Shown here in pieces: positions 1-33,201 of a DNA stretch of 33,201 nucleotides; the stretch's first letter is position 1, and the number at the start of each line of letters is the position of its first letter. Made by a program: the position numbers and the translations under genes. The notes beneath the pieces are model-generated. The model ran no database searches, had not been told where the DNA came from, and was given only the letters and a program-made list of their open reading frames with translations. This stretch comes from Bacteriovorax sp. BSW11_IV (GTDB lineage: Bacteria; Bdellovibrionota; Bacteriovoracia; Bacteriovoracales; Bacteriovoracaceae), in NCBI RefSeq assembly GCF_000447755.1, contig NZ_AUNE01000017.1, forward strand, positions 1-33,201, in the 5' to 3' direction.

Positions 1-278
1 CCAATGGTAAAGAGACTTTTCAATTGGGTCCAAATGGTGGCCGTCTCTATGTCGATGATATGGACACTACAAAGAAATTTGTCTTATCTTCTATGGGAAT
101 TGGATTAATCCCTGACTTTTTATGTCGTGATGAAGAGATTAGCGGAGAACTAGTTAAGATACTTCCATCATGGCAGTGGCAGTTCGTTAGAATCTCGTTT
201 GTCTATCCGCCACAAAGATTTGTCTCATTAAAAGTAAAATCCTTCATTGATTGGATGGAAAAAGAAGTGAAAAGGTGA
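1..278 (+). CDS. LysR-family transcriptional regulator, C-terminal fragment (cut by window start)
   Basis: The reading frame is open from the window edge (codons begin at base 3) to the TGA at 276-278, so only about the last 90 residues of a regulator are present. The visible part fits the end of a LysR substrate-binding domain: a hydrophobic stretch with GIGLIPDFLC, then an E..SGELVKILPSW-type segment, a VYPPQR motif and the closing KVKSFIDWMEKE helix. Proteins of this family bind DNA through an N-terminal helix-turn-helix (outside the window) and sense a small ligand with this domain. The target is unknown. The fliL promoter lies about 110 bases downstream, but nothing shows that this protein controls it. 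The family call is fairly safe; the specificity is not known. Confidence 0.8.
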   Translation, partial: NGKETFQLGPNGGRLYVDDMDTTKKFVLSSMGIGLIPDFLCRDEEISGELVKILPSWQWQFVRISFVYPPQRFVSLKVKSFIDWMEKEVKR

Positions 279-319
279 GCATTTTTATAGGGTATCAAAA
301 CGCACCGGCCTATAAATGT

Positions 320-337
320 CAAAGAGTTGACTCTTTG
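320..337. repeat. Perfect 18-base inverted repeat downstream of the LysR gene
   Basis: caaagagt, tg, actctttg: two perfectly complementary 8-base arms around a 2-base centre. The centre is too short for a good RNA hairpin and no T run follows, so a protein-binding site is more likely than a terminator. It also contains a TTGACT that resembles a -35 box, but I found no well-spaced -10 for it. Confidence 0.5.
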
Positions 338-391
338 TAAGGATATTTTAATAAAAAAACGGCAAAACCTTCCAAACTTTGTTGCCGAGGC

Positions 392-420
392 TTGAATCTT
401 GGCGCGCCAATTTGTATAAT
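392..420 (+). promoter_or_regulatory. Sigma70-like promoter of the flagellar operon with palindrome in the spacer
   Basis: TTGAAT at 392-397 and TATAAT at 415-420 are separated by exactly 17 bases, a near-consensus vegetative promoter. Transcription would start near 427, about 57 bases before fliL. The spacer contains the perfect 12-base palindrome ttggcgcgccaa (399-410), striking in such AT-rich DNA and well placed for a repressor or activator. The leader RNA can form an 8-bp hairpin at 434-455. Confidence 0.7.
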
Positions 421-483
421 TTTTGACAGATGAGAAGTTTTGCAGAAAAAACTTCCTAAGTTGTGAACCATGGATGGTGAAAA

Positions 484-1029
484 ATGGCAGAAGGCGATCA
501 GGACAACTTTCAAGGCGAGCCTATCCCTAGTAAAAATCCTTTACTAACAATTGTAATGATACTTAATTGCATCCTATTGGGTGTAATTGCATATATGCAG
601 TTTGAGAATCATAAAAAACTTTCTTCAATGCCTTCAATCTCAGAGCTAGTTGCAGAAGCTAATAAAGAAGCAACTAAAGCAGATGATATGAAGTCAGAAA
701 CAGGTGAAGCTGTTGAGATGGCAGGAAAGCTATTTCCAATTGAAGGTGGTTTCACTGCGAACTTGGCGCAAGGTGATGGACCAAGAAGATTCGTAAGAAT
801 GAATTTGGTTCTTCGTATGAGCGTTGATTCAGACGACAACGAAGTTAAGCAAAGAAAGGCGCAAATTAGAGATTCAATTATTACAATTTTGAACTCTAAG
901 AGACCGGAAGATCTTCTTAAAGTGCAAGGAAAGGAATTCCTGAAAGAAGAGATTAAGGCCGCGATTAATTCTTTCTTAGTAAAAGGAAGTATTGTTGACG
1001 TTTATTACGTTAGCTTTCAGATAAATTAA
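484..1029 (+). CDS. fliL: Flagellar basal-body protein FliL
   Basis: 181 residues. FliL is a single-pass inner-membrane protein that sits around the stators at the base of the flagellum and supports torque. The protein has a short cytoplasmic N-terminus, one membrane segment at about residues 20-38 (LLTIVMILNCILLGVIAYM), a charged linker, and a periplasmic FliL domain whose core (FPIEGGFTANLA, then a strand with RFVRMNLVLRM) is followed by the family-typical RDSIITILNSKRPEDL helix and a final YYVSFQIN strand. The start has only a weak ribosome-binding site (ggtga). It is the first gene behind the promoter at 392-420, directly before fliM, which is the common fliLMNOPQR order. Confidence 0.9.
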   Translation: MAEGDQDNFQGEPIPSKNPLLTIVMILNCILLGVIAYMQFENHKKLSSMPSISELVAEANKEATKADDMKSETGEAVEMAGKLFPIEGGFTANLAQGDGPRRFVRMNLVLRMSVDSDDNEVKQRKAQIRDSIITILNSKRPEDLLKVQGKEFLKEEIKAAINSFLVKGSIVDVYYVSFQIN

Positions 1030-1051
1030 TATCGAACAGGATCGTTCGATA
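1030..1051 (+). other. Stem-loop between fliL and fliM
   Basis: tatcgaac (1030-1037) pairs perfectly with gttcgata (1044-1051) around a six-base loop. It begins at the base immediately after the fliL stop codon and ends about 13 bases before the strong fliM ribosome-binding site. No T tract follows directly, so a processing or RNA-stabilising hairpin is more likely than a terminator. Confidence 0.5.
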
Positions 1052-1077
1052 GCTAAATTTTCCCAGGAGGGGAGAGT

Positions 1078-2097
1078 ATGGCACAGGTTCTAAGTCAAGA
1101 AGAAGTAGACGCATTATTGAATGCCGTTAGTGATGGAGACAATGATGACTTCATGGGTGGCGGTGGAGACGACTTCGATTCAGATGACGGTGATGAAAAT
1201 ATTCAGCCGTATGACTTAACAAACCAAGACCGTGTAATCCGTGGGCGAATGCCTATTCTAGAGATTATCTATGAGCGTTTTATTCGTTCATTCAGGGTCT
1301 CACTTTCAAACTCATTAAGAAAAATTTCGACGATTTCAATGATCTCGACAGATCTTTTGAAGTTTGGTGAATTTGTTAACACGCTTCCGATTCCATCATG
1401 TATGTGTATCATGAGATTCAATGAACTAAGAGGTCCAGCACTTCTTGTTTTTGAATCAAAGCTTGCATACGCAATCATTGACTCATACTTTGGTGGAACT
1501 GATAGGCCATTCACAAAAATTGATGGAAAAGAATTTACATCAATTGAGCTTTCTTTCATGAAGAAAGTTATGGATATGGCCATCAGTGATCTTGAAGAGG
1601 CATGGGCACCTGTTCATAGAATTGATGCTCAGTATATTAGAACTGAGATCAACCCACAGTTCGTAGGGGTTGTACCTCCATCTGACGTTATTATTGCCAC
1701 GACGCTTGAAGTTGAATTTGAATCAGCTTCAGGAACGATAATGATTGTTGTTCCTTACTCAACAATCGAACCTATTAAACAAAAACTTTCATCAAGTTTC
1801 CAAACTGACAATGACATGGCCGATAGTATTTGGACACAGGCCATGAATGCTCATATTAAAGAAGCAAAAGCAACTATGGTTGTTAAGCTTGGTGAGGCAG
1901 AAATGACAGTTGGAGATCTTGTAACACTTGAGAAGGGTGACATTATTCCACTGAACCAGGAAGCGTCTGGTGAGGTGAAGGTCGAAATTCAAGGAGTAGA
2001 AAAAATGAGATGTTTGATTGGAACGTATAAAGGCAATAGGGCCATCCAGATAACGAGTATTGATAGATCAATAGCTCGTGAAGTTGTGGATGAATAA
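1078..2097 (+). CDS. fliM: Flagellar motor switch protein FliM
   Basis: 339 residues, the usual FliM length. FliM forms part of the cytoplasmic C-ring, binds phosphorylated CheY and, with FliG and FliN, sets rotation direction. The N-terminal CheY-binding peptide is intact ([14 protein letters not shown], residues 4-17). An acidic, glycine-rich linker follows, then the CheC-like middle domain with YFGGTDRPF around residues 137-145, and a C-terminal SpoA domain from about 245 that pairs with FliN. The start is fixed by a near-perfect ribosome-binding site (aggagggga). The intact CheY peptide implies a chemotaxis signal reaches this motor. Confidence 0.97.
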
Positions 2098-2111
2098 AAC
2101 GAGGTACAATT

Positions 2112-2492
2112 ATGAACCAAGAAAATAACCAAGAGAAAGGTATGAGTAACGTGGAATCAATTAATTCTGTAAAAGTCGGTCGTTTAGCGGATGAGATTAA
2201 AGCAGGAGATGATGCTTTAAATAAACTTAAAGTTCAAAATTTGGACTTCATTCTTGATATTCCACTTAAAGTTACAGTGGAGCTTGGAAGAACTGAAGTT
2301 GTAATTAAGGACTTACTACAATTAGGACAAGGTTCTGTTCTTGAGCTTGATAAGCTTGCAGGGGAACCTCTTGAAATTCTTGTTAACGGTAAACTAGTCG
2401 CGAAGGGCGAGGTTGTAGTTGTTAACGAAAAATTTGGGATCAGATTGACTGATATTATTAGTCCAATCGAGAGAATTGAAACACTTAAATAA
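2112..2492 (+). CDS. fliN: Flagellar motor switch protein FliN
   Basis: 126 residues. FliN forms the lower part of the C-ring and helps receive export cargo. The SpoA domain fills about residues 45-122, with the family pattern [16 protein letters not shown], then [48 protein letters not shown]. The first 45 residues are polar and poorly conserved, as in other FliN proteins. A GAGG site precedes the chosen ATG; a second ATG at codon 11 also has an upstream AAAGG and cannot be excluded. It lies 14 bases after fliM and 12 before fliO, so the three are almost certainly cotranscribed. Confidence 0.95.
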
Positions 2493-2504
2493 TAGGGTAC
2501 TAAA

Positions 2505-3647
2505 ATGAAGGCATTACTTAAATTTTTCATCGCAACACTTTTTGTTTCAATGACATTTGCTAACGAACAGGTTCAAATTTCTAATTTAGACTTTAAAAAA
2601 GAAGTGGCAAATAAAGCATTAATTAAAATTAAAGTGAATGCTCCGATGAAAGAGACACCTGAACTTGTTATTAAAGATAATATTGTTCAAGTAGTAATGC
2701 CTAATACTATTGTTTGGCCAAAAATTGAAAAGAAAGTAACGGTCAATACTAATTACGATACGACATTGATGGCCTACCAGTTCAATAAAGAACTAGTAAG
2801 AGTAAGAGCAATTCTTCCATATTCTTTAAAGGGAATGGAAAACAAGGTAAGCCTAACTCTAAATAATGATGAAGTGGAACTGACTGTTCCTACAGTTGGT
2901 GGAAACTCAAAGCCAGTTGTAACTGTAAAAAATGAAGAAAAAGTAACTGCAGAAAAATTTGATGAGAGCTACCTAGATAAGCTTGTTCAAGACAAGAGTT
3001 CTAGAACTTTAAATGATGAAGTTGTTCAAGCTCAAAAAAATGATGTTAAAGAAGAAGTAAAAGAGCAGAAGATCGATATGATCAACACAAAAATGTCAGC
3101 TCTTGAAAAGAATGATGAAAAACCTGCAGGTTTTTCAATGACAAGCTACCTTTCTAAAGTGGTCGCATTCCTTGCAATATTAATCTTAGGTTTTTATGCA
3201 GTAATGAATCTGATGAGAAAAGGTGTTTTGAAGAAATCAAAATTGGGATTTTTAAATAGTGAAAAAATGGTTGAAGTTTTAAACACAACATATGTTGGTC
3301 CAAAAAGAAGTGTTCTAATGATTAAAGCTCATAATCAAGTTTTCTTGGTTGGATCAAGTGAAGCAGGTCTTCAACCTCTTGGAGAAATTAACGATGTGAC
3401 AGGTCTTCTTAAGGAAGGAGAGAAACGCGTAGGTGGAGATAACTTTGATACAAACCTTGTTTCAGCTAACTCTGCTAACAAAGAATTCAAATTAAAAGAA
3501 GTTGTGAATACTGAAAATAATACACAAACAGAAAGTGAACAAGGCGAGAGTCTGGCCAACTTTTTGCAAAACAATCCAGTACCAGACAAAGTGAAATTGT
3601 CTGATCAAATCAAAAATAAAGTAAAAGGGATGAAGTCCCTCCAATAA
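2505..3647 (+). CDS. fliO: Flagellar export assembly protein FliO with a long periplasmic extension
   Basis: 380 residues, roughly two to three times a typical FliO. FliO is a small membrane protein that helps FliP fold and assemble into the export gate. Visible parts in order: a signal peptide (residues 1-19, ending SMTFA), a beta-rich periplasmic region (about 21-135) reminiscent of an AMIN-type domain, a long charged K/E/D linker (about 140-210), one membrane segment near 218-236 (VVAFLAILILGFYAV), the conserved FliO cytoplasmic patch (EKMVEVLNTTYVGPKRSVLMI, with FLVGSS following), and a polar tail. Position between fliN and fliP supports the name. The AMIN comparison is only by eye. Confidence 0.85.
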   Translation: MKALLKFFIATLFVSMTFANEQVQISNLDFKKEVANKALIKIKVNAPMKETPELVIKDNIVQVVMPNTIVWPKIEKKVTVNTNYDTTLMAYQFNKELVRVRAILPYSLKGMENKVSLTLNNDEVELTVPTVGGNSKPVVTVKNEEKVTAEKFDESYLDKLVQDKSSRTLNDEVVQAQKNDVKEEVKEQKIDMINTKMSALEKNDEKPAGFSMTSYLSKVVAFLAILILGFYAVMNLMRKGVLKKSKLGFLNSEKMVEVLNTTYVGPKRSVLMIKAHNQVFLVGSSEAGLQPLGEINDVTGLLKEGEKRVGGDNFDTNLVSANSANKEFKLKEVVNTENNTQTESEQGESLANFLQNNPVPDKVKLSDQIKNKVKGMKSLQ

Positions 3648-3655
3648 GGGACTTC
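3632..3655 (+). other. Stem-loop with the fliO stop codon in its loop
   Basis: gaagtccct (3632-3640) and agggacttc (3647-3655) are perfect complements, giving a 9-bp GC-rich stem with a six-base loop. The fliO TAA (3645-3647) lies in the loop and the first base of the right arm. No T run follows and the operon continues, so this is not a plain terminator. The next feature downstream is the fliP ribosome-binding site, so it could affect fliP translation or mRNA processing. Confidence 0.6.
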
Positions 3656-3675
3656 GGGAGAGCAGGGAAGCTTGA

Positions 3676-4425
3676 ATGAATAAAAATAGAATCTCTAAAT
3701 CATTAATTTTTCTAGCAGGGCTCCTTATTTCGGCGCCCGTTCTTGCTCAAGCGAAGGCCAGCTTGCCAGGTCTTGCTGTGAACTTTGGTCAAGGAGTTGA
3801 CCTAGTTGACACCATAGAGGTTCTTCTTCTTTTTACAGTTCTCACTATGGCACCGGCCATTTTGATCCTATGTACTTGTTTCACACGTATTATAGTCGTC
3901 CTTTCATTTATGAGACAGGCCATCGGTACTCAATCGATGCCACCGAATCAACTACTTGTAGGTTTTGCTCTTTTCTTATCTATTTTTGTTATGCAACCAA
4001 CTGGAACAGATATTTACTATAATGCTGTTCAGCCTTATATGAAAAAACAAATTACGACTGCCGCAGCTCTAGATAACATCGAAGGTAGTCTTCGTGGTTT
4101 TATGAATAAGCAAGTTCGTAAAGCTGATATTGGCCTTTTTTACGATGTAACAGGAAAGGAACAACCTCAAACAATCAATGAGGTTCCTATTCACTTTCTT
4201 ATTCCAGCTTTTATTATTTCTGAGTTGAAGACGGCCTTTCAAATTGGATTTTTACTTTATATTCCATTTCTAATTCTAGATATGGTTGTTGCTTCAGTTC
4301 TGATGGCAATGGGGATGATGATGTTACCTCCTGTTGTAATCTCATTACCATTTAAACTATTACTTTTTGTTCTTGTCGATGGCTGGCAGCTTGTAACAGG
4401 TTCATTACTTAGATCTTTTAATTAG
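3676..4425 (+). CDS. fliP: Flagellar export gate protein FliP
   Basis: 249 residues, normal for the family. Five FliP copies form the core of the export gate with FliQ and FliR in the inner membrane. A cleavable signal peptide (about residues 1-24, ending APVLA) is present, as expected for FliP. The conserved membrane block follows: LLLFTVLTMAPAILILCTCFTRI, then VVLSFMRQAIGTQSMPPNQLLVGFALFLS, and the late segment with FLIPAFIISELKTAFQIGF, MAMGMMMLPPV and LVDGWQLVTGSL. An AGGGA site lies about 10 bases before the ATG. fliQ follows after 11 bases. Confidence 0.97.
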   Translation: MNKNRISKSLIFLAGLLISAPVLAQAKASLPGLAVNFGQGVDLVDTIEVLLLFTVLTMAPAILILCTCFTRIIVVLSFMRQAIGTQSMPPNQLLVGFALFLSIFVMQPTGTDIYYNAVQPYMKKQITTAAALDNIEGSLRGFMNKQVRKADIGLFYDVTGKEQPQTINEVPIHFLIPAFIISELKTAFQIGFLLYIPFLILDMVVASVLMAMGMMMLPPVVISLPFKLLLFVLVDGWQLVTGSLLRSFN

Positions 4426-4436
4426 GGGACCGTTTT

Positions 4437-4712
4437 ATGGGATTTGACTACTTCGCAGATATTTCTAACCAAGCAATTAAAGTAGCATTGATTATTTCAG
4501 CTCCAATGCTACTTGGATCACTAATCATGGGTATCTTGGTTTCACTTTTTCAAGCGGTAACTCAGATCAACGAGCAAACTCTGTCATTTATTCCAAAGAT
4601 CCTTGTGATTGTAGGAGTTATGGCCTTAAGTGCTCCTTGGATCTCTGATACACTAACAACTTTTACAAGAGAATTAATTATCAGCATTCCGCAGATGGTA
4701 AGAGGGCAATGA
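4437..4712 (+). CDS. fliQ: Flagellar export gate protein FliQ
   Basis: 91 residues with two membrane segments (about 15-38 and 52-70), the normal size and shape of FliQ, which packs around FliP in the export gate. The family patterns APMLLGSLIMGILVSLFQAVTQINEQTLSFIPK and PWISDTLTTFTREL are clear. A GGGGACC sequence precedes the start. The last codon overlaps fliR by four bases (ATGA), indicating coupled translation. Confidence 0.97.
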   Translation: MGFDYFADISNQAIKVALIISAPMLLGSLIMGILVSLFQAVTQINEQTLSFIPKILVIVGVMALSAPWISDTLTTFTRELIISIPQMVRGQ

Positions 4713-5488
4713 TAAACATTGAAATCACTGACTACACAACTATCGTTGCATTCTGGTTGGCCTTTTCAAGACTAATTGCTATCAATTATCAGCTTCCGAT
4801 TTACGACAATCTTCCAATTCCAGAGATTGTTAAAGTACTTTCAACTGTCATTATGACATATTGTTTTTTTCCTTTTATTGAAAATGAAATTAGAAAAGAT
4901 ATCGCTTTTATTGGGATTGAAAACTTCGGCATGCTTACGGCCTTTTTTACAATTACAGGTCTTGCCGTAGGCTACTTTGTTAAATCAATAATGCAAGTCT
5001 TTGTCTCTGCGGGTGAAATTATCACTCAACAAGTTGGTTTTGCTGCGGTTAAATACTTTGATCAAAGTTCTGGCCAGCAAGTTGGACCTTTCGAGACATT
5101 GATTAAATGGACAATTTTAATTGTAGTAATTTCTTCTGGTGCATTACTTCCAATGTTTAAGGGAGCTTTTGGAACTTTCTTTTCAATCCATGCTGCTGAT
5201 CTTGGAAATATTGCTAAATCTCATATTTATTTTATGGAAATGTTTAAAGGAATTTTCCTTTCAGCACTTCTTCTTGCATCTCCATTGATATTTACAAATA
5301 TGCTTATTAATACTGTTCTAGGCATTATCGCAAAACTTGTTCCTCAGATGAACGTTATTATGGTTAGTTTTGCAGTTAATATCGGGCTTGGATTATTAGT
5401 CTTTTTTGCAACTTCTGAAGAGTTTTTTAGAGTTGCATTTGAAATATACACAAAGAACCTTGGCGATTGGTTCAGGTTCATACTGTAG
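4709..5488 (+). CDS. fliR: Flagellar export gate protein FliR
   Basis: 259 residues, about six hydrophobic segments, as in other FliR proteins. One copy of FliR completes the FliPQR gate. Typical features are the N-terminal FWLAFSRLIAINYQLPIYD region, AGEIITQQVGFAAVKYFDQSSGQQV in the middle and ALLLASPLIFTNMLINTVLGIIAKLVPQMNV near the end. The start overlaps fliQ by four bases. flhB begins seven bases after its stop. Its first segment deviates from the usual RxxG pattern, but the rest is unmistakable. Confidence 0.96.
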   Translation: MINIEITDYTTIVAFWLAFSRLIAINYQLPIYDNLPIPEIVKVLSTVIMTYCFFPFIENEIRKDIAFIGIENFGMLTAFFTITGLAVGYFVKSIMQVFVSAGEIITQQVGFAAVKYFDQSSGQQVGPFETLIKWTILIVVISSGALLPMFKGAFGTFFSIHAADLGNIAKSHIYFMEMFKGIFLSALLLASPLIFTNMLINTVLGIIAKLVPQMNVIMVSFAVNIGLGLLVFFATSEEFFRVAFEIYTKNLGDWFRFIL

Positions 5489-5495
5489 GTAAGAG

Positions 5496-6572
5496 ATGGC
5501 CGAAGATTCAGATCAGGAAAAAACGGAAGACCCATCCCAGCATCGCATAGACGAATTTCGTAAGCGCGGGGAAGTCGCCTCATCTAAAGAACTAACAAGT
5601 GTGTTAGTGCTGGGTGCCTGTATCATGACTTTAGGTTTATCATTAGTATATATCTATGAGGTTTTCTCTGAATATATTGAATGGCTGTACACTCTAGATA
5701 TTCATTCTGCCTTTACTGAGAAATCGCTTAAAACAGTAATGACAAAGACTTCAATTGTTGCTCTTAAAAGTTGTGCTCCAGTTTTTTTAGTTTCATTGTG
5801 TGTTGGAGTCGGTGTACACGTTGCTCAGATTGGTTTTTTATTTTCTCCAGAAATTTTAGAGTGGAAGCCTGAGCGTATTAATCCGATTGAAGGGGTTAAA
5901 AAGCTTTTCTCAATGAAATCAGTGGTTGAAGCTATAAAAGCTGTTTTTAAATTCGCTTTCGTTGCGGCCATCGTTTACTACGCTGTAAAAGATGATCTTG
6001 ATACGTTTGGTGGATTTCTTCATATGGACTTTTTTAACTCATTTCTTTATGGAAAAGATCTTCTGGTAAAGCTTGGATTTAGTATCCTTTTAGGTCTATT
6101 TGTTATTGCTGTTGGGGATTTTGCTTATCAAAAATTTTCTTACAAGAAAAAGCTAATGATGACAAAAGAAGAAGCAAAGCGCGAGTCTAAAGAGCAAGAT
6201 GGTAACCCTGAAGTTAAGCAAAGAATTAGAAGTATCCAGCGAGAAATGGCGCAAAAACGTATGATCGCAGAAATTCCAAATGCCGATGTAATTATTACGA
6301 ATCCGACACACATAAGTATAATTCTAAAGTATGATGATAAGACGATGGTTTCTCCAACAGTTATGGGGAAAGGTGCAGATCACTTGGCCATGAGAATTAG
6401 AGAAATAGCTAAAGAGCACAATATACCAATAGTTGAGAACGTGCCTTTAGCAAGAGCATTATATAAAACAGTAAAAAGTGGAGAAGCTGTTCCTAGATCT
6501 CTTTATAAGGCGGTCGCAGAAGTTCTTGCTTTTGTTTATAAGTTGAAGCGCAAAAATAAAGCGCTCGGTTAG
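5496..6572 (+). CDS. flhB: Flagellar export switch protein FlhB
   Basis: 358 residues. FlhB has four membrane helices and a cytoplasmic domain that cleaves itself and switches the export apparatus from hook to filament substrates. The N-terminus has the family start EKTEDPSQHRIDEFRKRGEVASSKEL. Four hydrophobic segments lie between about residues 33 and 210. A charged connector (YKKKLMMTKEEAKRESKEQDGNPEVKQRIRSIQREMA, here described in two parts) leads to the self-cleavage motif NPTH at residues 269-272, intact. The C-terminal VVENVPLARALYKTV-like segment is also conserved (IVENVPLARALYKTVKSG). The protein should be functional. Confidence 0.97.
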   Translation: MAEDSDQEKTEDPSQHRIDEFRKRGEVASSKELTSVLVLGACIMTLGLSLVYIYEVFSEYIEWLYTLDIHSAFTEKSLKTVMTKTSIVALKSCAPVFLVSLCVGVGVHVAQIGFLFSPEILEWKPERINPIEGVKKLFSMKSVVEAIKAVFKFAFVAAIVYYAVKDDLDTFGGFLHMDFFNSFLYGKDLLVKLGFSILLGLFVIAVGDFAYQKFSYKKKLMMTKEEAKRESKEQDGNPEVKQRIRSIQREMAQKRMIAEIPNADVIITNPTHISIILKYDDKTMVSPTVMGKGADHLAMRIREIAKEHNIPIVENVPLARALYKTVKSGEAVPRSLYKAVAEVLAFVYKLKRKNKALG

Positions 6573-6580
6573 GATAGATT

Positions 6581-8662
6581 ATGGAAGATAAAAGTTTATC
6601 AGGAAGATTCAAACTTTTAACACAAAACTCAGATTTAGCAATTGCTGTGGGTCTGCTACTCATTTTGTGTGTAATGGTTATACCTATTCCTCCATTATTA
6701 CTAGATTTGCTATTGTCGTTAACCCTGGCAGGTTCAGTTATTATCATGTTGGTCTCTGTGTATACAAAAAGACCATTGGACTTTTCTACTTTTCCATCTG
6801 TCCTGTTAATTACAACATTATTTCGTCTATCGCTAAACGTTGCTTCTACTAGAAATATTCTATTAAGAGGGGGAAGTGATGGTACGGCCGCTGCGGGTGA
6901 GATTATCCGTTCATTCGGTGAGTTCGTTGTTGAAGGAAATTACCTTGTAGGTATTATCGTTTTTATCATCTTAGTAATTATTAACTTTATGGTAATCACT
7001 AAAGGTGCTGGTCGTGTTGCTGAAGTTGCTGCTAGATTTACATTAGATGCCATGCCAGGTAAGCAAATGGCCATTGATGCTGACTTAAATGCAGGATTAA
7101 TAAATGATGTTGAAGCTAAAAGACGCCGCGCCGAAGTTGCACAAGAAGCAGATTTTTACGGGTCTATGGATGGTGCTTCGAAGTTCGTTCGAGGAGATGC
7201 TATTGCAGGGATCATGATTACAGCTATCAATATTCTTGGTGGTATCATGGTTGGTGTTATCCAAAATAATATGGATGTTGCTAGGGCCGCTGAAACATTC
7301 ACACTACTGACAATTGGTGATGGTCTTGTTTCTCAAATTCCAGCACTTATTATCTCAACTGCTGCCGGTATTATCGCCACTAGAAATACAGGGGACGATA
7401 ATCTTGGTGAGCAAGTTGGAAAGCAATTCAAACTACACCCTAAGGCCATCTATATTGCGGCAGGGGTTCTTTTCGTATTTTCACTAATTCCAGGACTCCC
7501 AAAACTTCCTTTTATTGTTGTTGGTATTTTCTTAACAGTAATTGCTAGAAGAATTGAAAAATCTGTTGAAGTTGAGCAAGAAGAAGCGAAACTTAAAACT
7601 ACAGATGAGAAGAAAGCAAGACCAGATAATCTTGAAGACTTACTTGCTCTTGAGCTTGTTGAGTTAGAGGTCGGATATGGACTTGTTGGTTTAGTAGATG
7701 CTGAGCAAAATGGTGATCTTCTTGAAAGAATTACACATATGAGAAAGCAATTCGCTTTAGACTGGGGTGTAATCATTCCTTCTGTTAGAATTAAGGATAA
7801 CCTTGAGCTTAAGCCTGGCGGCTATAGTGTAAAAATCAAGGGGATTGAAGTAGCACGAGGAGAGTTGATGTCTGACCACTTCTTGGCCATGGATCCAGGA
7901 ACAGTCATTGAAAAAATGGACGGTATTGAAACTGTTGAGCCTGTATTTGGACTCCCAGCTGTTTGGATTTCAGAAGATCAAAGAGACGATGCTATGTACA
8001 ATGGATATACTGTAGTTGACTTATCAACAGTTATCGCAACTCACTTAACTGAAATTCTAAAAACAAATCTTCATGAGCTATTTGGTAGACAAGAGCTTGT
8101 GCGTGTACTTGATAATTTCAAAGAATCAAATCCAAAACTTGTTTCAGATCTTGTTCCAGATATCATCACTCTTGGAGCAGTGTTGAAAGTTATGCAAAAT
8201 CTTTTAAGAGAAGGAGTTTCTGTTAGAGATTTAAGAACAATTTTAGAAAACTTGGCGGAATTTGGAACGGGTGTTAAAGATCCTGATCTATTAACTGAGT
8301 ATGTACGTCAAGGATTGTTCAGAACAATTACTGAATCAATCAAGGGTGAACAAGGGGATATTCCACTATTTACACTTGATAGAAATATTGAAGAATCAAT
8401 TGCAGGAAACTTAATACAAACTGAACACGGTCAACAACTTTCTTTAGACCCAAAAATTACCCAGACGATTCTTGCCTCACTTAATGAGAAAATAGAGGAG
8501 GCAACAAATATGGGTGAAAAGATGGTAGTATTATGTTCACCTGTTATTAGAAATCACTTTAAGAGATTGACAGAAAAATTCATACCGAATCTGGTTGTTG
8601 TAAGTCATAATGAGTTAAGTCCAGATGCTAACATCAGATCATTAGGAACGGTGAGGTTGTAG
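6581..8662 (+). CDS. flhA: Flagellar export protein FlhA
   Basis: 693 residues, the normal FlhA length. FlhA forms a nonameric ring that receives substrate-chaperone complexes and uses the proton gradient. About eight membrane segments fill residues 20-320. The conserved loops are intact: FPSVLLITTLFRLSLNVAST near 76-95, and the FHIPEP-type loop KGAGRVAEVAARFTLDAMPG near 141-160 followed by KQMAIDADLNAG. The C-terminal cytoplasmic domain (about 350-693) contains VRIKDNLELKPGGYSVKIKG and LVPDIITLGAVLKVMQNLLREGVSVRDLRTI-type elements. The flhF start codon lies one base after its stop, so the two are translationally linked. Confidence 0.97.
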   Translation: MEDKSLSGRFKLLTQNSDLAIAVGLLLILCVMVIPIPPLLLDLLLSLTLAGSVIIMLVSVYTKRPLDFSTFPSVLLITTLFRLSLNVASTRNILLRGGSDGTAAAGEIIRSFGEFVVEGNYLVGIIVFIILVIINFMVITKGAGRVAEVAARFTLDAMPGKQMAIDADLNAGLINDVEAKRRRAEVAQEADFYGSMDGASKFVRGDAIAGIMITAINILGGIMVGVIQNNMDVARAAETFTLLTIGDGLVSQIPALIISTAAGIIATRNTGDDNLGEQVGKQFKLHPKAIYIAAGVLFVFSLIPGLPKLPFIVVGIFLTVIARRIEKSVEVEQEEAKLKTTDEKKARPDNLEDLLALELVELEVGYGLVGLVDAEQNGDLLERITHMRKQFALDWGVIIPSVRIKDNLELKPGGYSVKIKGIEVARGELMSDHFLAMDPGTVIEKMDGIETVEPVFGLPAVWISEDQRDDAMYNGYTVVDLSTVIATHLTEILKTNLHELFGRQELVRVLDNFKESNPKLVSDLVPDIITLGAVLKVMQNLLREGVSVRDLRTILENLAEFGTGVKDPDLLTEYVRQGLFRTITESIKGEQGDIPLFTLDRNIEESIAGNLIQTEHGQQLSLDPKITQTILASLNEKIEEATNMGEKMVVLCSPVIRNHFKRLTEKFIPNLVVVSHNELSPDANIRSLGTVRL

Positions 8663-8663
8663 G

Positions 8664-10118
8664 ATGCACGTAAGAAAATTTGAGGCAGACACGTTAGAAG
8701 AAGCCCTTCAGGACATTAAGAAACAATTGGGCCCTGACGCGATCATTTTAAAAACAGTGACAAATAAAGGGCTCAAAGGTGCCTTTAAAAAAAGTCGCAT
8801 TGAAATCACTGCCGCGATTTCTGAAAAAAATTATGTAAAGAAGTCTAGGGTTGATCATGTTTTAACTGATGATCAAAAAGATAAATTCTATAACAATAGT
8901 TCTTCATACATTTCAAATATGATTAATGATCATTCTGAAAATAAAAAAGTTTCAGATAATACTGCAAATGCAAGTTCACCTGCTTCTGCTTATGGAAAGA
9001 TGGGCCTTAATAAGCAAGTGAATTCTGTTTCAAATAAAGCAAAAGACTTCACGCAAAAAATCAAAAGTGGGCTAGATGATTTTTTGAGCAGTACTATTAA
9101 TGAAGTTGAAGAACAAGAAGAAATGACAGAGTCATTTGATGATCTAGATTTTGATCAAGATACGTTCACAGACTATAGACCAAAGTCAGAATATGCAGCA
9201 TCTCCAGTTTACAATGAAATGGCGCAACCAACTTCAAATGTAAATAGTGAAGAAGTCGAAGCTCAAAGAAAAAAGATCGATGATCTAGAGAAAAAACTTT
9301 ATCAATTAACAAAAAACTTTGAAAAGTTAGAAAGAAAAGAACCAACAGGTATTTATCAATTAAGAACGACACTTAAAAGTTTAGATATTTCTGAACATTA
9401 TATTAGAGATATTATTAAAAGAGCTGCTTTCGAGCTTTCTGAAGAAGATCAAGAAAGCCTTGATTCAGTATTTGAATTTGCTCTTAGAGAAATGCTTGGT
9501 GAAGTAAAATGTGAAATGCCAGTATTTTCTTCAGTAACTAAAGAAGAAGGTCCTGTTGTTACTATTTTCGTCTCTGAATCATCTTGTGGACAAACAAGTA
9601 TGGTACAGAAGGTCGGAGCGCTTAAAAAAGATGCTCTGATCGTTAGAACAGTAACAAATGCAGAGAAAAAAGAAGCTACATTTGCTGAAAAAATGTTTGG
9701 AATGGATGTCGTTGTTGTAGATGGAATGGCCGAAATTGCATCTGAATGTAGAAAAGCAATTGAAAGTGGTCGTTCGGTTTTTGTTGACTATAGAAATAAC
9801 AATCAAGAACTGAATGAAATCAAGAAGTTTGTAGATGGTATGAAAAGAGCTTTCAAAAATGTGGAAGTATTGATCACTCTTTCTGCTATTAATTCTGAAA
9901 TATATAATAAAAAAGTAGTAAATCGTTATGCAGAACTTGCAAACGGTTTAGTGGTTTCGAACCTTGATTTATGTCTAAACTTTGGAGCTCTATTCAATCT
10001 ATCAATTGATTTAGAAAAGCTACCATTTAAGTTTTTTGGAACTGGGGATGTCGTTCCAACTGACATTGAATCAGCAACTGCAGAGAGAATTTTAGCAGGT
10101 ATCTTTCAACTTAATTAA
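8664..10118 (+). CDS. flhF: Flagellar biosynthesis protein FlhF, apparently lacking an active GTPase site
   Basis: 484 residues. FlhF is an SRP-family GTPase that marks the cell pole for flagellar assembly in polar flagellates. The N-terminus is typical (MHVRKFEADTLEEALQDIKKQLGPDAIIL), followed by a disordered charged linker (about 60-220) and a helical N domain. The G domain can be followed to the end, but its motifs are altered: the P-loop position reads SESSCGQTS (304-312) instead of GPTGVGKTT, with Q310 at the invariant lysine; the DTYR position reads TVTN (329-332); DTAGR reads DYRNN (375-379); TKLD reads SNLD (432-435); and the closing GQ.VP reads GTGDVVP (459-465). GTP hydrolysis is therefore unlikely. 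Position after flhA and before flhG supports the name. Confidence 0.9.
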   Translation: MHVRKFEADTLEEALQDIKKQLGPDAIILKTVTNKGLKGAFKKSRIEITAAISEKNYVKKSRVDHVLTDDQKDKFYNNSSSYISNMINDHSENKKVSDNTANASSPASAYGKMGLNKQVNSVSNKAKDFTQKIKSGLDDFLSSTINEVEEQEEMTESFDDLDFDQDTFTDYRPKSEYAASPVYNEMAQPTSNVNSEEVEAQRKKIDDLEKKLYQLTKNFEKLERKEPTGIYQLRTTLKSLDISEHYIRDIIKRAAFELSEEDQESLDSVFEFALREMLGEVKCEMPVFSSVTKEEGPVVTIFVSESSCGQTSMVQKVGALKKDALIVRTVTNAEKKEATFAEKMFGMDVVVVDGMAEIASECRKAIESGRSVFVDYRNNNQELNEIKKFVDGMKRAFKNVEVLITLSAINSEIYNKKVVNRYAELANGLVVSNLDLCLNFGALFNLSIDLEKLPFKFFGTGDVVPTDIESATAERILAGIFQLN

Positions 10119-10120
10119 GA

Positions 10121-10137
10121 ATGTCTAGGATGGACAT
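10121..10137 (+). other. Small stem-loop between flhF and flhG
   Basis: atgtct (10121-10126) pairs with ggacat (10132-10137), six pairs including one G-U, around a five-base loop, just after the flhF stop and before the flhG ribosome-binding site. It is weak and noted only because other junctions in this operon also carry hairpins. Confidence 0.25.
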
Positions 10138-10154
10138 GATTTAATGGAGACAGG

Positions 10155-11057
10155 ATGTCGACAAAGAACGTCAGTGACTGGTTGTTGTCACAAAATCGCT
10201 ATCAACGAGCGGAAAAATGCGTTGACAAAAAAATTGAGGGGAAAGCAAAAACCATTTCCATTACAGCTGGAAAGGGTGGAGTAGGAAAGACATCTGTGGC
10301 CATTAAGGTTGCAAAGAGTCTCGCCGATGCCGGTTACAAGACGTTATTAATCGATTGTGACTTCAATCTTGCTAACACAGCAGTTAAACTAGGCCTACCA
10401 ATTAATGATGATTTCGCATCATTGATCATGGGGACAAAATCATTCGAAGAAGTTCTTCATAGAGATGGTCAATTTCATCTACTAAGTGGATGTAATGGAA
10501 ATCTAGACTTATTCGAGAATAGATTAGAGTACGATAAAATAATTCTTGATATTCTAGTAGGGCATGAGGATGAATATGACTTTATTCTCCTTGATAGTCC
10601 TGCAGGGATACAAAAAGATACATTAACGATTAATGCATATAGTGATTATCGTTTTGTTGTTGTTACTCCAGATAAATCATCAATCACAGATTCTTATTCA
10701 TTGATGAAAATACTTAATACTAAGTATGGAGTTAAGACAAATCACCTTTTAGTAAATAAAGTATCAAATCTTGCCCAGTATCAAAAAATAGTTAAGACAC
10801 TGAGTGAAACTGTCGATCACTTTCTCAAAGGACGTGTAAACGTACTTGGAAGTATTGAATACGAAAACAAAGCTGTCGATAAGTTTGACCAGATTCTTTT
10901 AGGGTCGGCAAATTCTTCCATTCACAAAAATTTCATTAAAGTGGTCAATAGGTTCACCGAGGAGAACATTAGTACTTTATTCTCTGATGAGAAATTTGAA
11001 GTACCTTTCGCGACTACCCACTTTGGGAAACAGGAAGTTCAACCAACAATTTGCTAA
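10155..11057 (+). CDS. flhG: Flagellar number regulator FlhG (MinD-like ATPase)
   Basis: 300 residues. FlhG is a MinD/ParA-type ATPase that limits flagellar number and normally stimulates FlhF. The deviant Walker A motif GKGGVGKTS (39-47) is intact, with both lysines; the A' motif LLIDCDFNLANT (64-75) and Walker B FILLDSPAGI follow. The C-terminus has no clear amphipathic MinD-type helix. The DQAxxLR motif that in characterised FlhG proteins activates FlhF is not recognisable in the N-terminus, which instead reads SDWLLSQNRYQRAEKCV. The ATG has GGAGACAGG upstream. It is 36 bases after flhF and 10 before the sigma factor gene. Confidence 0.93.
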   Translation: MSTKNVSDWLLSQNRYQRAEKCVDKKIEGKAKTISITAGKGGVGKTSVAIKVAKSLADAGYKTLLIDCDFNLANTAVKLGLPINDDFASLIMGTKSFEEVLHRDGQFHLLSGCNGNLDLFENRLEYDKIILDILVGHEDEYDFILLDSPAGIQKDTLTINAYSDYRFVVVTPDKSSITDSYSLMKILNTKYGVKTNHLLVNKVSNLAQYQKIVKTLSETVDHFLKGRVNVLGSIEYENKAVDKFDQILLGSANSSIHKNFIKVVNRFTEENISTLFSDEKFEVPFATTHFGKQEVQPTIC

Positions 11058-11067
11058 GGAGCGCTGA

Positions 11068-11853
11068 ATGTCTTCTCTTACTAAGAAATTAAAGAACCTA
11101 AAAGATTACAGATCAACAGTTGACCCAAAAATTAAAGATCAGATTGTTGTTGAGTATGCGCCACTTATTAAATATATTGCGCAAAAAATTGCATCAAGAC
11201 TTCCGGCCAATATTGAGCTTGATGATTTAATTTCTTGTGGTGTTATTGGACTAATGGATGCAATTGAAAAATTCGATCCATCTCGTGATAATAAATTCAA
11301 GACATATGCTGAATTTAGAATTCGTGGTTCAATTCTTGATGAACTTAGAGCGCAAGACTGGGTTCCAAGAAGTATTAGAGAGAAAGCAAAGTTAGTTGAA
11401 AAAGCATATCAAAAGCTAGAAGCCGAGTATGGTAGACCAGCTACAGATGAAGAAATGTGTGAAGAGTTACAAGTAACTCAAGAAGAATTTCATGAGTTAC
11501 TAAGTAAGTCTAAATCAGTTTCTCTATTAAATATTGACGATACAGCGGCCTTCAATAGAGGCGATAAAAAGCTTTTTGCTGGCCTGATGGAAGAGAGTAA
11601 GCACGCAAATCCTTTCTCAGCTGTTAGTAGTAAAAATATGAGAGATAAGATTAAAGAAGGAATTGCTCAGCTCCCTGAGAAGCAAAGACTTGTTCTCTCT
11701 TTATATTATTTCGAAGATCTAAACCTTAAAGAAATTGGTCAGGTATTAGATGTTACTGAATCGCGTGTTTCACAACTTCACACGCAGGCGATTATGAAGT
11801 TGAAGGCAAAACTTAAAAATGTAGTTGAATCACCGGAAGATATGGCGAGCTAA
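11068..11853 (+). CDS. fliA: Flagellar sigma factor FliA (sigma-28 family)
   Basis: 261 residues. This sigma factor directs RNA polymerase to late flagellar promoters. Regions are in order: region 2 (about 25-95) with VVEYAPLIKYIAQKIASRLP, DDLISCGVIGLMDAIEKFDP and FKTYAEFRIRGSILDELRAQDWVPRS, a signature of the FliA/WhiG group; region 3 (about 100-165); and region 4 (about 195-252) with LPEKQRLVLSLYYFEDLNLKEIG and the helix-turn-helix VTESRVSQLHTQAI. A strong AAGGAG site precedes the start. Genes ahead of it are early and middle flagellar genes. I found no FlgM anti-sigma gene in the window. Confidence 0.95.
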   Translation: MSSLTKKLKNLKDYRSTVDPKIKDQIVVEYAPLIKYIAQKIASRLPANIELDDLISCGVIGLMDAIEKFDPSRDNKFKTYAEFRIRGSILDELRAQDWVPRSIREKAKLVEKAYQKLEAEYGRPATDEEMCEELQVTQEEFHELLSKSKSVSLLNIDDTAAFNRGDKKLFAGLMEESKHANPFSAVSSKNMRDKIKEGIAQLPEKQRLVLSLYYFEDLNLKEIGQVLDVTESRVSQLHTQAIMKLKAKLKNVVESPEDMAS

Positions 11854-11868
11854 TTTCGCCATATCTTC
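11836..11868 (+). other. Long stem-loop with the fliA stop codon in its loop
   Basis: gaagatatggcga (11836-11848) and tcgccatatcttc (11856-11868) are perfect complements: a 13-bp stem with a seven-base loop that contains the fliA TAA (11851-11853). No T run follows. Its left arm is within the coding sequence, so protein and RNA constraints overlap. The true terminator follows 17 bases later. Confidence 0.65.
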
Positions 11869-11885
11869 ACTAAAAAATAAATAGG

Positions 11886-11932
11886 CGAGCAAAACGATTG
11901 AGTTTTGCTCGGCAAATTTTTCTTCTTTTTTC
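11886..11932 (+). terminator. Intrinsic terminator of the flagellar operon
   Basis: cgagcaaaac (11886-11895) and gttttgctcg (11902-11911) form a perfect 10-bp stem with a six-base loop, followed by gcaaattttt and more T-rich sequence. This is the expected end of the transcript after fliA. Confidence 0.85.
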
Positions 11933-11970
11933 CTTTCTATTTTTAAATACTTCCCTCATAATACAAGTAA

Positions 11971-11988
11971 TGAAGATGCAAATCTTCA
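11971..11988 (+). other. Leader hairpin with GCAA tetraloop upstream of the receptor-like gene
   Basis: tgaagat and atcttca pair perfectly around gcaa, a GNRA-type tetraloop, in the leader of the gene that starts at 12038. A possible -10 box (CATAAT, 11957-11962) lies just upstream, with only a weak -35. I found no sigma-28 promoter pattern here. Confidence 0.35.
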
Positions 11989-12037
11989 CCTATACACAGG
12001 ATGTGAATAATCATTTTTACCTCTCATGGAGTACACG

Positions 12038-14410
12038 ATGTCTTCAAGTTTTGGTAGACCACTGCATGTCTATTATGTTTGCGTACTAGTTTTAATTATG
12101 TCGGCACTTGCTTTCGGTGCTCGTTTCTATTGGGTCAATGGTGCAGCTAATATTGATTCAGTAACGGCCGTTTACGAAGCAATTATTCAAATTGATGAGA
12201 TTAAGAAAAAGTCTGATGTTAAAAACATCAAAGAACTTGTTGAGTCTGATCGAGCAAGAGATGCCTTAAAGGAATTCGATCATCTTACAAAAGATATTGA
12301 AGCTCTAAATCTTGTTGAAGAAGTTTCATCTTACGAAAATTTAGAAAATTCTACAAAACAATTGAGAAAAGGATTGGGTGAACTCATTTCAACGCCTGAG
12401 CTGACAAATATCTTTGTTGTTTTTAATAATAAAGTTACAACTTTTGAAGCGTATGTAGAAGGCAACAACTGGAAGACTTTAACAAGAATGGCCAGAAGAA
12501 TTAAAACTCTTATTTCTTCGGGACGTATTAAAAGTCCAGGGTTTTTCAAAGTTGAAGCGCTAGACAATCTTGTTAAGACTATTAGTAAAGACATTAGTGT
12601 AATGGAGAGCATTACAGAGAACTCAATTCTATCAAGAAAAGATAAAAATGAAGTAATCACAAAGCTTAGAATGCTAATGACTGAGATCGATATGCTTGGT
12701 AAGTATATTGTTAGTCTTTCTTCTTTTTATAAGACATACGACGTTTTCTTAGGTGATTATAAAAATTGGTTTGCTCAGATTGAGCCTGAAATTTCATATA
12801 AAAAAGTATCATTCGAGAAAAATTCTCAAACGATTCTTTTTTCGCTTATTGGATTGATTGCGTTTACCTTCATTCTTACCCTTGCAGGGTTCTTAGTGAA
12901 TAAAATTGTTGTTTCTAAAGAGAAAAAGAAAGTTGAGGATACAATCCTTGATAGTATTAAAAATGGGATCGTTCCTGTTATCTCAAAGTTTAATGGAAAG
13001 TACTCAGAGAACTTTCAAAACGAATTTGAAAGATACAGAGAATATGTTCATAAAAGAATGAGCTTTGGAAGTATCTTCCAAGATGCGATGCCATTTAGCT
13101 CGTTACTTCTTGATTCAAATTTAAATCTTGTATGGGCGAACTCTCTGTTTTTTGAACATTGGGATCTTCAGAAAAAGACTGAGGAAAATGTGACTTGGGA
13201 TTATTTACAAAGATTTACAAATCTTGGTGAAGACGATCCTGTTTTAATGGCACTTAATGAAGGTATTGCTGGAATATATAATATTCAGGTGAAAAATAAG
13301 CATAACGAAGAAGCTCTTCCTTATGAAATGTATGTTTCTCCTGTTGAATACGCTTCACAAAAGAGAATTATGATCTTCTTCTATCCTTTAAGAAGTATTG
13401 AAGAGGCCTTATCTAATCAATCAAGATCTTTGGTTTCTCCTGTTGCTAAATCTCTTGATGCTCTATCTAATGGTGTATTTACAAGTGAGTTTAGAGAGAA
13501 AGTTAGAAAGGATTTCGAAATTGCAGGTACAACTGATATTTTTGAAAAGTTCTTAAAATTCAATGAATTTGTTAACAATCAAAAGAATGGACTTCTTTCT
13601 GAAATTGAAACACTTGAGAATAATCTTTTTGATCAGTATAAGCTCCTGGATGATATCGATGTGATTTGCCATGAATATTCAGATATTCAAAAATCATCAA
13701 TGAGCCATATGATGAATACAAAAGAATCAATCGTTTCATTGGTAGAACTAAGAGCAGAACTCGAAGATTTATTCAAAGCTACTGTTGGTACGAGTCAATC
13801 ATTGTTCCAAGATGAAATGACTCTTCTTTCTCATACATCAGAGCTTGCAGAGATAATTGACGAAAATAAAAAAGCGATCGAACTTGTTAGTAGAACAAAA
13901 GATGATTTTAAAGTTCTAAAAAATAATGTTGAGCAGTTTAAAACGAAAATTATGCAAATGCTTGATCATTTAATGACGGCAAGAAAAACAGATAGTGGAC
14001 AATCGAAAATTGACCACTCACTTTCTAAGATGAAGTTGGAGATGCAAAGTTTTGAAAAAAATCTTTCAGGATTATCTCAAGTGGCAACTTCTTTAGATGT
14101 TGGTTTATCTAAAATGCAATTGATAATGAGTAAATCTGATGCTCCTGATCTATCAGAGCTGAAAATGAATTTTGATACAGCAAGAGAACAACTTGAAAAA
14201 GATCTTCTTGATGTTGCAAGATTGATTAGAAATGGACAGATGAAAGACGAAGATGCAATTAAATCAATTAAAGGTCTATTTAGCAGTATGAAAAATGCTA
14301 AACATAAAATTGATAATATCACTGAGCTTAGAACGAAACAGGTTGAAGTTTTTGAAGAACATGAACTTGATGTGAGATCTGAGGAACCAATTGAAGTCTC
14401 AATGCAATAA
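12038..14410 (+). CDS. Membrane protein with chemoreceptor-like layout: sensor, PAS-like domain, coiled coil, no signalling tip
   Basis: About 790 residues; not recognised as a named family. It has an N-terminal membrane segment (about 11-32), a large mainly helical periplasmic region (about 40-262), a second membrane segment (about 265-290), a cytoplasmic stretch with a PAS-like portion (about 345-455, including SSLLLDSNLNLVWANSLFFE), and a long helical, probably coiled-coil tail (about 500-780). This is the plan of a transmembrane chemoreceptor, but the highly conserved receptor tip and a histidine-kinase core are both absent. ATG 12038 is chosen over ATG 12026 because GGAG at 12028-12031 is spaced six bases from it. 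It stands alone between two terminators, right after the flagellar operon, so a motility or sensing role is inference only. Confidence 0.75.
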   Translation: MSSSFGRPLHVYYVCVLVLIMSALAFGARFYWVNGAANIDSVTAVYEAIIQIDEIKKKSDVKNIKELVESDRARDALKEFDHLTKDIEALNLVEEVSSYENLENSTKQLRKGLGELISTPELTNIFVVFNNKVTTFEAYVEGNNWKTLTRMARRIKTLISSGRIKSPGFFKVEALDNLVKTISKDISVMESITENSILSRKDKNEVITKLRMLMTEIDMLGKYIVSLSSFYKTYDVFLGDYKNWFAQIEPEISYKKVSFEKNSQTILFSLIGLIAFTFILTLAGFLVNKIVVSKEKKKVEDTILDSIKNGIVPVISKFNGKYSENFQNEFERYREYVHKRMSFGSIFQDAMPFSSLLLDSNLNLVWANSLFFEHWDLQKKTEENVTWDYLQRFTNLGEDDPVLMALNEGIAGIYNIQVKNKHNEEALPYEMYVSPVEYASQKRIMIFFYPLRSIEEALSNQSRSLVSPVAKSLDALSNGVFTSEFREKVRKDFEIAGTTDIFEKFLKFNEFVNNQKNGLLSEIETLENNLFDQYKLLDDIDVICHEYSDIQKSSMSHMMNTKESIVSLVELRAELEDLFKATVGTSQSLFQDEMTLLSHTSELAEIIDENKKAIELVSRTKDDFKVLKNNVEQFKTKIMQMLDHLMTARKTDSGQSKIDHSLSKMKLEMQSFEKNLSGLSQVATSLDVGLSKMQLIMSKSDAPDLSELKMNFDTAREQLEKDLLDVARLIRNGQMKDEDAIKSIKGLFSSMKNAKHKIDNITELRTKQVEVFEEHELDVRSEEPIEVSMQ

Positions 14411-14414
14411 ATTT

Positions 14415-14439
14415 AAGGCCGACGATGTCGGCCTTTTTT
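14415..14439. terminator. Terminator shared by the receptor-like gene and the convergent PilZ gene
   Basis: aaggccgac (14415-14423) and gtcggcctt (14427-14435) form a perfect 9-bp stem with a three-base loop, followed by TTTT on the + strand. It lies five bases from the end of the leftward PilZ gene, whose transcript would read through the same hairpin into a moderately T-rich stretch, so it may work in both directions. Confidence 0.85.
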
Positions 14440-14440
14440 A

Positions 14441-15112
14441 TTAGAACAATTTTTCTAATTCTAATAAATCTGAAGTTATTAACTCTTGATCAAATTTGAC
14501 TCCGATCTTTACTTCACCATAGGCATAAGAATTATCAACATAGGCAATGTGTCCCTTAATAGGCGAATCAAAAACAGTATTATTGATGGCCGATATCATG
14601 AGAGAGTCACCTTGATAGAAATATTTCCCTTCACTTGTCGGAATCGATAGGGCCATTCCACCTATAGAGTAATTTCTAAGTTTAAGCTGTAACTTCTTAG
14701 CTTTTGCATTAATGTTATTACTTAATTTCATAGAAACTATTGGAAGTTTTTGAAATTCATCAAACTCAATTCGCTTATTGATTCTCTTATCTAATAAATA
14801 AATCTCCAGAGGAATTGGGAAAGTTATTTTTTCACTCTTGTATTGAAACTTTTCTGACTTGAAAACACAGGGGGGACTTTCGCAATAGAAGTAGATTTCT
14901 TTTTTTACATCAATTTCGAAAGGGAAAGAATCACTTTCTGGTTTTGTGACGACTGTGCTTTTGTCGACGTCAATTTCTTCAATGAGAACGTTATGAATAT
15001 TGCGAACGTTTCCAGCGTTTTGCCACAACGTGAATGAGCTACCACTTCCATGGAGTTCATAAAAGGCATTGAGTATATTGTAATAATCAACTTCTGGTCG
15101 CATTTTGGTCAT
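14441..15112 (-). CDS. PilZ-domain protein, predicted c-di-GMP receptor
   Basis: 223 residues. PilZ domains bind the second messenger cyclic di-GMP. Both halves of the binding motif are visible: RxxxR as RINKR (residues 110-114) and (D/N)xSxxG as NYSIGG (147-152), with a beta-barrel-like remainder ending in FDQELITSDLLELEKLF. The N-terminal 100 residues look like a divergent YcgR-type or other beta domain and are not recognised. Two in-frame ATGs (codons 1 and 4) are possible and neither has a good ribosome-binding site. The gene is 69 bases downstream of coaE. A YcgR-like brake on the flagellum is a possible role, given the neighbouring motility genes, but a role in surface attachment or transcription is equally possible. 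Confidence 0.75.
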   Translation of the reverse strand: MTKMRPEVDYYNILNAFYELHGSGSSFTLWQNAGNVRNIHNVLIEEIDVDKSTVVTKPESDSFPFEIDVKKEIYFYCESPPCVFKSEKFQYKSEKITFPIPLEIYLLDKRINKRIEFDEFQKLPIVSMKLSNNINAKAKKLQLKLRNYSIGGMALSIPTSEGKYFYQGDSLMISAINNTVFDSPIKGHIAYVDNSYAYGEVKIGVKFDQELITSDLLELEKLF

Positions 15113-15181
15113 AGATTTTAATTTTGAAGACTTTTTAGTGATTTGAAAAGTTAAACAAATTAAATTAAGGCAAGGTTGAGG

Positions 15182-15817
15182 CTATTCAAGTAAGTTGCTA
15201 ATAGAACGTTCTACCTCTTGTTCAAGATCTGAGAGGGTTCCATTATTAAGGATGACAAGATTGCTACGTTTTACTTTTTCATCAATATCAATTTGGCTTG
15301 AGAGAATTTTATCCGTTAATTCGTCAGTGTTGCCATCGCGTTTTTTTAAACGCTCACGCTGTGTGCTCTTATCTGTGGCCACGCAAATAATATAATCTAC
15401 AAGAGTATCGAGATGTTTTTCGAATAAGAGAGGAACATCATAAATGATATAATTTTGCTGCGTTTTTTTAGCGGCCTCTAGAAATTTCTTTGGTAGGCGA
15501 GCATAGATGAAGTTTTCAATTATTTTTTTATTGAGCTCTGAGTTGAAAACTTCTGTACGAAGCTTAGAAAAATCAATCTTTTCATCTTCAATGCAGTCAG
15601 GGAAATGATGAAAGATGAAGTCCTTTGCTTCTTCTGTTGCATAGATACTCTTTACAAGTGTATCGGCGCAAATTACAGGAAGTCCCATTGCTTTAAGCTT
15701 ATCTGAAACCGTACTTTTTCCGGTAGCAATGCCACCAGTTAATGCAATAACGGCCTTTGGAAGACCATGAAGTCTTGAATGGGCATCTTTTGTGATGAAC
15801 TCTTCTTTTAATTTCAT
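15182..15817 (-). CDS. coaE: Dephospho-CoA kinase
   Basis: 211 residues, about the usual length. The enzyme phosphorylates the ribose 3'-hydroxyl of dephospho-CoA in the last step of coenzyme A synthesis. The P-loop is GGIATGKST near residues 28-36, with ALTGG before it, CADTLVK following, and the family-typical DVPLLFE segment later. About 20 extra residues precede the first strand and the ATG has no clear ribosome-binding site; no better in-frame start is visible before the P-loop. It follows mazG by five bases, so translation is probably coupled. Confidence 0.95.
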   Translation of the reverse strand: MKLKEEFITKDAHSRLHGLPKAVIALTGGIATGKSTVSDKLKAMGLPVICADTLVKSIYATEEAKDFIFHHFPDCIEDEKIDFSKLRTEVFNSELNKKIIENFIYARLPKKFLEAAKKTQQNYIIYDVPLLFEKHLDTLVDYIICVATDKSTQRERLKKRDGNTDELTDKILSSQIDIDEKVKRSNLVILNNGTLSDLEQEVERSISNLLE

Positions 15818-15822
15818 TTAAA

Positions 15823-16605
15823 TTACATTTTCTTTGCTTTATCCCAGTAAACATCAAGTTTATTCTGAGTGAGATCTGTAAGTTCCATATTATCACTTCT
15901 CACAAGGTCTTCAACCTTGTTAAAGCGCTTGATGAATTTCTTGTTTGCATCGCGAAGGGCCTCTTCTGGATCGATATCTAAGTGGCGGGCCAATTGCGCA
16001 ATTGAAAAGAGAAAGTCCCCTAATTCTTCTTTGATTCGACCTTTGTTGACTGCTATTCCTGGCGCCAGCTCTTCTTTAAGTTCTTGCCATTCCTCTTCAA
16101 CTTTATAAAGTACTTGATTGTGATCTTCCCAATCAAAGTTGAGCTTCTCAGTCTTCTTCCCAATTTTGTTGGCAGAGTATAGGGCCGGAAAAATGGTATC
16201 TTCCATATCAATACTGTGCTTTTTGGTCTTTTCGTCTTTTTTGATTTTGTCCCAATTGGCCGTGACTTCTTCGGCGCTAATACCCTCAAGGCCTTTTTCA
16301 AAAACATGAGGGTGACGTCGAATCATCTTGTCGGCCAAAGTTTTGGAAACTGATTCAATATTAAATTTACCAGTCTCTTCTGCAATGACGCTATGGAGTA
16401 CGACTTGGAGCAGTACGTCTCCTAATTCTTCTTCCATTTTTTCATAATCGTTTTCTTCGACTGCATGCAAATATTCATATGATTCTTCTACTAAGTATTT
16501 TAGAAGGGACTGATGAGTTTGTTTAAGATCCCATGGACAACCATCAGTAGGGTGACGGAGTTTTTGGATCACTTCAACAAGTTTTTCAAATTGTGGGTAA
16601 CTCAT
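15823..16605 (-). CDS. mazG: Nucleoside triphosphate pyrophosphohydrolase MazG
   Basis: 260 residues, two MazG domains. MazG hydrolyses nucleoside triphosphates to monophosphates, removing damaged or excess nucleotides. The first domain opens with LVEVIQKLRHPTDGCPWDLKQTH and has the metal-binding pattern EESYE...EELGD; the second repeats it as EEWQELKEEL...EELGDFLFSIAQLARHL. A GAGGAG site precedes the start. It begins the leftward unit mazG-coaE and is divergent from ybeY, sharing a 58-base intergenic region. Confidence 0.96.
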   Translation of the reverse strand: MSYPQFEKLVEVIQKLRHPTDGCPWDLKQTHQSLLKYLVEESYEYLHAVEENDYEKMEEELGDVLLQVVLHSVIAEETGKFNIESVSKTLADKMIRRHPHVFEKGLEGISAEEVTANWDKIKKDEKTKKHSIDMEDTIFPALYSANKIGKKTEKLNFDWEDHNQVLYKVEEEWQELKEELAPGIAVNKGRIKEELGDFLFSIAQLARHLDIDPEEALRDANKKFIKRFNKVEDLVRSDNMELTDLTQNKLDVYWDKAKKM

Positions 16606-16633
16606 TTTTACTCCTCATTAAAAGTTTGGTATT

Positions 16634-16654
16634 CTGTATAGGACTATTATACAG
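16634..16654. promoter_or_regulatory. Inverted repeat and leftward -10 box in the mazG/ybeY divergent region
   Basis: ctgtata (16634-16640) and tatacag (16648-16654) are perfect inverted arms around seven bases. On the minus strand, TATAAT (16651-16646) gives a good -10 box for mazG, with a leader of about 34 bases. A clear -35 was not found. The rightward promoter for ybeY is not resolved. The repeat could be an operator affecting both directions. Confidence 0.45.
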
Positions 16655-16663
16655 GAAAGGCGA

Positions 16664-17200
16664 ATGAAAAGCAGTCAAATAAAAGGCAAACGAGTTTTGT
16701 TACATTTTTCGGATAACTCTAAAGACGAAAAGCAGTCAAAGTTATTCGTAAAATATTTAAAACAATCTCTACCAGCGCTGGAGAATTTTATCTTCAGCAA
16801 GAATCTCATCATCGCCAAAAAGAAAGTTTCGCAAGTTGAAATTTCTTTGTCGCTTTGTGGCAATGCGAAGATTCGTTCTTTAAATAAAGAATATAGAGGA
16901 AAGGACTATGCTACAGATGTGCTTTCTTTCCAACTGCACGATTCACTCAGAACGGATGAAGACTTCTTTTTTTTCGACAAGATTTTAAATCTAGGAGATA
17001 TTATTATCTCACGCGAAGTGGCCAAGAAGCAGGCCCGTGAGTTTGAGATTACTTATGAGCAAGAGCTTTTGCATTTGTTTGTTCATGGTCTTCTTCACGT
17101 CTTAGGTTATGATCATGAAATTTCAGATGCTGAAGAGAAGATCATGAATAAGTTCGAAGAGCAAATTGTCGCAAAAATTTATAAAGATATAGGGTTTTAA
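16664..17200 (+). CDS. ybeY: Endoribonuclease YbeY
   Basis: 178 residues. YbeY is a zinc-dependent RNase that matures 16S rRNA and takes part in ribosome quality control. The catalytic HxxxHxxxxxH pattern is intact as HGLLHVLGYDHE near residues 145-156. The preceding core (SLNKEYRGKDYATDVLSF) is typical. The N-terminus is somewhat longer than usual. AAAGG lies shortly before the ATG. prfB begins one base after the stop, so prfB is translated from the same message. Confidence 0.95.
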   Translation: MKSSQIKGKRVLLHFSDNSKDEKQSKLFVKYLKQSLPALENFIFSKNLIIAKKKVSQVEISLSLCGNAKIRSLNKEYRGKDYATDVLSFQLHDSLRTDEDFFFFDKILNLGDIIISREVAKKQAREFEITYEQELLHLFVHGLLHVLGYDHEISDAEEKIMNKFEEQIVAKIYKDIGF

Positions 17201-17201
17201 A

Positions 17202-18345
17202 ATGAACGACGCTATAAAAATAGCCTTACAAGAAAAAAAATCATCGATAAAGAAATACGTTCCGAAGTTAGAGCACTTGCGGAGGTCACTTTGAGGTCGA
17301 AAAAAAGCATGCTCGATTAGAAGAGATTGCAACAATGGAGGCCATGCCAGGCTTTTGGGACGATAACGAAAATGCGACTCGATTACAAAAAGAAAAGAAT
17401 ATTTTAGAAGAAGTTGTAGAGACCTATGGGCAATTACAAGAACTCTATGATGAGTTTGCTGTTCTTGTAGAATTTGCTGAAGAAGAAGGTGATGAAGCTT
17501 CTGGAACTGAGGCCATCGAAGTTTTTGATAAATTTCTCGATAGCTTTTTGAAGGCCGAACAAAAAGTATTACTGTCAGACGAAGTTGATCCAAATAATGC
17601 CATAGTTAGTATCAATGCTGGGGCAGGTGGAACTGAGTCTTGTGACTGGGCAAGCATGTTGCAAAGAATGATCGTAAGATGGTCTGAGCATAAAGGATTT
17701 AAAATTCAACTTCTTGATGAGCAAGATGGTGATTCCGCCGGAATCAAGTCTTGTACTATGCTTATTCAAGGAAATTTCGCTTATGGATTGTTGAAGTCTG
17801 AGACAGGTGTTCATCGTCTAGTGCGCATCTCTCCATTTGATTCTGCTGGCAGAAGACATACTTCATTCAGCTCAATCTTTGTTTCTCCTGAAATTGATGA
17901 CAATATTGAAATCGAAATCTTAGATAAAGATATTAAAATTGACGTTTACCGTGCTGGTGGTGCTGGTGGACAGTCGGTAAACACGACTGACTCTGCTGTT
18001 CGTATTACACACATGCCTTCAGGGCTTGTTGTTACTTGTCAGAACGAACGCTCTCAGCTGCAAAATAAACTTCAGGCCTTTAAAGTTCTTCGTTCAAGAC
18101 TTTATGATCTTGAAATGGAAAAGAGAAAAGCGAAAGAAAGTGAAGTTGAAGCGGGCAAAAAAGATATTGCTTGGGGAGCACAGATTAGATCCTATGTTCT
18201 TCATCCTTACAAGCTAGTTAAAGATCACAGAACTAATTTTGAAAGTAGTCAGGCCGAAAAAGTTCTCGATGGAGACCTCGATGGTTTTATGGACGCTTAT
18301 TTAAGATTTGAAGTGGGTAAGCAATTAGAGAATACTGAGTCTTAA
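17202..18345 (+). CDS. prfB: Peptide chain release factor 2, with programmed +1 frameshift
   Basis: The protein is made from two joined frames: 17202-17291 (30 codons, ending CTT), then, skipping T17292, 17293-18345, giving about 380 residues. RF2 releases finished proteins at UGA and UAA codons. The site CTT TGA G, with an internal GGAGG three bases before CTT, matches the known RF2 self-regulation signal: scarcity of RF2 lets the ribosome slip past the UGA. The main part has PGFWDD, the recognition tripeptide SPF (210-212) and the catalytic GGQ (255-257). The lolC-like gene starts on the last base of the stop codon. Confidence 0.97.
17281..17295 (+). promoter_or_regulatory. RF2 programmed frameshift site
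   Basis: GGAGG (17281-17285), tca, CTT (17289-17291), TGA (17292-17294), G. The internal Shine-Dalgarno-like element is three bases from the slippery CTT, the same spacing as in E. coli prfB. Without a shift the product is a 30-residue peptide; with a +1 shift GAG is read next. Confidence 0.95.
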
Positions 18346-19550
18346 TGAAAAAAATTGGCAGTGAACTTCATTCCATTTTGCTTACCGATAAATCTTCTAA
18401 AAGATTTTTGATTGGTGTTGTTTTTGGATTTGCATTCTCTATCTCAATCATATTGGCCACAATTGGCATCATGGATGGTTTTGAACTTTCATTGAAAAAA
18501 AGTTTAAAACTTTCGGGTGGAGATATCACCATCTCTTCGAGAAAGGGGTTTTTTCCTGTCAATGGCGAATTGGCCACTGAATTATCCGATTATGGTGTTG
18601 AGCACTTCAGTGGAGTCATTCAGACAGAAGGATTTCTAGTAGGAGAAGACCATTCTATTGGAGTCTTGGTCGTTGGTGTAGAGCCCGAAAAATATCAGAA
18701 AATTACAGGACTAGAGCTCAATCTTTCTGATGATAAAATTGTTATTGGAAGTGAATTGCAAAAACGCATGGATCTAAAAGTCGGCGAATATGCTTCAATC
18801 GCTTTTGCCCAGACAAATAAAGAAGTACAGGGGCTTCCTGAACTTTTTGATTTTGAGATCTCAAATGTGGTGTCCCATGGACTTTATCAAAAAGATCTTA
18901 GGGTTGTTTATGTTTCCCTTTCAACACTACAAAAAATTCTTGAAACAGATGATCGAGTTAATCTCCTCTCGCTTCGCGTGGGTCCTGAGGGGTCTGTGAG
19001 TTCAAAAGAGATGACAGATAAGGTTGAAGTTGTTGCAAAAGAATTGTCTCGCATCCTTGGTCATTCCTATGTAGTTAGACCATTTTGGACTGAGTTTGAT
19101 TTTATTTTAAAGGCTGTAAAAGCTGAAAAAGTAATGATCGCTCTTGTCTTACAGATTGTTGTAATAATTTCTATCTTTAATATTATTGCGTTTATCATCT
19201 TTTTAAATGAAAAGAAGATTCAAGAGATTTTCTTATTAAGAACTCTGGGGATGGGTGGATCGAAACTAAAGCAAATGTGGAATTTCATGTGTTTTATGAT
19301 TTGGTTCTTATCATGTGTACTTGCCATCGTTTTTGTTTATATCTTTGATTATCTCTTACAAAATTTAGATATTTTTAAATTGCCTGGGGATGTTTATCAC
19401 CTTGGTGTTTTAAAATTAGAAATAGGAATGATTGCTTATATTGGAGTATTTGCAGGGGCCTTTATTTGGATGTTTATTCTTTCAAGATTAACTTTATCGC
19501 GCATTATAAAGCGACCAATCCTTGAGGCCCTTCGCCAGGAGTTTTCATAA
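18345..19550 (+). CDS. Lipoprotein-releasing permease, LolC/LolE family
   Basis: 401 residues, right for this family. LolCDE is an ABC transporter that lifts lipoproteins from the inner membrane toward the outer membrane. One membrane segment lies near the N-terminus (about 22-45, FLIGVVFGFAFSISIILATIGIMDGF), then a large periplasmic domain (about 48-260), then three segments from about 262 to 392, the MacB/FtsX plan. The cytoplasmic loop EKKIQEIFLLRTLGMGGSKL is typical. Start and stop are fused to the neighbours in TAATG arrangements with prfB and lolD. Only one permease gene is here, so LolC, LolE and LolF cannot be told apart from sequence alone; a homodimer is possible. Confidence 0.9.
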   Translation: MKKIGSELHSILLTDKSSKRFLIGVVFGFAFSISIILATIGIMDGFELSLKKSLKLSGGDITISSRKGFFPVNGELATELSDYGVEHFSGVIQTEGFLVGEDHSIGVLVVGVEPEKYQKITGLELNLSDDKIVIGSELQKRMDLKVGEYASIAFAQTNKEVQGLPELFDFEISNVVSHGLYQKDLRVVYVSLSTLQKILETDDRVNLLSLRVGPEGSVSSKEMTDKVEVVAKELSRILGHSYVVRPFWTEFDFILKAVKAEKVMIALVLQIVVIISIFNIIAFIIFLNEKKIQEIFLLRTLGMGGSKLKQMWNFMCFMIWFLSCVLAIVFVYIFDYLLQNLDIFKLPGDVYHLGVLKLEIGMIAYIGVFAGAFIWMFILSRLTLSRIIKRPILEALRQEFS

Positions 19551-20206
19551 TGTCATTAATTCAAGTCAACGGACTGACTAAAAATTTTGCTAATGTCGAT
19601 GTCTTAAAAGGAATTGATCTTTCTTTTGAAGAGGGAGAGCACTACGTTATTCGCGGGGCTTCTGGTTCTGGTAAATCAACACTTTTATACTTACTTGGAG
19701 GGCTTGATAGACCGACAAGTGGTAGCGTTGAATTTCAAGGTGTAGATCTCGCAAGATTTGATGACGATAAATTAGCAAAGTTTAGAAATCAAAACGTGGG
19801 TTTTGTTTTCCAATTTCACTTTCTCTTGCCGAACTTGAACTGCCTCGACAATATTATATTGCCTTCGCGTATTGGCGGGCGAAAAGAAAATAAGATCAAA
19901 GAGAACTCTTTAAAGTTGGCCGAATATCTTGGTGTCTCTCATTGCTTGTCGAAATTTCCTTTTGAATTATCTGGGGGAGAACAGCAGAGAATTAATATCA
20001 TTCGTGCGCTGAGTCTTGGTCCCAAATTATTATTGTGTGATGAGCCAACTGGTAATTTAGATTCCGAAAACTCGAGAAAGGTTACAGCACTGCTTAAGGC
20101 GCTGGCTAAGGAATTCAATTCCACTATGATTGTCGTTACACACGACGATACAGTGGCCTCTCAATTTCATAATGTTCTTCATATGAAGGACGGTCTTCTT
20201 CTTTAG
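19550..20206 (+). CDS. lolD: Lipoprotein-releasing ABC transporter ATPase LolD
   Basis: 218 residues. LolD powers the lipoprotein-releasing complex. Walker A is GASGSGKST near residues 35-43, the Q-loop is VFQFHFLLPNLNCLDNI, the signature is LSGGEQQR, Walker B is LLLCDEPTGNLD and the switch histidine lies in VVTHDD. All are intact. It overlaps the permease stop by one base. The MacB/LolD-type features and pairing with a LolC/E permease support this over a MacB drug exporter. Confidence 0.94.
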   Translation: MSLIQVNGLTKNFANVDVLKGIDLSFEEGEHYVIRGASGSGKSTLLYLLGGLDRPTSGSVEFQGVDLARFDDDKLAKFRNQNVGFVFQFHFLLPNLNCLDNIILPSRIGGRKENKIKENSLKLAEYLGVSHCLSKFPFELSGGEQQRINIIRALSLGPKLLLCDEPTGNLDSENSRKVTALLKALAKEFNSTMIVVTHDDTVASQFHNVLHMKDGLLL

Positions 20207-20313
20207 GTGCATGGTGTTGTAAATTCTCTTTGTAAGAATGTTCTTAAATTGATACTTTTATAAGCCAGAGTATTTTAATCCATTGGACGTGGAATTTTCT
20301 TCATGGAGAATTG
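20207..20313 (+). promoter_or_regulatory. Intergenic region with a possible bamA promoter
   Basis: TTGATA at 20249-20254 and TATTTT at 20271-20276 are 16 bases apart, a plausible sigma70-like promoter about 32 bases before the bamA start. I see no terminator for lolD here, so bamA may also be reached from upstream. A GGAGA site at 20305-20309 serves bamA. Confidence 0.45.
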
Positions 20314-22632
20314 ATGCTTAGAAGAGAAACGCTCTCTAAGATTTTGAAATATTGTATTTTCTTTGCAATGGCGGTTAGTTCATTCAGAGCATTTGCTCAA
20401 GAGGACATCGGTGCAAGAAAAAACCTTTTTAAGATCGATCAAATAGATTTCAAGGGCCTACAAAAAGTAGAGCGCGAAGCTGTGCTTGGAAAAATTCTTT
20501 CTAAGAAAGGCATCGTTCTCGACAATTACTTACTTCGCAAAGACTTAGAGCGTATTTATAAGCTTAAATACTTCGAGTCAGTTGAGGCCCACCATCAAGT
20601 GATCAGTGGTAAAAACCATCTTGTCTTTGTCGTAAAAGAAAAACCAATCGTTGCAAAAATCACTATCGAAGGAAATGACGAGATTGATCGCGACGATATT
20701 ATTGGTCAAATCAAAACGAAAGAATTTTCAATCCTAGACGTTAGTACAATCAAAAACGACGTTCAAAATATTCAGAAATTTTACGAAGAAAAAGGTTTTT
20801 ACCTGGCCTCTGTTAAGTATGATCTTAAAAAAGATGAAGGTGAAAACGTAGAGCTTGTCTTCGCAGTTAAAGAGTTTGAAAAAGTTAAGGTTAAAAGTGT
20901 TACTTTCCTAGGAAATAAGTCATTTTCTGACGATCAATTAAAAAGCATTATGGAAACGAGAGAGGAAGAACTTTTCTCTTTCATGAACAATGCAGGAAAC
21001 TTTAAAGAATTCAACTTCCAAACAGACATTGAGCGCTTAAAGTATTTCTATCGTACTAAAGGACACCTGCAAGTTAACGTTGGTACTCCTGAGATTACAG
21101 TTTCTGAAGATAAACGTTGGGTTTTCATCACTGTAAAAGTCGAAGAAGGTCCAAAATTTACTGTTAATGATATTACTTTCCGTGGTGAGGTTCTATTTCC
21201 AGAAGGCGAGCTATTTGAAAAAGTAAGCATGAAATCTGGCGACACTTACTCTGAAGAAGTTCTAAGAAGAGATATTCAGCTGTTAACTGAAATGTACCAA
21301 GATGAAGGGTATGCTTTCGCCAACGTTTTAAGAAATCTTGAAATCGTTCCAGGTGAGAATAAGGTAAACGTTGATTTCTCATTTGAGAAAGGAAAGATTG
21401 CTTATTTTGGTGATATCACAATTAAGGGTAACACTAAGACTCGTGATAAAGTTATTAGACGTGAATTAAAAATCGAAGAAGGTCAGAAGTTCTCTGGGAC
21501 ATTTCTTCGTGAATCAAAAGAAAACGTAAACCGCCTAGGTTTCTTTGAACCTGGTAGCGTTATCTTTAATACTGTAAGCCCACGCGGGAAAGATGATGTT
21601 CTTGATGTTGAAATTTCTGTTAAAGAGAAGAACACAGGGCAAATCTCTCTTGGTGCAGGTTACTCAACATCGTCTAAAGGGTTCTTACAAGCGTCTATTG
21701 CTCAGAACAACTTTAGAGGTTTAGGGCAATCTTTATCATTTACTCTGAATATTTCAGGAAATCAGCAAACATTCAGCTTAAGTTTCACTGAGCCTTACCT
21801 TTTTGATACTAAGTGGACTGCTGGTGGAGAGATCTTTAGAACTAAAAATGAGCAGCTTTCAGCTTACAATTATAAGAAAGAAGGTTTTGCTGCAAGAGTT
21901 GGTTATCCAATTTTTGAGTACACAAGACTATTTTTCACTTACAAGTTAGAAGATACAAATCTAACTGAAATTGAAGATGAGACAATTGATCCAGAAGCTG
22001 AAAATGGTTTAACTTCTTCAGTTCGTACGGCCCTTGTGCAAGATACAAGAAACCACCGTTTTGAACCAACAAAAGGTTACTACTTATCATTAGCAACTGA
22101 ATATGCTGGTGTGGGTGGAGAGAAAAAGTGGTGGAAAAACGAAGCAGATGTTAGATGGTTCTACAATGTTTGGGGCGATCTTGTTTTTAGATCACGAATC
22201 TATTCAGCAAAACTTGAGCGTGTTGAAGATAATAAAATTCCGCGCAATGAAAAATTCTCACTGGGTGGTTCTCGTAACCTGAGAGGGTATTCAATTGAAG
22301 ACGTTGGTCCGAAGAAGACAATCCCTGTAACCAAAGATGGGCAAACAACTCTAGAAACTTTCAATGAGGGAGCACTCTTTACAAGTTACGCAACATTCGA
22401 GCTTGAGCACCCTTTAGCACGTGAAGCTGGTCTTAAATGGGTACTATTTTTTGATGCTGGTAATGCTGCAAAATTATCAGAGTTTGATAAAGTCTATATG
22501 GACTACGGTTTTGGATTTAGATGGTTCTCTCCACTAGGGGTATTGAGATTCGAGTTTGGATTCCCAATCAACCCAGATGAGGGAGAGGATAGTGGTAGCC
22601 AATTCCACTTTGATATAGGACAATTATTCTAA
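20314..22632 (+). CDS. bamA: Outer-membrane protein assembly factor BamA
   Basis: About 772 residues. BamA folds and inserts beta-barrel proteins into the outer membrane. A signal peptide is present (about 10-28, ending FRAFA, before QED). Five POTRA-like repeats (about 30-430) precede the C-terminal 16-strand barrel, which starts with ISLGAGYSTSSKGF-like strands. The conserved loop-6 motif appears as LRGY (family VRGF/Y), with the arginine and glycine kept, and the final strand ends in a phenylalanine after FHFDIGQLF. ATG 20314 is preferred over TTG 20311 because GGAGA is spaced correctly to it. It starts the bamA-skp-lpxD-fabZ-lpxA group common in proteobacteria. Confidence 0.97.
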   Translation: MLRRETLSKILKYCIFFAMAVSSFRAFAQEDIGARKNLFKIDQIDFKGLQKVEREAVLGKILSKKGIVLDNYLLRKDLERIYKLKYFESVEAHHQVISGKNHLVFVVKEKPIVAKITIEGNDEIDRDDIIGQIKTKEFSILDVSTIKNDVQNIQKFYEEKGFYLASVKYDLKKDEGENVELVFAVKEFEKVKVKSVTFLGNKSFSDDQLKSIMETREEELFSFMNNAGNFKEFNFQTDIERLKYFYRTKGHLQVNVGTPEITVSEDKRWVFITVKVEEGPKFTVNDITFRGEVLFPEGELFEKVSMKSGDTYSEEVLRRDIQLLTEMYQDEGYAFANVLRNLEIVPGENKVNVDFSFEKGKIAYFGDITIKGNTKTRDKVIRRELKIEEGQKFSGTFLRESKENVNRLGFFEPGSVIFNTVSPRGKDDVLDVEISVKEKNTGQISLGAGYSTSSKGFLQASIAQNNFRGLGQSLSFTLNISGNQQTFSLSFTEPYLFDTKWTAGGEIFRTKNEQLSAYNYKKEGFAARVGYPIFEYTRLFFTYKLEDTNLTEIEDETIDPEAENGLTSSVRTALVQDTRNHRFEPTKGYYLSLATEYAGVGGEKKWWKNEADVRWFYNVWGDLVFRSRIYSAKLERVEDNKIPRNEKFSLGGSRNLRGYSIEDVGPKKTIPVTKDGQTTLETFNEGALFTSYATFELEHPLAREAGLKWVLFFDAGNAAKLSEFDKVYMDYGFGFRWFSPLGVLRFEFGFPINPDEGEDSGSQFHFDIGQLF

Positions 22633-22664
22633 TTTATAAAAGATGGATTTTTTAGGAGATTCGA

Positions 22665-23168
22665 ATGAAAAAGTTGATCGCTCTATGCTTGGCCCTAACT
22701 TTTACTACACCTGCCTTTGCTCTACTTATTGGTAAAGTTGACGTTCAAAACGTTCTTCTTTCAATTGAAGAAGGAAAAAGAGTAAGAGAGAAGCTAAAGA
22801 AAAAATTTGATGAGAAACAAGGAATCATCAAAAAAGAAGAAGATAAAATTAAAAAAGCTCAGGAAGATTTCCAAAAGCAAAGCTTAGTGATGAATGACAA
22901 AGCTAAGCAAACAAAGCAAATGGAAATTCAAAAGAGCATTATGAAGCTTCAACAAGAAACTGCTGGTTACCAAAAAGAAATTCAAGATATGGAAAACGAA
23001 ATGAAAAAACCAATTCTTGATAAGCTTAAAGTAATCATCGAAGAAGTTTCTGCAAAGGCCGGTGTTGATGTTACTTTTGAATCAAACACAGCTCCAATTA
23101 TTTATGCTAAGTCTGAGAAAGATCTTACTGAAGACGTTGTTAAGGCCTACAACAAAAAACATAAGTAA
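22665..23168 (+). CDS. skp: Periplasmic chaperone Skp/OmpH
   Basis: 167 residues. Skp holds unfolded outer-membrane proteins in the periplasm and hands them to BamA. The signal peptide is clear (1-19, TTPAFA cleavage region). Then comes the family's first strand GKVDVQNVLLSIEEGKRV, a long lysine- and glutamate-rich helical region (about 40-115) that forms the tentacles, and a final small domain with LDKLKVIIEEVSAKAGVDVTFES. An AGGAG site precedes the start. It lies between bamA and lpxD, the usual place. Confidence 0.93.
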   Translation: MKKLIALCLALTFTTPAFALLIGKVDVQNVLLSIEEGKRVREKLKKKFDEKQGIIKKEEDKIKKAQEDFQKQSLVMNDKAKQTKQMEIQKSIMKLQQETAGYQKEIQDMENEMKKPILDKLKVIIEEVSAKAGVDVTFESNTAPIIYAKSEKDLTEDVVKAYNKKHK

Positions 23169-23191
23169 TTAGTTTTTTAAATGATAAAAGC

Positions 23192-23217
23192 TTAAGGGGA
23201 ACAGGCGTTCCCCTTAA
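23192..23217 (+). other. Strong stem-loop between skp and lpxD
   Basis: ttaaggggaac (23192-23202) and gttccccttaa (23207-23217) form a perfect 11-bp stem with a four-base loop, followed by tagtttt. The T run is short, so it could be a partial terminator (attenuator) or a processing or stabilising hairpin. It ends 17 bases before the lpxD start and near its ribosome-binding site. Confidence 0.6.
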
Positions 23218-23234
23218 TAGTTTTGAGAGGGGAT

Positions 23235-24263
23235 ATGAAACTAGAACAGCTGCATAAAATAGACCCATCATTAACTCTTATTAAAGGTCAAATGAGTGAT
23301 GAGTTCTCTGGACTCACTACATTTGAACATTTAAGTGATTCTCATCTTCTGTTCATAAAAGATAAAAAATTTTATTTAAGAAATGAATCTCTCATCAAAG
23401 ACTCCGACTTTAAAAGTATGGGAGTAATCCTTGAAGAAAAATTCAATGAGTCTTTATCAGATGAAGACAAGGCATTAATTACAAGTAAATTTAAAACTGT
23501 ATTAACTGCTAAATCAGTGCCGCTAGCAATGTCTTTTCTCTCAAAACCATTCTATGACTTAAAATATAGAGAACTCAATGATCTTGTTGACGGTCGTCAA
23601 ATGGGGACAGCTTCTGTACATCCAACAGCTTGGATTGCTCAGGGTGCTCATATTGGGGAAGGTGTTGAAATTGGAGAAGGTGTAAAGATCCACTCCGGCG
23701 TAAGAATCATGTCGTATGCAAAAATTGCATCTCACACGGAAATTTACCCTAATGCTGTAGTTTACCCGTATGTGAAAATAGGAAGTCATTGCCGTATCCA
23801 TGCAGGGGCCAGTATTGGTGCAGATGGGTTTGGTTATAATTTTGATAAAGGTATTCACCATAAAGTTTGGCACATGGGCAGTGTGATCGTGGAAGATCAT
23901 GTTGAGATCGGTGCAAATTCATGTGTGGATCAAGGAACATTTACTCCAACTAAAATTGGAGCGGGCACAAAAATTGATAATCATGTTCAAGTAGGACACA
24001 ACGTTGTGCTTGGTGCAGGTGTTGTTATTTGTGGACACGTTGCCATTGGTGGATCAACAAAAATTGGTGCGTATACAGTTTTTGGTGGTAAATCTGGATG
24101 TGGTGATGGTCTAATTCTTGGGCAGGCGTGCCAAGTTGCCGGTGGTGCCCTTGTTAATTGTGATTGGCCAGATGGTTCCGTTGTTGCTGGTCACCCTGCC
24201 AGACCACTTAAAGAGTGGATGAAGGGTATTGCTTATTTACGTAAATTGTCACTTGGCAAATAG
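23235..24263 (+). CDS. lpxD: UDP-3-O-acyl-glucosamine N-acyltransferase LpxD
   Basis: 342 residues. LpxD adds the second acyl chain (amide-linked) to the lipid A precursor, using acyl-ACP. The N-terminal nucleotide-binding domain (about 1-105) precedes a long left-handed beta-helix of hexapeptide repeats (about 110-330), with HAGASIGADGFGY and the catalytic histidine region NHVQVGHNVVLGAG. ATG 23235 is chosen over an in-frame TTG at 23223 because GAGAGGGG sits directly before it and covers the TTG. fabZ follows after nine bases. Confidence 0.95.
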   Translation: MKLEQLHKIDPSLTLIKGQMSDEFSGLTTFEHLSDSHLLFIKDKKFYLRNESLIKDSDFKSMGVILEEKFNESLSDEDKALITSKFKTVLTAKSVPLAMSFLSKPFYDLKYRELNDLVDGRQMGTASVHPTAWIAQGAHIGEGVEIGEGVKIHSGVRIMSYAKIASHTEIYPNAVVYPYVKIGSHCRIHAGASIGADGFGYNFDKGIHHKVWHMGSVIVEDHVEIGANSCVDQGTFTPTKIGAGTKIDNHVQVGHNVVLGAGVVICGHVAIGGSTKIGAYTVFGGKSGCGDGLILGQACQVAGGALVNCDWPDGSVVAGHPARPLKEWMKGIAYLRKLSLGK

Positions 24264-24272
24264 GAGAGAGAG

Positions 24273-24761
24273 ATGTTGATTAATAAAGAAAGTGTAATGA
24301 AATTTCTTCCGCACCGCGACCCATTCCTTTTTGTTGATGGCGTTGAAAAAGTTATACATACAAAAGAACTTGCTGCTGGAGAGATTCTTTCTGCGAAAGA
24401 TGTGGTAGGTTCCAAAGTAGTGGCCCACTATAGAACGCTAAAAGACCATGCTATTTTTGCGGGACATTTTCCTGGAAATCCAATTCTTCCAGGTGTTGTT
24501 CAAGTTGAAATGATGGCACAGTGTTCGAGCTTTATTCTTATTGATTGTATTGATAGGAATGCGGAATATAACATGGATGTAGCTCTTGTAAGCATTGCCT
24601 CAGCAAAATTTAGAAAACCAATTGTTCCCGAAATGGATTTGGTTATCGAAACTGAGTGTACAAAATCAAGAGGGCCTATGATTGAAAATAGCTGTAAAAT
24701 TTTTCATAATGGAGAGTTAATGTCAGAGGCAGTTGTTTTGGCCTCTGTACGTTTTAAATAA
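24273..24761 (+). CDS. fabZ: 3-hydroxyacyl-ACP dehydratase FabZ
   Basis: 162 residues, a little longer than usual. FabZ removes water from 3-hydroxyacyl-ACP in fatty acid synthesis, competing with LpxA and LpxD for the same substrate. The family start FLPHRDPFLFVDGV, the catalytic histidine in AGHFPGNPILPGV, and the catalytic acid in VEMMAQ are present. It lies between lpxD and lpxA, the classic arrangement that balances phospholipid and lipid A synthesis. AGGAGAGAGAG precedes the start. Confidence 0.96.
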   Translation: MLINKESVMKFLPHRDPFLFVDGVEKVIHTKELAAGEILSAKDVVGSKVVAHYRTLKDHAIFAGHFPGNPILPGVVQVEMMAQCSSFILIDCIDRNAEYNMDVALVSIASAKFRKPIVPEMDLVIETECTKSRGPMIENSCKIFHNGELMSEAVVLASVRFK

Positions 24762-24775
24762 GAGGTAAAGTTTTT

Positions 24776-25570
24776 ATGACACAAAAAATTCATCCAACGG
24801 CATTTGTTCATGAGGGTGCAAAATTAGGTGAGAACGTAGAAGTTGGAGCCTATTCAGTTATTGGACCAAATGTTGAAGTTGGAAATAACACTAAGATCTA
24901 TTCGCATGTATTAATTGAAGGTCACACGACAATCGGTGAGAACAATAAGTTTTTTCAATTCTGTTCAATCGGTGCCGAGCCTCAAGACCTAAGCTATAAG
25001 GGTGAGCCTACAAAAACTGTTATTGGTGACAATAACGTATTTCGTGAGTACGTGTCAGTACATAGAGGTACTTTAAAAGATAATCAAATTACTAAAATTG
25101 GTAGCAATTGCTTACTTATGGCAAAAGCACACGTTGGTCACGATGCAATCGTTGGTAACAATGTTATTCTAGTAAACTCTTGCAACCTTGCTGGACACGT
25201 TAAAATTGGTGATCGTTCAATCCTTGGTGGTGGAACAAATATTTCTCAATTCGTAACACTTGGAAGAGGATCGTATATTGGTGGAGCATCTGCTATTGAC
25301 CGCGATATCCCAGATTTTTGTACGGCCTATGGAAATAGAGTAAAATTGAAAGGAATCAACATCATCGGTCTTCGTAGACAAGGTTATGATAAGGCAGTGA
25401 TTTCCGAGTTCGTAGATTTCTATAGAACGATGGAATCATCAGCTCTTTCTCCAAGGGCCTTCGTTGATCACGAAGAGTTGATGGAAGAGTATAAAGGCAA
25501 TGAACTTGTGACTGAAATGCGTGAGTTCATTAGAAAAAGTGAAATTGGTATCGCTCCTTTTGTGAAGTAG
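24776..25570 (+). CDS. lpxA: UDP-GlcNAc (or amino-sugar analogue) 3-acyltransferase LpxA
   Basis: 264 residues, normal for LpxA, which adds the first acyl chain in lipid A synthesis. A beta-helix of hexapeptide repeats fills about 1-190, with the catalytic histidine in KAHVGHDAIVGNN and the conserved substrate loops IGAEPQDLSYKGEPTKTVIGDNN. The helical C-terminal domain (about 195-264) has LKGINIIGLRRQG. The acceptor could be UDP-GlcNAc (oxygen ester) or a 3-amino derivative (amide); the adjacent oxidoreductase makes the second plausible. Eight bases separate it from the next gene. Confidence 0.95.
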   Translation: MTQKIHPTAFVHEGAKLGENVEVGAYSVIGPNVEVGNNTKIYSHVLIEGHTTIGENNKFFQFCSIGAEPQDLSYKGEPTKTVIGDNNVFREYVSVHRGTLKDNQITKIGSNCLLMAKAHVGHDAIVGNNVILVNSCNLAGHVKIGDRSILGGGTNISQFVTLGRGSYIGGASAIDRDIPDFCTAYGNRVKLKGINIIGLRRQGYDKAVISEFVDFYRTMESSALSPRAFVDHEELMEEYKGNELVTEMREFIRKSEIGIAPFVK

Positions 25571-25577
25571 GTTAAAT

Positions 25578-26525
25578 ATGAGCAAAGTGAAAGTCGCCGT
25601 CATTGGTTATGGACACCTTGGCAAGTGGCACGCCGATAAGGCATTTAGTCTTGAGCAGTCAGAACTTGTAGCTATTGTTGAAAAAATGGAGACCAATCAA
25701 TTGGTCGCTAAAGAAAAATTTCCACAAGTAAATGTTGTTTCTGACTACAACGAAATCATTAATGATTTCGATGCAGCTATTATCGTAACACCTACAAGCT
25801 TTCACTTTGATCTTGTTATCGATCTTCTTAAAAAAGGGAAACACGTTTTTTGCGAAAAGCCGATGACTTCTACTTATGAACAATCTCTAGAAGTGGCAAA
25901 ACTACTTGAAGGAAAGGATCTTGTTTTTCAAGTCGGTCACAGCGAAAGATGTCATCAAGTTTGGGATTTTAAAAAAGATTTTTTAGAGTTTTTTAGTGGT
26001 CCTAGCTCGGTGAGAATCAACAGATATGCCCCATTTAAAGGCAGAGCAACAGATGTTGATGTAATTCAGGATCTAATGATCCACGATATCGATTTGATGT
26101 TGTATCTTTTTGGTGAAACTCCGCAGAGTGTGACATCATCAGGCTATAAGATTAGAACTGATAAGTGGGATCATGTAACATCGAGATTTAAATTCTCTGA
26201 TGGAAAAGTTATCGATATTACAGTTGGAAGAAATGCAGTAAAAGAAGTGCGTGAAGTAGAAATTACTTCTAATAGTGGAGCTCTTTGTTTTGACCTTTTT
26301 GCTAACAAATTGATCATTGCAAAAGGTAGTGAGACAGTCGATTTTGTAAAAGAAGTTCCCTATGACAGACGAGATCATTTACTGCTAGAGCAACAATATT
26401 TTTATGAATCAATAATTTCTGGTAAACCAATCTTTGTCGATATTCATGCTGGTGTAAATGCAATGAATGTCATTGAGAAAGTAAATAAAAGTCTTGAGTC
26501 TGGAAAGGAAGTTTTCTTTTCATGA
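25578..26525 (+). CDS. Gfo/Idh/MocA-family NAD(P)-dependent oxidoreductase in the lipid A cluster, GnnA-like candidate
   Basis: 315 residues. An N-terminal Rossmann fold (VAVIGYGHLGKWHADKA, residues 5-21) and the family's EKP motif (HVFCEKPM) are present, followed by the Gfo/Idh/MocA C-terminal domain with QVGHSER, NRYAPFKGR and DVIQDLMIHDIDLMLYLFG. Members oxidise or reduce sugars or sugar nucleotides. Position between lpxA and lpxB, with a four-base overlap into lpxB, ties it to lipid A. GnnA, the known lpxA-linked member in some bacteria, oxidises UDP-GlcNAc at C3 before amination by GnnB. No aminotransferase (GnnB) gene is present here, so the GnnA role is possible but unproven. Confidence 0.7.
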   Translation: MSKVKVAVIGYGHLGKWHADKAFSLEQSELVAIVEKMETNQLVAKEKFPQVNVVSDYNEIINDFDAAIIVTPTSFHFDLVIDLLKKGKHVFCEKPMTSTYEQSLEVAKLLEGKDLVFQVGHSERCHQVWDFKKDFLEFFSGPSSVRINRYAPFKGRATDVDVIQDLMIHDIDLMLYLFGETPQSVTSSGYKIRTDKWDHVTSRFKFSDGKVIDITVGRNAVKEVREVEITSNSGALCFDLFANKLIIAKGSETVDFVKEVPYDRRDHLLLEQQYFYESIISGKPIFVDIHAGVNAMNVIEKVNKSLESGKEVFFS

Positions 26526-27664
26526 AAGAACAGTGTTTAATTATTGCTGGTGAAAAATCTGGCGAAGAACATTGCCTAAGTTTCTTGCCCACTCTGAAGG
26601 CCAATAGACCTGATTGCCATTTCTTTGGTGTTGGTGGTGATGAACTTGCTGCTAATGGCATGGAACTGTTATATCATTTAAAAGATTTTTCAAGTTGGGG
26701 TTTTAGTGAAGTTATTGGTAAAATCCCATTCTATTTCAAGGCCTTCAATCATATAGTTTCTGAAGTTAAGAGAAGAAATTGTAAAGTTGCAATTCTTATT
26801 GATTTTCAAGATTTCAATTTAAGGCTTGCTAAAAAATTGAGTAAAGAGGGTGTTAAAGTTCTTTATTACGTAGCACCTCAAGCATGGGCATGGAAGGCCT
26901 ATCGTGCAAAAGTGTTGGAACAAACTGTTCACACACTTTTTACAATCATACCATTTGAAAAGCAGTGGTTCACCGATAGGGGTGTTAAGAGAGTTCGCTC
27001 TGTGGCCCATCCCCTATGGTTCCACTACAAAGATAAGTTAAATGTTTTCAATAGAAGTCGTACATTTAGTGATTTCTCAAAAGAGTTGCGAATTGTTCTT
27101 CTTCCTGGAAGTCGTCGCTTTGAAGTTTCTTCACTTCTTCCTGAATTTATTGAAACAATTAAAGAATTGAAAAAAAACCGCAAAATTAAAGTTGCGATGG
27201 TTTGCTCAAGTAATGTTGGTCAGGCCTTGTTTGATCCTTATTTAGAGCATATTGATAGTATTTATAAAAATGAAGATCTAACGAATGCACTTGAATGGGC
27301 CGATTGCGCACTGGCCGCATCTGGAACCGTTACACTTGCAACAGCAATGTTTGGGCTTCCAACAGTTGTTTGTTACAAGTCATCATTTTTTAACGAATTC
27401 ATATTTCATACTTTCATCGATTATGATGGTCCGATTTCACTTGCCAATATTTTTAGAGGGAAACGAATCTTCCCAGAACTAGTTCAAGAGCAATGTTCTT
27501 CATATAATATTCTAAATGGCCTCGAGTCTATGATGGGAAGTCAGTCATCGTATGAAAATATATCACATGAATTATCTGAGGTTTTAAAATCAGTTCAAGG
27601 TGATGATTTTGAAGTCGGTGTGTATATGAGCAGCGTATTAAAAGAAAGTTATGATGAAGTTTAA
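26522..27664 (+). CDS. lpxB: Lipid-A-disaccharide synthase LpxB
   Basis: 380 residues, the usual length. LpxB joins UDP-2,3-diacylglucosamine and lipid X into the lipid A disaccharide at the inner membrane. Typical features are the start LIIAGEKSGEEHCLSFLPTL, the FFGVGGDELAANGMELLY segment, YYVAPQAWAWK, VLLPGSRRFEV and the late ALAASGTVTLATAMFGLPTVVCYKS region. The start overlaps the oxidoreductase stop (ATGA) and its end overlaps lpxK by 11-14 bases. Confidence 0.96.
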   Translation: MKEQCLIIAGEKSGEEHCLSFLPTLKANRPDCHFFGVGGDELAANGMELLYHLKDFSSWGFSEVIGKIPFYFKAFNHIVSEVKRRNCKVAILIDFQDFNLRLAKKLSKEGVKVLYYVAPQAWAWKAYRAKVLEQTVHTLFTIIPFEKQWFTDRGVKRVRSVAHPLWFHYKDKLNVFNRSRTFSDFSKELRIVLLPGSRRFEVSSLLPEFIETIKELKKNRKIKVAMVCSSNVGQALFDPYLEHIDSIYKNEDLTNALEWADCALAASGTVTLATAMFGLPTVVCYKSSFFNEFIFHTFIDYDGPISLANIFRGKRIFPELVQEQCSSYNILNGLESMMGSQSSYENISHELSEVLKSVQGDDFEVGVYMSSVLKESYDEV

Positions 27665-28724
27665 TTTACTAAAATATATTGGTTTCATTTTTGGGTATCC
27701 TCTCACGATTTTGTGGGAAAATATCTATCGCTTAAGAAGATTTTGTTACAAATACGGATTCTTTAAGCAGGTTAAATTTAGAGTACCGATTATATCAGTT
27801 GGTAACTTAACTTTTGGTGGTACTGGAAAAACTCCATTTACACTTTGGCTATCAGAGTATCTTGAATCTCTTGATAATAAAGTAGTCATTTTAACTAGAG
27901 GCTATAAAGGGAGATTAGAGAATTCTAATGGGATCATTAAAAGCAAATCTAAGATTAAGGGCAATCCTCTCGACTATGGAGATGAGGCCCTGCTTTTATC
28001 TCGTCGATTAAAGAGCACCTCAATTGTTGTCGGTAAAAAAAGAGCCGAAAACCTTGACTTCTACTTTGCTGAAGAAGAGCCAGATGTTGTCGTGCTAGAT
28101 GATGGTCACCAGCACTTAAAGCTTCACCGAAATCTTAATATTGTTCTATTCGACTGCCTTCTTCCCATTAATCGATATAGAGTTGCACCTCTAGGCTATA
28201 TGAGAGAAGGATTCAGCGCACTTCGAGATGCCGATCTCATAGTTCTTGGCCGAAGTGATCAAGTAAGTGAAAAAAGAAAAAGTAAATTACAAGAAGAGCT
28301 TTTAAAGTATCTCGATGGTGATGTTCCTTTTGCAGAAATTGGATATAAACCAACGGGTATTATGAATTGCAGTTTTCATAAAACAATGGAAGCACATGAG
28401 CTTGCTGGGAAAAAAGTTATTTGTGTTGCCGCAATTGCATCGCCACTTTCATTTTATGGATTAGTGGATTCGCTTGGGGCAGATATTATTCATAGAGAAT
28501 CATTTCCAGATCACCATTATTTCAGTCCAGAAGAGATTTCAAAACTCTTAGAAATGGCCGAAAAAGAAGATGCTCTTCTGCTAACAACAGAGAAGGATAT
28601 CGTGAAGATTAGAAGGGTGAGTGACGATGATAGAATTGCTTATCTTGAAATCAAAATTCATTTCTATAAGGGTGAGAAAGAGGCCAAAGAAATTATTTCA
28701 CGAGCTTTCTTTAATTCTTTATAG
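27651..28724 (+). CDS. lpxK: Tetraacyldisaccharide 4'-kinase LpxK
   Basis: 357 residues. LpxK phosphorylates the 4'-position of the lipid A disaccharide, so lipid A here is expected to carry a phosphate there. The P-loop GGTGKTP lies in the family motif VGNLTFGGTGKTPFTLWL (about residues 51-68), with GYKG, DEALLL, VVLDDGHQHLKL and the later FPDHHYFSPEEI and LLTTEKDIVKI segments. Two adjacent ATGs (27651 and 27654) both work. Start lies inside the end of lpxB. Confidence 0.95.
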   Translation: MMKFNLLKYIGFIFGYPLTILWENIYRLRRFCYKYGFFKQVKFRVPIISVGNLTFGGTGKTPFTLWLSEYLESLDNKVVILTRGYKGRLENSNGIIKSKSKIKGNPLDYGDEALLLSRRLKSTSIVVGKKRAENLDFYFAEEEPDVVVLDDGHQHLKLHRNLNIVLFDCLLPINRYRVAPLGYMREGFSALRDADLIVLGRSDQVSEKRKSKLQEELLKYLDGDVPFAEIGYKPTGIMNCSFHKTMEAHELAGKKVICVAAIASPLSFYGLVDSLGADIIHRESFPDHHYFSPEEISKLLEMAEKEDALLLTTEKDIVKIRRVSDDDRIAYLEIKIHFYKGEKEAKEIISRAFFNSL

Positions 28725-28766
28725 GAGTTACAATTTTTACGAACCATAATGTTAAGGTAAGTAAAA

Positions 28767-29873
28767 ATGATTTCTAATCCGATAAAAAAGGTTGCGTATT
28801 TGGGACTGGTTTCAGTTCTATGTTGGAGTTGTGCAACTAAGGACGATCGTCTTTTTGAAGAGAAGAAACAAGAAGATCTTGTTGAAGTTTTCAAGTTAGA
28901 AGAAACAAATTTTGATAAATTTAAAGTCGTAGAAATACCAACTCAAGAAACAGCAACAAAAGAAGCCGAAGTAAAAAAGGAAGTTGCACCTCCTGTTGAA
29001 AAAATAGCGAAAGCTCCTCAAACTAAAAAAACAAAAAATGAAGTCGCAAAAACTCAAGAAGTAAAAAAAGAAGTTGTTACAACTTCAAGTCATCCAAAAT
29101 ATCCAAAAGAATATCCTGAAGAGTTTAAGAAATACGATAAGAAGTATAAAAAGACATGGGATTTATTTAAAACGAAGTTCTTCAAAGATGAGGAATTTAC
29201 ATTTGCAGTTAAGTATTTAGGAATTACTGCAGGTCACATTAAAATTGAGACAAAAGGTAAAGTTCAAGTCGCTGGCGAAGAGGCCTACCATTTTAAGGCA
29301 TCAATGAAATCGGCCAAGTTTTATGAGTATATTTATAGTCTTGAAGATACTCTTGAAAGTTATATTAGCGCAGATACGTTTCTACCGTTAAAGTACACTC
29401 TGACCCAAAGGGAGAGTGGCCAAAACGTAGATGATCTTCAGCTATTCGACCATGAAAAGTTAGAGACTTACTTTTGGTACAAGCGCCTTAAAAAAGGTGT
29501 TGAAACAAAGAAAGAGCTAAAAACTTTTATTCCACATTATTTTCAAGATTCATTTTCGGCCCTCTACTTTGTAAGAGGTCTACCTCTTAAAGTTGGAGAT
29601 AAATATTCTTTTCCAATCATTACTAGAGGAAAAGTATGGATACTCTCAATGGAAGTGGATAAAGTGGATAATATTAAAGTTATGGATAAGTGGGTTGATG
29701 CCCTAAAGATCAAAGCTGAGACTCATTTTCCAGGTGTATTGAAAAAAAGTGGCGATATCAACTTTTGGTACTCGGCAGGGGATACAAAGCGATTGTTGAA
29801 ATTTGAAGCAAAAGTAAAAATTGGCTCCATTGAAGGTGAGCTGATTGAATATAAAGAAGGCTCTAACGAGTGA
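28767..29873 (+). CDS. DUF3108-domain protein, possible lipoprotein
   Basis: 368 residues, function not recognised. The N-terminus has a hydrophobic export signal (about 8-21) ending at Cys22 (CWSC), a weak lipobox because position -3 is Cys rather than Leu or similar. A low-complexity Lys/Glu/Thr/Pro linker (about 30-120) follows, then a DUF3108 region (about 128-362) with FAVKYLGITAGHIKIETKG, YSLEDTLESYISADTFLPLKY and INFWYSAGDTKRLLKFE. Proteins of this domain are predicted periplasmic or outer-membrane-linked and are common near envelope genes. It follows lpxK by 42 bases and its stop overlaps the glycosyltransferase start. Confidence 0.75.
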   Translation: MISNPIKKVAYLGLVSVLCWSCATKDDRLFEEKKQEDLVEVFKLEETNFDKFKVVEIPTQETATKEAEVKKEVAPPVEKIAKAPQTKKTKNEVAKTQEVKKEVVTTSSHPKYPKEYPEEFKKYDKKYKKTWDLFKTKFFKDEEFTFAVKYLGITAGHIKIETKGKVQVAGEEAYHFKASMKSAKFYEYIYSLEDTLESYISADTFLPLKYTLTQRESGQNVDDLQLFDHEKLETYFWYKRLKKGVETKKELKTFIPHYFQDSFSALYFVRGLPLKVGDKYSFPIITRGKVWILSMEVDKVDNIKVMDKWVDALKIKAETHFPGVLKKSGDINFWYSAGDTKRLLKFEAKVKIGSIEGELIEYKEGSNE

Positions 29874-31024
29874 TCGACATATACAAAGACCAGCAAAATA
29901 TTCTTTTTGTTTGCCCAAGTGAGTACTGGGGCACTGGTGAGCGAATTGCAATTCGCGATATGATTACTGCAAAAGAAGTTGGTCATAATGTCTTTCTCTA
30001 TTGCCTTAGAGATTCAAGTCTTCACAATAAAGCAAAACAATTGGGCATAGATTGTTTTTTTCATACAGGAAAGAAGAATTTAAAATTGCGACATTGGTTC
30101 CAGTTGTCTGAAATTAGAAAAATTATTCGTAACTTTGATATTTCAATTGTTCATTGTTACGGACTTAATTTCTTTTGGCCTATTAGTTATTTTCTTAGAA
30201 AAAAGAAAAAAGTCTCACTTATTCTTTCGTTAAATAGTGATATTAAAAAATTCTACTTAGACTTTTACTATAGACCTCTGATTAGCCGCTTAGATCTTGT
30301 TTTACTGCCACTTCGGGAGATGTTTGAGAGCCTTCACGGGCATTTAGATATTCCTTTAATGAAAATGGAGTTTATGGGTTTAGGGCTACAATGTTCGTCA
30401 CAGAAAATGGCACCAAGACGTGTTGATGTTTGGGAGTTTGGAACTTTTGTTGGTGGTCACGTCGACGATCCTGAGCACGTACTTCCAGTCTTAAGAACAT
30501 TGAGTTCGTTAATTTCTCATGAAGAAACAGATCGAAATTTTAAACTCTATCTTCTATCCGATAAAGAATGGGATAAATTTGTAATCTATCCAGAGCTTGC
30601 CAAATATATCAAAGAGCATGCAATAGAGGAGTTTGTTTCTTTTGAAAAAGTTTCCGATGTGGAGAGTTTTCAACGAAAACTCCACTTGTGGATATCTCTC
30701 AATAATCATGAGGCCATTGAAGATTACACTATATGTGCTCTTCTAAATAAAGTTCCCATAATTACGCCAAGGAATCCATTTTCAATGGAAATTCTGCGCC
30801 AGTTTGGCAACGTTGGTCGTACTTATAAGGCAAGTGATTCGCGTGAACTAAAGAATAGATGCTTAGAAGTTACTCGAGATGAAGACATGATGCTGCAAAA
30901 CTTGACCCACGTTAGTGATCAAGTTGAGCGAACATTTGGTGTCGTATCCTATAAAAATCAGTTACTTAAACTATACGAACGCGCGCTGAATAAAAGGGCC
31001 CGTTTGTATGGTCCACGCAGTTGA
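29870..31024 (+). CDS. Glycosyltransferase, GT-B fold family
   Basis: 384 residues. The GTG start at 29870 overlaps the upstream stop (GTGA) and has AAGAAGG before it. The N-terminal half begins with ILFVCPSEYWGTGERIAIRDMITAKEVGH, a pattern of GT4/GT1-type sugar transferases, with VHCYGLNFFWPISY in the donor-facing cleft. The C-terminal half contains EAIEDYTICALLNKVPIITPRNPFSMEIL, resembling the E-rich donor-binding motif, though divergent. The acceptor is unknown. Following lpxB and lpxK, a role in decorating lipid A or core sugar is inferred only from context. Confidence 0.7.
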   Translation: MIDIYKDQQNILFVCPSEYWGTGERIAIRDMITAKEVGHNVFLYCLRDSSLHNKAKQLGIDCFFHTGKKNLKLRHWFQLSEIRKIIRNFDISIVHCYGLNFFWPISYFLRKKKKVSLILSLNSDIKKFYLDFYYRPLISRLDLVLLPLREMFESLHGHLDIPLMKMEFMGLGLQCSSQKMAPRRVDVWEFGTFVGGHVDDPEHVLPVLRTLSSLISHEETDRNFKLYLLSDKEWDKFVIYPELAKYIKEHAIEEFVSFEKVSDVESFQRKLHLWISLNNHEAIEDYTICALLNKVPIITPRNPFSMEILRQFGNVGRTYKASDSRELKNRCLEVTRDEDMMLQNLTHVSDQVERTFGVVSYKNQLLKLYERALNKRARLYGPRS

Positions 31025-31187
31025 AATTATTACATTTTTTGCTGTACGAAATTCCCTTTTTTCGGTATTCTGCGCGGCAAGTTAAAAAAATCACGATGCT
31101 TCAGTAGAGGATAAGTGAACCCGGTTTTACTGGGTATAATGAAAATTTAGAAATTAAGGGCTTCCCTTAATTTCGCAGAGGTATTTT
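31025..31187 (+). promoter_or_regulatory. rpsA leader region with -10 box and stem-loop
   Basis: TATAAT at 31135-31140 is a good -10 box, but no matching -35 was found. Between it and rpsA, aaattaaggg (31151-31160) and cccttaattt (31164-31173) form a perfect 10-bp stem with a three-base loop, ending a few bases before the ribosome-binding site AGAGG (31177-31181). In other bacteria S1 represses its own mRNA through leader hairpins, so this may serve self-regulation. Confidence 0.5.
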
Positions 31188-32912
31188 ATGGCAAACACTT
31201 TTACGACTCCAAAATGGATGCAAGGTTACGATGTAGTAATCGGAGAGGATGTAGAAACTCAAGAATCTACAGAGTTCTCGAAACTACTAGCGGAAACAGC
31301 AGACAGAAACTTTACTGAAGGTGAAGTTTTCAAAGGTAAGGTAATCACTATTGGACAAGATTTCGTTATGATCGACATCGGTTATAAGCAAGAAGGTCTT
31401 GTTTCAGTTAAGGAATTCCTAAACTTTGATGGAACTCTAAAAATCAAAGAAGGCGAAGAAATCGAAGTTTACCTAGAGAAACTAGAATCACGTCTTGGTA
31501 ACCTTGTTCTTTCTAAAGACAAGGCTGAAATTCTTAAAGCTTGGGACAAAATTTCTGAAGCTTGTGAGAAAGGAACTCCAGTTATCGGTACTGTTGTTGC
31601 TAAAGTTAAAGGTGGTCTATCGGTTGATATCGGTGTTAAGGCTTTCCTTCCAGGTTCACAAATCGATCTTAGACCAACAAGATACCTTGATAAGTACATC
31701 GGTAAAAAGATGGAATTCAAAGTTATCAAGTTCAATAAGAAAAGAGGTAACATCGTTCTTTCTAGAAGAGCAATTCTTCAGGAAGAGAGAGGTAAGCTAA
31801 GAGGCGAAATCCTTTCTCAAATCCAAGAAGGTATGATCGTTAAAGGTATCGTTAAAAACATCACAGATTACGGTGCATTCATCGATCTTGGTGGTATTGA
31901 CGGTCTACTTCACATTACAGATATGTCATGGGGACGCGTTAAGCACCCATCTAACCTTCTTAACATCGGTGATGAAATTGAAGTTAAGATCCTTAAGTTT
32001 GACTCTGATAAAGAAAGAGTTTCTCTTGGTCTTAAGCAAGTTCAGCCAAACCCATGGGAAAAGGCTAAAGAAAAATATACTGCTGGTACACTTGTTAAAG
32101 GTGAAATCGTTTCTGTTAAAGATTACGGTGTATTCATCGAACTTGACGATGGTATCGAAGGTCTTATCCACGTTTCTGAAATGTCTTGGACAGGAAAAAT
32201 CAAAAACCCTGCTAAGCACTTCAACGCTGGTGAAGCAATTGAAGCTCAAGTACTTGACGTTGATGTTGAGAACAAGAGAATTTCTCTTGGACTTAAGCAA
32301 CTTCAACCGAACCCATGGACAGCTATCGAAGCTAAGTATCCAGTAGGTTCAAAAGCAAAAGGTAAAGTTAAGTCTATCGTTGAATTCGGTATGTTCATCG
32401 ACCTAGGTGAGGAAGTAGATGCTCTAATCCACGTTTCTGACCTTTCTTGGACGAAGAAAAACGTTAACATCAACGAAGAATACAAAGAAGGACAAGAAGT
32501 AGAAGCAATGGTTCTATCTGTAGATAAAGACAATGCTAAATTCTGTCTTGGTATTAAACAACTTCAAGAAGATCCATGGAAGAAAATTGAAACAAGACTT
32601 CCAGTTGGAACTCTAGTTGAAGCTGAAGCTGTACGTGTTACTGATTTCGGTGTTTTCGTTGAGCTTGAAACAGGAATTGAAGGTCTAATTCACATTTCTG
32701 AACTTTCTGAAGAGAGAGTTGAAAAGCCAGAAGACGTTGTTAAAAAAGGTGACGCTGTAAAAGCAATGGTAATTTCAATTGATAAAGATGCTAAGAAAAT
32801 TGCTCTTTCAATTAAAGCTGCTGCTTCTGCTGCTAACAATGGTTCTTTCTCACAAGAGCCAATCAAGACTGCTACTCTAGCTGACAAACTAAAAGGTTTC
32901 TCAGTTGAGTAA
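31188..32912 (+). CDS. rpsA: Ribosomal protein S1
   Basis: 574 residues with six S1 RNA-binding domains, starting at about residues 41, 125, 215, 300, 386 and 473. S1 helps load mRNA on the 30S ribosome. The last four domains are regular, each with a YGAFIDLGG-, YGVFIEL-, FGMFIDLG- or FGVFVEL-type strand and a closing LGLKQ(V/L)QPNPW-like segment. The first two are more divergent, as in E. coli S1, where they bind the ribosome. Codon use is strongly biased toward a few codons, as expected for a highly expressed gene, and GGCC is absent from it though common in neighbours. Confidence 0.97.
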   Translation: MANTFTTPKWMQGYDVVIGEDVETQESTEFSKLLAETADRNFTEGEVFKGKVITIGQDFVMIDIGYKQEGLVSVKEFLNFDGTLKIKEGEEIEVYLEKLESRLGNLVLSKDKAEILKAWDKISEACEKGTPVIGTVVAKVKGGLSVDIGVKAFLPGSQIDLRPTRYLDKYIGKKMEFKVIKFNKKRGNIVLSRRAILQEERGKLRGEILSQIQEGMIVKGIVKNITDYGAFIDLGGIDGLLHITDMSWGRVKHPSNLLNIGDEIEVKILKFDSDKERVSLGLKQVQPNPWEKAKEKYTAGTLVKGEIVSVKDYGVFIELDDGIEGLIHVSEMSWTGKIKNPAKHFNAGEAIEAQVLDVDVENKRISLGLKQLQPNPWTAIEAKYPVGSKAKGKVKSIVEFGMFIDLGEEVDALIHVSDLSWTKKNVNINEEYKEGQEVEAMVLSVDKDNAKFCLGIKQLQEDPWKKIETRLPVGTLVEAEAVRVTDFGVFVELETGIEGLIHISELSEERVEKPEDVVKKGDAVKAMVISIDKDAKKIALSIKAAASAANNGSFSQEPIKTATLADKLKGFSVE

Positions 32913-32943
32913 TCAGACTTACAAGTCTTAATTCAAAAAACGG

Positions 32944-32970
32944 AAGGCCTCCCTTATGGGAGGCCTTTTT
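32944..32970 (+). terminator. Intrinsic terminator of rpsA
   Basis: aaggcctccc (32944-32953) and gggaggcctt (32958-32967) form a perfect 10-bp stem with a four-base loop, followed by TTT (five Ts in a row counting the stem end). It lies 31 bases after the rpsA stop. Confidence 0.9.
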
Positions 32971-33065
32971 GTATGTAATAAAAATCTCTTTCTTACATCT
33001 ACTTACATGCCCATGAAATAATTACAACTTCAACTGACGAAATTCAGTCTTTCGTAGATATTAAT

Positions 33066-33088
33066 TTCACATTCGCAAATGTTGTGAA
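33066..33088. repeat. Nested inverted repeat before the last gene
   Basis: ttcaca (33066-33071) and tgtgaa (33083-33088) are inverted, with a nested acatt/aatgt pair around cgca. It lies about 20 bases before the start codon of the downstream gene and could be an operator. The downstream promoter itself was not resolved. Confidence 0.3.
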
Positions 33089-33109
33089 AGGTCTTCTGGG
33101 GAGGGGATA

Positions 33110-33201
33110 ATGTTGAAGTTGGTTGGAGCAGGTTTATTAGGTTTAAGTCTCTTAACAAATGCCTATGCAGATAAAGTTGTTTACGGCGAAGATGATCGTT
33201 A
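33110..33201 (+). CDS. Exported protein, N-terminal fragment (cut by window end)
   Basis: Only 30 codons are visible. The ATG has a strong ribosome-binding site (GGGGAGGGG) just before it. The first 20 residues are a clear signal peptide (LVGAGLLGLSLLTNAYA, cleavage after AYA), followed by DKVVYGEDDR. This start of a mature protein is reminiscent of the N-terminal strand of some secreted trypsin-like proteases, but too little is present to assign a family. Confidence 0.75.
   Translation, partial: MLKLVGAGLLGLSLLTNAYADKVVYGEDDR

Follow-up and report, generated by a model that had tools for sequence, protein, structure and literature searches.

FlhF of the Bacteriovoracia is probably a pseudo-GTPase kept by selection

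The FlhF protein encoded in a flagellar gene cluster of Bacteriovorax sp. BSW11_IV lacks the residues with which a canonical FlhF holds the phosphates of GTP. The window, by which we mean the whole stretch of DNA that was analysed (33,201 nucleotides of contig NZ_AUNE01000017.1), carries flhF at 8664..10118; this gene and the features of the flagellar cluster described below lie on the + strand. We propose that the FlhF orthologue of the Bacteriovoracia probably became a pseudo-GTPase once, in the common ancestor of the clade, was kept by selection, and serves as a nucleotide-independent adaptor. Judged from the aligned motifs, the loss of canonical catalysis in the clade FlhF is well supported, and it is likely that the protein binds no nucleotide at all; as for mechanism, we infer that the best candidate is an adaptor that links FliG to the pole independently of nucleotide. 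Bacteriovorax-like predators have a single polar flagellum.

The flhF open reading frame is intact (484 residues), and domain matches in the window place it in the order fliL-M-N-O-P-Q-R-flhB-flhA-flhF-flhG-fliA, so that the original prediction of an intact gene within an operon holds for a flagellar cluster from fliL to fliA. Directly 5' of flhF lies flhA (6581..8662; FHIPEP domain, E 6e-273, matched at G000:C17:6662-8629). It is followed by flhG (10155..11057), which encodes a MinD/ParA-type ATPase with an intact GKGGVGKT (AAA_31 and CbiA matches, alignment), and by a gene for a FliA-type sigma factor (11068..11853; Sigma70_r2, r3 and r4 matches). The order flhA-flhF-flhG(-fliA) is that of FlhF orthologues. 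Further along, the window also holds prfB (release factor 2; 17200-18345), the main frame of which opens at 17335 with ggaggtcactttgag upstream and CTTTGA at 17289; this ggaggtcactttgag resembles the customary signal for programmed frameshifting and is ordinary.

Searches with the window protein alone found no match, either in a scan of the genome contigs, where the family alignment as query did match, or with phmmer against PDB sequences. The NCBIfam model for FlhF, TIGR03499, matches residues 1-286 (E 3.9e-20), its 73 bits lying below the equivalog cut-off of 174.15; the best TIGR03499 matches of the family genomes have mostly E 1e-16 to 1e-24. We read the sub-cut-off score as a reflection of divergence, and the assignment of descent from FlhF rests on hhalign and the tree. 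Against canonical FlhFs from its own phylum, the family profile gives a 455-column alignment (hhalign probability 100, E 2.9e-50), and this full-length homology includes the B-N-G architecture with an N-terminal FliG-interaction domain (FID). Because this profile-profile alignment spans 455 columns, the window gene is a clear FlhF orthologue despite its far-diverged G domain. Against PDB sequences, the family profile matched SRP54 (3dm5, E 2.4e-6) and, through the FID, the FlhF chain 9en1.

The original prediction read altered motifs as SESSCGQTS (304-312), DYRNN (375-379), SNLD (432-435) and GTGDVVP (459-465), and these letters stand where it placed them. The family alignment used here has 112 rows (93 distinct sequences) from the Bacteriovoracaceae/Halobacteriovoraceae. 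In the P-loop (9573..9599), hhalign pairs the canonical GPTGVGKTTT with the family's SESSCGQTSM, and the invariant lysine is replaced by Gln310 (9591-9593), as predicted, in all 112 rows. Ser304 is likewise present in 112/112 and Gly309 in 111/112, well beyond what chance would give; with E/D305 in 105 and [ST]312 in 108 rows, the family has a strongly conserved P-loop pattern of its own, S-E/D-x-S-x-G-Q-[ST]-[ST]. The region of motif II (canonical DTYR.GA; residues 324-339, 9633..9680) is lost, being shortened and variable: the canonical LDTYKV pairs with RTVTNA (the window reads TVTN), columns 328-332 are gapped and unconserved, and majority identity over 324-352 is 0.42, with no family motif there. 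In G3 (FVDYRNN, residues 373-379, 9780..9800), the canonical VDT.GRS pairs with VDYRNNN; Asp375 is kept (111/112), position 376 is Y, L or V, and both T.GR and the Gly of DxxG are lost. In G4 (residues 432-435, 9957..9968), TKLDE pairs with SNLDL; Asp435 is kept (111/112) and the Lys lost, position 433 being H, N or Y in 102 of the 112 rows and K in 3. The G5 closing loop (FFGTGDVVPTDIE, residues 457-469, 10032..10070) is largely kept: TTGQRVPED pairs with GTGDVVPTD, Thr460 occurs in 110/112 and Gly461, Pro465 and Asp467 in 111/112 each, and the Gln of GQ..P is replaced in the family mostly by E, P or D.

Since the profile-profile alignment pairs the same stretches, the motif assignments are not an artefact of the eye. 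In two loci a regular expression seemed to pick out GKE[ST], but that match lies at another place in the protein, and the residue at the aligned position is Q. The earlier claim of alteration in every motif needs narrowing: the losses comprise the lysines of the P-loop and of TKxD, the entire DTYR motif, T.GR of G3 and the Gln of GQ..P, but the Asp residues of G3 and G4 and most of G5 remain. Neither the G1 pattern GxxxxGK[ST] with its Lys nor the motif II pattern DTxR is found, and on these alignments we are dealing with an FlhF orthologue that falls outside the definition of an SRP-type GTPase.

The predicted structure agrees with the assignment to FlhF. AlphaFold2, run on 39 family sequences, gives a confident FID and a confident NG domain; within the latter, the G domain has pLDDT values that are for the most part near 90. 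The predicted NG domain (residues 224-484, 9333..10115) has the SRP-GTPase fold: VIA-align against FlhF structures 2px0, 2px3 and 8r9r gives Z 22.4-22.5 and rmsd 2.6-3.0 over 241-242 residues, with 2px0 (B. subtilis FlhF with GMPPNP) at Z 22.4 and rmsd 2.6 over 242 residues and 8r9r (S. putrefaciens FlhF with GDP) at Z 22.5; FtsY structures tie. The fold was thus rightly called recognisable, and as modelled it is an intact SRP-type NG fold; the fold alone says nothing about activity. No part of the protein is better conserved than the FID (residues 1-60, 8664..8843), with a mean majority identity of 0.83; the G5 region (0.77) and the SAIHSE region (0.75) come next. The linker has pLDDT below 50 for residues 100-192 and is variable and poorly conserved apart from two short motifs, YG...LNK.V (residues 110-119, 8991..9020; Y110 and N116 in 109/112 each) and LDDFLS (residues 137-142, 9072..9089; L137 in 109, D138 in 108, F140 in 110 and L141 in 109 of 112). 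Many haemagglutinin matches of the family profile in PDB were discarded as chance coiled-coil matches to the linker region.

What the pocket could still hold was judged from the alignment and secondary structure. In S. putrefaciens FlhF, P-loop residues Lys254, Thr255 and Thr256 hold the alpha and beta phosphates, Asp388 and Glu389 bind the base, and Gln414 binds the ribose (PMC10910532). Mapped on the lost and kept residues, these contacts indicate that the protein has lost the side for phosphates and catalysis, whereas the base side is partly left. The conserved guanine side (Asp435 in 111/112, T460 in 110/112, G461 in 111/112) speaks against the adaptor reading, as a nucleotide or another ligand may still bind there, and it is a ground for an alternative in which FlhF has lost catalysis yet retains guanine-nucleotide binding (to GDP, GTP or an alarmone like ppGpp), the binding itself being the signal. 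SRP GTPases do bind (p)ppGpp, and the structural search with the family FlhF matched two such structures, 7o9f and 7o9h; in Vibrio, moreover, GTP hydrolysis by FlhF is dispensable and binding apparently is not (PMC6092412, PMC7226244). However, the counterpart of the alpha/beta-phosphate lysine (Lys254 of S. putrefaciens, PMC10910532) is Gln throughout the family, E, P or D mostly stands in place of the G5 Gln that contacts the ribose, no arginine loop is left to touch the beta phosphate, and the kept guanine-side residues may have structural roles. We consider this alternative unlikely.

Is the gene simply decaying? Such a reading, in which FlhF is no longer needed, could appeal to the long stem branch of the family (1.89 changes per column) and to the poorly conserved linker. 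Against it, flhF is present in nearly all family genomes, invariant residues sit at the very motif that was altered, and in 13 pairs of related species the G-domain dN/dS is 0.005-0.065, near the FID value (counted by the Nei-Gojobori method, with saturation in some dS values). Purifying selection on the G domain is strong. Where flhF is gone, flhA is missing too in the six genomes of the family that were searched for it, none of which matches the window FlhF; two of the six are 91-99% complete and the others less so. We therefore regard decay as very improbable, and the prediction of a selected change is supported by a state fixed in the family and by a gene present in 119 of 129 family genomes.

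These 119 family-type FlhFs were found by family profile search, and Gln310 recurs in divergent members checked later, in fact wherever the motif was read. The family FlhFs, among them the named records of Halobacteriovorax marinus and Bacteriovorax sp. DB6_IX (Bacteriovoracaceae/Halobacteriovoraceae, class Bacteriovoracia), form one clade (support 100/99) on that long stem; FlhFs from the rest of the phylum's sampled families keep GK[TS]. Two complete or nearly complete family genomes, G026 (99%) and G028 (91%), have no FlhA and no FlhF, so that the flagellum was probably lost secondarily in these members.

A canonical FlhF encoded elsewhere would change the picture, and an artefact of alignment or assembly that hides one is the alternative to be weighed here. 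An SRP54-domain search of the window's own genome and of complete family genomes found no second, canonical FlhF. The own genome has two strong SRP54-domain matches and two weak ones that cover about 40 residues around Walker A only. Its one SRP_SPB match shares the reading frame of one of the strong matches, which is therefore Ffh; the other is most simply FtsY. Family genomes at least 90% complete have two SRP-type GTPases (Ffh and FtsY), a few have one and a single one has three, which contig ends explain, while most flagellated outgroup genomes show three strong SRP54-domain matches. Family genome G005, with three PF00448 matches, seemed at first to encode a canonical FlhF; two of the matches are fragments located where contigs end, and the simplest reading is a single gene that was split. 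Within the window FlhF itself, a Pfam search placed neither the SRP54 G domain nor any other P-loop domain above cut-off, and no other SRP-type site that might hold an intact GTP pocket was found. With the same state in 93 distinct sequences, named records included, and two SRP GTPases only, the artefact is scarcely credible.

The same SRP54-domain search found neither Ffh nor FtsY in some other members of the phylum: in families f8 and f12, in single f15 and f19 genomes, and in genera g145 and g153 of f11. Such genomes (e.g., G066, G127, G073, G050, G057) are 90-98% complete, some in 8-30 contigs, and several keep FlhF. The nine that were tested have no SRP_SPB domain and no 4.5S RNA, both of which are present in G000, G005 and G099. 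This looks like a coherent loss of the whole SRP pathway in those genomes and would be striking if true; stretches missing from the genome set may also account for it.

The protein shares with canonical FlhF, the third SRP-type GTPase (TIGR03499; 2px0, 2px3, 8r9r, 9en1), the B(FID)-N-G order, the NG fold and the position between flhA and flhG, and differs in the P-loop Lys-to-Gln change, the missing motif II and the loss of T.GR in G3 and of Lys in G4. The NG fold, the profile match to SRP54 3dm5 and a GTG-type closing loop recall Ffh and FtsY; unlike these, it has no catalytic motifs and no M domain, and both are encoded separately in the genome. There is a parallel in partner and motifs with family f6 of the same phylum (Bdellovibrio-type, a genus name that we infer), where FlhG also lacks DQAxxLR and FlhF has partly altered G3 and G4 (DFAGL, TSLD), whereas GKTS and TDT[YF]K are kept, so that f6 FlhF probably still binds nucleotide. 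Across the f6 FlhFs (L040, L062, L063, L072, L075, L077-L079), GK[ST] and DT.K are kept, G3 reads DFAGL or DMPGL, and G4 reads TSLD, TGLD or THLD; by sequence these may be an intermediate stage of GTPase erosion. The FlhFs of f3 (L043, L044, L047) are about 375 residues long, with an intact GKTT, no recognisable closing loop and a very long branch (3.09), and f3 FlhG starts right at the ATPase core. Outside this protein family, the pseudo-GTPase domains of p190RhoGAP (PMC6523970, PMC9840978) likewise use a GTPase fold as a binding module with no GTPase cycle; they are Ras-like and eukaryotic, whereas the window FlhF is SRP-type.

Our analysis goes beyond the original prediction in two respects: judging by the aligned sequences, the change in FlhF is clade-wide, and FlhG is changed too. 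Stimulation of FlhF by canonical FlhG depends on the glutamine of the N-terminal DQAxxLR helix of FlhG (PMC12826062). None of the 66 family loci has DQA in the FlhG N-terminus, and the DQAxxLR activator motif is thus missing. At its place (10170..10190), alignment, locus scan and prediction point to an N-terminal helix with an invariant W9-L10: a W-L motif occurs near the FlhG N-terminus in 65/66 family loci, and W9 and L10 never vary across an alignment of 37 sequences, which was built from W-L-bearing FlhGs and is to be read beside the 65/66. The helix is predicted for residues 6-12 (block mean pLDDT 62, low to moderate confidence) and is followed by a linker; the C-terminal end of FlhG (residues 273-300, window positions 10971-11054) is predicted to be disordered. 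The deviant Walker A motif GKGGVGK[TS] is complete, with G39, K40, G41, G42, V43, G44 and K45 invariant. DQAxxLR is present in the FlhGs of families f7, f8, f9, f19 and f20 of the phylum and absent from f6 and f3 as well as from individual f11, f17 and f24 members, and Pseudomonas FleN has been reported to lack it (PMC12713375). Because its loss is not unique to the clade, it fits a pseudo-GTPase but is no proof of one.

The conserved P-loop pattern of FlhF and the FlhG helix also feed a further alternative, that the pocket has been re-tuned to accept another ligand or has turned into a groove in which a peptide docks, for example the FlhG W-L helix. A loop in which Ser304 and Gln310 are invariant and residues 305 and 312 nearly so implies a positive function, and the invariant W9-L10 co-occurs with it. 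This alternative overlaps with the explanation that we prefer and does not exclude it; as a separate explanation, re-tuning seems to us somewhat unlikely.

FlhF is known as a GTP-binding switch; binding is needed in the species tested, and hydrolysis is dispensable in some (PMC6092412, PMC7226244, PMC12826062). A point against the adaptor comes from Vibrio, where those mutations in the GTPase motifs that are believed to block GTP binding weaken flagellation or eliminate it; the majority of the motif mutants are insoluble (PMC6092412). In Shewanella, the FID is sufficient for binding to FliG, and NG-HubP binding is independent of nucleotide (PMC11236974). For a bridge from FliG to the pole that works without nucleotide, the parts retained by the family would suffice. 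A search for the HubP/FimV landmark (TIGR03505) gave no match anywhere, controls included, and hence carries no information on absence. In the nucleotide-independent adaptor that we favour, the N-terminal FID of FlhF would bind FliG (with FliF) and the NG domain would bind the polar landmark, and another form of regulation would stand in place of the GTP-driven dimer-to-monomer release. FlhF may be permanently in one conformation, with timing supplied by the FlhG ATP cycle, C-ring assembly or protein level. Release and timing would have to be new, and a candidate is the FlhG ATP cycle with the W-L helix, the FlhG ATPase probably docking this new N-terminal helix where the DQAxxLR helix formerly docked. 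The fullest version of this proposal, a class-wide SRP-family pseudoenzyme in which FlhF is free of nucleotide, the former active site docks the FlhG helix and the switch runs on ATP only, is one that we put forward tentatively, at a little under even chances.

In the open-access literature, we found no published P-loop-less FlhF, whether under Bacteriovorax, under pseudo-GTPase or in a 2025 review of the FlhF/FlhG switch, and no report of a pseudo-GTPase of the SRP type. Because the phosphate site is lost and the protein retained, the function of the clade FlhF cannot rest on a canonical GTP cycle. Partial motif erosion and several losses of the FlhG activator motif in other families of the phylum offer an evolutionary path to this state. 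The removal of the phosphate site with the protein kept, in a whole class, amounts to a natural separation-of-function experiment, and it makes testable the GTP-independent roles of the NG domain (landmark binding, FliG recruitment) and the control of flagellar number without GTP-driven release.
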